Assembly: GCA_019310525.1 (NCBI GenBank)
Contig: JAFDEE010000023.1
Location: 1 to 58,483, forward strand
Reading direction: 5' to 3'
DNA: 58,483 nt
From: Deltaproteobacteria bacterium
Lineage (GTDB): Bacteria; Desulfobacterota; DSM-4660; Desulfatiglandales; HGW-15
A program made the translations under genes and the position numbers. Positions 1 through 58,483 of the stretch are shown in pieces (within the stretch, counting starts at the first letter, position 1; the number at the start of each line of letters is the position of its first letter). A model generated the notes under the pieces. That model ran no database searches. It was not told the origin of the DNA and saw nothing but the letters and a program-made list of their open reading frames with translations.

Positions 1-283
1 AGGACTTTTTGGTATCCTCGACGCTCAGGGCATGGGCGGTGAGCATGACTGCGATCACCTTTTTTTTCTTAGCCTTTTCCAGAAGTTCATATCCCTTGAC
101 ACCCATTATATCCAGAACGGCGATATCGAAAAACTGGGTATCAAGGAGCCGTTCGGCCTCCTCGTAACTGGTCGCTTTCACCACATTGCACATGGGCAGG
201 AGTTCTTCTAAGGTTTCAAGGACATCGGGCTCATCGTCCACGAGCAGAATCCTTTTCCCTTCCAACAGATCTTTCTGGTTCAT
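1..283 (-). CDS. Response regulator receiver domain protein (3' truncated by window edge)
   Basis: The visible 94 residues form the N-terminal part of a CheY-like receiver domain: an acidic pair (D16, D17) after the first beta strand, the predicted phospho-acceptor Asp at about residue 58 (in AVLDIMG) and a switch threonine near residue 82 (MLTAHAL). The start at 283 is chosen because an AAGGAG lies about 7 nt upstream; an in-frame ATG at 289 would leave almost no spacing. Further domains may lie beyond the window edge, so the output is unknown. It lies 97 bp downstream of, and on the same strand as, the RNA methyltransferase. A run of lysines replaces the usual fourth-strand approach sequence. 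Confidence 0.85.
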   Translation of the reverse strand, partial: MNQKDLLEGKRILLVDDEPDVLETLEELLPMCNVVKATSYEEAERLLDTQFFDIAVLDIMGVKGYELLEKAKKKKVIAVMLTAHALSVEDTKKS

Positions 284-379
284 GATCATGCTCCTTGTCG
301 AGGATGGTCTTCACGCGGGGATCCGTTATCTCCCGGCATGCTTTAGTATCCCAAATATTAATACAAATAAGGTGTGGAT

Positions 380-1201
380 TCAAGGCGGGGTTTCTGGATC
401 TACCGGCATCCGATTCCCTTTCCCTTCGGATTCATCACCCTTCAGTTTTTCGATTTGACCGGTATACCAGTCGATTTGTCTGCAGATTCCACGGATGACT
501 CTGACTTCGCGGGCTCGCAAGGGAAAGCGGGAGAGAAAACGCCGGATGTTGAGCATCCAATGTTCGGGATTTTGCGGGTGGATGAACCCGATCTTCATGA
601 GCACCTGTTTGAGGTGCTCGTACATCCCTTCCAACTCAAAGGTGTTGGCGAGACGAGGGAGGTTCATGGTCTCCATATCGCCCCCGGCCGCGAACAGTTC
701 GTAGCAGAATACCATGACGGCCTGGGCCAGGTTGAGGGATGCGAAATCAGCCGTCGGAATCGTGGCGATGGTGTGGCAGAGCTTGAGATGTTCGTTGGAA
801 AGCCCACAGTCCTCCCGTCCGAAAAGCAGGGCCACCGAATTTTCCTGAGACAGGGGTATGAGTTCCCGGGCCAGGCGGCGCGGGGTTGTGAGAGCGGGGC
901 GTTGAGCACCAAGGCGTGCCGTGGTCCCCACGACGTATTGGAATGGCCCGATTCCTGAAAGGAGATCCTGGTGGATCTCCATGGAATCGATGACTTCAGA
1001 AGAGGTCCCTGTCGCCATTTTCAGAATCCGCTCCATGTCCAGATTTTTGGGCTTGATCAGGAGCAACCGGCGGATTCCCATATTTTTCATGGCTCGGGCC
1101 ACGGAACCAATGTTTTCCGGGATCTGGGGTTCCACCAGTACGATAGCGATGTTTTCAAGGTTAATGGCGCCCATGCCTTGTTCCCCGTCGGTGTCATACA
1201 T
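380..1201 (-). CDS. trmJ: TrmJ-type SPOUT RNA 2'-O-methyltransferase
   Basis: This 273-residue protein belongs to the SpoU/TrmJ branch of SPOUT methyltransferases, which transfer a methyl group from S-adenosylmethionine to the 2'-OH of a nucleotide, in TrmJ at tRNA position 32. Visible family motifs are PENIGSVARAMKNMG near the start (Asn/Arg substrate site), LLFGREDCGLSNE in the middle and PTADFASLNLAQAV, the last two building the trefoil-knot cofactor pocket. The C-terminal helical extension of about 100 residues is usual for bacterial TrmJ. An alternative ATG at 1174 (MGAINLE) is equally plausible. The gene is divergent from the CsgG-like operon. The exact RNA target is inferred from family, not seen. 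Confidence 0.85.
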   Translation of the reverse strand: MYDTDGEQGMGAINLENIAIVLVEPQIPENIGSVARAMKNMGIRRLLLIKPKNLDMERILKMATGTSSEVIDSMEIHQDLLSGIGPFQYVVGTTARLGAQRPALTTPRRLARELIPLSQENSVALLFGREDCGLSNEHLKLCHTIATIPTADFASLNLAQAVMVFCYELFAAGGDMETMNLPRLANTFELEGMYEHLKQVLMKIGFIHPQNPEHWMLNIRRFLSRFPLRAREVRVIRGICRQIDWYTGQIEKLKGDESEGKGNRMPVDPETPP

Positions 1202-1227
1202 TGACAGACCCTGGAATTTAATATAAT
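1201..1227 (+). promoter_or_regulatory. Candidate sigma-70 promoter for the CsgG/FlgT-like operon
   Basis: A perfect TTGACA (1201-1206) is followed after 15 nt by a perfect TATAAT (1222-1227), 41 nt upstream of the start of the CsgG-like gene. The spacer is two bases shorter than the 17-bp optimum, so strength is uncertain. A short inverted repeat (CTGGAA/TTCCAG, 1211-1232) overlaps the -10 region and could be an operator. Confidence 0.45.
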
Positions 1228-1268
1228 TTCCAGTTCAGGAAAACCAAAAAAGAGTGAAGGAGGAAGAG

Positions 1269-2192
1269 ATGGGCAGATTGAAAGGAATTCGATTCGGACT
1301 TCTGGCCCTCGTGCTAGCCGTTTTTTCCCTGCCGGCCCTGAGCTCAGCCCAGAATAAGGGACTCCGTTACAGCATAGCGGTGGCCAAGTTTGAAAACCAT
1401 TCCGGCTGGACCGGGCGATGGAATCTAGGGGATGCTTGGTCGGCGGTATTGACGGACAGCCTGAACCGGACGGGAAAATTCATCGTCATCGCTGAGCAGG
1501 ACATGAGGCGGGAGGCAATGGCCGAACAGGATTTCGCAGCGAGCGGCCGTGCGGCCGGAGGGGGAAAAACAGTTGTCACCGGTCAGATGACTCCTGCCCA
1601 GTTGCTGGTAAAAGGGACCATCACCCATTTCCAGGACGGGACGAGTGGCGGGGGCTTCGGCATAGGCATAAAGGGCTTTCGGATCGGTGCTAAGGGCGCA
1701 AAAGCCGAGATCAATGTGCTGGTCTACATCATCGATTCCTCCACAGGCCAGGTGGTGGCCTCTAAAAAGGTTTACGGCTCCATGCAGAAGACCGGCCTTT
1801 CCCTGGGATTGACGAGCGGGGATTTCACCGGCGATGTGGGCGGCTTTAAAAAAACGAACGCCGGCAAGGCCATGGAAAAAGCCGTGGATCAGGCGGTTTC
1901 CTTCCTTGTGGCCCAACTGGAAAAGGTTCCCTGGACCGGGAAGGTAATCTTGGCCAAGCGGGGAAAGATATATATAAATCGAGGCAGCAGAGAGGGTGTC
2001 GCCGTGGGCCAGACCTTTGACGTGGGAAAAGCGGATATTTTGAGGGATCCGGATACGGGTGAGGTCCTGGATTACAGCCTGAACCGGATCGGGACCATCC
2101 AGGCCGTGAGAGTGAAAGAGAAGGTGTCCATCTGCAAGGCGGTCAGGGGCTCTGGTTTCAAGAAGGGGATGATGGTCATGCTGCCCGAGTAA
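1269..2192 (+). CDS. CsgG-family exported protein
   Basis: A 307-residue exported protein. A hydrophobic signal peptide (about residues 3-27, ending SALSSAQ-like) is followed by a CsgG-type domain: YSIAVAKFENHSG, then LTDSLNRTGKFIVIAEQD, then LLVKGTITHFQ and a beta-rich segment ending in VVASKKVYGS. The last 80 residues (GKIYINRGSREGVAVGQTFDV) resemble the C-terminal domain seen in FlgT and related periplasmic proteins. CsgG itself is the outer-membrane curli secretion pore; the flagellar FlgO/FlgT proteins share the fold. No lipobox cysteine is visible, so it is probably periplasmic. The ATG at 1269 is preferred over a GTG at 1254 because AAGGAGGAAGAG directly precedes it. First gene of a four-gene operon. 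Confidence 0.8.
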   Translation: MGRLKGIRFGLLALVLAVFSLPALSSAQNKGLRYSIAVAKFENHSGWTGRWNLGDAWSAVLTDSLNRTGKFIVIAEQDMRREAMAEQDFAASGRAAGGGKTVVTGQMTPAQLLVKGTITHFQDGTSGGGFGIGIKGFRIGAKGAKAEINVLVYIIDSSTGQVVASKKVYGSMQKTGLSLGLTSGDFTGDVGGFKKTNAGKAMEKAVDQAVSFLVAQLEKVPWTGKVILAKRGKIYINRGSREGVAVGQTFDVGKADILRDPDTGEVLDYSLNRIGTIQAVRVKEKVSICKAVRGSGFKKGMMVMLPE

Positions 2193-2245
2193 GATTCCGA
2201 TCGTTTCCCCTTGTGAACGGGGAGGCGATACAAGGAGAAAAAAAG

Positions 2246-3382
2246 GTGATAGCTGGAAAAATAATCCGTTTGCTCCTCTTCATTCTTTTTATCGGGCTGG
2301 CGCTTTCTACAGGGGTTTCGGCGCAGGAGACCCGCCGGGTGAGGGCCGTCGGGGTGGCTGACGGTTCCTCCTCTTCCGCCCGGGATGAGGCCCTGAACGA
2401 CGCCCTTCGAAAGGCAGTGGAACAGGGTGTGGGAACCTTTGTGACCAGCGAGATGACCGTTGAACAGCAAAAACTCGTGGAAGAACGCATCTATACCGAG
2501 AGCCTGGGTTATATCCAGAGTTACGATATCGTCCGGGAAGGTTCGTCAGACGGCCTTTACGAAGTGGAGATCTCTGCTTTGGTCAAGATGGGAAAATTGG
2601 CGGGCGATCTCGAGTCCATCGGCCTCCTGATCCGGAAAAAGCACTATCCCCGCGTCATGGTGGTGATCTACAGCCGGGAAGTGGATAGTTCCATATTCGG
2701 AAAGAACATGGAAGGCAACCGCCAAGTGGAAAACCAAGTGGAGGGGAGCCTGCTCGAAAAGGGTTTCAGAGTGGTGGACGCCTATCAGCTCGGACGTAAA
2801 AAAGAGGCTGAGAGGTTGCTTATCCAGGGTAACACCTCCAAGGCGGCCCAAATAGCCAAAGATCAGGGCGCGGAGATTCTGGTGGTGGGAGAAGTTCGCA
2901 GGTCCTTTGTGGAGGTCCGCAAGGTCATGGGCACTCCGACGCGATTCCTTTCCAACGAGATTCGGCTGAAGGCCCTGGAAACGGATACGGCAAAGGTGCT
3001 CTTCTCCGGTTACAGGACCCGTCCCCCTTCGGGAGCGGGGTCCTTTGTCCCCTTGGAGGACGCTGCTTCCGAGTTGATTGATGAGATGGTCCAGGGGATA
3101 CTGAATCAATGGAGGAAGGACGTCTATCAGGCGGGGGCATACCAGCTCGAAGTTTCGAATGCGTCCTTCAATGAACTCACGCGCTTAAAGCAGGGACTGA
3201 AGGCCATCAGGGGAGTGGCCGGTGTCCAGGTGAGAAATTTCCGATCCGGGCGGGCCCTGTTGGAGGTAAGATACAGGGGGCCCTTGGAAGCTCTGGCGGA
3301 GAAGATTGGATCCATGAAGGGGGTGCGTGTGGAAATTATGGCCCTTCAGGCCAATACCCTCGAAATTGTCATCAAAAAATAA
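2246..3382 (+). CDS. FlgT-like exported flagellar assembly protein
   Basis: A 378-residue exported protein. The N-terminal signal peptide (IIRLLLFILFIGLALSTGVSA) is followed by a domain resembling the FlgT N-terminal domain: AVGVADGSSSSARDEALNDAL and a region rich in short helices and strands, with IQSYDIVRE further on. The middle (about 120-260) has a TolB/FlgT-like alpha/beta pattern, and the last 80 residues (FNELTRLKQGLKAIRGVAGV onward) look like a small ferredoxin-like domain. In Vibrio, FlgT forms the H-ring around the flagellar motor; here the role is inferred. The GTG at 2246 is chosen because AAGGAG lies 9 nt upstream and it begins the signal peptide directly. It follows the CsgG-like gene by 53 bp. 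Confidence 0.72.
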   Translation: MIAGKIIRLLLFILFIGLALSTGVSAQETRRVRAVGVADGSSSSARDEALNDALRKAVEQGVGTFVTSEMTVEQQKLVEERIYTESLGYIQSYDIVREGSSDGLYEVEISALVKMGKLAGDLESIGLLIRKKHYPRVMVVIYSREVDSSIFGKNMEGNRQVENQVEGSLLEKGFRVVDAYQLGRKKEAERLLIQGNTSKAAQIAKDQGAEILVVGEVRRSFVEVRKVMGTPTRFLSNEIRLKALETDTAKVLFSGYRTRPPSGAGSFVPLEDAASELIDEMVQGILNQWRKDVYQAGAYQLEVSNASFNELTRLKQGLKAIRGVAGVQVRNFRSGRALLEVRYRGPLEALAEKIGSMKGVRVEIMALQANTLEIVIKK

Positions 3383-3494
3383 TTCACAGGAGAACCTGAT
3401 CCCAGATCGAGCCTGGCGCTTCGCGGGACAAAGGCCGGGTCCCCCGTACCGGCCCCCGGGATTTGAAGGCGCGGCCAACCGAAGTGAGAAGCAA

Positions 3495-4547
3495 GTGAGC
3501 CCACTGAAAAGAATCCTTGGTATCGCTGTTTTCTTTTTTCTTCTTTCCCCATCTATTTTCCTTAATTCGCCTTCCTGGGCCCGGACCCTTAAGACCAGGC
3601 CTTTCATCGAGGCGTTTCCCAACGGAAAAACGGACTGGGATGCCGGGTACTTTTACGGCACGGGGAAGGGTTACCTCAAACCAAACGGGGATTCAAAGGC
3701 GCGGGCCATTAAGGCCGCAGAGGCAGGGGCCCTTGGGGCCATCCTGCAGGTCGCTGCAAGGATCAGGGTGGATGATCACAGGACCCTTGAAAGACTCCAA
3801 AAGGAGGGCGTGATCCTTCAGATCAGAGGGTTGATTCATTACGAACCTGTCGAGCGCACCTTCATCAGGAAAGAAAACCCTTATTATCAGGTCACCTATC
3901 GGGCTCCCCTTCGGGGGGTTGAGGGACTTGCGACGAAACTGCTTCCCCGTTTGAGGTCCGGCTTTGCTCCCCCGCGTCCCGGCCAGGGGCCCTTCATGGA
4001 GGATTTAAAAGAAGACGGACCCTGGTTGGTCCTGGATGCCCGGGGGCTGCCGAGGGAAGCCGGAATCCAGCCCGCTCTTTTCCCAAGGATTCTCACGGAG
4101 GAAGGGGAAACGGTTTCAGATATGGAGACCGTCGATCAGGAGGCCTTGACCCGCCGGGGAATGGCCAGGTACGTGGTATCGGAGGAGCCACTTCGTGATT
4201 CCCGTGGCTCTATCGGAGGGGCGCTTTTTTCCCTTTTGCAGCATATCCTGGGGCCGGATCCCGCCTTTGCCCAAGGGACCCACAAGCGGAAAAAAAGGGG
4301 ACGATACATCATCAAGCGGGTCAAGGGGGCTGAAGGTCTCCTGCGGACCAACCTGGTCATCAGCGAGAGGGACGCCAAGGACCTCAGGGCCGAGGATGCA
4401 GCGAGCGGGATCCTCAAACAATGCCGTGTGATCGTCGTGGTGTCCGGTTCCATCGGTGGAATCGAGGGGGGACACCAGGGATTCTTAGCCTTCTCCACCG
4501 TACCCTCTTCGAACCGATTCCCAGTGACGGTGAGAGGTGTTCCTTAA
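3495..4547 (+). CDS. Exported protein, LPP20-like N-terminal region
   Basis: A 350-residue exported protein not confidently recognised as a named family. A GTG at 3495 begins a clear signal peptide (RILGIAVFFFLLSPSIFL, cleavage near SWA); longer in-frame starts would bury it. The segment after it (GYFYGTGKGYL, then an Ala-rich helix AIKAAEAGALGAILQVAARI) resembles LPP20/FlgP-like proteins, whose members build the outer-membrane flagellar disk. The C-terminal part (ISERDAKDLRAEDAASGILK, then a VIVVVSGSIGG strand-turn) is unassigned. It ends 6 bp before the cyclase gene and so is translationally close to it. The operon context supports an envelope complex role, but that is inference. Confidence 0.6.
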   Translation: MSPLKRILGIAVFFFLLSPSIFLNSPSWARTLKTRPFIEAFPNGKTDWDAGYFYGTGKGYLKPNGDSKARAIKAAEAGALGAILQVAARIRVDDHRTLERLQKEGVILQIRGLIHYEPVERTFIRKENPYYQVTYRAPLRGVEGLATKLLPRLRSGFAPPRPGQGPFMEDLKEDGPWLVLDARGLPREAGIQPALFPRILTEEGETVSDMETVDQEALTRRGMARYVVSEEPLRDSRGSIGGALFSLLQHILGPDPAFAQGTHKRKKRGRYIIKRVKGAEGLLRTNLVISERDAKDLRAEDAASGILKQCRVIVVVSGSIGGIEGGHQGFLAFSTVPSSNRFPVTVRGVP

Positions 4548-4553
4548 GAGGCG

Positions 4554-6668
4554 ATGGATCCCCAACGGAAACTGGCCCGAAGCCACAGGATCTTTTCCTT
4601 CCTGCTTGCCCTCATCCTTATCCTGCTACTATCCTCTCTTTACTTGGCCGGATTTTTCCGGAGAGCAGACCTCTTCCTATACGATCTTCATTTCAAGTGG
4701 CGGGGGATCAGGTATCCTTCCGGAAAGGTGGTCCTGGTCCTGATGGACCAGAGAAGCGCCGATTCTCTTGGCAGGAAAAAGGGCTCCTGGTCCCGGCGCG
4801 ACATGGCAAGGGCCGTCCAAAACCTGGATCGGGCCGGGGCTGGGATCATCGGACTGGACATGGTACTCTTCGCCCCGGGCAGCGATCCGGAGGCGGACAG
4901 GGAACTGGCCCAGGCCATTGAGCGGTCGGGGAAGGTGGTCCTTGCTAAATTCATCCCTGTAAATGAAAAAGAAGAGGTGAATCCCCTTCCCCTGTTTCAG
5001 GAGGGAATGATCGGCGATGGATTCGCAAACCTGTTTCCCGATCAGGACGGAGTCCTGAGAAAAATTCCCTTCTTGAGCGTCAGGCCCCTCCGGGAAGGGC
5101 TGGAGATCACTCCGAGCTTTTCTCTTGAGGTTGCAAGGGCATATCTCGACCTTGACTTTCTGCTGGATTTCTCCGGGAAGGACCGGTTTCGGTTGGGAGC
5201 AGAGGGGCCTGATCAACTTCTTCTTCCCTATCCTGACCTCAGAATTAACTTCCATGGTAACGAGGAGGTTTTCCCACGGTTATCTTACGTCGACGTAGTA
5301 ACAGGGCGGTTCAACTCTGTCGCCATTAAGGGGAAGATAGTTCTTGTCGGGAGTAGTCTCCCAACGGACAAGGACTTCTTTCCGACTCCCTTCAGCAGGT
5401 ACCGGTTCGGAAAGGAAGTCTTCAGGGACAAGTTCGGGAAGATTCTGGAGGAGGGCGTTGGGAAGAGAAGTCCGGGAGTGGCCTGCCATGCCGAGGCCGT
5501 TGAGACCATCCTGAGCGGACGGTTCATAGAAAGGGCGAGCGAAGTCTGGATCTTTCTTTCGGTGATCGCCTTCGGCATAGTTGGATTGGTTTTTTACTCC
5601 TACGGCCGCCCCGGCGCCCTTTGGGGATTGGTTATCCTGCTCGGTTGCTGGGGGCTGATCCTCCTATCCGCTCACCTGCTTTTTGTGAGGTCCCTTACAT
5701 GGGTGGAGGTCTTCCCGGCCCTGGGAATCCTCGGAGCCCAGTACGTGGGAGGTATTGCGGTTCAGAAGGTCTATGCAAGGAAGAAAATGCGGCTGGTAAG
5801 CTCCCTGTTCGGCAAATACGTGTCCCGGGGGGTGGTGGATGGGATCCTCAAGGGGGAGATCCAGGTCGACCTCGAGGGCCGGGCAAGAGAAATCACAGTG
5901 TTTTTCAGTGACCTGCGGGACTTTACCAGGATCGCGGAAACCCTGTCTCCCCTTGAAACGGTAAGGCTGCTCAACGCTTATTTCGATGCAATGCTGCCCA
6001 TCATTTTCGAACATGAAGGCACCCTTGATAAGCTCATGGGAGACGCCATCATGGCCTTTTTCGGCGCACCCAACGTATTGGTTGATCATGCCTCCATGGC
6101 CGCCGAAACGGCCCTGGAAATGGTGGACCGTCTCGAGGCCTTGAAGAGGGAGACGACCCTTAAGGGTATTGAAAGGCTCCGGGTGGGAATCGGACTGAAT
6201 TCAGGTCTGGCCACCGTGGGAAATCTGGGGAGTCGTCATTTCATGGATTACACGGTCATAGGGGATGCGGTCAACCTGGGTTCAAGACTTGAGGGTCTGA
6301 ACAAGGTCTACGGTACCTCCATCATCCTGAGTGAGAACACGGCCGCAGGTCTGGACAACCGGTTCGTTTTGCGTGAACTGGACCAGGTAAGGGTCAAGGG
6401 AAAAGAGGAGGCCGTGGCCATTCATGAACTCGTCGGCCTCTCCGACCGGGTCAAAGGGGAGACCCTGGAAATGATCGACTTTTTTAGCGAGGGACTTCGA
6501 AATTTCCGAGAAAGGAGATGGAAGGAGGCCGAAGAGGTGTTTTCCGGGATCCTGACCCGCTTCTCGAAGGACGGCCCCACCCGCCTCTATCTTGAAAGGA
6601 CCAGAAAACTGCTTGCTGATCCCCCTTCCGGCGAATGGTCCCCGGTGACGATATTCACCACAAAGTGA
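4554..6668 (+). CDS. CHASE2-domain class III adenylate cyclase
   Basis: A 704-residue membrane enzyme expected to make cAMP from ATP in response to an extracytoplasmic signal. Order: one N-terminal transmembrane helix (about 13-35), an extracellular CHASE2 sensor (about 40-330), three closely spaced transmembrane helices (about 335-410), then a cyclase catalytic domain (about 445-620) and a C-terminal helical tail. Metal-binding aspartates are visible at D453 (VFFSDLRDF) and D497 (LMGDAIMAFFG); the base-selecting lysine before LMGD and the DYTVIGDAVN motif favour ATP over GTP. It is the last gene of the operon with the CsgG/FlgT/LPP20-like proteins, which suggests envelope status is coupled to cyclic-nucleotide signalling. 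Confidence 0.9.
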   Translation: MDPQRKLARSHRIFSFLLALILILLLSSLYLAGFFRRADLFLYDLHFKWRGIRYPSGKVVLVLMDQRSADSLGRKKGSWSRRDMARAVQNLDRAGAGIIGLDMVLFAPGSDPEADRELAQAIERSGKVVLAKFIPVNEKEEVNPLPLFQEGMIGDGFANLFPDQDGVLRKIPFLSVRPLREGLEITPSFSLEVARAYLDLDFLLDFSGKDRFRLGAEGPDQLLLPYPDLRINFHGNEEVFPRLSYVDVVTGRFNSVAIKGKIVLVGSSLPTDKDFFPTPFSRYRFGKEVFRDKFGKILEEGVGKRSPGVACHAEAVETILSGRFIERASEVWIFLSVIAFGIVGLVFYSYGRPGALWGLVILLGCWGLILLSAHLLFVRSLTWVEVFPALGILGAQYVGGIAVQKVYARKKMRLVSSLFGKYVSRGVVDGILKGEIQVDLEGRAREITVFFSDLRDFTRIAETLSPLETVRLLNAYFDAMLPIIFEHEGTLDKLMGDAIMAFFGAPNVLVDHASMAAETALEMVDRLEALKRETTLKGIERLRVGIGLNSGLATVGNLGSRHFMDYTVIGDAVNLGSRLEGLNKVYGTSIILSENTAAGLDNRFVLRELDQVRVKGKEEAVAIHELVGLSDRVKGETLEMIDFFSEGLRNFRERRWKEAEEVFSGILTRFSKDGPTRLYLERTRKLLADPPSGEWSPVTIFTTK

Positions 6669-6670
6669 TT

Positions 6671-6716
6671 CCCCTTGAAAACCTTTGCCCAAGGGCATGG
6701 TCACAGCCTCAAGGGG
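6671..6716. terminator. Nested hairpin between convergent cyclase and nadE genes
   Basis: CCCCTTGA (6671-6678) pairs with TCAAGGGG (6709-6716), and an inner TGCCC/GGGCA stem (6686-6697) is nested inside. It occupies the 53-bp gap between two converging genes, the expected place for a bidirectional terminator, but no T-tract follows on either strand. Confidence 0.4.
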
Positions 6717-6721
6717 AGCCG

Positions 6722-8359
6722 TTAGAAGGTTATTCCTTTGGCGATGGGGTATCGCCTTCCATACCCGAAGGCCTTGGTCGTAATCTTTAGACCCGGCGGG
6801 GCCTGCCGGCGCTTGTACTCGTTGAGGGCGAGCCGGCGAAGCACGTCCCGTACCGTATCGGGATCGTGCCCTCTTGCGATGATTTCCTCAGGCCCGAGGT
6901 TTCGGACGACGGCGGCCTCAAGGATGTCGTCCAGGATTTCATAGGGTGGAAGGGAATCCTGATCCGTCTGCCCCGGGCGGAGTTCCGCCGACGGCGGCCG
7001 GGTCAGGACCCTTGCCGGAATCAGTTCTCTTTCGCGGTTGACGTATTCGGCCAGACGATAACACAGGGTCTTTGGCACGTCGGAGATCACGGCAAGGCCC
7101 CCGCTCATGTCCCCGTAAAGGGTGCAATACCCCATGGCCATCTCGGATTTGTTGCCCGTAGAGAGCAGCAGGGAACCGAACTTGTTGCTGATGGCCATAA
7201 GCAGGTTGCCTCGAATCCTGGCCTGGATGTTTTCTTCGGTCTCGTCCTCCGGAAGGTCTCTGAAAAGGGTCTTCAGGGATTCCCGGTAGGCCGTAAAGAT
7301 GTCCGTGATAGGGATTTCTTTAAAGGCAATGCCGAGGTTTTCAGCAAGCTTCCGGGCGTCCTCCCGGCTCATGTTCGATGTAAAAGGAGAAGGCATGCTC
7401 ACCCCCAGGACATTCCCGGATCCAAGGGCCTGGGTTGCGATCACCGCCACCAGGGAAGAATCGATACCTCCACTCAGACCCACCAGCACTTTTTTAAATC
7501 CGCATTTACTGACGTAGTCCCGGGTCCCCATCACCAGACCTTTGAAGACCGTGGCCTCCATGGGGGTGGTGGGAGCCTCAAGCGGGGTATAGGGAATCTC
7601 GCTGTCCCAGATCAGCAGATCGGGCTCGAATTCCTTGCCGAGAAGGACCATGGCCCCGGTGGAATCCATAACCATACTGCGGCCGTCAAAGATCAATTCG
7701 TCGTTTCCACCGACCTGGTTGCAAAAGAGAGTCGGGATCCCATAACGATCCGAGATAGTCCTGAGGATTTCCGCCCTGATGGAAAGCTTGTAAAGGGTAT
7801 AGGGTGAAGCGGAAATATTCACGAGAATATCCATCCCTTTGCCATGGAGGTCTTCCACGGGGGACTGGGAATACCTGGGAATCCCTTCCAGGTCCCCGAC
7901 ATTCCAAATATCCTCGCAGATGGTCACCCCGATGCGTTTCCCTTCCATTTCAAAGCGCAGACTTGAAGGGGCGGGCTCAAAATACCGTGCCTCGTCAAAG
8001 ACATCGTAAGTGGGAAGAAGTTTCTTCCCACCACTTTTGACCACTTCGCCTCCCCGTATCAGGGCAACGCTGTTCAAGAGTCCCTTTCCATACGGACGGG
8101 GATTGATATCCACGTAACCGCACAGGGCCGAGATTCCTTGGATCCGTGAAGCCAGGGCCTCAAGGCACTTCAAGCCTTCGCTGATAAAAGAAGGCTTTTC
8201 CAGGAGGTCCATGGGTGGATAGCCTGTGAGACATAATTCCGGAAACACTGCAAGTGAACATCCTGATTCCCGGGCCCGCCTGCAACCATCGAGAATCAGA
8301 CGGGTATTGTACGCAAAGTCTCCAATGATGGGGTTTATCTGGCAAAGGGCGATCTTCAT
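6722..8359 (-). CDS. nadE: Glutamine-dependent NAD+ synthetase
   Basis: A 545-residue two-domain enzyme making NAD+ from nicotinic acid adenine dinucleotide, ATP and glutamine. The N-terminal nitrilase-type glutaminase shows its catalytic triad: E41 (AVFPELCLTGYP), the lysine at about 112-113 (SGGKKLLPTYDVFDE) and C148 (VTICEDIWN). The C-terminal synthetase shows the ATP-pyrophosphatase P-loop SGGIDSS (296-302) and later LLSTGNKSE and ELRPGQTDQDSLPPYE motifs. Length matches the bacterial two-domain form. The ribosome site AAAGGA lies about 8 nt upstream. Single gene, convergent with the cyclase operon. Confidence 0.96.
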   Translation of the reverse strand: MKIALCQINPIIGDFAYNTRLILDGCRRARESGCSLAVFPELCLTGYPPMDLLEKPSFISEGLKCLEALASRIQGISALCGYVDINPRPYGKGLLNSVALIRGGEVVKSGGKKLLPTYDVFDEARYFEPAPSSLRFEMEGKRIGVTICEDIWNVGDLEGIPRYSQSPVEDLHGKGMDILVNISASPYTLYKLSIRAEILRTISDRYGIPTLFCNQVGGNDELIFDGRSMVMDSTGAMVLLGKEFEPDLLIWDSEIPYTPLEAPTTPMEATVFKGLVMGTRDYVSKCGFKKVLVGLSGGIDSSLVAVIATQALGSGNVLGVSMPSPFTSNMSREDARKLAENLGIAFKEIPITDIFTAYRESLKTLFRDLPEDETEENIQARIRGNLLMAISNKFGSLLLSTGNKSEMAMGYCTLYGDMSGGLAVISDVPKTLCYRLAEYVNRERELIPARVLTRPPSAELRPGQTDQDSLPPYEILDDILEAAVVRNLGPEEIIARGHDPDTVRDVLRRLALNEYKRRQAPPGLKITTKAFGYGRRYPIAKGITF

Positions 8360-8552
8360 GGATTGTTTCCTTTAATGAGTCGAGAAGGCGCGAAAATATC
8401 CCCCGAAAGTGCTCTGCTCGGAGAACCCATCGTCAAAAAAAAATCATCAAATGTCAAGAGAATGACTCAAAGGGCATATTTTTGAAAAGACCGTAATGTG
8501 GAACTCACAGCCAGAATGCGGAAGATTCGGGATCCAAAAAGATATGCTTTCC

Positions 8553-8568
8553 TGGCACGGAACTCGCA
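8553..8568 (+). promoter_or_regulatory. Candidate sigma-54 promoter for hybrid kinase and cheD
   Basis: CTGGCACG-GAAC-TCGCA matches the -24/-12 consensus TGGCACG-N4-TTGCW with one change, and GG and GC are separated by the required 10 nt. It lies about 90 nt upstream of the hybrid kinase start at 8660. Confidence 0.55.
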
Positions 8569-8659
8569 AGGGTATCATGTGTGATTCTCTAAAAGTTACG
8601 GTTTCCGGTGTCCTGTTTCCAAAGGGAGCCCGGGTTTTCTTGCCAAGAGAGGGGTGGTG

Positions 8660-10195
8660 ATGGCAGGTGGAGATTCTGGAAAGGTTCAGGCGACGCGAAA
8701 TGGTGAATGGTATGAACTCGCTCTAAATGAAATTTCCGAGGGTATTCTCGCTGTTAGTGAAGAGGGGGAAATCCTTTATGCAAACCGTAGCGCGGAGGAT
8801 TTGATCGGCGGCCAAAGGGAAAAATTGCCCGGCAGGAAATTAATCGATCTCTTCCCGGCATCTTCCGATGATGGAGAAAGGGACATAAGGGCCCTGTTCC
8901 GCACTATCAGCGGCGATATTGGGGACTTCCCTTCGGATTTTACCGTGGACATGGAGGGAAGAACTCTCTCCCTCAAGGCCTTCCCTTTCAGGAATCGTAA
9001 AGGGCTTTTGATTCTGGTTCGTGATGAGACCGACCGGAGACGGTTGGAGATTCAGCTCCAACAGGCCCAGAAAATGGAGGCCATCGGTACCCTTGCTTCT
9101 GGAATCGCTCATGATTTCAATAACTTACTCATGGGTATCCAGGGGCAAGTCTCTCTTCTTCTCCTTCATAAAGATCCTCGCCGATGCCGGGACCGCCTGA
9201 GGACCATTGAGAGGCAGATCGAGAGCGGCACCCGGTTGACCCGGCAACTCCTGGGATTTGTAAGGGGATCAGAGGAGGATGGAAGGAGTTTTGACCTAAA
9301 CAAGCTGGTAAAGGATGTGCTGGGGACCTTTGGGAGGATTCGAAAAGAGTATCCCGTCATCCTGGACCTGGGGCGGGACCTCTATGCCCTTGATGCCGAT
9401 CGTGCTCAGATTGAACAGGTCTTGTTGAACCTCTATATGAACGCGGTACAGGCCATGCCCTCGGGAGGTGAGATCACGGTCAGGACCCGGAATATGTCCT
9501 GGAAAAAGATGAAGGCCCTTGGCCTGGACGGGAAGCCTGGGGATTATGTGCTCCTTTGCATTGAAGACAAAGGACGGGGGATTGAGAAAGAGACATTATC
9601 CCGCATCTTCGAGCCCTTTTTTACGACCAGGGGGAATCGCGGAGGGCATGGTCTGGGCCTGGCGTCGGTTTACTGGATCGTGAAAGGGAACGGGGGTCAT
9701 ATCGAGGTGGAGTCCGAGCAGGGGGTGGGGACCGCTTTTAAGATGTATTTCCCGGCACGCAAGGACGTCCTTCCCGAGAAAAGAAGAACGGATTCCAGTA
9801 CTTCAACGATCGGGACGATTTCTGGAAAGGGAACGGTTCTTTCCGTGGATGACGAGGAGACCGTTCGAAAGGTCGGCCAGGAAATGCTGGAGGTCATGGG
9901 ATACAATGTCATCACAGCCAAGGACGGTGAAGATGCCATTGAGCTGTTCATGAAGTACAGAGAGAAAATCGATATCGTGCTCCTGGACATGGTGATGCCC
10001 AAGATGAGCGGTGCCGAGGTTTTCGAGAAGCTCAAAGAAATCGATCCGGGCGTCAGGGTCTTGCTCTCAAGCGGTTACAGCATAGAGGGAAAGGCGGGAG
10101 AGATACTGAAGCGTGGATGTGACGGGTTCATTCAAAAGCCATACAAGATGGAAGAACTGGCTTCAACCCTGAAGGCCCTTTTGGACAGGAATTGA
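8660..10195 (+). CDS. PAS hybrid sensor histidine kinase with C-terminal receiver
   Basis: A 511-residue soluble signalling protein. Order: PAS domain (about 20-125), DHp helix with phospho-accepting H151 (ASGIAHDFNNLL), HATPase domain (about 240-365, with an N-box near NLYMNAVQAM and G-boxes EDKGRGIEKE and GHGLGLASV), then a receiver domain (about 390-511) with predicted phospho-acceptor D443 (IVLLDMVMPKMSG). There is no transmembrane segment, so it probably senses a cytoplasmic signal. Start at ATG 8660, following two in-frame GTG codons; GAGAGGGG lies just upstream. The linker and DHp (RLEIQLQQAQKMEAIGTLA) are almost identical to those of the large kinase at 38.9-42.1 kb. cheD follows 70 bp later. 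Confidence 0.92.
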   Translation: MAGGDSGKVQATRNGEWYELALNEISEGILAVSEEGEILYANRSAEDLIGGQREKLPGRKLIDLFPASSDDGERDIRALFRTISGDIGDFPSDFTVDMEGRTLSLKAFPFRNRKGLLILVRDETDRRRLEIQLQQAQKMEAIGTLASGIAHDFNNLLMGIQGQVSLLLLHKDPRRCRDRLRTIERQIESGTRLTRQLLGFVRGSEEDGRSFDLNKLVKDVLGTFGRIRKEYPVILDLGRDLYALDADRAQIEQVLLNLYMNAVQAMPSGGEITVRTRNMSWKKMKALGLDGKPGDYVLLCIEDKGRGIEKETLSRIFEPFFTTRGNRGGHGLGLASVYWIVKGNGGHIEVESEQGVGTAFKMYFPARKDVLPEKRRTDSSTSTIGTISGKGTVLSVDDEETVRKVGQEMLEVMGYNVITAKDGEDAIELFMKYREKIDIVLLDMVMPKMSGAEVFEKLKEIDPGVRVLLSSGYSIEGKAGEILKRGCDGFIQKPYKMEELASTLKALLDRN

Positions 10196-10265
10196 GATGG
10201 GAGTGCTTGACGATAAAGTTCAGTGCCGGGGGTTCCACTAAAAGGATGAAGGGTAAGGAAGCGCC

Positions 10266-10778
10266 ATGACGAGGAAGTCGGAAATATTGGCTTCTGCCAA
10301 CTATTTCTTGAAACCGGGATACATCCTTGTCGCCAACCAGCCGACCGTCATATCCACGGTCCTCGGCTCCTGCGTGGCGGTTTGTCTATACGACAGGAAA
10401 CGAAAGGTTGGTGGGATGAACCATTTCCAGCTTCCATCCATATCACGTTCCGAAGGGGCGACGGCCCGATACGGTAATGTAGCCACTCTGGCCCTCATCG
10501 GAATGATGATCGAGGATGGGTCCAAGGTCAAGAACCTGGAAGCCCAGATTTTCGGAGGGGCTTTTAACCGGGAGGTATCCGATAAGGACGTTGGAAGAGA
10601 AAATATTCGGGTTGCGCGGAGGATCCTGGCCCGGAAAGGCATCAGGCTTGTCTCAGAGGACGTGGGCGGTGAGAAAGGGAGGAAGATCGTCTACGATACG
10701 AGTACGAACGAAGTCGCCGTGATGAGGGTCGACAAGCTTCGCCGGGGAGATTGGCATCCTTACAAGGATGATCGCTAG
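10266..10778 (+). CDS. cheD: Chemoreceptor glutamine deamidase CheD (first copy)
   Basis: A 170-residue CheD, which converts receptor glutamines to glutamates and so tunes chemoreceptor activity. The catalytic cysteine C36 (LGSCVAV) and histidine H53 (GGMNHFQLP) are 17 residues apart, as in characterised CheD. The third active-site position, a threonine six residues before the cysteine in the canonical TLGLGSC pattern, is serine 30 here (STVLGSC). The C-terminal region includes the DVGGEKGRKI segment typical of the family. An AAGGAAG lies upstream of the ATG. It is separated from the main che cluster and follows a hybrid kinase, so it may serve different receptors from the second CheD at 17.3 kb. 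Confidence 0.93.
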   Translation: MTRKSEILASANYFLKPGYILVANQPTVISTVLGSCVAVCLYDRKRKVGGMNHFQLPSISRSEGATARYGNVATLALIGMMIEDGSKVKNLEAQIFGGAFNREVSDKDVGRENIRVARRILARKGIRLVSEDVGGEKGRKIVYDTSTNEVAVMRVDKLRRGDWHPYKDDR

Positions 10779-10986
10779 GTCTCCTCTCTTTCCAAGTATC
10801 GAGGACCGGAAAGGCCTGAAACCTTACCAAGTTCAAACCCGTCGGTTCAGGATCCCTTAAGATCAGCCAGGGATCCTTCATGCCGGGACCCCATCCTATC
10901 TCGAACTTCTTACCGCCCCAAAAAGTTTGGATCATCGTTGGATCATTTCCGTTTCAATGTCCATTCCGGTTCGGAATGCCTTAAGG

Positions 10987-11060
10987 GATCATGGGTTCAA
11001 CGGTTCAAGCGGCGAAATATTTCAAAGGTCTCATTTCAATGTTTAACCCGGATTATGCAA
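10987..11060 (+). repeat. Degenerate copy of the hemB-ahbD inverted-repeat arm
   Basis: GGGTTCAACGGTTCAAG, then TTTCAAAGGTCTCA and TTTAACCCGGATTATGC occur in the same order as GGGTTCAAGGGTTCGAG and TTAACCTAAATTATGC in the arm at 35.97-36.02 kb. The similarity is patchy, so homology is likely but not certain. The TTTCAAAGGTCTCA piece is also found in the right terminus of the 37.6-kb repeat. Confidence 0.4.
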
Positions 11061-11216
11061 TCGGCAAATTTGCCGGATCTGCAGCGTTGTAAGACGCTTG
11101 AAGTACTAAAAGTACGTCATCTTGGTTTAAATCCTGAACCCTTTTGGAAAAACTCAGACGGAATTTTCGCTACAAGGCGGGGATTTCTCTGCCCATTACC
11201 AGAGAGTGACAATAAA

Positions 11217-11233
11217 AAGGCATGGAATTTGCT
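11217..11233 (+). promoter_or_regulatory. Candidate sigma-54 promoter for the M23 peptidase gene
   Basis: AAGGCATG-GAAT-TTGCT keeps both the -24 GG (11219-11220) and the -12 GC (11231-11232) with exactly 10 nt between them. It is 82 nt upstream of the peptidase start. Confidence 0.5.
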
Positions 11234-11314
11234 TTTCACTAAGACAAGAAGGGTGAAATTGGGAAAACCCCTGTCATTTCACCGACAGGAATAAAGACAC
11301 AAGCGGGGTGATCC

Positions 11315-12241
11315 ATGAAACGGGCACAAATGATTCTTGTTTCCAACAACGGGCTCGGAAAGGTCGTTTCCTTTTGTGTGAATCCCTGGCTGGTGGGGTG
11401 CCTGGTCTTTTTGATCGGGATTTGTATCTGTTCGGTTCCCCTCCTTGAAAAGAAGGTCATCAACCTTGTTGAAAGACTGCAGGTCATGGAGAAGAAAAAG
11501 AGGGCACTTGAGTCGGATATTTACCGCTTGGAATATGTCAAGAGATCCCTGGCACGCTTCGAAGAAAAAGAGAAGTTCCTGCGGGACTACTTCGGGATGG
11601 AAGGTTTCGGTTTTCTTGAAAAGGCCATCGGTGTAGGAGGGGATTACAGCCTCGCGGGGCCGAGTGATAGAGAGGCGGAAACGAATGAAGCCAAGGCGGT
11701 AAAGATGAAAACGGATCACTCTGGAGCCCTGCATTCGATCCCGGAGGATTTCAAGGAGAAAATCGAGACACTCATCGGTAACCTTGAGGTGATGAACCGT
11801 TTGGCGGTCAAACAGGTCAAGATCTGGGACAGGACCCCCAGCATCTTTCCCGTTGACCTGGCGCGTCCAAAGATTTCATCGGGATTTGGATGGAGGACGA
11901 ATCCCTTTACTGAACGCAAAGAATTTCATGCAGGAATCGATATCATCGGACCGAAAGGGACGAAGATCATCGCACCTGCCTCCGGGGTGGTGGTGGCGAG
12001 AGGTTACGACCGATGGTTGGGCAATTTCCTTGTCCTTTCTCACGGAAATGGGCTGAAAACCATTTACGGTCACATGGAAAAGATCCAGGTCCAGAAAGGT
12101 ATGGAGGTCAAACGGGGAGATTGCCTCGGGCTCATGGGGAACACAGGCCTCTCCACCAGCCGCCATCTTCATTACGGGGTGATCGCAGGTGAAAGGGTAG
12201 TGGATCCCATGCAGTTTATCCTGGAAAGAGGCGTGTCGTGA
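11315..12241 (+). CDS. M23-family (LytM-type) zinc metallopeptidase, membrane anchored
   Basis: A 308-residue predicted cell-wall peptidase. Order: short cytoplasmic stretch, one transmembrane helix (about 26-46), a charged coiled-coil region (about 48-90), a linker, then an M23 domain (about 185-300). Zinc ligands and catalytic residues are visible: H205 and D209 (HAGID) and the HLH pair H284/H286. The coiled coil plus LytM layout is shared with EnvC/NlpD activators and with MepM-type endopeptidases; because the metal ligands are intact, it is probably an active hydrolase of peptide cross-links. It is followed by a 4-bp-overlapping gene. A sigma-54 type site upstream suggests co-regulation with chemotaxis or flagellar genes. 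Confidence 0.88.
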   Translation: MKRAQMILVSNNGLGKVVSFCVNPWLVGCLVFLIGICICSVPLLEKKVINLVERLQVMEKKKRALESDIYRLEYVKRSLARFEEKEKFLRDYFGMEGFGFLEKAIGVGGDYSLAGPSDREAETNEAKAVKMKTDHSGALHSIPEDFKEKIETLIGNLEVMNRLAVKQVKIWDRTPSIFPVDLARPKISSGFGWRTNPFTERKEFHAGIDIIGPKGTKIIAPASGVVVARGYDRWLGNFLVLSHGNGLKTIYGHMEKIQVQKGMEVKRGDCLGLMGNTGLSTSRHLHYGVIAGERVVDPMQFILERGVS

Positions 12242-12945
12242 ATTTCCTGAATCTCAACCGCTTTTTTCTTCTCCTGCCCTTGACCATGCTGTTTTTGTTC
12301 CTGGCACAGGGTTACGCCCCTTGCAAAACCGTTGTTCCCCTTGAGAGGGAGTCCCTGTTTTGTCTTTATCACAAGATGAGTGGCGAGGTGATAAAGGATC
12401 AAGATATCGAAGACCTCTCGGCCGAGGAGGGAAGACCCTTTTACTCGGCATACAAGCCATCGGAATTGTTTACGAAAAAAAGCCTCAAGGCTGCAAGGAA
12501 ACGGCTGGAAAGGTTGATGCACGATTTGAACGGGGAGACCCTCTTCATGTGGCTGATCGAGTGCCGGGCGGTTTCCTCCAGGAGGGGTTCCCGTGGCCTG
12601 TATCTCAAGCCGTCTGTAACCGGACTTCCGGAATCCACCCCCTTTATTCGGGCCAAGTGGCAAAGGAACGGGAGACGCAGGTTGCTGAAGATTGTGAATA
12701 GTCTGCTTCCCAAGGTCCCTGACCTTTGGGAGGGAAAGACCCTCAGAGTTAAGATCCACTTGAAGGCTGTGAAGACTGTAGAGGCCTTGGAGGTCAGGAA
12801 TATCGCAAGGCAGAAGGTGAGAGTTCCGATCCGCTACGTACTTTTTGAACCGCTTCAGGCGGAATTAGCTGCCGAGCCAAGCGTCCATCCCAACAACCTT
12901 CCGCCCTCCTTTTCTCGTAATCTCCTCTCTTCAAGAAGACAATGA
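12238..12945 (+). CDS. Hypothetical exported protein, translationally coupled to M23 peptidase
   Basis: A 235-residue protein not recognised as a known family. It begins with a clear signal peptide (FFLLLPLTMLFLFLAQGYA). The mature part is basic with several Arg/Lys-rich helices (KSLKAARKRLERLMHDLNGE) and a beta-rich middle (TLRVKIHLKAVKTVEALEV). The GTG start overlaps the stop of the M23 gene by 4 bp (GTGA), so the two are translated together and may act together, for example as a hydrolase and its periplasmic partner. That pairing is inferred from arrangement only. Confidence 0.72.
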   Translation: MNFLNLNRFFLLLPLTMLFLFLAQGYAPCKTVVPLERESLFCLYHKMSGEVIKDQDIEDLSAEEGRPFYSAYKPSELFTKKSLKAARKRLERLMHDLNGETLFMWLIECRAVSSRRGSRGLYLKPSVTGLPESTPFIRAKWQRNGRRRLLKIVNSLLPKVPDLWEGKTLRVKIHLKAVKTVEALEVRNIARQKVRVPIRYVLFEPLQAELAAEPSVHPNNLPPSFSRNLLSSRRQ

Positions 12946-13372
12946 AATGCTCATTGCTGGATGAAAGGGTTCCCACATTGAAGCCGTTTTTGGCAGGATG
13001 TCAAATGAATGACGTATTCCTCTCCCTGATTTTTTCGTTTTCGATTAAAGACCCAGTGCAATTCGGCCGACTTTCATCCATGGAAAACCGGGATTCATTC
13101 AGCGGGACTCGCCTTCTTTCTTATCACTCCGATAGGACTGGAGAAAAATCCGTTGTAACCTGTCCCACAGTTTTTGGAAAAAGGCTCTACACTTATTATT
13201 GGGGGCGGGAAAAATCGAATCCTTTGGCATAACTTTTGCTGATTGATATTATTCAAGTACAAGGTCTCCTGATAAATTCTGAGAGACCTTTGGGGCTCAG
13301 CCCTTTCAAGAGACTTCTCGCTTGAGCAGGTTTAATTTTCGCCATGGAACTTCATGTAAGGAGTAAGGGGTT
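12946..13372. other. Intergenic leader of the chemotaxis operon
   Basis: No confident gene. The region is relatively A+T rich and holds the sigma-54 type site at 13224-13240; the 130 nt between that site and the cheZ-like start would be a long untranslated leader. Confidence 0.5.
13224..13240 (+). promoter_or_regulatory. Candidate sigma-54 promoter of the che cluster
   Basis: TTGGCATA-ACTT-TTGCT matches TTGGCACG-N4-TTGCW closely, with GG (13226-13227) and GC (13238-13239) 10 nt apart. It precedes the cheZ-to-cheB gene run, with predicted transcription start near 13251. Confidence 0.6.
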
Positions 13373-14461
13373 ATGGGTACGATCTTGATGGGTAATATTG
13401 GGGAGAATCAAAAGGGCATAGCTTTCCAGGCGCAAGATATCGTCCGTATCATCCGGAGCGGGGACATCCAGATGGTTTCTTCCAATGAGGAGCCCGGGGT
13501 GTTTCTAGATATAGGGGGACAAATGTATCCGGTCAGGGAAAAGATGGATAAGGAAAATTTAAAGCCCTATTTTATCCTCCACAAGTCCGGGGATATACTT
13601 AATGTGGAGGATTACCGGCTTCTTTTCAACGCCAGGGACCTTGACGGAGGCGATGTCGAAGGTGTGGATGTGGATGGTAAGGCGTATCGTTGTATGTGGT
13701 ATGACGGCGGGCCGGATCCTAAAAATTCGATTTCAGGGCTTACACTGAACCAGATCGAGGAGAAACTCAGGCAGGTTGAAGATCCCCTTTGTGAATTGAA
13801 AGATCTAAAAGACATGGTGTTGAAACTGAAGCAGGGGGAATTCTATGAGGCTTTAACCATGGAGTTCTCCGGTAAAATAAAGGAAATCGCTCAGGAGCTG
13901 ATCGAATTCAGGAAGGATATCCAGAGCAGGATCGAGCCTGGCATCGTCGAAATAGCCGCCAGAGACATCCCGGAGGCCAGTTATCAACTCGAGGGGATCA
14001 ATCAGACCCTTGAGTCCAGCACCATGAAGATCATGGATATCAATGAGGAACAACTGGAGATAGCGAACAAGCGGCTGGAGCGCCTTACTTCACTGTTTTC
14101 CGGGAATGGTGGACCACCCGAAGCGGCTGAGGAAGCCCTGGAGATCCTAAAGGAAGATATAGAAATCCTTAAAAGGATCGGAAACCTGTCCATGAGCATG
14201 ATGGAACCTCTAAGCTTCCAGGATCTGGTGGGACAGCGGATTCAGCGTATCATCAAACTGGTCAAGTCCATGGAGGCGCGGATCAGTGACCTGGTTATCT
14301 CCTTTGGAATAAAAATTCAAAAGCACCGTGAAAATCCGGAAAAGAGTTACGAAGATCTAAAAAAGGACGTTGAAGTTTATAAGTCTGAATTGAAGGGCCC
14401 CCAACTTGAGGGGGAGGGTCTCAAGCAGGAAGATATCGACGAATTGCTTGCCACCCTGTAA
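13373..14461 (+). CDS. cheZ: CheZ-like CheY-P phosphatase with extra N-terminal domain
   Basis: A 362-residue protein whose C-terminal half matches CheZ. The signature FQDLVGQRIQR holds the two catalytic residues, D284 and Q288, equivalent to D143 and Q147 of the enteric enzyme, on a long helix preceded by the pairing region IPEASYQLEGINQTLES. The last residues (QEDIDELLATL) resemble the amphipathic CheY-binding tail of CheZ. Residues 1 to about 130 are an additional domain absent from the 214-residue enteric protein (FLDIGGQMYPVREKM, then YFILHKSGDILNVEDYR), of unknown fold and possibly regulatory. An AAGGAG stands upstream of the ATG. First gene of the chemotaxis cluster. Confidence 0.82.
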   Translation: MGTILMGNIGENQKGIAFQAQDIVRIIRSGDIQMVSSNEEPGVFLDIGGQMYPVREKMDKENLKPYFILHKSGDILNVEDYRLLFNARDLDGGDVEGVDVDGKAYRCMWYDGGPDPKNSISGLTLNQIEEKLRQVEDPLCELKDLKDMVLKLKQGEFYEALTMEFSGKIKEIAQELIEFRKDIQSRIEPGIVEIAARDIPEASYQLEGINQTLESSTMKIMDINEEQLEIANKRLERLTSLFSGNGGPPEAAEEALEILKEDIEILKRIGNLSMSMMEPLSFQDLVGQRIQRIIKLVKSMEARISDLVISFGIKIQKHRENPEKSYEDLKKDVEVYKSELKGPQLEGEGLKQEDIDELLATL

Positions 14462-14543
14462 TAGGATGTCATCTCCGATGGAGGTGCGCGGTACAGGAAT
14501 GCAGGTAACAATAAAAATTTGAAATAAGCCAGGGAGGGTCAAA

Positions 14544-14927
14544 ATGTCTTTTGACACATCAATGAAGGTTTTGGTCGTGGATGATTTTGCGACCATGAGG
14601 CGCATCGTTAAAGGGGTTCTCAAGCAGCTCGGCTTCAGTGATATAGTAGAAGCCGAGGACGGCAACATCGCCCTTGAGGAACTGAAGAAGGAAAAGTTCG
14701 GATTGATTGTCTCTGACTGGAATATGCCCAACATGACCGGACTGGACCTCCTGAAGGCCGTCAGGGGGGACGCCAACTTGAAAGACATACCCTTCATCAT
14801 GGTTACAGCGGAAGGACAAAAGGAAAACGTGGTTGAGGCCGTAAAGTCGGGGGTCAGCAATTACATTGTAAAACCCTTCACCCCCGAGACTTTCAGCGAA
14901 AAGCTCCAGAAGGTCTTCGGAGGGTAA
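14544..14927 (+). CDS. cheY: Chemotaxis response regulator CheY
   Basis: A 127-residue single-domain receiver with every hallmark of CheY: acidic pair D13/D14 (VVDDFATMRR), phospho-acceptor D58 (VSDWNMPNMTG), switch threonine T88 (MVTAEG) and the conserved lysine K110 (YIVKPFTPE). CheY-P binds the flagellar switch protein FliM to alter rotation. Start at 14544 with GGGAGGG upstream. It lies between the cheZ-like phosphatase gene and cheA, which is the natural cognate set. The CheY fold length is complete, with no output domain. Confidence 0.96.
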   Translation: MSFDTSMKVLVVDDFATMRRIVKGVLKQLGFSDIVEAEDGNIALEELKKEKFGLIVSDWNMPNMTGLDLLKAVRGDANLKDIPFIMVTAEGQKENVVEAVKSGVSNYIVKPFTPETFSEKLQKVFGG

Positions 14928-14990
14928 CGAAAGCCGTCTTTTCCTTCACATTGGCCTTCGGCATGATCTCATCAGGGAGAACATAATTCA

Positions 14991-17240
14991 ATGTCTGAAT
15001 TGATCGGAAAAATAGGCAGCGAAATAGAGAAGATCGCCCTTGAGGTGGTCACCCTGGAAAATGGAGACATCCCGGCCATGGGAGACGTCATGAACCGGCT
15101 CTGCTTCCTGGAGGAAAAGGCCGGGGAGATCAAGGAAGGCGCTTTCAATAACCTGGTTTCCGCCCTCAAGGGTTATCTTGAGAAGTTGATCCTTTCGGAA
15201 CTCGATGACATGGGGCCGTTTGAAGAGGGGATCGAAAAGCTTCAATCCATTCATCGGGCCATGGTCAACGAGGAACCCTTCAGGGGAGATATTCATCCTT
15301 TACTGAAAAAGTTGGGTTTCAATTCGAAACCGAACGATAAGGGAGAAGAGGTGCAAGAGGAAGCGACACCGGAAATCGCCGAAGGAGAGGAAAAGGAGCC
15401 GCAGACGGAATCTACAGATGCAAAAGAAGAATCGGCGGCGGAATCCTTCGAGGAATCTTCCCAGGAGACCCAGGAACTGAGCGAAGAGGACCGGCAGATC
15501 CTCCAGGATTTTGTCGTTGAATCCCTTGAAAACCTTGGGACGATCGAGGTGAGCCTCATTGACCTTGAGCAGGATCCCACGGATGCGGAGACCATCAACG
15601 CCATATTCAGGCCCTTTCATACCATTAAAGGTGTTTCAGGCTTTCTGAACCTGGACAAGATCAACAAGCTCGCCCATAGTGCGGAGAATCTCCTGGACAA
15701 GGCCAGGAACGGAGAAATCCGGGTGGAAGGCATGGTTATCGACCTGATCCTGGAATCCGTGGACATGCTGAAAAAGATGATCGAAGGAGTCCAGGATGCC
15801 CTGGAGACCGGCGGCCCACTGGATGCCGGTATCGACATCGGACCCCTTGTAAAACGCATCAACGATGCTCACTCAGGTGAGGGGGACAAGCCCCTGGGTG
15901 AGATCCTCGTAAACAAGGGGGCCGTTGCAAAGGAAGATGTCGAAGAAGGCCTGTCAAAGCAAAAAGAGGAACCCGACAAGAAGATCGGTGGAATCCTCGT
16001 AGAAGAGAAAAAGACGGGTTCAAAAGAAGTCATATCCGCCCTGCGGGAGCAGAAAAGATATAATCGCCGCCACATAGATCTCCAGGTAAAGGTCGATACC
16101 AAGAAGCTGGACAACCTCGTGGACCTGACCGGAGAACTGGTCATCAGCCAGGCCATGCTCAGGCAGAACGAATGGGTCCGGAATGCCAACGATCAAAAAC
16201 TTTTTCATACCCTGAACCAGTTGAACCAGATTACATCGAGCCTCCAGAGGACGGCCATGTCCCTCCGGATGATTCCTATTAAAAGCACTTTTCAAAAAAT
16301 GGTGCGTCTGGTCAGGGATCTTGCCAAGAACTCAGGAAAAGAAGTAGGCCTGGAGATGTCCGGTGAGGAAACCGAGATCGATCGGAACGTGGTGGATGAG
16401 TTGTACGAACCCATGGTCCACATGATCCGCAATGCCGTGGACCACGGGATTGAAATGCCGGATGAGAGGGAAAAGGCCGGAAAGGATCGAAAGGGGACTA
16501 TTTTCCTCAAGGCCTATCACAGGGGAGGAAATATCATCATCGAAATCAAGGACAACGGCCGCGGACTTGACAAAGCCCGGATCCTTGAAAAAGCCAGATC
16601 CAGCAACCTGATAACCGATGAGGACCAGCTCACGGAATCGGAAATCTATAATCTTATTTTTCGACCCGGATTTTCAACGGCCCAGAAGGTGACTGATATA
16701 TCCGGGAGAGGCGTTGGTATGGATGTGGTCAAGCGGGCCATCGAAAAACTCCGGGGCCGGGTGGAAATCAATTCCATCCCCGGCGAGGGATCCACCTTCG
16801 TGATCAGCCTTCCCTTGACCCTGGCAATTATTGAAGGGATGGTGGTGAGGGTCGGAAAGGAGCGTTACATCATCCCGGCGCTCGCCATCCTGGAATCCTT
16901 CCGGCCTCAAAAAGATCAGTACTCGACCGTGGAAGGAAAGGGTGAGCTTATCCTTTCCAGGGGAAGACTCATCCCGTTGATCAGGCTGGATCGGGTTTTC
17001 GGGGTACAGGGAGATTCCGTCCATCCGTGGGACGGGCTGGTTGTCGCTGTGGAAAGCGATGGAGAGCAGAGATGTCTCCTCCTTGACGAATTGCTTGGAA
17101 AGGAAGAGGTCGTCATTAAGAGCCTTGGCGAAAGCCTTAAGCATACCAAGGGAATCGCCGGGGGAGCCATCATGGGTGATGGCAGGGTCGGCCTCATCTT
17201 GGACATTTCAGGTCTTTTCGAGATTGCCCAAATGAACTGA
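14991..17240 (+). CDS. cheA: Chemotaxis histidine kinase CheA
   Basis: A 749-residue CheA. Order: a helical N-terminal extension (1-110), an acidic Glu-rich linker (115-165), the Hpt domain with phospho-accepting H210 (RPFHTIKG), a segment resembling MshEN half-repeats (about 299-355: PLGEILVNKGAVAKEDV, then KIGGILVEEK), dimerisation helices (about 360-440), the HATPase domain (N-box HMIRNAVDHG at 477-486, NGRGLD and GRGVGMDVV boxes) and the CheW-like P5 domain (about 605-749). CheA phosphorylates CheY and CheB when receptors are unliganded. No separate cheW occurs in this window. It follows cheY by 63 bp and precedes cheD by 32 bp. Confidence 0.95.
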   Translation: MSELIGKIGSEIEKIALEVVTLENGDIPAMGDVMNRLCFLEEKAGEIKEGAFNNLVSALKGYLEKLILSELDDMGPFEEGIEKLQSIHRAMVNEEPFRGDIHPLLKKLGFNSKPNDKGEEVQEEATPEIAEGEEKEPQTESTDAKEESAAESFEESSQETQELSEEDRQILQDFVVESLENLGTIEVSLIDLEQDPTDAETINAIFRPFHTIKGVSGFLNLDKINKLAHSAENLLDKARNGEIRVEGMVIDLILESVDMLKKMIEGVQDALETGGPLDAGIDIGPLVKRINDAHSGEGDKPLGEILVNKGAVAKEDVEEGLSKQKEEPDKKIGGILVEEKKTGSKEVISALREQKRYNRRHIDLQVKVDTKKLDNLVDLTGELVISQAMLRQNEWVRNANDQKLFHTLNQLNQITSSLQRTAMSLRMIPIKSTFQKMVRLVRDLAKNSGKEVGLEMSGEETEIDRNVVDELYEPMVHMIRNAVDHGIEMPDEREKAGKDRKGTIFLKAYHRGGNIIIEIKDNGRGLDKARILEKARSSNLITDEDQLTESEIYNLIFRPGFSTAQKVTDISGRGVGMDVVKRAIEKLRGRVEINSIPGEGSTFVISLPLTLAIIEGMVVRVGKERYIIPALAILESFRPQKDQYSTVEGKGELILSRGRLIPLIRLDRVFGVQGDSVHPWDGLVVAVESDGEQRCLLLDELLGKEEVVIKSLGESLKHTKGIAGGAIMGDGRVGLILDISGLFEIAQMN

Positions 17241-17272
17241 ACTTCAACCCCGAGAAGGAAAGGGATATTCTG

Positions 17273-17752
17273 GTGAACTTAGTCGTCGGCGTTTCTGACA
17301 TGAAGGTGAGCAGTGATCTCGATTCCATCCTGGTCACTTACTCACTTGGTTCCTGTATCGGGATTTCCATTTACGACCCCGTAGCACGGGTAGGGGGGTT
17401 ACTTCACTTTATGCTCCCGGATTCGAAATTGGATCCCGAAAAGGCGCGCAAGAATCCTAACATGTTTGCGGATACGGGCATCCCCAATCTGTTCAAGTCC
17501 GCTTATAAACTGGGGGCGGCCAAGCAGAGGATGAAAGTCATCGTGGTCGGCGGCGCCCAGGTTCTTGACCAGAAGGGCTTTTTCAATATCGGAAAGAGAA
17601 ATTATATGGCCGTTCGGAAGATGTTCTGGAAGAACAACGTGATGATCGACTATGAGAATGTGGGCGGAAACGTGAACCGGACCCTCAAATTGGCGGTCAA
17701 AGACGGGAAGGCCTGGCTGAAAGTATCGGGCGAGGGGGTTTTTGAGATATGA
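17273..17752 (+). CDS. cheD: Chemoreceptor glutamine deamidase CheD (second copy)
   Basis: A 159-residue CheD with the full catalytic set T22, C28 (YSLGSCIGISIYD) and H45 (LLHFMLPD), spaced exactly as in characterised CheD, unlike the first copy, where the threonine position is serine. The NVGGNVNRTL segment near the C-terminus matches the family. The GTG start follows AAGGAAAGGG. Its stop overlaps the start of the HDOD gene (ATGA), so the two are translationally coupled. CheD also binds CheC/CheX-type phosphatases in some species, and a CheX-like gene lies 1.3 kb downstream. No CheC is visible. Confidence 0.93.
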   Translation: MNLVVGVSDMKVSSDLDSILVTYSLGSCIGISIYDPVARVGGLLHFMLPDSKLDPEKARKNPNMFADTGIPNLFKSAYKLGAAKQRMKVIVVGGAQVLDQKGFFNIGKRNYMAVRKMFWKNNVMIDYENVGGNVNRTLKLAVKDGKAWLKVSGEGVFEI

Positions 17753-18597
17753 AGGATATCAGAGAAATCATTAAAAAGATTGACGCGCTGAAGCCCATGC
17801 CGCAGGTCGCCCAGAAAGTCATGGCTATCGCAAAAGATCCTCAGAGTTCCATGGCGGACCTTTCCGAGATCATCATATACGACCAGGCCCTGACCGCAAA
17901 TGTGCTGAAGCTTTGCAACTCGGCCCTTTTCGGCCTGCCGAACAAGGTGGAATCCGTTCAGCAGGCAATCGTTTATCTTGGAATGGACCAGATCGTGGAT
18001 CTTGTTCTCATAAGCGGAGGAGCTTCAAACCTGAAGGGAAAACACGAAGGATATGACCTGGAGGAGGGGGAACTCTGGCGGTATTCCGTGGCTTCTTCTT
18101 TGATAGCGAGAGATCTTGCTGAAATCAAAAAGGCCGAGAATGTCCACTTGATATTCACCTCTGCCCTTGTAAAGGATATCGGAAAGGTCATTTTGAATCA
18201 GTACGTGGCGGATTCTTACGAAAAGATCAAGTTTCTTGTTTCCAAACACGGCTTCAGTTTCAAGGAAGCGGAGAAGGCCGTTATCGGCATTGATCATGCC
18301 GAGCTTGGGGGACTGGTCGCGGAAAAATGGAACTTCTCCTCCAAGATGATTGAAATCATCAGGTATCATCATTCCCCTTCAGAAGCAAAGGAATCTTCTT
18401 TCGAGACTTGCCTTGTTCATCTGGCTGATTCCCTTTGCATGATGATGGGAATCGGAGTGGGGTCCGACGGCCTGTCTTACCGTTTCGACCGCGATGCGGC
18501 CGAACAACTGGGCTTCTCCGAAAGAGATTTTCAGGAGATCATCGCCGGGTTCGGCGAAAAGATCCAGAAGGTGGAGGAACTCATCAATGCGGTGTAG
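17749..18597 (+). CDS. HDOD domain signalling protein
   Basis: A 282-residue HDOD protein, a catalytically degenerate relative of HD phosphohydrolases common in signalling operons of Deltaproteobacteria. The domain is visible from LKPMPQVAQKVMAIAKD through DQALTANVLKLCNSALFGLP and VQQAIVYLGMDQIVDLVLI, with a later KDIGKVILNQ segment and IEIIRYHHSP. The usual HD metal residues are not arranged as in an active phosphodiesterase. The start overlaps the stop of cheD by 4 bp. Within a chemotaxis operon, HDOD proteins are thought to act as scaffolds that modify signalling or c-di-GMP output; its exact role here is unknown. Confidence 0.9.
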   Translation: MKDIREIIKKIDALKPMPQVAQKVMAIAKDPQSSMADLSEIIIYDQALTANVLKLCNSALFGLPNKVESVQQAIVYLGMDQIVDLVLISGGASNLKGKHEGYDLEEGELWRYSVASSLIARDLAEIKKAENVHLIFTSALVKDIGKVILNQYVADSYEKIKFLVSKHGFSFKEAEKAVIGIDHAELGGLVAEKWNFSSKMIEIIRYHHSPSEAKESSFETCLVHLADSLCMMMGIGVGSDGLSYRFDRDAAEQLGFSERDFQEIIAGFGEKIQKVEELINAV

Positions 18598-19050
18598 GGT
18601 TTCAAGCGGCCCCTTGAACAGTATGGCCCGCGGTGGAGTACACCGGAGAAGCATACGAGAGGATGATTATGGCGTATAATGTCCTGGTAGTAGACGATTC
18701 TCTTCCCATGAGATCCGTCATCAAGAAGACGATCAAGGTTTCCGGGTTCAACGTCGGGCAACTCTTCGATGCCTCGAACGGAAAAGAGGCGTTGGAGATT
18801 CTCCGGAAGGAATGGCTCGATCTCGTCCTGACCGATTACAACATGCCGGATATGAACGGCCTTGAACTCATACGGGAGATGAAAAAAGACGATGCCCTTG
18901 AGGGAATACCGGTCGTAATGGTTACAACGGAAGGGAGCGAGCAAAGGGTCAAGGAATTCCTCGAAAGCGGGGCGGCGGATTATATCAAGAAGCCCTTCAC
19001 CCCTGAGGAGATCAGGGAAAAACTAAACCGTATCATGGGAGAAAAAGACG

Positions 19051-20581
<1,531 letters not shown>

Positions 20582-21031
20582 GGCCGCACCGGTCTCAGGA
20601 CCCATCTCCTCATCACCGGTTGACCATAAACATCCCGAAAGCCCCCCCTCAGTCTCTTTTTTCCCTGAAACCCTGAATATTTTTCCGGGAGGCATGGAAA
20701 CATGAGCATGCTCCGTAACTATATCCAACCTTCGAACATCAAGGTGGAAGTTTTCGGTTTTTCCATCGCATCTATTTGATTTTTAATGGTTTTTTGTTTT
20801 CATTGGGATCGTTGGTCGTAAAAATTTTATGGGGACGGATGCAGTTGGAAAAAGTGGCAACTATTTTGCAATATACCGATGGTAAAAATAGGGGATTCCC
20901 CCTCCCAAGTAATGTGCTGGCAGTCCTGGGGGCGCTAAAACCGGAGATTTTTCTCTGTAACGGTTGGCACAAACGAAATACAGATCAGCGGGGTATGTGC
21001 TGAAAATGTTTCCCTCTGGAAGGAGAGAGTC
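20582..21031. other. Intergenic region after cheB
   Basis: I see no convincing gene or strong terminator. A TTGGCAC near 20962 looks like a -24 element but lacks a matching -12 TTGC. The stretch at 20750-20900 is A+T rich. Confidence 0.4.
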
Positions 21032-21508
21032 ATGAAAATTCAGGAAAACAAGGGCCTTTTGATTCAACAGGATGGTCGAAACGTCTCCCGGAAGCATGGA
21101 AAAGAAGGCGATTTCCGCAGGATTATGGACGAGATGATGGGCCCGATGGAAAAGGAAGCCGGGCAGGTCGTTCCCGGAAACCTGGATCCTGCTATCAACG
21201 GTGTTCAAATTCTCCAGGGGGCCGAAAAGGTGAACATGGGCTCAGTGCGACCGGAGGGTCAGGTGTTGGTGGATGAACTCAAGAGAACCCTGGATCTTAT
21301 CGATTTTTACGCGCTCAAGCTTGCGGATGTTTCCATTCCGGTTGAGGGCATGGGCCCCCTGGTTGATCACCTGGAGGAGAGGCTCGAGGGCCTGAAGCGT
21401 CTGGAAAACGATCCCGGGCTTCCCAAACCATTGCAGAGCATCGTATCAGAGGTGGTCTTGACCATGGGAACGGAGATCGCCAAATTCAGGAGGGGCGATT
21501 ATCAATAA
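21032..21508 (+). CDS. Conserved hypothetical protein beside chemotaxis cluster
   Basis: A 158-residue soluble protein not recognised as a family. It is preceded by a strong GGAAGGAGAG ribosome site. A polar N-terminal half (residues 1-75) is followed by a mostly helical C-terminal half (DELKRTLDLIDFYALKLADV, then VDHLEERLEGLKRLENDP, ending EIAKFRRGDY). The helical pattern and closing FRRGDY recall small flagellar/motility-linked proteins of Deltaproteobacteria, but no name can be given. It lies between cheB and the kinase-like/PilZ operon on the other strand, with converging ends 65 bp apart. A motility role is inferred only from position. Confidence 0.75.
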   Translation: MKIQENKGLLIQQDGRNVSRKHGKEGDFRRIMDEMMGPMEKEAGQVVPGNLDPAINGVQILQGAEKVNMGSVRPEGQVLVDELKRTLDLIDFYALKLADVSIPVEGMGPLVDHLEERLEGLKRLENDPGLPKPLQSIVSEVVLTMGTEIAKFRRGDYQ

Positions 21509-21573
21509 TTTGGGAAAGTTCAGGCACTGAACCTACGGGAAAAACCCGGAGAAAAAAATAGCCGGCAAAACCG

Positions 21574-22320
21574 TTAAGGGCTGGTTTTTTGCGGAAAAGG
21601 CAGGATTGCACGGATCTTCCCGCCACTCTCATTCTCCAGGCATTCCAAGGTGCACCCGAAACGCTTCAGAAGGAGTGAGGCCAGGTTCAATCCAAGATCC
21701 TCAGCCTCGATTCGAAGATTACCGCCAGGTGCCCCTCCAATCTCCAGGGCCTCTTTCAACCGTGAGGACGGGCTTACGCCCTCAATAATAAAATCAAGTA
21801 CAATTTCTTTGTCCTGCTGTTCCCCTTCGATGATCAGCCCGGATCCCTTCCCTCTTTCCAGTTCTTCTGCCAGTCCCTGAAGGAGCCATTCCAGGGCCAG
21901 CAGCACCTCTGGCGAGAGTCCATCGGTGGAGGCGTTGTTTTTCAGTCGGATTTCTTTTCGAACATTATGCTTGAAGTAGAGGTTGGCCCTGAGAAAGGAG
22001 AGGGTTTCCTCGAAGAAGCCCCGGAGACTGCGCGATTCATGTAATACCTCGTCTCTTCCACCCTTGGCGGAAGCGGTTCGTACGAGGTGGTTGACAGCAT
22101 CGAATTCTCCCTCCATTCGTTTGAGTCGGGTGGAGAAGTCCTCGGTCAGGCTGTCCTCAGGGGCCCTCTTCTGCCGGAGCTTATAGGTCATCATTTCCAT
22201 GTCGATACCGATATTCTGCAAGGGGCCGTTCAGATTGTGGATCAACCCGTTCATCAATTTTCCCAGTGCGGCCAACCGATACAGATAAACCAAGGTTTCC
22301 AGTGGGATTTCAATGACCAA
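21574..22320 (-). CDS. Histidine kinase-like protein with degenerate ATPase domain (ChpT-like layout)
   Basis: A 248-residue soluble protein. The first part is a dimerisation helix with an H-box, LMNGLIHNLNGPLQNIGID, with phosphorylatable H28. The C-terminal half has the spacing of an HATPase domain (LALEWLLQGLAEELERGKG, later LGLNLASLLLKRFGCTLECL) but lacks a recognisable N-box asparagine and DxGxG box, so ATP binding is doubtful. This layout, a DHp with a dead ATPase fold, resembles ChpT-type histidine phosphotransferases. The start is a TTG at 22320 with AGGAGG 6 nt upstream, overlapping the PilZ gene stop by 11 bp. It may pass phosphate between the hybrid kinases and receivers; inference. 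Confidence 0.65.
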   Translation of the reverse strand: MVIEIPLETLVYLYRLAALGKLMNGLIHNLNGPLQNIGIDMEMMTYKLRQKRAPEDSLTEDFSTRLKRMEGEFDAVNHLVRTASAKGGRDEVLHESRSLRGFFEETLSFLRANLYFKHNVRKEIRLKNNASTDGLSPEVLLALEWLLQGLAEELERGKGSGLIIEGEQQDKEIVLDFIIEGVSPSSRLKEALEIGGAPGGNLRIEAEDLGLNLASLLLKRFGCTLECLENESGGKIRAILPFPQKTSP

Positions 22321-22885
22321 TAATTTCCTCCTTTTTCGTTTTTTGCATGCGGATTTCCCGCCTGTGTTTCTTGAAAACGACATTGATGATCGCGTCCCTT
22401 CCCGTTTCGTCGATTTCGACGATCCGAGCGGCTGCTATCAGTCCATCCGGACATTTTTCTATTCGAAGGATTTCCGCGATGAGCTCAACAAGGTACTGGA
22501 ATATGCCGGGGATGAGCAGGTGTACCCTGATGAAGGTTCCAGGGCTCAATTCTTCTTTCAGGACGAGCTTGAGGCCTGATCCGCTCAGTTCGATGACTTT
22601 GTCCCGGCGAAAAAGGGATTCCGATGGTGAGGTGAGCATCTGCTCGATTATGAAATCCAGCTTGTTGTTGATCATTTGAAGGGATCTGTACAGGTTTTCC
22701 TCTCTGGATCCAGGCTGGGTCTGTTGGAGAATATCCTCGATGGGGCTGGTGATTTCGGTTTGTGTGAGAAGGCTCTGGCCCTTTCCGCTTTTGAGGATCT
22801 CCAGTTCCTGTTCCGTCAATCTTTTCCACCTGGCGTGAAGGGTGATATTCACCCTGAAGTCCTTGCGCCTGTTTTCTGAAACCAT
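22310..22885 (-). CDS. PilZ domain protein (c-di-GMP binding)
   Basis: A 191-residue PilZ-type protein expected to bind cyclic di-GMP. The RRKDFRVNITL segment at the N-terminus carries the RxxxR arginines, and the second motif appears as IELSGSGLKL around residue 100, a variant of D/NxSxxG with E in the first position. The middle (ENLYRSLQMINNKLDFIIEQM) is an extra helix common in PilZ proteins of Deltaproteobacteria. ATG 22885 is favoured over 22897 because GAGG lies 6 nt upstream. It is the first gene of a two-gene operon with the kinase-like protein, preceded by an excellent sigma-54 type site. Confidence 0.75.
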   Translation of the reverse strand: MVSENRRKDFRVNITLHARWKRLTEQELEILKSGKGQSLLTQTEITSPIEDILQQTQPGSREENLYRSLQMINNKLDFIIEQMLTSPSESLFRRDKVIELSGSGLKLVLKEELSPGTFIRVHLLIPGIFQYLVELIAEILRIEKCPDGLIAAARIVEIDETGRDAIINVVFKKHRREIRMQKTKKEEIIGH

Positions 22886-22935
22886 GGGGAACCTCATTTA
22901 AATTTTCGGTTAGAAAAACACATATCTTTTTTGTT

Positions 22936-22951
22936 TGCAACAAAAATGCCA
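22936..22951 (-). promoter_or_regulatory. Candidate sigma-54 promoter for the PilZ operon
   Basis: Read on the minus strand, TGGCAT-TTTTG-TTGCA matches the -24/-12 consensus with one change, GG and GC being 10 nt apart. It is 51 nt upstream of the PilZ start at 22885. Confidence 0.6.
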
Positions 22952-23093
22952 CAGAGACCGAAAACCCGCCTTTCCTGTCCTCGGGCATGGACTTCACAAC
23001 GAGTGTTTTTATCCTCCGGAGAGAAACATTGAAAGGCCTGTTCTCCACATGTATATTCGGGGCAGGAGGGGAAATTCAGTGAAAGAGGAAATT

Positions 23094-23120
23094 TCAAGAA
23101 GCGCCCTCTTTGGCCGATAA
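23094..23120 (+). promoter_or_regulatory. Candidate sigma-28 (FliA) promoter for the PATAN/cNMP gene
   Basis: TCAAG (23094-23098) and a perfect GCCGATAA (23113-23120) are 14 nt apart, fitting the flagellar sigma-28 pattern used in several Proteobacteria. It lies about 130 nt upstream of the gene start. Confidence 0.55.
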
Positions 23121-23152
23121 ATGAAGGTAGAGAACACTTAGAACACTTGGCC

Positions 23153-23171
23153 TTATTTATGGATGGACACC
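23153..23171 (+). repeat. Solo end of the 54.9-kb repeat
   Basis: TTATTTATGGATGGACACC matches, with one change, the terminal arm ATTTATGGATGGGCAC of the repeat at 54986-55001. No paired arm is seen nearby. It lies in the leader between the sigma-28 site and the start of the PATAN gene. Confidence 0.5.
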
Positions 23172-23251
23172 GAGGGAGATGGGATGACTCTTGATAAGGA
23201 TCGCCTCAGGTGTATCAAAAAAGGACCGGACGGAAGAATCGGGGGATGGAT

Positions 23252-24406
23252 ATGACAGAAAGACCGGCCTTTGCCGGTGATATAGGTTTTATCACCCTCG
23301 CCGATATCTTCCAGATCCTGGGAGGTAACAACAGCACGGGGGTATTGTACCTGAAGAGTCCCCATACAGAGGGACCGGGTGTGATCTATTTTTCCGAAGG
23401 CAAACCCATCAATGCCGCGGTCGGGTCCCTTTACGGCAAGGAGGCCATCTATGCCCTTTTCGGTTGGAGGGAAGGCAGCTTCGAGTTCCGCCTTGAACCG
23501 GTTCATGCCGGCAGGGTGGTGGAAGAAAGCTCCATGCAGATAATACTGGATGCCTTGAGAATGTTGGACGACGGTCAAATCCCCCGGGTCGGCGGTGGCG
23601 AGGGAAGGCCGGCGGGAGGAGGGTCGCCGATCCTGAAAGGCCGAGTTGTAGATTACATGTATGTGATCGACGAAGAGGTCATCCCGGATGGAGAAACCGT
23701 GGTCAGGGAGGGAGCACACGGGAAGTGGATCTGGGTGATCCTGGAGGGTTCTGTTAAAGTGAGCAGGGAGACGGGCCTGGGAACCTTGACTGTTGCAAGG
23801 CTCGGTCAGGGAAGTTTTATCGGCACCATCGGCTCTTTCCTTTTCAGTGACATACCCCGAAGTGCCACTGTCATTGCCCAGGGAGATGTGCGCCTCGGAC
23901 TCCTGGACAGTCAGCGGCTTCACGAGGAGTATTCGAGGCTATCCCCGGATCTCCGGACCCTCCTGATCAGTGCGGCGCGACGCCTTCAGAGGATCACAGA
24001 CCGTGCGGTGGCGCTTCATTCGAAGAGGGGGAAGGATGAAACGCTGCCACAGGCCCGAATGGTCGTCCAAAAAGGGACCCGGCTGGAGGAGGCCTTTTTC
24101 ATTTCGAGGGGAAAGGCCCTGCTCCTGGGGGAAGGTCCGGGAGGGGCCGTTCCCCTTCTCACCCTGGATCGAGATGATGTTTTCGGGTTCCTGCCCTTCC
24201 TTGACCTCGGCCATGAACCCCTGTATGCATCAGTGCTTGGGTCCGGGGATCTGGAGACCAGGCAGGTGGATATCTTTTCCCTGAAGAGGGAATACGACGA
24301 TATTCCCGGGACCCTTAAACATCTCATCGAACAATCCTGCCATTCAGTGGCCATGACCACGCGGCTGGTGTATCAACTGATGGAGGGAAAAGAAATACAG
24401 GAATAG
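23252..24406 (+). CDS. PATAN (DUF4388) and cyclic-nucleotide-binding domain protein
   Basis: A 384-residue soluble protein. The N-terminal part (about 1-115) has a PATAN/DUF4388 pattern: FAGDIGFITLADIFQILGG, GVLYLKS, VIYFSEGKPINA and a WREGSFEF closing segment. This is followed by a cyclic-nucleotide-binding-like domain (about 130-250: PDGETVVREGAHGKWIWVI, then LGQGSFIGTIGSFL) and a second, more divergent copy (about 260-384: VVQKGTRLEEAFFISRGKA). The canonical phosphate-binding RxA is not clearly kept, so nucleotide binding is uncertain. PATAN domains occur in response regulators that control motility. ATG 23252 has GGGGG about 7 nt upstream; 23246 is also possible. Confidence 0.78.
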   Translation: MTERPAFAGDIGFITLADIFQILGGNNSTGVLYLKSPHTEGPGVIYFSEGKPINAAVGSLYGKEAIYALFGWREGSFEFRLEPVHAGRVVEESSMQIILDALRMLDDGQIPRVGGGEGRPAGGGSPILKGRVVDYMYVIDEEVIPDGETVVREGAHGKWIWVILEGSVKVSRETGLGTLTVARLGQGSFIGTIGSFLFSDIPRSATVIAQGDVRLGLLDSQRLHEEYSRLSPDLRTLLISAARRLQRITDRAVALHSKRGKDETLPQARMVVQKGTRLEEAFFISRGKALLLGEGPGGAVPLLTLDRDDVFGFLPFLDLGHEPLYASVLGSGDLETRQVDIFSLKREYDDIPGTLKHLIEQSCHSVAMTTRLVYQLMEGKEIQE

Positions 24407-24436
24407 AGGTGCAGAGGCCTTGAGCCTCCGACACCT
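24407..24436. terminator. Hairpin between convergent PATAN and CoA-transferase genes
   Basis: AGGTG and GAGGC pair with GCCTC and CACCT around a CTTGA loop, an interrupted stem just after the PATAN stop. No T-tract, so a weak or factor-dependent terminator at best. Confidence 0.35.
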
Positions 24437-24491
24437 CCACGCCGGTTACAGGTTCCAAAGAGTTCGAAGTCTTTTCCCCGGTGAATCTCTG

Positions 24492-25700
24492 TTATCCCAG
24501 GACGCTTTCCAGATATTCCGATATCTCTTCTTTCGAGTATCCCAGTTCTTCCAGGATTTCACCCGTATGTTCGCCCAGGGCGGGCGCAGGTCTGCGGAAG
24601 CGGGCCGGCGTATCGCTGAAATCCCACGGCCATCCCACCATATTTGTGGGTCCTTCTTTGGGGTGGTCCACCTTCACGAAATAATTGTTGGCCCAGGCCT
24701 GGGGATCACGGGTTACTTCAAGGGGATCCTGGATGGGCGTGAAGATGCATCCTTCCCTTTCCAGAATCTTCATCCATTCCTCTCTCGTTTTGGTCCGGAA
24801 ACGCTCGTCGAACACAGCGACCAGTTCTGCGGCATGTTCCCCCCTGGCTTCGATACTGTTGAAGCGAGGATCCTTCTCCAGTTCCTCCACGCCCAGGGCC
24901 CGGATCACCTTAGGCCAGTAACGGTCGGGATCCAAGTGGGCGATGACGGTCCACTTGTCGTCCTTGCAGCAGTAGTGATTGTAAAGGGGATTTCCGGCCC
25001 GGGCCCGGACCTCCCGGGGAAAGGGTTGACCGAGGATTGCCGGGGCGGCCATAATAAAGCCGAGAAAAGAGATCACCCCGCCCATCAGTGAAGTGTCCAC
25101 AACTTGTCCCCTGCCCGTTTTCTCGCGGGCATACAGGGCAGCTGTTACGCCCCAGGCACACATCAAGGCACCTGCTTCGTCGCCTATTCCGGGAAGGATC
25201 TGGGTGGGCGGAGAGCCCTTTTCTCCGCAGGAGAGCATAAGCCCGCTACGGGCAATGCCGGTATAATCAAAGGAGAAGTCATGGGCGTCGGGCCCCTTGC
25301 GGCCCCATCCCGAGGCGTGAGCATATATCAGCCTGGGATTCCTCTTCAGAAGCTCTTCAGGTCCGATTCCCAGGCGGGCGGGGGCATCGATACTCATGTT
25401 GTTCAGGAAGACGTCGGCCGTGTCGATCAATTTGAGAAAGATCTCCATTCCTTTTTCCGACTTAAGATCAAGCACGATACTTCGCTTGTTCCGATTGCAA
25501 TGTTCAAAGTAGTAGTTGCGACCCTTAAGACCCGCCATGGCGCCGATGATCTTCATGAAACCCCTACCGGGATCACCGGCCCTGCTCTCTACTTTGATGA
25601 CGTCCGCTCCGAGGTCCCCCAATCGCATGCCTGCGACGGGTCCCTGCTGGAACATGGTGATTTCCACAACCCGGACTCCGCTCAACGGTCCTTCGTTCAT
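24492..25700 (-). CDS. Type III (CaiB/BaiF) CoA-transferase
   Basis: A 402-residue family III CoA-transferase, which moves CoA between carboxylic acids through a covalent enzyme intermediate. The catalytic aspartate is D174 (GIGDEAGALM). Other family motifs: GVRVVEITMF at the start, GDLGADVIKVE, NRNKRSIVLDLKSEKG and TGRGQVVDTSLMG. The acid substrate cannot be read from sequence; benzylsuccinate-, carnitine-, formyl- and bile-acid-type enzymes share these motifs. The ATG at 25700 has AAAGGAGGGG upstream. It follows the GNAT protein gene by 80 bp on the same strand. Other acyl-CoA genes lie at 45.6-48.1 kb. Confidence 0.93.
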   Translation of the reverse strand: MNEGPLSGVRVVEITMFQQGPVAGMRLGDLGADVIKVESRAGDPGRGFMKIIGAMAGLKGRNYYFEHCNRNKRSIVLDLKSEKGMEIFLKLIDTADVFLNNMSIDAPARLGIGPEELLKRNPRLIYAHASGWGRKGPDAHDFSFDYTGIARSGLMLSCGEKGSPPTQILPGIGDEAGALMCAWGVTAALYAREKTGRGQVVDTSLMGGVISFLGFIMAAPAILGQPFPREVRARAGNPLYNHYCCKDDKWTVIAHLDPDRYWPKVIRALGVEELEKDPRFNSIEARGEHAAELVAVFDERFRTKTREEWMKILEREGCIFTPIQDPLEVTRDPQAWANNYFVKVDHPKEGPTNMVGWPWDFSDTPARFRRPAPALGEHTGEILEELGYSKEEISEYLESVLG

Positions 25701-25780
25701 TATTCTTTTCCCCTCCTTTTGTCGGTATTTTTGGTATGTCACCCTCCGTTTATGAACGGAGAACTCTCCCTTCGGAATTT

Positions 25781-27370
25781 TTAAGCGATCCATATGGATT
25801 CCAGACACGGGCCCGAGGCGTCCACGCCGATCCTGGGTATGTTCTTCTCAAGGTCCCATGACACGAACCAGCTTATGAATTCAGGGTCCACCAAGAGGCT
25901 TTTGTCCAGTTCCTCCACCAACAACTCCCGCGCCCGTTGAAGGGTTCGGAGAATCAAGCGGTCCAGGTGAAGTTCCCGATTCCATCGCGCCAGGGTGCTG
26001 TTGGCCCGGAGTTGATCCAGGGCCTCCTCCCAGTGGATGCCGGAAATCTTGCGCCTCAAAACATAGGCGTTTCCCCTGTCTGCAAGGACCACCAGCGGTG
26101 GATTGCATCTCAGGACGGCCCCCAGGGCCTTTATGGCCGGTAATCCTGGGGTGAGCCTTTCCATCCAGGTCCTCTTTTGCCGGATCTTGGGGATTTGGCG
26201 TGCCTGGAGGCGTTCAAAGATGTAAGGTCCTCCTTCATGATCCCATTCCTTCAGCCGCGTGGGGTCGAATCCCAGGTCAAGCAGGTGGTCCAGGGTGAAT
26301 GTAAGGGGCATCCGCAGGTCCCGCACTCTAAGCCAGGCCTTGAGGGTAGGGCGCTGATATTCGGGGAGGGCTTCGATAAAACGGGCAGGCTGATCCATGA
26401 GGGGGCCGGGAAGGCATCCGGGAATGGGCTCATACTCCTCGACCGCCACGGAATTTCCTGAAAGACCTTCAGGTGCGTAAGAGAGTAAAGGGAGGGAGGA
26501 AACCGCGGGAGAGGGGACGACCCGGTCCAGGGATTCACCGCCGGTGTATCCGATGAGGTCCCCCATCCTCCTCCTGAAAGCGATCAGCTTGGTGACGAAT
26601 CGGGTGAACATGAATCGCATTAGGGGTGTGAAACGACCTTCTTCGAGTTCCCGCTCGAAGTAGGTCTCAAGGGCCCGACGGATCTCCTTGAACTCCTCAA
26701 TGGCCCTGCTCACCATCATTTCGTTGTCCCGCATATCAATGAATGCCCGTTTACGTCTGATGTGGTGGAGAAGCCTGTATAAGGGATGTCGAAGATCCTT
26801 TTTCAGCAACGGCCGTGGGATGTAGACCATGTAATGTTCTCCATCTCCCGCAGAGGCATCCCCGATGACGGATTCGATCGGTTCCCAGGCATGCTTCAGG
26901 TAGATTCCCCAGGTGGGATCCTCAGGGGGAATGATATTATCCAGTAGTCCCACCGTGGACTTCTCGTCGAGAAACTCCCTGAAGGTGTCAAGAATCCGGT
27001 GCCCGAGTCCCTGTTTCCTGAAAAGGGGGTCGATTTCCACGTAGACCAGGTAATAGCAGGGGAGCGGTTTCTTCAGGTAGATCATGTTCAGATACCCGAG
27101 GGATTCCCCGGATTCAGTCCGGAGTTCCAGGATGTGAAATCCGTTCGTTGTCTCCTCGGGGGCCAGGCGATCGATTCGACTGCCTGCGATCGTGCGATTG
27201 ATGATTTCCCAGAGGTTGCTGAACAAATCAGAGACTGCCGGGCAGTCCCGGGCCCCTGATTGTACTCCCTCGTCGATCAAGGATATCAGGCGCAGGCGTT
27301 CTATCAGGCCCAATGGTTTTCTTTCATTCCGTGTACCGGGTGCCTCGCTTTGCTGTTTTTGCACGATCAT
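25781..27370 (-). CDS. GNAT acetyltransferase-like protein with long unknown C-terminal region
   Basis: A 529-residue protein. The N-terminal third (about 55-185) is GNAT-like: LGYLNMIYLKKPLPCYYLVY, then VEIDPLFRKQGLGHRIL with the acetyl-CoA-binding RKQGLG, then LDNIIPPEDPTWGIYLKHAW. The remaining roughly 340 residues are not recognised; they contain basic helices (RRKRAFIDMRDNEM), a Pro-rich middle and a terminal SWFVSWDLEKN segment. Length is far above simple GNAT enzymes (150-200). The ATG at 27370 is chosen; a GTG at 27373 sits at better spacing from AAGGAG. It starts 35 nt after a strong terminator, so it has its own promoter or weak readthrough. Substrate unknown. Confidence 0.7.
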   Translation of the reverse strand: MIVQKQQSEAPGTRNERKPLGLIERLRLISLIDEGVQSGARDCPAVSDLFSNLWEIINRTIAGSRIDRLAPEETTNGFHILELRTESGESLGYLNMIYLKKPLPCYYLVYVEIDPLFRKQGLGHRILDTFREFLDEKSTVGLLDNIIPPEDPTWGIYLKHAWEPIESVIGDASAGDGEHYMVYIPRPLLKKDLRHPLYRLLHHIRRKRAFIDMRDNEMMVSRAIEEFKEIRRALETYFERELEEGRFTPLMRFMFTRFVTKLIAFRRRMGDLIGYTGGESLDRVVPSPAVSSLPLLSYAPEGLSGNSVAVEEYEPIPGCLPGPLMDQPARFIEALPEYQRPTLKAWLRVRDLRMPLTFTLDHLLDLGFDPTRLKEWDHEGGPYIFERLQARQIPKIRQKRTWMERLTPGLPAIKALGAVLRCNPPLVVLADRGNAYVLRRKISGIHWEEALDQLRANSTLARWNRELHLDRLILRTLQRARELLVEELDKSLLVDPEFISWFVSWDLEKNIPRIGVDASGPCLESIWIA

Positions 27371-27686
27371 CACGGCGTTATCTCCTTCAGGGTTTTTTGG
27401 GAATAAAAAAAGCGGAGCGTGTGCTCCGCTTTTTTTATGAATGAATGTAGGTATGGGCACACGCTAGGCCATGCAGTACCTCCTGCTAAAGTAAAAGCTA
27501 AAAAAACTGTTAAAAGCGCGTGCCAATGGAGAACTCCTAAAGATTTTCGAGTATCATGGCCTTTGGAAAATTTTTTGTCAACCCCTTTTTCTCCATTCTC
27601 TCAACCTTGATTCGGCAAGTTCAGCAATCGCCTCATCAGGGTTCAAATCCCACTGAATACGGCCCTGGATGAAGAAATTTCTCAGA
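27371..27686. other. Intergenic region between purQ and the GNAT gene
   Basis: No convincing gene. It contains the strong bidirectional terminator at 27405-27436 and an otherwise featureless 250-bp stretch after purQ. Confidence 0.5.
27405..27436. terminator. Bidirectional intrinsic terminator after purLQ
   Basis: Seven A, stem GCGGAGC (27412-27418), loop GTGT, stem GCTCCGC (27423-27429) and seven T give an ideal rho-independent terminator on both strands. On the minus strand it ends purL-purQ transcription about 250 nt downstream of purQ. Confidence 0.9.
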
Positions 27687-28544
27687 TCAGTCTGCAAGTC
27701 GTCCGCTTTCAATGGCCTCCTTGATATATGCCACCGCGTTTCGAAAGATCCGGACGCCGTCGCCCTCGCGGGATTCAGGTTCTTTCCCGAGCCTTCTGAG
27801 TTCTTCCTTTTTCCGGGGCCAGTCGGGATGATTGGCCCAATGGTTGAAGGCCTCCGGGTGGGGCATGAGACCGAAGATGCGTCCCGTCGGATCGCAGATG
27901 CCCGCGATGTCCATGAGGGAACCGTTTGGATTGTAAGGCCAGCGCCCCCCGGCCGGATCTCCCCTTTCATCCGCATATTGGATGGCCACCTGCTTGTTGT
28001 CGAAAAGCCTCTGGATGTCCCGGGGCTCGGCGAAGAACTTCCCCTCCCCGTGCCGGACAGGAAGCTCTATGTGCGTGATCCCCCTCGTGAAGACACAAGG
28101 AGATTCAGGATGGACCTTCAGGCGTACCCAGGTGTCGATGAAGTTGCCGGAATCGTTATAGGTGATGGCTGCACGCCTCTCCCAGAAGTTTCCATTGAAA
28201 GCAGGTAGGAGCCCGGATTTGACAAGGGCCTGGAAGCCGTTGCAGATACCGATGATGAGCTTTCCCTTGCGGACAAAGCGCTCAAGTTTCTCGCCCAGGT
28301 GGGTGCGCAGCTTGGAAGCAAGGATCACGCCGGCCCCGTGGTCGTCCCCCCAGCTGAAACCGCCTCCTAGGGCAAGGATGTGAAAATCATCGAGATCCAT
28401 GGGAGCCCCGCCTCGTGATCCGTCGATGAGGTCGTTGATATGGATCCGTCGGGATTCGGCCCCGGCCAGTTTCAGGGCATGATCCGTTTCGTAGTCGCAG
28501 TTCAGGCCGTAACCCGTGGGAACAAGGGCTCTAACCGTCGTCAT
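27687..28544 (-). CDS. purQ: FGAM synthase glutaminase subunit PurQ (long form)
   Basis: A 285-residue class I glutaminase that supplies ammonia to PurL for formylglycinamidine ribonucleotide synthesis in purine biosynthesis. The nucleophile C101 is in IIGICNGFQAL; the His/Glu pair of the triad is in MPHPEAFNHW. The oxyanion region GGGFSWGDDHGAG is present. It is about 60 residues longer than the usual stand-alone PurQ and resembles the glutaminase domain at the end of the large single-chain PurL. Its start overlaps the purL stop by 4 bp (28541-28544), so synthesis of the two subunits is coupled. Confidence 0.94.
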   Translation of the reverse strand: MTTVRALVPTGYGLNCDYETDHALKLAGAESRRIHINDLIDGSRGGAPMDLDDFHILALGGGFSWGDDHGAGVILASKLRTHLGEKLERFVRKGKLIIGICNGFQALVKSGLLPAFNGNFWERRAAITYNDSGNFIDTWVRLKVHPESPCVFTRGITHIELPVRHGEGKFFAEPRDIQRLFDNKQVAIQYADERGDPAGGRWPYNPNGSLMDIAGICDPTGRIFGLMPHPEAFNHWANHPDWPRKKEELRRLGKEPESREGDGVRIFRNAVAYIKEAIESGRLAD

Positions 28545-31534
28545 ATCAGTCCTCCAAAGGGAGCCTTCCAGCTTTGTTTCAAGGCGGAGATGTTTTCCTC
28601 CAGGATAATCCGGCCATCCGGGTCCCGAACTTTCAGCTGGGGCGTTTCAGTGACGTTCCCTATGCAGGCTGCAGGGAGACCCCTGAAGAGTTCCTCGAAG
28701 GCCTCCCGGTGGGCGGGATTCAGGGTCACCAGGAACCGGCCGGCGGATTCCGAGTAGAGCAATTGCGAAGGAGCAAGGGCCTGGGGCGAGGGGATTTTCC
28801 CCAGGTCGATATCCAGCCCCAACTCTCCCCCCATGGCCATGAGGGCCAGGTGGACCGCGAGACCTCCACGGGCAACGGCATGGGCCGAGGCCAGGAGACC
28901 TGATCTGATGGCCTTGTACAGGGCCCGGTAAAGAGGGACCACCTTCTCGACATCGACACGGGGGCAATGGAGGCCGATTTCTCCCATCATCCGGTAGTAC
29001 TCGCTCCCTCCGAGTTCGTTTCCGGTCTCCCCCAGGACATACACCAGGTCACCGGGGAATTTGGCCTCCATGGTGATACAACACTCGATGTCATCCACCA
29101 GGCTTGAGGCGGTGAAAAGGAGGGCGGGTTTCCCGGACACCTTCCTTCGTTCTCCAAAGGGCCCCTCGAGATGGCCGTCGATATACATGCTGTCCTTTCC
29201 GGATAAGAGAGGGATTTCAAAGGCGAGGCAGGTGTCTCTCAGGGCCCAGTTTGCTCGAACAAGCTGGGCCGCCTTATACTTTCCATCCGGGTTCTGTTCC
29301 GGATGGTAGAGAATCGTGGGCCAGCAGAAGTTGTCCACCCCGCCGATGTGATCCGGATCTCCGCCCACGGCCAGGACCCTTCTGACCGCCTCATCGATGG
29401 TGACGGCGGTCATGTGGTAGGTGTCGATCTCGCCGTAAAAGGGATTAAGGACCTGGGTGACGGCGACTCCCCTTTGGCTGTGTAAAAGGGGTCGCATGAC
29501 CACGGCATCGTTCGGTACATCCCGGGACCTGCCCACAAGGGGTTTGAGAATGCTTCCCCCCTGGACTTCATGGTCGTATTGACGGGCGATCCAGTTCCGG
29601 GAACAGATATTGGGCCGGGCCAGCATCGCTCTTAGAAGGGGGCCGTGGTGCCGGGGTTCGCTCAGCACGGGCTCCCTGAGGCCTCTCATTTCGGGTGGGA
29701 TCCATTCCGCCTCGAAGGTCCATTGTGGAAAATCCGATTCCAGGAAGTCCATCCGGATATAGGCACAAGTCTTACCATTGTAATCCAGCCGGAGGTATCC
29801 CGAATCGTTGTATTCGCCGATGACGGTGCTCTCCACGGCGTGTTTGGCTGAGAGTTCCATGAAGCGATCCAGGTGCTCGGGCTTGACGGCCACGGTCATT
29901 CTTTCCTGGGACTCGGAGACCCATATCTCCCACTGGTCCAGCCCGTCGTATTTCAGGGGCACCTTGTCGAGGTCCACGCGGCATCCATTGCTGAATCGCG
30001 CCGATTCTCCAATGGAAGAAGACAGGCCGCCCCCGCCGTTATCGGTGATGAAGGCGATGAGTCCCTCGTCTCGGGCTTCAAGGAGGAAGTCGTGCATTTT
30101 TTTCTGGGTGTAGGGATCCCCGATCTGGACGTGGCCGGCGGGGGTATGGGCTCCGAAAGTTTCCGAGGCGGCCGTAACACCGTGGATGCCGTCTTTGCCC
30201 ACCCGGCCGCCGCACATGATAATCAAGTCTCCCGGGTGGGTCTTCTTCCGGTGGGCGGGCTCGCCCTTGACGAGGGCGGGCATAATCCCCATGGCCGTTA
30301 CGAAAACCAGGCATTTCCCGAGATAGCTTTCATCGAAGAGAAGTATTCCGTATGGCGTTGGGACCCCGCTCTTGTTCCCTCCGTCTCTGACCCCCTCGAT
30401 GACGCCGTCCAGGAGGCGCCGGGGGTGAAGGTGGGGCCTTAGTTCCCCATCGTAGTCACGGGGACCTACGCAGTACCCGTACATCCCGAGGAAAAGCCGG
30501 GATCCTTTCCCGGTGCCCAGGGGATCGCGATAGATCCCGACGATACCCGTGATAGCCCCCCCGTATGCCTCCATATTGGAAGGGCTGTTGTGGGTTTCCC
30601 CCGTGATGGTATAGAGGTGCTCCTCATCGAATCGGGCCACTCCCGCATTGTCCCAGAGTACGGAGACCACCCAGTCCTTTTTTTCCTTAACTGCAAGGGT
30701 CGGGGCTTCTATGCAGGTCTTGAAGAGGTTGTCGACGACCTGCTCTTCGCCGGTCGCGAGGTCCCGGTATTTGAAGAGCCCCTTGAAGGTATTGTGGTTG
30801 CAATGATCGGAGCGGGCCTGGGAGATGTATTCCAATTCGACGTCTGTCGGTAGATCCAGACCGAAGGCCCTTCGGTCGGCCAGGATGTCTTCCCGCAGGA
30901 AATACCTTCGAATGATGGGAATGTCGCTTTCCTGCAAGGCAAGGTTTCGTTCCCTCGAAATCCGCTTCAGTTCTTCATCGCTTCCTATGGCTATAGTAGA
31001 GACCCGGGGTTCATGATTGAGGATTACCTTGGGCAGGATAAACCCGATCCCCTTCTCCGGATTCCAATCCCCCCGGGAATAGATCCGCCACTGTTGAATG
31101 ATGTCGTTGGCCAGGATTTCCCGCGCAATGGTTTCGACCTCGTCGACCGTGAGGTTCCCTCTGATTTCATAAAGCTTGGAGGTATAGACCGCTTCATGGT
31201 CATTGAAGCGGATATTCAAGAGGTCCTCCATGGCCTCCCTGGCCGTGCTCCCCGCCGTATCCCGCACGCCGGGCCGGAATCCGACCCAGATGGCCCAGTC
31301 GAAGTCCTTGGCCAAAGGGGCAAAGGAGGATTCCTCTGTCACAGGATCGGTGAAGAGGGAAGTCCTGAGGGTCTCCAACTGATCCGTTGAAAGGTCGGCA
31401 TCTATAGTCAGAACCCGGATGACCCGAACGTCCTCGAGAGCGAAGCCGAAATAATCTCCAGCCTTCCGAAGGACCGTCCTCCCCTCGGCATCCATTAAGT
31501 TGTCCTTAAGTCTTATCTCGAGCCTGGAAGTCAC
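28541..31534 (-). CDS. purL: FGAM synthase large subunit PurL (glutaminase-less large form)
   Basis: A 997-residue ATP-dependent synthetase converting FGAR to FGAM. The N-terminal 150 residues resemble PurS-like domains, followed by the linker with QARSDHCNHNTFKG and the two repeated synthetase halves; ATP/FGAR motifs include GETHNSPSNMEAYGGAITG in the first half and SGKDSMYIDG in the second. Together with the 285-residue PurQ it totals 1282 residues, close to the roughly 1295 of the single-chain enteric enzyme, so the locus looks like the large form split at the glutaminase boundary. First gene of the operon. No purine riboswitch is recognisable upstream. Confidence 0.95.
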   Translation of the reverse strand: MTSRLEIRLKDNLMDAEGRTVLRKAGDYFGFALEDVRVIRVLTIDADLSTDQLETLRTSLFTDPVTEESSFAPLAKDFDWAIWVGFRPGVRDTAGSTAREAMEDLLNIRFNDHEAVYTSKLYEIRGNLTVDEVETIAREILANDIIQQWRIYSRGDWNPEKGIGFILPKVILNHEPRVSTIAIGSDEELKRISRERNLALQESDIPIIRRYFLREDILADRRAFGLDLPTDVELEYISQARSDHCNHNTFKGLFKYRDLATGEEQVVDNLFKTCIEAPTLAVKEKKDWVVSVLWDNAGVARFDEEHLYTITGETHNSPSNMEAYGGAITGIVGIYRDPLGTGKGSRLFLGMYGYCVGPRDYDGELRPHLHPRRLLDGVIEGVRDGGNKSGVPTPYGILLFDESYLGKCLVFVTAMGIMPALVKGEPAHRKKTHPGDLIIMCGGRVGKDGIHGVTAASETFGAHTPAGHVQIGDPYTQKKMHDFLLEARDEGLIAFITDNGGGGLSSSIGESARFSNGCRVDLDKVPLKYDGLDQWEIWVSESQERMTVAVKPEHLDRFMELSAKHAVESTVIGEYNDSGYLRLDYNGKTCAYIRMDFLESDFPQWTFEAEWIPPEMRGLREPVLSEPRHHGPLLRAMLARPNICSRNWIARQYDHEVQGGSILKPLVGRSRDVPNDAVVMRPLLHSQRGVAVTQVLNPFYGEIDTYHMTAVTIDEAVRRVLAVGGDPDHIGGVDNFCWPTILYHPEQNPDGKYKAAQLVRANWALRDTCLAFEIPLLSGKDSMYIDGHLEGPFGERRKVSGKPALLFTASSLVDDIECCITMEAKFPGDLVYVLGETGNELGGSEYYRMMGEIGLHCPRVDVEKVVPLYRALYKAIRSGLLASAHAVARGGLAVHLALMAMGGELGLDIDLGKIPSPQALAPSQLLYSESAGRFLVTLNPAHREAFEELFRGLPAACIGNVTETPQLKVRDPDGRIILEENISALKQSWKAPFGGLI

Positions 31535-31742
31535 TGATTACTCCCTGATTTTTCAATGAGTTATCAAAATCTGCGCCCACTCTAATGCAATTGGACACCG
31601 GAGTCAACAGTGAAGCTACACCCAAATCGGCTTGAAATCCGCGATCCCAGTGAATATATTGGTTCCAAAGCATGAAGTACCGAAGAGAAGATCCCGGGTG
31701 GACCTGGGTTGCGGCTGGCCGGGAATCGAAGAGGGGTAACCG

Positions 31743-33554
31743 ATGGAAAATGATTACAGGGGAGACAAGGAAGGTAGCGAAAAGCTTCCGAATCAGAAGG
31801 AGCTTGAGAAGGAACTGAGCGAGTACCTTTCCAAGAAATATGGGAACCGCATCAAGATTATTTCGCCTTTCCTTCTCCCAAAATCCCAGGAACAGGCCGT
31901 TGATGAAGGCCGGGGTGGAGAGGATAAAGGAAAGGGTATCCGCTTTAATATGCTCCCCGAGGAACTGGAGAAGCATCTGGACAGCTTCGTCGTGAAGCAG
32001 GACCGGGCCAAGGCGATCCTCGCCACCAAGGTCTGCACCCATTTCAACCGGATCAAATACCTGAAGGAGCATGCCGGCAGGAAAAGCACTGTGGGCGTGG
32101 GCATGATCAAGAACAACGTCCTTATGATCGGACCCACCGGCGTAGGGAAGACTTACATGATCAAGCTGATAGCCCAGAAGCTCGGTGTGCCCTTCGTAAA
32201 AGGGGATGCCACCAAGTTCAGCGAGACCGGTTACGTGGGGGGGGATGTTGAGGATCTTGTGAGGGACCTGGTTTACGAGGCCAACGATGACATAGAGCTT
32301 GCGGAAAACGGGATCATTTACATCGACGAGATCGACAAGATCGCTTCTTCCCGTAATATTATCGGGCACGATGTGTCCCGGACCGGTGTTCAAAGGGCCT
32401 TGCTCAAACCCATGGAGGAAACCGATGTGGACCTGAAGGTCCCCCATGATGCCGTGTCCCAGATCCAGGCCATTGAGCATTACAGGCGCACGGGCAAGAA
32501 AGAAAAAAGGGTGGTCAACACCAAGAATATCCTTTTCATTATGAGCGGGGCCTTTGGGGAACTGGGGGAGATCATCAAGAAAAGACTTCAGAAACAGGGA
32601 ATCGGATTCGAGGCCGACGTGCGCTCACCCGAGGTGTCCTGGGAAATCCTGAAGGAGGTGACGGCCCAGGATCTTATCGAATTCGGCTTTGAGTCGGAAT
32701 TCGTGGGGCGGCTCCCGGTGGTCGTGGTGTTTGATGAGCTGACCCGTGAAGACATGGTGGAGATCCTCAAGAATCCCAACAACCCCATCGTATTGAGCAA
32801 GAGGCAGGATTTCAAGGCCTACGGTATCGATATCAAGTTCGAGGAAGAGGCCCTGGAAAAGATCGCCGAACTTGCCGTCAAAGAGAAGACCGGCGCACGG
32901 GGACTTGTGAGCGCAATCGAGAAGGTCCTCATTCCCTTTGAAAAGACCCTTCCATCCACCCCTATCAAGCAGCTCTTGGTGACACCCGAAATGGTGGATG
33001 ATCCGGAAGGAGAGCTGAAAACCCTTCTTGAAAACCCCGATGACCCCGAACGGATCGCCCGGTTCGAGAGGGGGGCTGCAAAAGAACTGGAAAACATCGC
33101 TTCATTCATCGGGGAGCGGGCAGGGGATCTTTTCCGGAAATCCGGCCTTGAAATATACGACCGGAGGATCCAGCTGATCGCTGAAATCTATTTGAAAAAG
33201 ACCTGTGACGTTAATACCGCGTACCAGGACTTCGTGGAAATGTATGCCGAGATAAAGGAAGAGGAGGCCTCCCTGCCCGAGAGGATCGAGGTAAATGTCT
33301 CATTCGATGATACCGCCATCGACGAACTGATCCGGCAGGCCATCGATTCGAACACACGGGCGGGGACTCTGACTTTTCAATTGGCTAAGAAACTGGAGTA
33401 CGGCCTGAAACTCGTCAAGGACCGTTCAGGAATAGAGACCTTCAGGATAACGGGCGAGGCCGTTACAAACATGGAAAAGTATATAAATGATCTAGTAAAG
33501 ACTTATTATCGAAGGGAATACGAGACGATTGAATCTATAAATCGGGAGGATTGA
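31743..33554 (+). CDS. ClpX-like AAA+ ATPase lacking the zinc-binding domain
   Basis: A 603-residue AAA+ ATPase related to ClpX/HslU unfoldases. Walker A GPTGVGKT (130-137), Walker B IIYIDEID (191-198), a ClpX-type pore loop GYVGGD (163-168; ClpX has GYVGED) and a sensor-2 GARGL are visible. It differs from ClpX in having no N-terminal cysteine cluster, a longer insert after Walker B (DLKVPHDAVSQIQAIEHYRR) and about 150 extra C-terminal residues (SFIGERAGDLFRKSGLEIYD onward). The ClpP-docking IGF loop is not obvious, so it may work without ClpP. It stands alone, divergent from purL, and is followed by a perfect hairpin. Confidence 0.82.
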   Translation: MENDYRGDKEGSEKLPNQKELEKELSEYLSKKYGNRIKIISPFLLPKSQEQAVDEGRGGEDKGKGIRFNMLPEELEKHLDSFVVKQDRAKAILATKVCTHFNRIKYLKEHAGRKSTVGVGMIKNNVLMIGPTGVGKTYMIKLIAQKLGVPFVKGDATKFSETGYVGGDVEDLVRDLVYEANDDIELAENGIIYIDEIDKIASSRNIIGHDVSRTGVQRALLKPMEETDVDLKVPHDAVSQIQAIEHYRRTGKKEKRVVNTKNILFIMSGAFGELGEIIKKRLQKQGIGFEADVRSPEVSWEILKEVTAQDLIEFGFESEFVGRLPVVVVFDELTREDMVEILKNPNNPIVLSKRQDFKAYGIDIKFEEEALEKIAELAVKEKTGARGLVSAIEKVLIPFEKTLPSTPIKQLLVTPEMVDDPEGELKTLLENPDDPERIARFERGAAKELENIASFIGERAGDLFRKSGLEIYDRRIQLIAEIYLKKTCDVNTAYQDFVEMYAEIKEEEASLPERIEVNVSFDDTAIDELIRQAIDSNTRAGTLTFQLAKKLEYGLKLVKDRSGIETFRITGEAVTNMEKYINDLVKTYYRREYETIESINRED

Positions 33555-33561
33555 TCCGGCC

Positions 33562-33579
33562 CAAGCACTTGTGCTTGGA
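33562..33579. terminator. Perfect palindrome after the ClpX-like gene
   Basis: CCAAGCAC-TT-GTGCTTGG forms an 8-bp perfect stem 8 nt after the stop codon. There is no following T-run, so it could be a weak terminator or an mRNA 3' end hairpin. Confidence 0.4.
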
Positions 33580-33731
33580 AGGAATATCGGGTTCCGCCTG
33601 CGCTTCGGCCGGGCCAAGGCCCGCGAGACGGGCATTAAGAAGCGGTCTATGTTTATGTTTTCAACTGAGAAGCCCTTCCTTTCCTGTCCCCTTCCAGTCT
33701 GAAACCCTTTCAAGAGGTCCGAAGAGAAACC

Positions 33732-34925
33732 ATGATCGGCATATCCAAGCTTTACTGTGGAACCGTGGAGCCCTCTGACACTCTGCGGTATGGGAGGCGG
33801 TCCCAGGACCTCCCTTCTCACTTGCTTCAATTCTCAGAAGACAAGAAACCCGTGGTGGTGTGGAATTGTACCCGTTCCTGCAACCTCAAGTGTATCCACT
33901 GTTATGCCCATGCTGTGGAGCGACCCAGGGAGAAGGAACTTACCACCGAGCAGGCCCTTGCTCTTCTCGATGATCTTGCGGATTTCGGGGCGCCCGTGAT
34001 CCTTTTCTCAGGGGGAGAACCACTCATGCGCCCCGACCTGGTTCCATTGGCCCGCCACGCCGTCAAGCGGGGCATGAGGGCGGTGATCTCCACAAACGGC
34101 ACCCTAATCACCCGAGAGAAGGCACAGGAGTTGAAGGATATAGGGCTTTCTTACGTTGGTGTCAGCATCGACGGACTCGAAGAGATCAACGATCGCTTCA
34201 GGGGACGGCGGGGGGCTTTCAAGGCCGCCATGGAGGGAATCCGGCATTGCAAGGAAGCGGGTCTCAAGGTGGGACTCCGTTTTACTATCAACCGTATGAA
34301 TAAGGACGAGGTCCCGCGGATTTTCGCTCTCCTTGAAGAACAGGGGATCCCGCGGGTCTGTTTTTACCATCTGGTCTATGCAGGCCGGGGGACGGCCCTG
34401 GTGGAACAGGACCTGAGCCACGAGGAGACCCGCCGCGTAGTGGATCTGATCCTGGACAGGACACGGGATCTCCACCAGAGGGGCCTTCCCAAGGAGGTCC
34501 TGACCGTGGACAATCATGCGGACGGGCCCTACCTTTACCTTCGGATGCTCCGGGAAAACAACCCCCGTGCGGAGAAGGTTTTGGAATTGCTGAAGATGAA
34601 CGAGGGCAACAACTCGGGGCGGGGGATCGGGTGTATCAGCTGGGACGGTTCGGTCCATGCGGATCAATTCTGGCGACATTACAGTTTCGGGAATGTCTTG
34701 GAGAGGCCCTTCAGCGAAATCTGGACCGATCTTTCCGATCCCTTGATGAGAAAACTGAAGGAAAAGAAGAAATACGTGAAGGGGCGGTGTGCATCCTGCC
34801 GGTGGCTGGATATCTGCGGAGGAAATTTCAGGGTGAGGGCGGAGGCCGTGACAGGTGATGTGTGGGCACCGGATCCCGCATGCTACCTGAGGGATGAGGA
34901 AATAAAAGGGGAGGCGGAATTATGA
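33732..34925 (+). CDS. ahbC: Radical SAM 12,18-didecarboxysiroheme deacetylase AhbC
   Basis: A 397-residue radical SAM enzyme of the siroheme-dependent heme pathway; it removes two acetate groups from 12,18-didecarboxysiroheme to give iron-coproporphyrin III. The radical SAM cluster cysteines are C50, C54 and C57 ([14 protein letters not shown]). The N-terminus ([19 protein letters not shown], then [19 protein letters not shown]) is highly characteristic of AhbC. The C-terminal auxiliary cluster is marked by [12 protein letters not shown] and a later Cys. The stop overlaps the hemB start (ATGA). This pathway is used by sulfate reducers and archaea, supporting the proposed host lineage. Confidence 0.93.
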
Positions 34926-35896
34926 ACATTCGTCCGAGGCGATTGAGGAAGAGCCCGGCCCTGAGGGCCATGGTCAGGGAGACGTCCCTCTCGGTCAGGG
35001 ATTTCATCTGCCCGCTTTTCGTTCAACACGGAAAGAACATCAAGGCCCCGATCCCTTCCATGCCCGGCCAGTATCGCTTTTCCGTGGATCGAATCATCGA
35101 GGAGGTCGAGGAGATCCGGTCCCTGGGGATTCCGGCCGTGCTGCTCTTCGGCCTTCCGGAGACAAAGGACCCGGAAGGGACCTGTTCCTACCAGGAAGAC
35201 GGTGTCGTGCAGAGGGCCGTGCGGGCAATCAAAGAGAAGGTCCCGGACATGGTGGTCTTTACGGACGTGTGCCTTTGCGAGTACACGGATCATGGGCACT
35301 GCGGGATCATCAAGGAGGGCCGGGTGGACAATGACGCGACCCTTGAAGTTCTGGCGCGGCAGGCCGTAAGTCACGCCAGGGCAGGGGCGGATTTCGTCGC
35401 GCCGTCCGACATGATGGACGGCCGTGTGGCCGCCGTGCGCGCGGCCCTTGACGAGAACGGGTTGCAGGATACGGGCGTCATGTCCTATGCCGCAAAGTAC
35501 GCCTCGGCATTCTATGGCCCCTTCAGGGAGGCCGCCGATTCGGCCCCGCAGTTCGGCGACCGCCGGGACTACCAGATGGACCCGGCCAACGGCAGGGAAG
35601 CCCTGAAGGAGATTTTCCTGGACATCGAGGAGGGGGCTGATATCGTAATGATCAAGCCCGCCCTTTCCTATCTTGATATCGTCCGGAGCGTACGGGAAGA
35701 ATGCCTGCTTCCTCTCGCCGCTTACAACGTCAGCGGAGAATACTCCATGATCAAGGCGGCGGCGGAAAAAGGGTGGATCGACGGAGAAGGTGTCATGATG
35801 GAATCCTTGTTCTCTATCAAGAGGGCGGGGGCGGATCTCATTATCACTTACTTTGCCAAAGAGGCCGCAGAGGTCCTGCGCAGGAACCTTCTTTAG
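34922..35896 (+). CDS. hemB: Porphobilinogen synthase (delta-aminolevulinate dehydratase) HemB
   Basis: A 324-residue enzyme that joins two 5-aminolevulinate molecules into porphobilinogen, an early step in tetrapyrrole synthesis. The zinc-site cysteines C117, C119 and C127 ([13 protein letters not shown]) mark the zinc-dependent type. The two active-site lysines are K192 ([12 protein letters not shown]) and K245 ([11 protein letters not shown]), the latter forming the Schiff base. Length is standard. It is translationally coupled to ahbC by a 4-bp overlap, placing a common-trunk enzyme inside the Ahb gene group. hemA, hemL, hemC and the siroheme synthase genes are not in the window. Confidence 0.97.
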
Positions 35897-35960
35897 GGCA
35901 TAGTAAAATAAGGATACCGACGGATCGATATAATTTCCTATCGGCTGAAGCCGATAGCTT

Positions 35961-36300
35961 GAGGGGCCAAGGGTTCAAGGGTTCGAGTGAAAATTATTTT
36001 AACCTAAATTATGCGTGAACGCCTGTCTAAGGAAGGGTAAAGGGATTTTCCCGAAGCGGCCTATTTTGGCTCTGGAGCAGCCTGCCTGCCGCAGGCAGGG
36101 AGAGCGAAAGAGCCAAAATAGGCAGTGAGCGGAGCCATGGACGGCGTAGTGAACGTAGCGGAGGGAACATACTTTTACCCTTCATCCATCGGGTGCTCTC
36201 AGAATGCTTTAACATATTGTAATAAAAATCAATTTCATTTTTCACGCATAATTTGGGTTTAATTCAAATCCTTTTTTCTCACTCGACCCCTGGACCCCTC
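35961..36300. repeat. Long inverted repeat enclosing a palindromic element
   Basis: The left arm (about 35961-36020) and the right arm (about 36241-36300, inverted) share GAGGGG, a CGAGTGA segment and a perfect 14-bp inner terminus: AAATTATGCGTGAA at 36006-36019 and its complement at 36241-36254. About 220 bp lie between. Both arms have the same GGGTTCAAG-type outer sequence. The arrangement resembles a miniature inverted-repeat transposable element; no transposase is nearby. Confidence 0.7.
36041..36170 (+). repeat. Palindromic interspersed repeat, copy A (hemB-ahbD gap)
   Basis: A 15-bp perfect stem, GCCTATTTTGGCTCT (36059-36073) with AGAGCCAAAATAGGC (36109-36123), encloses a second perfect palindrome CCTGCCTGC-C-GCAGGCAGG (36081-36099). 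The sequence after it, ATAGGCAGTGAGCGGAGCC and on to 36146, recurs with one change in 29 nt at 51710-51738 on the other strand. The stem differs between copies by paired changes, which argues for selection on, or copying of, the folded form. Confidence 0.75.
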
Positions 36301-36391
36301 GAATCCTTGAACCCTGATTGAAAAAACGATCGAACTGGAGTCTTCGCCTTAAGGCGCAAGTTTCTCTCATTCCACGAATGGGTTGATAAAT

Positions 36392-37495
36392 ATGGAAACA
36401 CATAAGGGAACCGCCCCTTCACATTCCCACGGAGACGGGCCCAGGCTGGTGGCCTGGGAAGTGACCCGGACCTGTAACCTGAGCTGTGTTCATTGCCGGG
36501 CCTCGGCGGAAAGAGAACCTTATCCAGGTGAGCTTTCGACCGGAAAGTGCCTGGAGATTCTTGAGGAGATCCGAGCAACGGGAACCCCGATCGTGATCCT
36601 TACAGGGGGGGAACCCCTTCTCAGGAAAGATATTCTTGACCTGGCCCGTAAGGGTACGGCCCTGGGACTGCGGATGGTAATGGCTACCAACGGGACTCTG
36701 TTGAGCCCGGATCTCGTGGCCGAGATGAAGGCCTCGGGGATCAAGCGGGTAAGTATTTCCCTGGACGGGCCCAACGCCGCGGAACACGACCGATTCAGGC
36801 AGGTCCCCGGGGCCTTTGGGCGCACCCTCGAGGGCGTGAGATATTTGCGGGATGGGGATCTGGAATTCCAGATCAATACCACTGTAACCAGGCGGAACGT
36901 GAACCAGGTCCCGGAGATGCTGGACTTGGCCATAGCCCTTGGAGCCGTCGCCCACCATATCTTCCTTCTGGTCCCTACAGGGCGTGCCAGGGATATGGCG
37001 GAGCAGGAGATCGACGCCGAACAATACGAACGGCTGCTGCATTGGTTTTACGAAACGGGCCGGGAAGCACCGATTCATCTCAAGGCTACCTGTGCCCCCC
37101 ATTATTACCGGATCCTACGGCAGGAGGCACGAAAAAGGGGCGAGAAGGTGAATTTCGAGACCTACGGGCTGGACGCCGTAACCCGCGGGTGCCTGGGAGG
37201 GACGGCCTTCTGCTTTATATCTCACGACGGGATCGTGCAGCCTTGCGGATACCTGGAGATCACTTGCGGAGACCTCAAGGAGGAAGGTTTCGATCAGGTA
37301 TGGCGTGGATCGAAGATCTTCGGGAAACTGAGGGATTTTTCCCTCTACGGAGGAAAATGCGGCCGCTGTGAATATGTCAGGGTATGTGGGGGATGCCGCG
37401 CAAGGGCCTTCGAGGCCACCGGCGATTTCTTGGCGGAAGAACCCCTCTGCCTGTATCAACCGGGAAACAGGAGAGAGGGCGGTGAAACAGATTGA
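36392..37495 (+). CDS. ahbD: Radical SAM heme synthase AhbD
   Basis: A 367-residue radical SAM enzyme that converts iron-coproporphyrin III to heme b by oxidative decarboxylation of two propionates, the last step of the siroheme-dependent pathway. Cluster cysteines C28, C32 and C35 are in TRTCNLSCVHCRA; a His-rich N-terminus (HSHGDGPRLVAWEVTR) and the GGEPLLRKD motif are typical. The C-terminal auxiliary cluster is marked by CGRCEYVRVCGGCRA and a later Cys. The ATG at 36392 is chosen; a TTG nine nt upstream is less likely. It is separated from hemB by 495 bp of palindromic repeat DNA. Confidence 0.92.
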   Translation: METHKGTAPSHSHGDGPRLVAWEVTRTCNLSCVHCRASAEREPYPGELSTGKCLEILEEIRATGTPIVILTGGEPLLRKDILDLARKGTALGLRMVMATNGTLLSPDLVAEMKASGIKRVSISLDGPNAAEHDRFRQVPGAFGRTLEGVRYLRDGDLEFQINTTVTRRNVNQVPEMLDLAIALGAVAHHIFLLVPTGRARDMAEQEIDAEQYERLLHWFYETGREAPIHLKATCAPHYYRILRQEARKRGEKVNFETYGLDAVTRGCLGGTAFCFISHDGIVQPCGYLEITCGDLKEEGFDQVWRGSKIFGKLRDFSLYGGKCGRCEYVRVCGGCRARAFEATGDFLAEEPLCLYQPGNRREGGETD

Positions 37496-37550
37496 AGAAC
37501 GCCCGGGGGCGCGCCGGAGCCCGGGAGTTTGATGAAGATGAAGATAAGGT

Positions 37551-37771
37551 GAGACCTTTGAAAAACGTTCAATTTTGTTCAAGGTCAAGCCTCCGGCCCG
37601 TAAGGCCTACGCCCCGGAGGGGAAGGCGAAAATTTTAACCACAGGAATACATTGAAGTATTTCGGATTAAAATTTGTCCGCGCTTTGCTTCGACTCCCCA
37701 CCCAACGGGTGGGTCCCCGGTTTGAGCCTGACGCCGAGATTGGGCAAAAGGGAGCGTTTTTCAAAGGTCTC
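37551..37771 (+). repeat. Composite repeat with 17-bp perfect terminal inverted repeats, copy A
   Basis: Termini GAGACCTTTGAAAAACG (37551-37567) and its exact complement (37755-37771) flank a core shared with 54.86-55.0 kb: CAATTTTGTTCAAGGTCAA, then TTTTAACCACAGGAATACAT, then GAGATTGGGCAAAAGG-like. Two short hairpins absent from the other copy are inserted (CCTCCGG/CCGGAGG, about 37590-37620, and CCCACCC/GGGTGGG, about 37697-37713). The right end stops 10 nt before the start codon of the ahbA/B gene. Confidence 0.75.
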
Positions 37772-37780
37772 AAGGTAGCT

Positions 37781-38227
37781 ATGGACGATAAAGACAGGGC
37801 CATTCTAAACGAAATCCAGACCCGGTTTCCCATTCGATCCAGGCCTTACCGTGAACTCGGGAAACGACTCGGCATGTCAGAAGAGGAGATCCTTGACCGT
37901 GTGAGGATCCTCAAGGAGGAAGGGATCATCCGGAGGATCGGAGGGAATTTCAATTCGCGTAAACTGAACTACTCAAGCACTCTTTGTGCGGCAAAGGTGC
38001 CCGAGGAGAGATTGGAAGCCTTCGTGGCCGCGGTGAACCGGCATCCCGGGGTGACACACAATTACCTGCGCAACCATTCTTACAACGTGTGGTTCACCTT
38101 CATCGCTCCGGACATGGAAACGATCGATCAGGCCCTGGAGGAGATTTCGGATGAGACGGGGGTCAAGGAAATCCTGAGCCTTCCCGCGGTTCGAACCTTC
38201 AAGATCAAGGTGAACTTCGAGGTATAA
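37781..38227 (+). CDS. ahbA/ahbB: Siroheme decarboxylase subunit (AhbA/AhbB, Lrp/AsnC-like)
   Basis: A 148-residue Lrp/AsnC-type protein of the kind that forms the AhbA-AhbB siroheme decarboxylase, making 12,18-didecarboxysiroheme. A winged-helix N-terminus (DDKDRAILNEIQTRFPIRSR) is followed by an AsnC-type ligand domain with the conserved HNYLRNHSYNVWFTF motif, whose His and Tyr line the siroheme site. A longer in-frame reading from 37652 would run through the repeat, so the ATG at 37781 with AAGG just upstream is preferred. Only one of the two expected subunits is present; whether this is AhbA or AhbB is not decided. It follows ahbD by 285 bp. Confidence 0.85.
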   Translation: MDDKDRAILNEIQTRFPIRSRPYRELGKRLGMSEEEILDRVRILKEEGIIRRIGGNFNSRKLNYSSTLCAAKVPEERLEAFVAAVNRHPGVTHNYLRNHSYNVWFTFIAPDMETIDQALEEISDETGVKEILSLPAVRTFKIKVNFEV

Positions 38228-38284
38228 AGGGCAGTGGCCTTGGGGCAGGTATTCCCGTCCCAATCAGGCTCAGGAGAGAGAGGA

Positions 38285-38578
38285 TTACTCGTCCTTTTGC
38301 TCTTCTTCGATTTCAGCGAGGATGCGTGCCAACTCCTCCTCGCTGATTTTGCCGGTCTCCAGGAGGAGTTCCCCGATTCCGTCCTCCCTCAGGTCGTCGA
38401 CGGACAGGATGGCCTTGTTGCTCTTGGCATGTAGGCTTACAAAGGTGTAGTCGAAGGTTCGCCTGGATTTCTTGAGGAGCTTTACGTGGACTCCCATGAA
38501 AATTACATGGTAGCTTAAAAGGAAATAGATCACCCCTCCGATAACAGCCCAGATAAGGAATTTTTTTGTAAATCGCAT
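38285..38578 (-). CDS. Small membrane protein with MshEN-like tail
   Basis: A 97-residue protein. One N-terminal transmembrane helix (about 8-30, LIWAVIGGVIYFLLSYHVIFM) is followed by a basic stretch (KLLKKSRRTF) and a soluble tail whose LREDGIGELLLETGKISEEEL pattern resembles one half of an MshEN-type repeat, also seen inside CheA of this window. A GAGGG ribosome site precedes the ATG. It is a lone gene converging on ahbA/B. Function unknown; proteins of this size and layout are often left unnamed. Confidence 0.7.
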   Translation of the reverse strand: MRFTKKFLIWAVIGGVIYFLLSYHVIFMGVHVKLLKKSRRTFDYTFVSLHAKSNKAILSVDDLREDGIGELLLETGKISEEELARILAEIEEEQKDE

Positions 38579-38932
38579 AGCGAAACCCTCGGAAAATATC
38601 TCGGATTTCTGAGATCCTTTTATCTGTTTCGATTACCCGTTTTATACCCTTCCCATGATTTCATCTCTTCCAGACCCTGACTCAAGACCTGCCAAGGCCT
38701 CGGCGTATCAAAAAAAGCACGAAACTTGCAATACATAAGGAAACGGGTGAATCTCGAGATCTTTTTATCAACTGGACAAACGGCGGTCAATAGGGTGTCC
38801 CTCTGGCCTTGAAGAAGGCCTCAGCGAACGATGGTGAAATGGGTATTGTCTTATGGCCCTATTGTTTGATATGTTGAGCTAAGAGATTGATCTTCTTGCC
38901 GATTTCGGGAAACCTCGATCAAGGAGTTTTTC
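38579..38932. other. Divergent intergenic region upstream of the five-PAS kinase
   Basis: No gene seen. A weak sigma-54 type site is the only recognisable element (38715-38730). Confidence 0.4.
38715..38730 (+). promoter_or_regulatory. Weak sigma-54 type site upstream of the five-PAS kinase
   Basis: AAGCACG-AAAC-TTGCA has a perfect -12 but only one G of the -24 GG pair. It lies about 200 nt upstream of the kinase start, so it is listed as tentative. Confidence 0.3.
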
Positions 38933-41900
38933 ATGGGCATCGAACCCGGAGACAAGGTTTTGGAGTTAAGGCTTCGGGAGCTCGAAGAAGAGGTCAGCGC
39001 CCTGAGGCATGCGGAAAAGGCCCTGAGGGAGGAGCTTGAGCGGTACCGGAGATCCAGTGAAAGCCTCAACATGCTCCTGTTGGGCATGGAGGACCCCATC
39101 CTCGTCGCGGACCAAAGTGGTGGGGCGGTGCTGTTCAACAGGGCCTATTCCCGGTTGATCCGGGAGATGCTGGGGATCGAGATGCGGCCGGGACTCAGGC
39201 CCCATGAAGTCATGCCGGATAGAAGCTTTTGGGACCGTCTTGTCAGGCGGGTGCAAAAAGGTGAGAAATTTTCCGCGCAATACAGCCGCACTTTCGGAGA
39301 CGGTGAACTCCGTCACTTCGAGATCCGATTTTATCCGCTTTTCGAGGGCCGAAGGTTCACGGGTTTCACGGAACATATACGGGACGTAACTGCGCGTAAG
39401 CGGGCGGAGGAAGCCTTCAACCGGGAGAAGGTCCTGCTGGAGGAACTTTCCCGCAGTTCCAGGGCCGCCATCGTGATGGGGGACAGCAAGTCAAGGGTGG
39501 TGCGGATCAATGAGTCCTTCACCAGGCTTTTCGGGTACACCAGTGAAGAAGCCCTGGGAAAACATGTCGATGACCTGATCACTCCCCCTGAATTCCGTGC
39601 AGATGCCGAGGACAAGTGCAAGATGGTATGGTCAGGGGAGATCAGCGAGTATGACGCCGTTCGGAGGCGAAAAGACGGTACCCTTGTGGACGTCTCGGTC
39701 ATGGTCTCACCCATCTATATCGAGGGGAAACGGATCGGGGCCTATGCCCTTTACAGGGACATCACCGAAAAGATGCTTTCCCGTAAGGCCCTTGAGAAGG
39801 AAAAGGCCCTCCTCGGTCAATTGTTCGAGAGTTCCCAGATGGCCATTGTGATGGGTGGCGAAAAGGGGCGGATTCTTCGTATCAACAAGGCCTTTACCCG
39901 GATGTTCGGTTACACTCCGAAAGAGGCACTCGGCCGTCGCGTCAAAGACCTGATCATTCCCGAGGAATACCATGAAGAGGCGGAAAGGCATCGCAGGCGG
40001 GTATGTGACGGCGAAATCACGGAATATGAGGCGATTAGGAAGAGAAAGGACGGAAGCCGCCTGGATGTATCAATATTTATGTCTCCTATTTATATCAGGG
40101 GGGAACAGACAGGGGCATATATTCTATACCAGGATATCACCGACCGCAAAAGAACGGAAAGGGCCCTCCAGGAGAGTGAAAAGAAGTACCGCACCCTTTT
40201 CAACCAGATCGGGGACGCTGTTTTGATATTCGACCAGGACACCATGGAGATCCTGGATTGCAACCAGTCGGCCATCGACCGTTACGGGTATACCCGGGAG
40301 GAATGGCGCACCATGAAGCCCTATGATCTCCATCCCCCGGAGGATTTGGAGGAGGTGAAAAGGAATATCCAGAACACCACCTTCATGCCCCATTGGTACA
40401 CTCACCTGACAAAGGATGGGAAGCGGATACCCGTCGAGATTTATTCCAATGTGATTACTCTGGATCAGCGCAGGATCTGTATCAGCATCATCCGGGACGT
40501 ATCCGAACGAAAGGCGGTGGAAGATCAGCTCAGGAGGAGTGAAGAGAAGTTCCGGAGGCTGGCGGAAAATTCCCCCTTCGGCCTTTCCATCATGAATAGG
40601 AGAGGTGAATTCGAATATTTCAACCGAAGGTTCACGGAGATCCTGGGCTATACCCTGGCGGACATCCCGGACAAAAATACATGGTTTCGAAAGGCTTACC
40701 CGGACCCCGCATACAGGGAGAGGGTCATGGCCGCCTGGGAGAATGATATGGCGGGAGTCAAGGCAGGGATACCTGGTGAAAGGTCCTTTACGGTCAGGTG
40801 CAAAGACGGAAAAGAAAAAGTCATTCTTTTCAGGAACGTTGAGATGGCGGACGGGAAGCAGTACATGACCTACGAGGACGTCACCGAGAGGAAGAGACTG
40901 GAGATCCAGCTCAGGCAGGCCCAGAAGATGGAGGCCATTGGAACCTTGGCCGGAGGCATCGCACACGATTTCAACAATATTTTATCGGGTGTGATCGGTT
41001 ACGCCGAGCTGGCCCTGGAGGAAGTAGAGAGGGGGACGACCCTTGAGAAGGACATAAGGCGAGTACTCGAAGCAGGCACCCGCGCTAAGGACCTGGTCAA
41101 CCAGATCCTGGCCTTCAGCAGGCAGCGGGAGCAGGAACTAAGGCCGATGCAGATCGGACCCGTGATCAAGGAGGCGCTCAAGCTGCTCAGGGCCTCGATC
41201 CCATCCACCATCGACATCCGTCAGGACATTCGGGGGGATCCCCTGGTCATGGCGGATCCCACCCAGATTCACCAGATCCTCATGAACCTCTGCACCAACG
41301 CCTGCCATGCAATGGAAGAGGGGGGCGGGGTGCTGGAGGTGGGCCTCAAGCAAGTTTACTTGGACCGCAATTTCACGAGCCGCCATCCGGAAATTGCGCC
41401 GGGCTCCTACATGCAACTTACCGTGAAGGATACCGGCAGCGGCATTCCTCCTGAAATCATGGATCGCATATTCGACCCCTTTTTCACCACGAAAGGAGAA
41501 GCAAAGGGAACGGGGATGGGCCTTTCCGTGGTCCACGGCATTGTAAAGGCCCACGGTGGCACAATAACAGCTTACAGTGAACATGGAAGAGGGAGTACGT
41601 TCCATGTATTTCTACCGGTAGTCGATGAGTCCGGAACGATTGAAAGGGGCACCGATCAGCCTCTCCAGACCGGTACAGAGAGGATTCTTTTTGTGGACGA
41701 CGAAGAGTTCCAGGTGGACCTCGGAAAACAGATGCTCGAACGGCTCGGTTATAAGGTCACCGTGCGGACGAGCAGTGTAGAGGCCTTGAAATTGTTTCGG
41801 AGCAATCCTTACGATTTCGACCTGGTCATCACCGATATGACCATGCCGGGTATGACCGGTGATGTCCTTGCAAGGGAACTCATAGCCGAACGTCCCGATA

Positions 41901-42064
41901 TCCCGGTGATCCTCTGCACGGGATTCAGTACGCAGATCACTGAAGAAAAGGCCCTGGAAATGGGGATCCGGGCCTTTGTCATGAAACCCATCATTATGAG
42001 TGAAATCAGTCATACGATCCGCAGGGTGCTGGAGAAGGATTCCGGGTCCGGTTTTTCCGATTGA
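38933..42064 (+). CDS. Five-PAS hybrid sensor histidine kinase with receiver
   Basis: A 1043-residue soluble hybrid kinase. Order: an N-terminal coiled coil (about 5-45), five PAS domains (about 45-160, 170-285, 290-410, 415-530 and 535-660), the DHp with H678 (AGGIAHDFNNIL), an HATPase domain (about 780-895, with NLCTNACHAM, DTGSGIPPE and GTGMGLSVVHG) and a receiver with D968 (VITDMTMPGMTG). PAS 2 and 3 are recent duplicates (both contain AIVMG, RINxxFTRxFGYT and EALG in register). The linker-DHp segment nearly matches that of the kinase at 8.66 kb. No membrane segment, so it probably senses cytoplasmic redox or small-molecule signals. ilvH follows 49 bp later. Confidence 0.93.
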   Translation: MGIEPGDKVLELRLRELEEEVSALRHAEKALREELERYRRSSESLNMLLLGMEDPILVADQSGGAVLFNRAYSRLIREMLGIEMRPGLRPHEVMPDRSFWDRLVRRVQKGEKFSAQYSRTFGDGELRHFEIRFYPLFEGRRFTGFTEHIRDVTARKRAEEAFNREKVLLEELSRSSRAAIVMGDSKSRVVRINESFTRLFGYTSEEALGKHVDDLITPPEFRADAEDKCKMVWSGEISEYDAVRRRKDGTLVDVSVMVSPIYIEGKRIGAYALYRDITEKMLSRKALEKEKALLGQLFESSQMAIVMGGEKGRILRINKAFTRMFGYTPKEALGRRVKDLIIPEEYHEEAERHRRRVCDGEITEYEAIRKRKDGSRLDVSIFMSPIYIRGEQTGAYILYQDITDRKRTERALQESEKKYRTLFNQIGDAVLIFDQDTMEILDCNQSAIDRYGYTREEWRTMKPYDLHPPEDLEEVKRNIQNTTFMPHWYTHLTKDGKRIPVEIYSNVITLDQRRICISIIRDVSERKAVEDQLRRSEEKFRRLAENSPFGLSIMNRRGEFEYFNRRFTEILGYTLADIPDKNTWFRKAYPDPAYRERVMAAWENDMAGVKAGIPGERSFTVRCKDGKEKVILFRNVEMADGKQYMTYEDVTERKRLEIQLRQAQKMEAIGTLAGGIAHDFNNILSGVIGYAELALEEVERGTTLEKDIRRVLEAGTRAKDLVNQILAFSRQREQELRPMQIGPVIKEALKLLRASIPSTIDIRQDIRGDPLVMADPTQIHQILMNLCTNACHAMEEGGGVLEVGLKQVYLDRNFTSRHPEIAPGSYMQLTVKDTGSGIPPEIMDRIFDPFFTTKGEAKGTGMGLSVVHGIVKAHGGTITAYSEHGRGSTFHVFLPVVDESGTIERGTDQPLQTGTERILFVDDEEFQVDLGKQMLERLGYKVTVRTSSVEALKLFRSNPYDFDLVITDMTMPGMTGDVLARELIAERPDIPVILCTGFSTQITEEKALEMGIRAFVMKPIIMSEISHTIRRVLEKDSGSGFSD

Positions 42065-42113
42065 TTTCCTTAAACTTCTGCAGGCGGTGTAAACGATAGG
42101 GCTTGAAAAAATC

Positions 42114-42602
42114 ATGAATGAAGAAAGACATGTGATTACCATGTTGGTCGAAAACGAACCCGGAGTTACGGCCCGGGTATCCGGGCTTTTCGCGGGACGG
42201 GGATATAACATTGAAACGATCTGCGGCGCACCCACCGCTAACCCGGCAATGTCCCGCATTACGATCACTACGAAAGCGGATCCTGAGCAACTTGAACAAA
42301 TATTAAAGTACTTGAGACGGATCATCAATGTGATCAAGGTCAGGGATATGACCGGGGAGAAGGCGATCAAGCGGGAAATGGCCTTGATCTGCGTAAAGGC
42401 GAAACAAAAGGACAGAGAAGAGATATATCGGCTGGTGAACACCTTCAACGGGAGGATTATCGATACGGGACTCACCCACTATATCATCGAGGTGACAGGG
42501 GGAAAGGATAAGATCGATGCCTTTTTGCGGCTCCTGGAGCCCATGGGGATCAAGAAACTGGCAAGATCAGGAATCCTGGCCCTTTACCGGGAGCCGGATT
42601 GA
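42114..42602 (+). CDS. ilvH: Acetolactate synthase small (regulatory) subunit IlvH
   Basis: A 162-residue protein with the ACT domain at the N-terminus (HVITMLVENEPGVTARVSGLFAGRGYN) and the acetolactate synthase small-subunit C-terminal domain (KREMALICVKAKQKDREEIYRLV onward, ending GILALYREP). The ACT domain binds valine and mediates feedback inhibition of branched-chain amino acid synthesis; the catalytic large subunit IlvB is not beside it. Usually the two genes are adjacent, so this is an orphan, possibly a second regulatory subunit. It starts 49 bp after the hybrid kinase and converges on radC. Confidence 0.92.
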   Translation: MNEERHVITMLVENEPGVTARVSGLFAGRGYNIETICGAPTANPAMSRITITTKADPEQLEQILKYLRRIINVIKVRDMTGEKAIKREMALICVKAKQKDREEIYRLVNTFNGRIIDTGLTHYIIEVTGGKDKIDAFLRLLEPMGIKKLARSGILALYREPD

Positions 42603-42646
42603 AGTTCCTGCATGCACCGGCCCTGACAAGCTGCCCTTCACTCCTT

Positions 42647-43399
42647 CTATCTCTCCATTTCCCTTGAGACCAGGGGTTGCAGGTTCACCCTGTATTCCTC
42701 CAGGTATTTCCGGATCCATCCTTCGTCTGCAAAGCTGTAATAGGTGTTATGCCCGATGATGACGTGGTCAAGGACTTGAATCATCAGGAGGTGGGCTGCC
42801 CAGACAAGGTTCCTCGTAAGGAGCCGATCCTCGGTGGAAGGAGTAGGGTCTCCCGAGGGGTGGTTGTGCACGAATACAAGGGCCGCCGCCCTGTTTTCCA
42901 GGGCAAGGGTCATCACCTCCCCGGGATATACGGCGCTTCCTGTAAGCCCGCCCAGGAAGACGTCCTGGTCATGGATCAATTCGTTTTTCCTGTTAAGAAA
43001 GAGGACCTTGAACACCTCCCTTTTAAGATCCCTCATGGAATGGAACAAATAGTCGAAGACGGCCCTGGAAGATCCCAGGAAGGTCCGCCCCGCAAGCCTG
43101 TCCCTGAGGTACCTCCCGGCCACCTGATGAACCAGGCTCAAGTAAAGGGCGTTTTTGGGGCCAAGACCTGGAATCTGCATGAGTTTTTCAATCGGGGCTG
43201 AAAGAACTCCAGACAGGCTGCCGAATCTCTTCAGGGCTTCCCTGGCCTGAAGCTTGACATCCTTGCGGGGAGTGCCGAGGGTCAGGAGAAACTCGATAAC
43301 CTCTTCGTCGGAGAACCGCTCCAGGCCTCCTTCCATGAATTTTTCCCGCAGCCTTTTGCGGTGCCCCGCTCCCCTTTTCGGTTGTTCTTTGTTTTTCAT
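42647..43399 (-). CDS. radC: RadC-family JAMM-motif protein
   Basis: A 250-residue RadC protein. An N-terminal helix-hairpin-helix region (LMQIPGLGPKNALYLSLVHQ) is followed by an MPN/JAMM metalloprotease-like domain with the motif VHNHPSGDPTPSTED, whose two histidines and aspartate bind zinc. The family name reflects a disputed DNA-repair role; its real substrate is not established. The start at 43399 removes a 12-residue in-frame upstream extension; its AGGACT site is only fair. It follows the large exported protein gene by 2 bp, so the two form one operon. Confidence 0.92.
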   Translation of the reverse strand: MKNKEQPKRGAGHRKRLREKFMEGGLERFSDEEVIEFLLTLGTPRKDVKLQAREALKRFGSLSGVLSAPIEKLMQIPGLGPKNALYLSLVHQVAGRYLRDRLAGRTFLGSSRAVFDYLFHSMRDLKREVFKVLFLNRKNELIHDQDVFLGGLTGSAVYPGEVMTLALENRAAALVFVHNHPSGDPTPSTEDRLLTRNLVWAAHLLMIQVLDHVIIGHNTYYSFADEGWIRKYLEEYRVNLQPLVSREMER

Positions 43400-43401
43400 C
43401 T

Positions 43402-45291
43402 TCAGTCCTGCTTTTTCCTTCGGGATAAAGTCCATCGGAAGGTTTTTCTCTCCGAGCAGTTATCATACCAGTAGCACTCATTTCCCATGGTATTTTTCGT
43501 TGCCGTACCGCTCCCCCCGAAAAAGCTGATACCGTCTCCCATGCTGACAATCAGATCAGGGTATATGTTTCCGGCGATTGTTCGCCTGGGTTTTCCTACG
43601 GGACCTATGGGAAATTCCTCGTTTTTCTTCGAGTGTTTGATTTCCGCCTCTCTTTTCACAGGGGAATCCGGTGACCACTGTTTTGAATTCATTTTATCCT
43701 GGATCATGAACTCGAACCCGATATTTGCCCCCGGGAAAAAAATTCGTTTCGCCTTCCTGGTTTTCCTGTCGAGGGCGAGGATGACGGTGTGTACCATCAT
43801 TGGAGACGTGAAGCGCTTATTTTCAGCATATCCGCTGATTACCTGGTGCGTTTCAAATCCGTGTCCCTTTGATGCACCCATTTCGTATCTTGTATCCCTG
43901 AAAACGGCATTGAAGGAGGTGAGATACCTTTTTTTCGGCCTGTAATATTCCCAGATTTCATTGAAAGGGAACATTTCCACAAAATTGGTCATCTCAAGGC
44001 TCATGACCACCGTAGCCATAATCCTTTTCTCATAAGTTCGGTATTCTTTGTAACTATCCCAACTGGTGCTCTCGTGGGATTCATCTTTGTTTAGCACAAG
44101 GGTGCCGGTAATTGTCAGGGTGGCGTCGAAGCAGCCTGAATTGGGGATAATCCTCGTGAATCGCTTTTTGCCGACCGTTTCAGGCCCGTCATGGTAATCG
44201 CATACTCCAGCGACTTCCAGCGTGTCCTCGGTGGCCTCTTCGCATTGAGGGGGCCTGTATAATACCTCATCGCGTATCTTCCCGCCGGTAGTGTTAAAAA
44301 CCCGCCATCCGTCTATCAATTCTCCGCTTTTGAGGTCTCCTTTCTCGACCCGGAGGGCGACCCTTACATTATCGGGCATTGTTTCATTGAATTGGTTCTT
44401 GATGGCGGAGATTTTCAGCTTGTAAAGGGGAGGAAATCTTGAATGGTCGTCCACTTCCAGAGACAGGCCGGACGGTGTTTCTTTCATCCTGATTGTTGTC
44501 CCGACATCCCCCTTGTCGAAATGAATTCTGGAAGATGAAATGGTTGAAGGAGGGACACTTCCTATAATTAATCCATCATTCGGAAGGTAACTGATTCCAT
44601 CAACCTCAATCTCTGCGTCTTCATCGTAAAAATAACTTCCTTCCTCTTCAGAGGGCTCGGGAACCCAATCGATCAGGTCACTTCCGGTATCGTAAACCTC
44701 GCCGTTTTTAAGGGAAATCAGTTTATGCTCGATATACACCTGGGCAATGGTAGGGACAAACTCAGCCTTATCGAAAATGGTTTTGACGTCAAACCATTGA
44801 AGATTACCATTTGGTGTGGTTATGGGTTCTTCCAGTTTGATCCTTTCGTGAACCACATGACGAACGACCGCCTTTTCGCCGTTGGTGGAGTTTTTGATCG
44901 TTGCTGTAGACCTGATCTCGTATTTTGCCTTTCCCGTCTTTTTTCCGTGCCGGGTGGTGTGCCCGTCAGGGTGTTCAATGATGGTATAAAAGTCCGCACA
45001 GGGGTTTTTATTCACAAATTCTATCCATGCCGTCAAACTTCGTTCGACCTGGGCGGTAAAATGTGAGCCACCCTGTTGGGCCTGGTCCCAACCTATCCAT
45101 TCTTCAAAATTGGGGATATCTCCCTCCATGCGAAATTTCTTTATTTCAACGAGCGGGTTTTCGCATTCCTCGCAGCTGCCCTGAGATAGAGCGGTATTTG
45201 CTGAAGAAAAGAAAAGGACCAGCGTCAATAAAGCCCATGATGCAATAACCGATGTTTTTGCCATATTTTTGGGCGTAGAGGGTGTCATCAT
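43402..45291 (-). CDS. Large exported protein of unknown function
   Basis: A 629-residue protein not recognised. A signal peptide (VIASWALLTLVLFFSSANTALS, cleaved near SQG) is followed by a CEEC motif and a long beta-rich, mostly hydrophilic chain with few cysteines (about nine in total) and many short strand-turn-strand segments, such as SYFYDEDAEIEVDGISYLP and GSVPPSTISSS. No repeats or lipobox stand out. Base composition is visibly more A+T-rich than the flanking genes, hinting at horizontal acquisition. GGAGA sits upstream of the ATG at 45291; the second ATG at 45288 is equivalent. It ends 2 bp before radC. A leader terminator lies 56 nt upstream. Function unknown. Confidence 0.75.
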   Translation of the reverse strand: MMTPSTPKNMAKTSVIASWALLTLVLFFSSANTALSQGSCEECENPLVEIKKFRMEGDIPNFEEWIGWDQAQQGGSHFTAQVERSLTAWIEFVNKNPCADFYTIIEHPDGHTTRHGKKTGKAKYEIRSTATIKNSTNGEKAVVRHVVHERIKLEEPITTPNGNLQWFDVKTIFDKAEFVPTIAQVYIEHKLISLKNGEVYDTGSDLIDWVPEPSEEEGSYFYDEDAEIEVDGISYLPNDGLIIGSVPPSTISSSRIHFDKGDVGTTIRMKETPSGLSLEVDDHSRFPPLYKLKISAIKNQFNETMPDNVRVALRVEKGDLKSGELIDGWRVFNTTGGKIRDEVLYRPPQCEEATEDTLEVAGVCDYHDGPETVGKKRFTRIIPNSGCFDATLTITGTLVLNKDESHESTSWDSYKEYRTYEKRIMATVVMSLEMTNFVEMFPFNEIWEYYRPKKRYLTSFNAVFRDTRYEMGASKGHGFETHQVISGYAENKRFTSPMMVHTVILALDRKTRKAKRIFFPGANIGFEFMIQDKMNSKQWSPDSPVKREAEIKHSKKNEEFPIGPVGKPRRTIAGNIYPDLIVSMGDGISFFGGSGTATKNTMGNECYWYDNCSERKTFRWTLSRRKKQD

Positions 45292-45346
45292 GCAAGGTGT
45301 CTCCTCTCTGGTTGATCATTTCAGGACTGACAGGCTGAAATCTTTC

Positions 45347-45376
45347 AAAAAAAATAATCCTGCAGTTTGCTGCAGG
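45347..45376 (-). terminator. Intrinsic terminator in the leader of the exported-protein gene
   Basis: Read on the minus strand, CCTGCAG-CAAA-CTGCAGG is followed by ATTATTTTTTTT, a good rho-independent terminator. No minus-strand gene lies just upstream, so it either ends a small transcript from the repeat region or works as an attenuator of the gene starting 56 nt further on. Confidence 0.75.
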
Positions 45377-45434
45377 AAAAACCATAATAGCATATCGTTG
45401 GTGTCCGAAAAAGAATTTGTCCCTTCAAACAAGG

Positions 45435-45514
45435 GCTCCGAAGAAAATCCGTAGCCCTGCTTTATCCGCCTTCGCAGAAGACCACGGGCTTTCCCGTGGG
45501 GCTCCATATACGGG
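45435..45514 (-). repeat. Palindromic interspersed repeat, second family, copy A
   Basis: On the minus strand, ATGGAGCCCCACGGG, then GCCCGTGGTCTTCTGC and AAGGCGGATAAAGC (45459-45507), match 54799-54847 with 3 changes in 49 nt. The CCACGGG/CCCGTGG arms make a hairpin. The adjoining segment 45435-45456 (GCTCCGAAGAAAATCCGTAG...) matches 51781-51802 with two changes, so the two repeat families share a module. Confidence 0.75.
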
Positions 45515-45642
45515 CACAAGTTGGAAAACCGAAAAGCTTATCAGAATTATGGAAATTTTTGCATGCATCGATCAATTGTGATAGCATCCTATACATCATT
45601 TTCATGTGGGCGTTTTCTCTGAAAATTCTTTTATGCGACCCT

Positions 45643-46422
45643 ATGAGCTATAAGACAATCACCTATGAAGAGAGGGATAAGGTCGGAATCCTTTGTCTGA
45701 ACCGGCCCCGGAAGCGAAACGCCCTTTCCAGGGGTCTATTGGAGGAATTCACATCCTGTATTAAAGATGCGGGTAGGCGCGGATCGGTGAGGGTGATCAT
45801 CATCCGGGGGGAAGGTGAACATTTTTGCGCCGGTCATGATCTCGTGGAGATCCTTGAAGAGGATCAAGTCGGAATCCGGGGGCTTTTCGAGGCCTGCATT
45901 CGATTGATGAATCTTCTTCAACAGATCCCTCAGCCCGTCATCGCCCAGGTCAGGGGGGTGGCTACGGCCGCGGGTTGCCAGTTGGTGGCTGCAAGCGACC
46001 TTGCTGTTGCTGAAGAAGGGGCGCTGTTTGCAACCCCCGGAGTGAAGATCGGGCTTTTTTGTTCTACACCCATGGTGCCCTTGAGCCGGGCTGTTGGGCG
46101 GAAGAGGGCCCTGGAGATGCTTTTTACCGGCAGGTTTGTGAGCGCCCGCGAGGCCCTGGATTTCGGATTAATCAACCGGTTGGTTCCCCTTGAGAAGCTT
46201 GAAGAGGAAACCTGGAAACTGGCCCGTGACATTGCCCGATACAGTCTGGCCACCCTTGGTTTGGGGAAGCGTGGCTTCTACCGCCAGTGGGACATGGCGG
46301 AGGGCCAGGCCTATGAGTTCGCGAAGGAGTTGATCGCGGCCAATGCCTTGATGGAGGATGCAAAGGAGGGAATCAGCGCTTTTCTCGAGAAGCGGAAGCC
46401 CAGGTGGAAGGATGGGGAATAG
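45643..46422 (+). CDS. Crotonase-fold protein of the ECHDC3 type
   Basis: A 259-residue enoyl-CoA hydratase/isomerase-fold protein. The oxyanion-hole segments GEGEHFCAGHDL and ATAAGCQLVAASD are intact. The positions that hold the two catalytic glutamates in true enoyl-CoA hydratase are not glutamate here (ATPGVKIGLFCSTP), a pattern shared with mitochondrial ECHDC3-type proteins, so hydratase activity is doubtful. The ATG at 45643 is chosen by alignment to the family; no strong ribosome site is seen and longer in-frame starts exist. It precedes an acyl-CoA dehydrogenase gene by 94 bp, suggesting a joint role in acyl-CoA metabolism. Confidence 0.85.
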   Translation: MSYKTITYEERDKVGILCLNRPRKRNALSRGLLEEFTSCIKDAGRRGSVRVIIIRGEGEHFCAGHDLVEILEEDQVGIRGLFEACIRLMNLLQQIPQPVIAQVRGVATAAGCQLVAASDLAVAEEGALFATPGVKIGLFCSTPMVPLSRAVGRKRALEMLFTGRFVSAREALDFGLINRLVPLEKLEEETWKLARDIARYSLATLGLGKRGFYRQWDMAEGQAYEFAKELIAANALMEDAKEGISAFLEKRKPRWKDGE

Positions 46423-46516
46423 AAAAGGGCCCCTTCACCAATGGGAATACTTATTCGGGGGAGCCTGCAATCGAAGGCCCCCCTGTTTATATCGATCAGA
46501 GAAGGAGAGGTAAAAA

Positions 46517-48133
46517 ATGCCCGAACAATCAAGGATGGATCCCGAAATGCTTTCAATGGTTCTTGACACCTTGTCCAAACTGGAAAGGGAAAAACTCACG
46601 TTGGAGGCCAAGCTTGAGATGGACCGGAGCGGTGAATTCCCGGAAGAACTGGTCCGGTTCATGCTGGGACCCGACATGGCCCTGCACCTGATATTTATCC
46701 CGGAGGAGTACGGCGGACTGGGTGCCGGTGCCATGGACATCGCGGTCATTTCCGAAAAAATGGCCAGGATGGATATGGCGTTGGCCACGTCTTTTCTGGC
46801 TATCTGCCTGGGCATGGATCCCCTGAGGGTGGGAGCCACACCGGAGCAGAAGGAAAAATACATCAGAAAGATCGCCGAGGAAGGCCTTATTGTGGGATAC
46901 GGAGTCACGGAACCTGAGGCCGGAAGCAATGTGCAGGCGTTGAAAACCAAAGCGGAGCGTGTGTTGGACGAGAACGGCGCCGTCAAGGGATACCGGCTGA
47001 ACGGGCAAAAACAATTCATCACCAACGGCGGCGTGGCGCAACTTTTCACGATCCTGGCGGACGCCCCTGACGGGCCTTCCTTTTTCGTGGTCGAGGGGGG
47101 CACGGAGGGGCTGATCCCCGGAAAACACGAAGATAAACACGGTATCAGAGCCTCCAACACCTGTTCCTTGACGCTGGAGGACCTTTACGTCCCGGTGGAA
47201 AATCTGGTTGGAGGCGTAGAAGGGCAGGGTCTAAAGCAATCCAACCAGGTGTTCGGCTATACCCGGTTGATGGTGGCCACCTTTGGGCTTGGCGGCGGGG
47301 TTGCGGCCTTGGACAAGGTCATTGCTTATGCCAAGGAGAGGGTCCAGTTCGGGACGACCCTGGCGGAAAAACAGGGTTACACCCACAAGCTTGTGGTGCC
47401 GAACGCCGTGCGCCTGGAAGCAGCCAGGGCTTACATCGAGGAAGTCGCCTTCCGGCTGGACAGCGGGGAGGAGGATCTCCAGGTGGAGGGATCCATTGCC
47501 AAATATTTTGCCACCGAGGCGGGCGATCGGGCGGCCAACGACGCCATCCAGGCACTGGGAGGCTACGGCTACATCCGCGAGTACGAAGTAGAGAAGATCA
47601 AGAGGGATATCAAGATCACCACTATCTTCGAAGGGACGAGTGAGATCCAGCAGAACATCATCAGCATGTTCCGCATGCGGGAGACAGTTCGATCAAAGGG
47701 CGGCTATTATTCCGGCATGGCCGATGCCCTTGAGGACCTTCCCGAGGCCTGTGGTTCACGTCTGCTGGCGCAGGGCATCCGAGTTTTGAATGAGGCCATC
47801 AAGCTCGGGAGAAAGAACAAGCTGACAAGATCCCAGCACGTCCTATTTCTTTTGGCGGATATGATGACCTGGGTTGAGGTGGGTCAGGCCCTTTGCAAGA
47901 AGGCGGCTTCCTGTGGGGATAATGAACGGCGTCGGGATTTCATGATGGCCGTTTCCCGACTGTTTGCGACCGAGGCGGTGGAGAAGATCTACTTTAATGG
48001 GCTTAGGATCGCCCGGGGATGCGGCACCCTTCTGGAACCACTGGTTCAGAAACTGGAAGAGCTGGATCTTACGGGAGGAATCGCCGAATACCTGGAAGAC
48101 ATGAACCTGGTATCCAGGGAGTTGTTTGCGTAA
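46517..48133 (+). CDS. Acyl-CoA dehydrogenase
   Basis: A 538-residue FAD-dependent dehydrogenase that forms an alpha,beta double bond in acyl-CoA. The family motifs are GYGVTEPEAGSNVQALKT (FAD/substrate), FITNGGVAQLFT, RVQFGTTLAEKQGYTHKLV and GGYGYIREYEVEKIKRDIKI. The catalytic base is probably E372 in IFEGTSEIQQ. A C-terminal extension of about 140 residues after the core is like that of very-long-chain or ACAD9-type enzymes. A GAAGGAGAGG site precedes the ATG. With the crotonase-like gene it forms an apparent operon. Substrate chain length cannot be read from the sequence. Confidence 0.93.
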   Translation: MPEQSRMDPEMLSMVLDTLSKLEREKLTLEAKLEMDRSGEFPEELVRFMLGPDMALHLIFIPEEYGGLGAGAMDIAVISEKMARMDMALATSFLAICLGMDPLRVGATPEQKEKYIRKIAEEGLIVGYGVTEPEAGSNVQALKTKAERVLDENGAVKGYRLNGQKQFITNGGVAQLFTILADAPDGPSFFVVEGGTEGLIPGKHEDKHGIRASNTCSLTLEDLYVPVENLVGGVEGQGLKQSNQVFGYTRLMVATFGLGGGVAALDKVIAYAKERVQFGTTLAEKQGYTHKLVVPNAVRLEAARAYIEEVAFRLDSGEEDLQVEGSIAKYFATEAGDRAANDAIQALGGYGYIREYEVEKIKRDIKITTIFEGTSEIQQNIISMFRMRETVRSKGGYYSGMADALEDLPEACGSRLLAQGIRVLNEAIKLGRKNKLTRSQHVLFLLADMMTWVEVGQALCKKAASCGDNERRRDFMMAVSRLFATEAVEKIYFNGLRIARGCGTLLEPLVQKLEELDLTGGIAEYLEDMNLVSRELFA

Positions 48134-48264
48134 GAGTGAGAGAGAACCGAGGGACGAGGAATCTGGATTTTCAGAATGCACGATTCGGGATGGTGCCGCG
48201 AAAGAGGATGTTTCGTATTGACTCCGGATCCATCGGCCATCCAGCGAGGCCTTGAAGGAGACTA

Positions 48265-51006
48265 ATGGCCCAACGGCCAAGAGAAGGGATGTCGGAGAGA
48301 AAGAAGACTTTCTACCGCCGTTCGGGGCAACCCCCGCGAAGGAGGCGACCGTCGGGGCGGCGGAGAGGCTTTTGTGAAAATCCGAGAATCGATCCCCAAT
48401 TGAAAAAGGCCTTTGACCGTATCGGGGTTCCGGAGGCCGAACCCTTCAAGCCTGATCCGTTCCAGGTGGAGGCCTTGGAGAAGATCAGGGATTATGACGT
48501 CCTGGTAAGTGCCCCGACCGGTTCCGGCAAGACCTGGATCGCCTCCCAGGCTATCTCTTCCTACCTGGCAGGGGGGAAGAAAAGCTGGTACGCCTCGCCC
48601 CTCAAGGCCCTGTCCAATTCCATCTACCGGCAGTTTCAGCAGGAATTCGGAAAGGAGCGGTGCGGCATTCTAACGGGTGACCGGAAGGAGAACCCGGAAG
48701 CCCCCATCATCGTCGGCACCACCGAGATCCTCAGAAACCAACTCTATGACGCCATGCAGGAGGGGACGAGCCTCCAGGCGGACCTGGTCATCCTTGATGA
48801 GGCCCATTACCTGAGTGATCCGGATAGGGGCGTGGTATGGGAGGAAGTTCTCATCTACCTTCCTGCCAGGGTCCGGCTCCTCCTCCTCTCAGCCACCCTC
48901 TCCAATGCGGAGGAGATCGCCGAGTGGCTTGAGGAGAACCGGGGTGTCAGGACCTGGGTGGTCCAATCCCATGAGCGACCCGTTCCCCTGGAAATGCTTT
49001 TTCTTTTCCCAGACGGGCTCCTGTCTCCTCTCGGAGGAAAGAGAGGGCTGGTGCCACGGGTCAAGAAATTCGTTTCCTCCGGGGCAGACCGTGGAAAGAG
49101 ACGGCGCAGCCCAAGACTGAACTATGGGGAAATCCTTCGCTGCTTGAGGATTTTCGATCTGCTTCCGGCTATCTTTTTCCTCAAGTCCAGGGTGGACTGT
49201 GATCAGGCTCTTGCCACGTGTTCTCCCTCTGGCATATCCCTTGAAAAAAGGGAAAAGGTTCGAAGGGAAGTCAAGTCCTTTCTCCGAAAATATCCCCACC
49301 TTGAAGGCCACCGCCAGATAGGCCCACTCCTCGATTCGTTGGTGGGGGCCCACCATGCGGGCCAGCTTCCTTACTGGAAGGTCTTGATCGAAACCCTTAT
49401 GAACAAGGGATACCTGGAGGCCATTTTTTCCACCTCCACAGTGGCGGCCGGAGTCAATTTTCCCGCAAGGACCGTTGTTCTCGTTCAGAGCGACCGTTTC
49501 AACGGGCGGGAGTTTTCCGACCTTACAGCCACGGATCTCCATCAGATGACGGGGCGGGCCGGTCGGAGGGGGAAGGACCAAATCGGATTTGCCTTGGTGA
49601 TACCCGGGATACACCAGGATCCACAGCTCATTCAGGATCTGCGGGATTCTCCACCTGAACCCCTTAAAAGCCAAATCCACATAAATTTTTCCATGACACT
49701 GAATCTGCTTCTCTCCCACAGGCCGGAAGAGGTCAGAACACTTCTGGATCGAAGTTTCGCCCATTTCCAGGAAAAAAGGTCGGGGGGGCAGGTTTCCCGG
49801 AAATGGAAAGAGTTACTGGAAGACCTGAGGCGACTCCTTCCCCGGGCGGCCTGCGGCGGTGATCCATATGAGATCCGGGAATTCATCCAAAAGCGGGAGA
49901 GATGGCAGCGTGAGATCAGGAGGCTTGGCTCAAAAAGCCGGAAACGTGCACACCAAGAGGCCGTGAGGAAAGCCCTTGTCCCTGGCCGGCTTTTCATCCA
50001 CAGAAACGGCCAAATCTTTGCAGCCCTTCGAATTTCCAGGATGAAGGAAAGAGACGTTTGCTTCGCAGTAAATGTCCGGGAGAGGTCCGTGGGCTCTTCC
50101 AGCAAGGCAAAACCGAAGATCAGAAGGATCGCCCTCGGAAAGGTAAAGGCCCTTTTGGATCATACGCTCGATCTATCCGGGACGGATTCCGCAGAAATGG
50201 CCCTTGAACTCGCCAGGGACCTGGATTTGATCGGACTTCAAGTACTCCCCACGAAATACACGGAGGAGGAAGGAAAAGACGACGCCCTCGGCCGGTTGAT
50301 GGAGAAGGTTCGATCTCTCCCATGTCAGGATTGCACCCATACAAAGATCTGTCATTCCGGGAAGAACAAGGAACTGAAGAAACTGCTCAATAAATGGTAT
50401 TCTCTCGGAGATGCAGTTGATGGGATAAGCGAAGGTCTATGGGCCAGCTTTAAGAGACATCTCCGCTTTTTAAAAGAGACAGGGTTTGTGGACAACGAAG
50501 ATAGACTCACGCCCGACGGGATCTGGGCCTCCAAGCTGAGGCTGGATCAACCTCTTCTCATCGCCGAAGCCATCCGGAAAGGTGCCTTTGAAGGAGTTCC
50601 TCCAGAGATTCTGGCTGGATGTCTCGCACCTTTCGTATGGGACCGAGATCAGGAGATCGAACTAAAGGCAGAGGGCCCCTTCGAGTACAAAGCACTCCGA
50701 AAACATTTCTCAAATGTTTTAAAAGGCATTGAAGAAATTCGCAGGTTGAAGGCCGCCCGGGGTTTCGATTCTCCCCAGATTCTTTTCTGGCCCGCCGTCG
50801 CCGTCTACCTGTGGTCCAAGGGGGTTCCCTGGGAACCCCTCATCTCGTTCCTCCCTGTAGATGAAGGGGACATGGCCTCACTCATCATCCGAACCGCCGA
50901 CCATCTCAGACAAGTGGCCAATCTAGAGGAAACTCATCCGGAACTGGCCCGAACGGCGAAGACCGCTATCGATCTTATCATTAGAGAGCCTGTATTTATT
51001 GAATGA
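48265..51006 (+). CDS. Ski2-like DEAH-box helicase
   Basis: A 913-residue superfamily 2 helicase. A basic, Arg-rich N-terminal tail (1-35) is followed by Walker A SAPTGSGKT (82-90), DEAH box D178-H181 (ILDEAHYL), motif III SATLS, and motif VI QMTGRAGRRG, the last two typical of the Ski2/Mtr4 branch. The C-terminal half (about 560-913) is not a standard Ski2 arch and contains a Cys cluster CQDCTHTKIC, possibly a zinc or Fe-S site. Ski2-like enzymes unwind RNA or DNA in decay or repair; which applies is unknown. GAAGGAG lies 4 nt upstream of the ATG. Confidence 0.9.
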   Translation: MAQRPREGMSERKKTFYRRSGQPPRRRRPSGRRRGFCENPRIDPQLKKAFDRIGVPEAEPFKPDPFQVEALEKIRDYDVLVSAPTGSGKTWIASQAISSYLAGGKKSWYASPLKALSNSIYRQFQQEFGKERCGILTGDRKENPEAPIIVGTTEILRNQLYDAMQEGTSLQADLVILDEAHYLSDPDRGVVWEEVLIYLPARVRLLLLSATLSNAEEIAEWLEENRGVRTWVVQSHERPVPLEMLFLFPDGLLSPLGGKRGLVPRVKKFVSSGADRGKRRRSPRLNYGEILRCLRIFDLLPAIFFLKSRVDCDQALATCSPSGISLEKREKVRREVKSFLRKYPHLEGHRQIGPLLDSLVGAHHAGQLPYWKVLIETLMNKGYLEAIFSTSTVAAGVNFPARTVVLVQSDRFNGREFSDLTATDLHQMTGRAGRRGKDQIGFALVIPGIHQDPQLIQDLRDSPPEPLKSQIHINFSMTLNLLLSHRPEEVRTLLDRSFAHFQEKRSGGQVSRKWKELLEDLRRLLPRAACGGDPYEIREFIQKRERWQREIRRLGSKSRKRAHQEAVRKALVPGRLFIHRNGQIFAALRISRMKERDVCFAVNVRERSVGSSSKAKPKIRRIALGKVKALLDHTLDLSGTDSAEMALELARDLDLIGLQVLPTKYTEEEGKDDALGRLMEKVRSLPCQDCTHTKICHSGKNKELKKLLNKWYSLGDAVDGISEGLWASFKRHLRFLKETGFVDNEDRLTPDGIWASKLRLDQPLLIAEAIRKGAFEGVPPEILAGCLAPFVWDRDQEIELKAEGPFEYKALRKHFSNVLKGIEEIRRLKAARGFDSPQILFWPAVAVYLWSKGVPWEPLISFLPVDEGDMASLIIRTADHLRQVANLEETHPELARTAKTAIDLIIREPVFIE

Positions 51007-51139
51007 CGGCGCGAATCCGGAATTGTTCGTCGCCCACCTCGGGGGACAGAAGAAATCCCGGTCTTCAGATGAAAACTCGAGTTGGTTCCCTAATGTCATG
51101 GATTCCGCGTGAATGGGTAACGGGGGGCTTGGGCTAAAG

Positions 51140-51439
51140 TTATTTTATGGTAATCCGATCCTTGTTCTGTTCAAATATCTTCTGCCCTATCCCCGGGACC
51201 TTTACAATGTCTTCAGGAGAGGAGAAGGGCCCGTTTTCGGTCCGGAACTGTACAATCCTTTCAGCGTACTTCTCTCCGACACCTTTAAGAGCCGTGAGTT
51301 GTTCAACCGTGGCTGTGTTGATATTGATCTTTTCTCCTTCATCCGCTGAAACACATGGAACGATAGATATCATGAAGAAGACAACCGAAACGATAACCGC
51401 AAATCTTTTCAGCACTTTCAATGTTCTCCTCCTTTTCAT
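51140..51439 (-). CDS. ComEA-like helix-hairpin-helix exported protein
   Basis: A 99-residue exported protein. A signal peptide (RFAVIVSVVFFMISIVPCVSA) is followed by a single ComEA-type DNA-binding domain: ININTATVEQLTALKGVGEKYAERIV with the GVGEKYA hairpin, then SPEDIVKVPGIGQKIFEQN. ComEA binds double-stranded DNA at the cell surface during transformation, but many stand-alone copies in Gram-negative bacteria have no proven uptake role. The ATG at 51439 follows AAGGGGGG; a longer start at 51481 would place charged residues ahead of the signal peptide. No other com gene is visible in the window. Confidence 0.88.
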   Translation of the reverse strand: MKRRRTLKVLKRFAVIVSVVFFMISIVPCVSADEGEKININTATVEQLTALKGVGEKYAERIVQFRTENGPFSSPEDIVKVPGIGQKIFEQNKDRITIK

Positions 51440-52293
51440 CAAGCCCCCCTTCAAGTACCCAAGAAAGTGAGATATTTGCAAAACGCAGCAAGCATAATAA
51501 ACTCTGACGAAATTTAAGCAGATCTATAAAAGGAAACCATTGCTGTCTAGAATAGAATTGTTTTGTTATTCATTGATAATAAAATCAGATGGATAGCCAT
51601 ACATAACGGTTTTTTCAAATTCAGGTTCTTTTGCAGGCCGGCAGAAAGCAGAGGCTGTGGATGTTTTCCTCGCTAACGTTCCCACCAGAAAGCCGGCGGG
51701 CAGGCGCTCCGCCGTCCATGGCTCCGCCCACTGCCTATTTCGGCCCTTCATCTGTCCTGATTCAGGGCCGAAATACGCCCGCTCCGGAGAAAATCCGAAG
51801 CCTCTGCTTGGAACGGCCCTATTTTGGACAATAGTGAAAGGAACCCGTAATTCAATAATTCCCGTTATTGCGGGATAGAAAAGTAAAAACCTAAATATTG
51901 CTCCATTGGATATGAAGCAGAGCTCATATCAAATCGCATGCCATAATGAAAAGCTTCGAATCGACAGCTTGATTCGATATTACTTGCGATGGGTATAAGT
52001 TGCTGTATTTGCAGAGTATTTGCAGAAATCAATTGCTTGTTTTTAGGGCTTTAAAAAAATGAAAACAGTATGTTTTTTAACCATCAAGAGAAAAGAACAC
52101 AAGGAGCGAGTATCAGGATATGCACAGAAAATTGTGCATGATGTTTGAGGTTTCCTGCACAGACCGGTATGTTTTCTTCACCCGCTGCCGTTGTGGAAAT
52201 TCAGGCCTCAGCTCTCCTCGAGTTGTGAGGGAATCCGTATTGACGATGGAAGGATTGACATGAGATGTCCGGGGGCCCCGGAGAAGAAGCCTG
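51440..52293. other. Intergenic region between comEA-like and chemoreceptor genes
   Basis: No supported gene. It contains a repeat copy at about 51661-51802, a near-palindrome CCCGTAAT/ATTGCGGG (about 51844-51872) and otherwise A+T-rich sequence without obvious structure. Confidence 0.5.
51661..51802 (-). repeat. Palindromic interspersed repeat, copy B
   Basis: On the minus strand it carries the same order of modules as 36041-36170: GGATTTTCTCCGGAGC, a TATTTCGGCCCT/AGGGCCGAAATA stem, ATAGGCAGTGGGCGGAGCC and a following ACGTTAGCG-type tail. The stem has two base pairs changed on both sides relative to copy A (T-A to C-G). An extra CGCCTGCCCGCCGGC stretch is inserted after the conserved block. 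Confidence 0.7.
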
Positions 52294-52297
52294 AGCA

Positions 52298-52331
52298 TAA
52301 AAAACCCGGCCATCCGAGGGGAATGGCCGGG
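52298..52331 (-). terminator. Intrinsic terminator of the chemoreceptor gene
   Basis: On the minus strand CCCGGCCAT pairs with ATGGCCGGG around a short loop and is followed by six T, 28 nt after the chemoreceptor stop codon. Confidence 0.88.
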
Positions 52332-52358
52332 TGTGACTTTCGAAGAATTTTTTCTGAT

Positions 52359-54368
52359 TTATTGTCCGGGAAGGAGTTTGGTCAGACCCTTGCGCATTGA
52401 AACGCTCTCAATGGGCTGGAGGTTGTTTCCATCCATGAGTACAGTCTCTCCTTCCGATAAGGCGTTCTCATTATCCTTTCTTTCGCTGGCGTGCCCCACG
52501 AAGATCGAGAGGGTATCAATGGCCGATTTCATTGCCTCGGCCTGGCCGTTGAGGTCGGCTGAAGCGGAAGCGGATTCCTCCGCGCTCGTGGAATTGTTTT
52601 CAGTAACCTTACCGATCTCAGCCATCGCCCCGTTCACCTGCTTGATACCTTGGGCCTGCTCGTGGCTGGCTGATGCGATTTCTTCCAAAAGACGGGTGAC
52701 TTCCTGGACACTCAAGTTGACCTTTCTATACCTGTTGTCGGTTTCGTTTACGAGTTGAGAACCGTCTTTGATTTTCCGTATGATATGTTCCAGCAATTTC
52801 TGGGTATTTTTGGAGGCTTCCGCCGACCGGAGTGCCAGGTTGCGTACCTCGTCCGCTACAACCGCAAACCCGGCGCCCGCCTCTCCGGCCCTCGCCGCCT
52901 CAACTGCGGCATTGAGCGCCAGGAGGTTTGTTTGAAAGGCGATCTCGTCAATGGTTTTGATGATCTTGGCTACGTTATCGCTGGCCGTCGATATATCTTC
53001 CATGGACTTGATCAATTCCTTCATAGATGTATTGGCATCAGAAAGATAACCCAATCCCTCCGTCGAAAGGCGATTCGCCTTCTTGGAGTTTTCCGCATTT
53101 TGACTGGTCATGGAAGAAAGCTCTTCCAGAGAGGAAGAAGTTTCCTCTATAGAAGCCGCTTGGCGGGCCGCACCCTCGGCGAGCTTACCGCTGGAAGCGG
53201 ATACCTGAGAGGCGGCCAGGGTAACCTTGGAGGCTGTTTCCGTAAGGAGTGAAATAGTTTTCAAGAGGGGTTTTGCAAGGGAGCCGGAAAAAAGATGAAC
53301 GAATGGCAGGATGAAAAGGATGCATCCGAGATAGACGATACCGAGAAGCTTCATTATTTGTCTGTTGTTTTCCCTCAAGTAAGATTTGGACCGAAGCACA
53401 GTGACGGTGCCGGCCCTGCCTTTCTCACCGTAAAGCGGCAGGATCACCTGGAAAAAGTCCCCATCCTTTCCCAGGTTAATTTCGCTGAAACTGGCATCCT
53501 GTTCGGTGAGGGCCGGGCCGGAGGCCTTTTCGGGGAGGTTTTCGGCTTGAAGCTTCAGGTATGCTTTCCGGGTGCCGGCGATCAAATCTTTCTTGGAAAA
53601 TAGGTTGACATCCATACCAGTCAGCTTCGCCATTCTGGAAGCGAACGGCCCGCCGAGCCTCATGTAAGCCGCTGCGAATCCCGCCTGTTTTTTCTCAAGG
53701 TTCCCTGTTTTCTCGTTGAAATAGTTGCCCAATATCGGGGAATAGGCGACCAGACAGATTTGCTGGTCGATTTCTTGAAAGGTGACTATTTCTTTGGTCG
53801 GAATGACTCCACTGAATTTAAACCCCACAGAGACACCCTGAGGGAGGCTCTCCTTCATCTCAAGAGACTCCAAGGACAATTTTTCCCCCCTTTTCAGGGT
53901 TGTAAAATGAAAAGAGGCCTTTGGAGAATGGGAAGCATAGGAGACAAGGATTCCGTCTTTCCCTGTTTCATTGTAAAGGGCGATGAGGTCGCCTTCCACG
54001 TCGTAAACGGCCACTCGCCATAGGTTGGAGGTAAGGCCGATCTGGAAGAGGGTATTGCAGATTTCCTTGTTGGTATTTTCGGTAATGGTGCTGACATCAT
54101 TTCCTTTCTTGAACTCAAGGAGAAATTTAACCTTCCCCCCAATCTTGTTCACCGTTGCGGCCTGTCTTGTATTTATTAAAAGTTTTTGCTGTTTGGTTTT
54201 CAGGTCGTCCCGAACGATATTGAGGGCATTGGCAAGCTGTTCCTGGGTGGACTTGAGGTTTTGGCGGGTGATGATGGTCGTGACCACGATCCCTGATATA
54301 ATCATAACGAGGATCACGGTGACCAGCGACCCGAGGGTCAGCTTGCTCTTCAATCCCAATCGTCTCAT
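52359..54368 (-). CDS. Methyl-accepting chemotaxis protein
   Basis: A 669-residue chemoreceptor. Order: transmembrane helix 1 (about 12-33), periplasmic sensor domain (about 34-345, a large double-CACHE-like region), transmembrane helix 2 (about 345-367), a short HAMP-like stretch, and the cytoplasmic coiled coil with the hairpin tip EIAFQTNLLALNAAVEAARAG (about 505-525) that binds CheA and CheW. The C-terminal end (LTKLLPGQ) lacks a CheR/CheB-docking NWETF pentapeptide. Several Gln/Glu clusters in the coiled coil are plausible CheD and CheB sites. The GGAGGACAGGAAG site precedes the ATG. A sigma-54 type site lies about 240 nt upstream and a terminator follows. Confidence 0.95.
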   Translation of the reverse strand: MRRLGLKSKLTLGSLVTVILVMIISGIVVTTIITRQNLKSTQEQLANALNIVRDDLKTKQQKLLINTRQAATVNKIGGKVKFLLEFKKGNDVSTITENTNKEICNTLFQIGLTSNLWRVAVYDVEGDLIALYNETGKDGILVSYASHSPKASFHFTTLKRGEKLSLESLEMKESLPQGVSVGFKFSGVIPTKEIVTFQEIDQQICLVAYSPILGNYFNEKTGNLEKKQAGFAAAYMRLGGPFASRMAKLTGMDVNLFSKKDLIAGTRKAYLKLQAENLPEKASGPALTEQDASFSEINLGKDGDFFQVILPLYGEKGRAGTVTVLRSKSYLRENNRQIMKLLGIVYLGCILFILPFVHLFSGSLAKPLLKTISLLTETASKVTLAASQVSASSGKLAEGAARQAASIEETSSSLEELSSMTSQNAENSKKANRLSTEGLGYLSDANTSMKELIKSMEDISTASDNVAKIIKTIDEIAFQTNLLALNAAVEAARAGEAGAGFAVVADEVRNLALRSAEASKNTQKLLEHIIRKIKDGSQLVNETDNRYRKVNLSVQEVTRLLEEIASASHEQAQGIKQVNGAMAEIGKVTENNSTSAEESASASADLNGQAEAMKSAIDTLSIFVGHASERKDNENALSEGETVLMDGNNLQPIESVSMRKGLTKLLPGQ

Positions 54369-54606
54369 CTTCCTGTCCTCCTTGCGGTCTGAATGGTCGC
54401 CATTGCCCGGACACCGAGGTTTGTTTCCGTAAATGGCCGCAGGATACCTATTGGTTTTTCATTCACATGCCATTGCGGGGGAATGTTCGATTCACACCGG
54501 ATCCATCTCATTCGTTTCAGGTCCTGTGACCCCTGAAAAGGGGAGCGTTAGAAACGATGCCGGGAGCCTTTCTCACTTGCGTTCAAATACCTTTGACATG
54601 GAGAAT

Positions 54607-54622
54607 AGCAAGAACCGTGCCT
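54607..54622 (-). promoter_or_regulatory. Candidate sigma-54 promoter for the chemoreceptor gene
   Basis: On the minus strand, AGGCACG-GTTC-TTGCT matches the -24/-12 consensus with one change and correct spacing. The predicted transcription start near 54595 is about 230 nt before the start codon at 54368. Confidence 0.55.
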
Positions 54623-54791
54623 GCTAAAAGGGGTCCCTCCTTCCCCTTCTCCTCTCTTGTTTATGGATTGTGTCAGATAATCCTGAAGAGCTGAGATGGT
54701 TTCGTGCTGACAAATTTTTGACGGGATTACGCTGGCTTTTCGACAAAACAGGGGAAGTGTGAGGGGCAGGGCGATCGAGATTGTTGCGGGT

Positions 54792-54847
54792 CCCATACAT
54801 GGAGCCCCACGGGCAGGCCCGTGGTCTTCTGCTAAGGCGGATAAAGC
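54792..54847 (+). repeat. Palindromic interspersed repeat, second family, copy B
   Basis: CCCATACATGGAG, CCCCACGGG, GCCCGTGGTCTTCTGC and AAGGCGGATAAAGC match the copy at 45459-45514 (minus). The CCACGGG/CCCGTGG hairpin is intact. It ends 13 nt before the composite repeat at 54860. Confidence 0.75.
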
Positions 54848-54859
54848 GATGCTCAACTA

Positions 54860-55001
54860 GTGCCCATCCATAAATGGCCCTTTTGCCCAATCTTTGCGTC
54901 AGGCTCAGATTTTAATCCTCGAAATACTTCGATGTATTCCTGTGGTTAAAATCTTCGCCTTCCTTGACCTTGAACAAAATTGCCTATTTATGGATGGGCA
55001 C
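54860..55001 (-). repeat. Composite repeat with 16-bp perfect terminal inverted repeats, copy B
   Basis: GTGCCCATCCATAAAT (54860-54875) is exactly complementary to 54986-55001. On the minus strand the interior reads CAATTTTGTTCAAGGTCAAGG, TTTTAACCACAGGAATACAT, GAGCCTGACGC and GGGCAAAAGG, the same core order as 37570-37752, yet the terminal arms are unrelated in sequence to those of copy A. CTAG lies just outside both arms. Confidence 0.75.
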
Positions 55002-55889
55002 CAACTAGAAAACGGTCGATTCCTACAATCTCTGCGCCCGCCTGTGGTCGCCCTGTAGGACGCTATGCACGAGTTGAATGAATATGGGGTTGTCCGTCTA
55101 TTTTTTGTGGAAAACCTCAGTTTATCCAGAAAGATTTTTCTTGACATAAGTTTTATTGATCGATTATGAAATAAAACGAAAAAATTATTACAATCCCGGA
55201 TAAAAAACTCTCACATGCCTGAAGAATAGTATAGGCAGCTTGAAAATTCCCGGACAGGCTGACTTCATCCGAAGTAAAAAAACCGTCCTCGCCTTGAAAC
55301 CTGATAACGTTGTTCTGGACAAAGGTTGGTGGACCACAACAAATATATTCCAATTACTGACGTCCATTGGTGTTAAGACTTCAAAAACTCGAAGGACTAA
55401 GGTGAATCCGGAATCGCATCCATTTTCAAGGGTTCCGGTGAGTAAACCCGGCAAAACCTTGGGTTCTTCGTACCGAATATCATGCCCTGCCTATTAAGGG
55501 AAAAACCGAATTTAGCGTTTCAGTCGGAAAATGACGGGCTGTATGGATGCCTGTGGTTATGATGCCCATGCCACCATCTTCTCAGATGCCTTCTCGCCAG
55601 GATAGCTGTTGTATCTCCAGGCGGGAGTTTTATGGGGCTGAATATAGATTTCTGGGGGCGTAACTAATTGAAATTCAAATATGTAATACTCAAAAACGAA
55701 TTTTTGGACGGCATGGATCAATACTGATTCGTGGGTCCATTGTCTGGGGGGGTGGGAGAAAAATATCACCACAACATAACCTGGGAGCAGAAGGTAAGGT
55801 TTTGCGTGCCGACGGGAAAAAACACCCGGTAACGTGCTTTTCCCGGGGCGTCGCAATCCAAGAATCCTTTAGCAAAGGAGAAGAATGAG

Positions 55890-57650
55890 ATGAACCGTAG
55901 AAAAAATCGTAGGGTACAGTGGCTGATCGCTTTGCTGGCCTCTGCAATGATGGTTTTTGCTTTTACATTCAGTGCAGTCGCTGGTTCCAAAGACACCTTT
56001 ACATGGGCATCCATCGGCACTGTAGGTACCATTGACCCGGCAAAGGCCTATGATGATGCCAGTATGGAAACTATCTGGAATGTGTATGAAACTTTGATCT
56101 GGTATGACGGGGCCAATAGTGAAAAATTCATCCCGGTCCTGGCGACCAAGGTACCGACCGTGGAAAACGGTGGGATTACAGACGGAGGAAAAACCATTAT
56201 ATTCAATATCCGCAAGGGGGTGAAGTTCCACAATGGTGATATCTTGACTCCCGAAGATGTGGAATATTCCCTGGAAAGGGCGATGATCTGTGACCCGGAC
56301 GGCGGCCCCATGTGGATGCTCCTTGAAGCATTGGTCGGAACGGGGAGTACCCGCGGTTCTGATGGGAAACTGAAACCCGGTATCGTGGATAAAATCAAGA
56401 AGGCTGTGGAAGTAGAAGGAGATAATGTGGTCATCCGCATGCCTGCCCCGTATCCACCGATCATGAGTATCTTTGTCAGCTCATTGTGTTCAATCATTGA
56501 CAAGAAATGGGCGATTAAAAACGGGTGTTGGGACGGGAATTATGCCCATGCGGCAAAATTCAACGGTCCTGAAAGCGGTAAAGAACCCCTGGCCAAAATC
56601 GAGAACGGGACGGGTCCATACACCATTAAGGAATGGGTTCCTTCGGATCGCATCGTGTATGAGCGATTTGACGGATACTGGGGAAAGAAACCGCCCATCA
56701 AGACAGGTATTCGAAAATATGTCCCGGAATGGAGCACACGGATGCTTATGATGCAGAGTGGGGACCTTTCGGTGTTGCGCGTTCCGGCATCTCACCTGCC
56801 TGAAGTCCAGGAAATGAAGAATGTCCGGTTGGTTGAAACTCCCAGCCTGTTTGTGACAACCGCCTTTTTTTGTCAGCACATCGAAACGGCCGGAAATCCG
56901 AATATCGGGAGCGGCAAGCTTGACGGAAACGGTATTCCACCGGATTTCTTTTCAGACATCAACGTGAGAAAGGCGTTTCAGCATTGTTTTGATGCCAAAC
57001 TGTATAAAAAAGAAGTGACCAATGGAAAAGGTGAAATCCTGACAGCTCCCTTGCCCAAAGGACTTCCGTTCCAGAAAGATGTTAAGGGATATGAATTTAA
57101 TCTGAAAAAAGCGGCGGAATACATGAAAAAGGCCTGGGGCGGAAAGGTGTGGGAGAAGGGTTTCAAAATGACCATCCTTTATAATACTGGAAATGATATG
57201 CGTCAGGCGGCCGCCAATATGATCGCTGAAAATGTGATGAAACTGAATCCCAAATTCAAAATCGAAGTGTCCCATGTGGAATGGAAAGATTACTGGGTTA
57301 GATATCGGCAACACATTTACCCGATATTCATCATCGGTTGGTTTGCCGATTTTGCCGACCCCCATAACTTCCTCTACACTTTCATGAGTTCGAATGGCGC
57401 TTATGGAAAACACATGATGTTTAGGAATGAAGAAATAGACAGATTGTGTGATGCAGGGATTAAGGAATCACGGGTTTCCGAACGGAAGAAAATATATGAG
57501 AAGCTGCAGGAACTATGGGTAAAATATGCATTGGGGATAAATGTGATTCAGCCGGTTACGATCCGTGCTTATCCGAACAATGTCAAGACAAAGCCCATCA
57601 ATTCACTGCTTGCAAGTATCGTCCTGATCAAAGACCATGAAATTAAGTAG
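55890..57650 (+). CDS. ABC transporter substrate-binding protein, family 5 (peptide/nickel type)
   Basis: A 586-residue periplasmic binding protein of the DppA/OppA/NikA family. A signal peptide (WLIALLASAMMVFAFTFSAVA) is followed by family motifs: TFTWASIGTVGTIDPAKAYD, VYETLIWYDG, FNIRKGVKFHNGD with LTPEDVEYSLERAM, and GTGPYTIKEWVPSDRIVYERF. The C-terminal lobe contains ILYNTGNDMRQAAANMIAEN. No lipobox Cys, so it is a soluble periplasmic protein. Ligand (peptide, nickel chelate or sugar) cannot be told from sequence. AAAGGAG precedes the ATG. Lower G+C than the rest of the window. It is followed by a hairpin and a permease gene. Confidence 0.93.
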   Translation: MNRRKNRRVQWLIALLASAMMVFAFTFSAVAGSKDTFTWASIGTVGTIDPAKAYDDASMETIWNVYETLIWYDGANSEKFIPVLATKVPTVENGGITDGGKTIIFNIRKGVKFHNGDILTPEDVEYSLERAMICDPDGGPMWMLLEALVGTGSTRGSDGKLKPGIVDKIKKAVEVEGDNVVIRMPAPYPPIMSIFVSSLCSIIDKKWAIKNGCWDGNYAHAAKFNGPESGKEPLAKIENGTGPYTIKEWVPSDRIVYERFDGYWGKKPPIKTGIRKYVPEWSTRMLMMQSGDLSVLRVPASHLPEVQEMKNVRLVETPSLFVTTAFFCQHIETAGNPNIGSGKLDGNGIPPDFFSDINVRKAFQHCFDAKLYKKEVTNGKGEILTAPLPKGLPFQKDVKGYEFNLKKAAEYMKKAWGGKVWEKGFKMTILYNTGNDMRQAAANMIAENVMKLNPKFKIEVSHVEWKDYWVRYRQHIYPIFIIGWFADFADPHNFLYTFMSSNGAYGKHMMFRNEEIDRLCDAGIKESRVSERKKIYEKLQELWVKYALGINVIQPVTIRAYPNNVKTKPINSLLASIVLIKDHEIK

Positions 57651-57711
57651 TACCTGTCCGAAATGGATCATGGACACCATGTAACAATAGAGAAATAATG
57701 AAGCAACACAG

Positions 57712-57751
57712 CCGGTGGTAATCGGGAATTTGATTTCCCGATTACCACCGG
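57712..57751 (+). terminator. 17-bp hairpin between binding protein and permease genes
   Basis: A perfect 17-bp stem (57712-57728 with 57735-57751) with a 6-nt loop lies 62 nt after the binding-protein stop. It lacks a strong T-tract, so it may attenuate rather than end transcription, keeping the binding protein in excess over the permease. Confidence 0.7.
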
Positions 57752-57842
57752 GCAGTTTAAGCGATTTGGATCAAATTTTGGATTTGCAAAAACCTTGGTA
57801 ATGCGAGTGTAAACCGATTGCCGGTAAGTCTATGGGTGTACG

Positions 57843-58483
57843 TTGGCCACTTATATTGTCAGACGATTAATGTTGATGGTAGCCGTCGTATTCGGCGCAA
57901 CGCTTCTGCTTTTCGGCCTGTTGATGACATTCAGCCCGGAGCGAAGGGCGGCCGTCTATATCAACTCTCCACAACAGGCAAAGGACCTTCCCAAAATAGT
58001 AAAGCTGTATGGGCTGGATGATCCCTTTTATAAACAATACGTTCGATGGTTGAAAAAAGTTGCAGTCGGAGACTTCGGATATTCAACCACGGCGGCCGAT
58101 ATGTTCTGGCCGGCCTTCTGGCGATACCTTCCGATATCTCTGGAGTTGAATATATATGTAATTCCCATTGTCATTATGCTTGGCATATGGCTGGGCACAG
58201 TATCCGGCATACATAACGACACGTGGATTGATCATGCTACCCGGTTCGGTGCGATTACGTTCTGGTCATTACCTACCTTTTTATTCGCCCTGATCCTGCT
58301 GATGCTGTTCTATGGATATTTTCATTGGTTTCCTCCGGGCGTGCTCAGCGATGAATTGCGGAATTTTATTATAGATAATCCGGGCAAATTTATCCGTTAC
58401 ACCAAAATGTATACAATTGACGGGATACTGAACGGACGCCTGGATATTACACTCGATGCCCTGAACCACTTGATCCTCCCCGT
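57843..58483 (+). CDS. ABC transporter permease, DppB-like (3' truncated by window edge)
   Basis: About 213 residues of a DppB/OppB-type inner-membrane permease. The first transmembrane helix (LMLMVAVVFGATLLLFGLLMTF) follows the YIVRR motif usual in DppB N-termini; further helices include ISLELNIYVIPIVIMLGIWL and ITFWSLPTFLFALILLMLF. The frame remains open to the window edge. The likely start is a TTG at 57843, since translation from it gives the conserved N-terminus; an ATG at 57870 would cut it off. No strong ribosome site precedes the TTG. Together with the upstream binding protein it forms a peptide/nickel-type importer. Confidence 0.85.
   Translation, partial: MATYIVRRLMLMVAVVFGATLLLFGLLMTFSPERRAAVYINSPQQAKDLPKIVKLYGLDDPFYKQYVRWLKKVAVGDFGYSTTAADMFWPAFWRYLPISLELNIYVIPIVIMLGIWLGTVSGIHNDTWIDHATRFGAITFWSLPTFLFALILLMLFYGYFHWFPPGVLSDELRNFIIDNPGKFIRYTKMYTIDGILNGRLDITLDALNHLILP

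Follow-up and report, generated by a model that had tools for sequence, protein, structure and literature searches.

The window analyzed here is a stretch of 58,483 nucleotides from a Deltaproteobacteria bacterium (Desulfobacterota; DSM-4660; Desulfatiglandales; HGW-15), covering positions 1 to 58,483 of the forward strand of contig JAFDEE010000023.1 in assembly GCA_019310525.1. It contains an operon of 4 genes on the plus strand, at positions 1269–6668, separated by gaps of 53, 112, and 6 bp, exactly as an earlier sequence-only reading of this DNA had laid them out:

1269..2192, plus strand: g1, exported CsgG-like protein of 307 aa with a C-terminal FlgT_C/TsaP-type domain
2246..3382, plus strand: g2, exported FlgT-like protein of 378 aa, GTG start
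3495..4547, plus strand: g3, exported LPP20/FlgP-like protein of 350 aa, GTG start
4554..6668, plus strand: g4, CHASE2 class III adenylate cyclase of 704 aa
4548..4553, plus strand: the g3-g4 junction, 6 bp in the window, with overlapping genes in several relatives

The overlap between g3 and g4 in these relatives suggests that their translation is coupled. No internal promoter rose above the shuffled-sequence background. A hydrophobic, signal-like segment is found at the start of each of g1, g2, and g3.

The protein encoded by g4 contains a CHASE2 domain at residues 22–345 (7.1e-48, 163.8 bits against a curated cut-off of 26.3) and a C-terminal cyclase domain (Guanylate_cyc, 6.1e-24, above cut-off). 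Its catalytic set is complete, comprising the metal-binding aspartate pair D453 and D497, the adenine lysine K493, N574, and R578, and its K-GD and T-VN-R motifs are kept in relatives. Together with matches to solved adenylate cyclases of up to 9.7e-33, these conserved residues make it likely, as judged from sequence, that g4 is an active adenylate cyclase. Hydropathy places one transmembrane segment on the N-terminal side of the CHASE2 domain and two or three on its C-terminal side, for a predicted topology with CHASE2 in the periplasm and the cyclase in the cytoplasm. The same genome holds 17 matches to cNMP-binding domains, and the window itself encodes a protein with a DUF4388 and a cNMP-binding domain (23210–24406), a possible cAMP effector.

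The Pfam CsgG domain covers residues 30–224 of g1 (3.7e-29, 102 bits, passing the curated cut-off of 20.8), and FlgT_C matches weakly (0.026) at the same C-terminal place as TsaP. When a g1 profile was compared to solved structures, CsgG was matched over most of the length of g1 (4.5e-10) and TsaP in its C-terminal part (1e-7). The alignment to CsgG, whose pore is formed by two transmembrane hairpins, stopped at CsgG residue 190. The signal region of g1 contains no lipobox cysteine. In its domains, g1 resembles both CsgG, the curli pore, and TsaP, the type IV pilus secretin partner, but differs from them in joining both domains in one chain, in lacking a lipobox, and in its presence in an operon without curli genes. 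Across six Desulfobacterota loci, g1 is 61–66% identical; at L009, an in-frame stop codon near 313–360 breaks the g1 homolog.

For g2, the Pfam match to FlgT_N (1.4e-5, 26.0 bits) falls under the curated cut-off of 28.8, while homologs at two other loci (L030 and L091) lie above it. A g2 profile matched FlgP at 3e-6; ubiquitin and B-Raf rows in the same profile search were rejected as repeat or chance matches. An AlphaFold2 model, built from 24 aligned sequences (pLDDT 75), predicts an SHS2 domain, followed by a TolB_N/CsgG-like domain and a ferredoxin-like C-terminal domain. The first of these is laid out as a strand, a helix, a two-strand insert, and two further strands, with the insert predicted as a hairpin at 65–85 at low pLDDT. 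The top fold matches of the model in Foldseek were the LPHT-ring chain 8z5n (4.3e-11) and FlgT 3w1e (3.5e-10), and VIA-align placed residues 30–291 on FlgT with a Z of 12.7 and an rmsd of 8.8 over 219 residues. As modeled, g2 has the N+M fold of FlgT, and its middle domain also matches the folds of PelC, GNA1162, and LpoB. The full N-M-C chain of FlgT is not kept, however, as the C-type domain sits on g1 and g2 ends in the ferredoxin-like domain.

The classification of g3 as LPP20/FlgP-like comes from its distant homologs, and not from the g3 clade by itself. Pfam gave no match for g3 alone, LPP20 was not found up to E 1 in seven g3 proteins, and a profile from the g3 clade only recovered neither Pfam LPP20 nor FlgP. 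A profile of g3 with its distant homologs (A2) matched C. jejuni FlgP at 9.7e-13, and hhalign aligned 228 columns of the g3 family with LPP20-like proteins from WOR-3 and Fermentibacterota (probability 99.2, E 2.3e-19). FlgP is known to be SHS2-like, as are Lpp20 and FlgT, and ring formation is tied to an insert after the helix (9hmf, PMC12222027). The structural model of g3 is poor (pLDDT 52) and was used for the first domain only; in it, the region matching the ring-forming beta-hairpin insert is a helix. The sequence-only reading had recognized CsgG-, FlgT-, and LPP20-like proteins beside a CHASE2 cyclase; these identities hold for g1 and g4 and, by its modeled fold, for g2, while that of g3 stands through the distant-homolog profile, its best fold match being Lpp20 (5ok8) at only E 0.07. 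A single cysteine in g3, Cys310, is invariant in the aligned g3 proteins and lies in a conserved C-terminal stretch ending in IGG.

The same four-gene order, which that reading had proposed to look for in related genomes, was found in three other Desulfobacterota genera (L005, L006, and L007) at 47–69% identity. It is a rare arrangement: within the class of the window, 4 of 85 members have it, the window and these three relatives, so that the four-gene operon was rejected as the unit of conservation. A full g3 ortholog was likewise present in 4 of the 85 genomes, and close g4 orthologs (57–58%; next best 41%) were found in the class only in those same four. Sampling across the phylum, beyond the class, gave 22 genomes with g3 in total. 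With g3 alone as the query, adjacency as no criterion, and a profile built from cyclase-paired g3 proteins, 21 of the 22, from several classes of Desulfobacterota, had a g4 ortholog directly downstream of g3 and on its strand. Four of these 21 pairs (L093, L101, L105/L106, and L107) are truncated or interrupted, in most cases at the end of a contig, and the one exception is G597 (L100). Outside the 22, a more distant g3-like gene without a nearby cyclase lies near a contig end in G225 (L090). Within the set, identities range from 28–53% for g3 and from 35–58% for g4. The conserved core is the g3-g4 pair. In about ten of the 22 genomes, it occurs without g1 or g2 in the stretch covered, indicating that a CsgG/FlgT assembly is not needed in cis.

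The cyclases paired with g3 form a lineage of their own. In a tree of 18 g3-paired and 12 other CHASE2 cyclases, a branch with support 100/98 placed all g3-paired cyclases on one side and the 12 others on the opposite side. Among the latter are L075, which belongs to the window's own genome, and the second copies of G094 and G081; the two remaining CHASE2 proteins of the window's genome matched g4 too weakly and were left out of the tree. No genes similar to g1, g2, or g3 were found beside the unpaired cyclases, which mostly adjoin thiamine-like genes and in one case a FecR-like gene, as read from the sequence of the neighbors.

The CsgG- and FlgT-like partners of the pair vary in their arrangement. 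In one genus, divergent genes encoding three CsgG-like domains and a FlgT-like protein lie beside g3-g4 (L094, and similarly L093), and at L104 a FlgT-like gene directly precedes the pair. At L091 (4518–6308), a protein of 596 residues carries g3 in its C-terminal half and is followed by genes for a CHASE2 cyclase and a FlgT-like protein; its N-terminal region faintly resembles g1, a tentative similarity (E 0.005, no Pfam CsgG match). The envelope genes also occur without the cyclase. At L008–L011, g1 and g2 are present without g3-g4; in two of these loci (L008 and L010), they are divergent from genes for a protein with WD40/Sel1 repeats and for an FKBP isomerase. A triad of CsgG/LpoB-like, LPP20-like, and FlgT-like proteins lacking a cyclase was found in WOR-3, Fermentibacterota, and related genomes (L012, L014, L016, L018, L019, L021, L023, L025–L027, and L030). 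In addition, a paralogous g3-like/g2-like pair is part of a mutL-miaA block in the window's own genome and many class members (L063, G000:C84:1-9000, and L064–L074), in many cases alongside genes for a TPR protein and a CDP-alcohol phosphatidyltransferase. These occurrences make the envelope module look older than its link to the cyclase.

The flanking genes gave no clue to function, as they are unlike between the window and its relatives: an NAD synthase and an RNA-methyltransferase-like gene in the window, and in two relatives a response regulator and PAS kinase before the operon, with a short-chain dehydrogenase and aconitase X after it. Downstream of the operon in the window lies a chemotaxis-type cluster (10266–20581) encoding CheD, a CheZ-like protein, CheA, a second CheD, HDOD and receiver proteins, CheX, and CheB. 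It starts 3.6 kb from the operon, in a neighborhood that is not common to the relatives.

The pairing of g3 with g4 probably represents an unrecognized route for reporting the state of the outer envelope. On balance, we lean toward an account in which g3 serves the CHASE2 sensor as a dedicated partner in the periplasm, so that the condition of an outer-membrane ring assembly reaches the cell as cAMP. In such a system, g1 and g2 would probably assemble into an outer-membrane ring or collar, which g3 would bridge to the periplasmic CHASE2 domain of g4. A change in the assembly, whether empty, occupied, or strained, would be passed by g3 to CHASE2 and alter cytoplasmic cAMP, which CRP-type or other cNMP-binding proteins would then read. 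The ring, the direct contact between g3 and CHASE2, the signal, the sign of the regulation, and the effector are parts of this scheme that we infer. Partners in an operon may be co-regulated without touching, which counts against direct contact. The account as a whole is supported by folds that match ring-forming families (FlgT, FlgP, CsgG, and TsaP), by the 17 cNMP-binding matches in the genome, and by the precedent of NsrA, which needs CHASE2 cyclases to signal (PMC7529298). A more specific proposal, which we advance tentatively and with a little less than even confidence, is a trans-envelope sensor of a class not described before: an LPP20/FlgP-like protein, optionally docked on a non-flagellar CsgG/FlgT-like ring, would bind CHASE2 cyclases of a dedicated lineage across Desulfobacterota and gate them, so that cAMP signals the state of the ring.

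Alternatively, the operon could encode a secretion pore of the CsgG/PelC type, in which g1 exports a polymer or protein with g2 and g3 as periplasmic accessories, and g4, without touching the others, uses cAMP to adjust how strongly the exported product is expressed. The homology of g1 to CsgG and the PelC, GNA1162, and LpoB folds matched by the middle domain of g2 would fit such a role. However, none of the curli partners CsgA/B/E/F was seen in the operon, curli subunit and exopolysaccharide genes were recognized neither there nor in the conserved flanks, many g3-g4 loci are without visible CsgG-like genes, and g1 is without the CsgG lipobox, making this explanation unlikely. Slightly less likely still is that g3 and g2 are cell-wall adaptors similar to LpoB and Tp0624, with CHASE2 reading the wall or turgor as a sensor of peptidoglycan or envelope stress. 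Tp0624 of Treponema pallidum (5jir) consists of a helix-on-sheet domain 1, a domain 2, and an OmpA-like third domain (PMC5104382). Similarly, g3 has a helix-on-sheet domain 1 followed by a region that resembles domain 2, and LpoB matches were found in its partner proteins; the resemblance is marginal, however (0.0023, A4 profile), and the OmpA-like third domain is missing from g3.

The sequence-only reading had tied the operon to a flagellar disk and proposed looking for co-occurrence with flagellar genes. This tie did not hold: FliG is present in 11 of the 22 g3 genomes and absent from the other 11, most of which are at least 90% complete, and a genome that is 97% complete and has the full operon (G061) contains neither FliG nor FlgI. 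The WOR-3 and Fermentibacterota triad genomes that were tested likewise yielded no FliG, and no recognized flagellar genes lay beside the operon in the relatives examined. A flagellar role was thus rejected as a general explanation on the distribution of FliG and FlgI. Like FlgT of the H-ring (3w1e, 8z5n) and FlgP of the basal disk (9hmf, PMC12222027), g2 has an SHS2-type domain, and it has the FlgT N+M fold; unlike them, the system here has its FlgT_C-type domain on g1 and a cyclase attached. A flagellar outer-membrane disk or H-ring-like structure made of g1–g3, with the cyclase reporting flagellar assembly or strain, is therefore very improbable, despite these folds, the presence of FliG and FlgI in the window's own genome, and the nearby chemotaxis-type cluster. 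The reporting of envelope state as cAMP, which was part of the same proposal, remains the leading idea on the strength of the phylum-wide link between g3 and CHASE2, detached from the flagellar disk.

The proposed reporting by way of g3 has counterparts among CHASE2 cyclases elsewhere. In Sinorhizobium meliloti, NsrA signals through the CHASE2 cyclases CyaK, CyaD1, and CyaD2, which, like g4, are inner-membrane proteins, and which need an outer-membrane protein to respond (PMC7529298, PMC13001267). The partner there is a beta-barrel receptor, whereas here LPP20/FlgP-, FlgT-, and CsgG-like proteins are encoded in the same operon, and no gene for an NsrA-type beta-barrel was recognized among g1–g3. 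Gene clusters of Campylobacterota, like those described here predicted from genomes only, also keep the genes for an outer-membrane protein and a CHASE2 cyclase together, but they encode FecR, TPR, and phosphodiesterase proteins, none of which is present in the window's operon, in place of g1–g3 (PMC9239204). In magnetotactic bacteria (Magnetospirillum), the exported-protein gene mtxA precedes a CHASE2 cyclase gene in the same way as g3 precedes g4; MtxA, however, combines TPR and Ig-like domains and has no reported homolog, while g3 is LPP20/FlgP-like (PMC4439547). The literature searched contained no report joining CHASE2, CsgG, and adenylate cyclase, nor CHASE2 and LPP20. The earlier statement that no described system links these parts thus holds for the set of LPP20-, FlgT-, and CsgG-like partners, which is not described in the searchable literature, but not for CHASE2 and envelope proteins at large, of which NsrA, the FecR clusters, and MtxA are known pairs.

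Sensing across the envelope by CHASE2 cyclases is poorly understood, and its clear precedent requires an outer-membrane barrel. An LPP20/FlgP-like protein whose gene is almost always paired with that of a cyclase from a lineage of its own offers a small, testable system. More broadly, these findings suggest that sets of LPP20-, FlgT-, and CsgG-like proteins constitute a general envelope module that also occurs without flagella; flagellar disks may be a specialized use of it.
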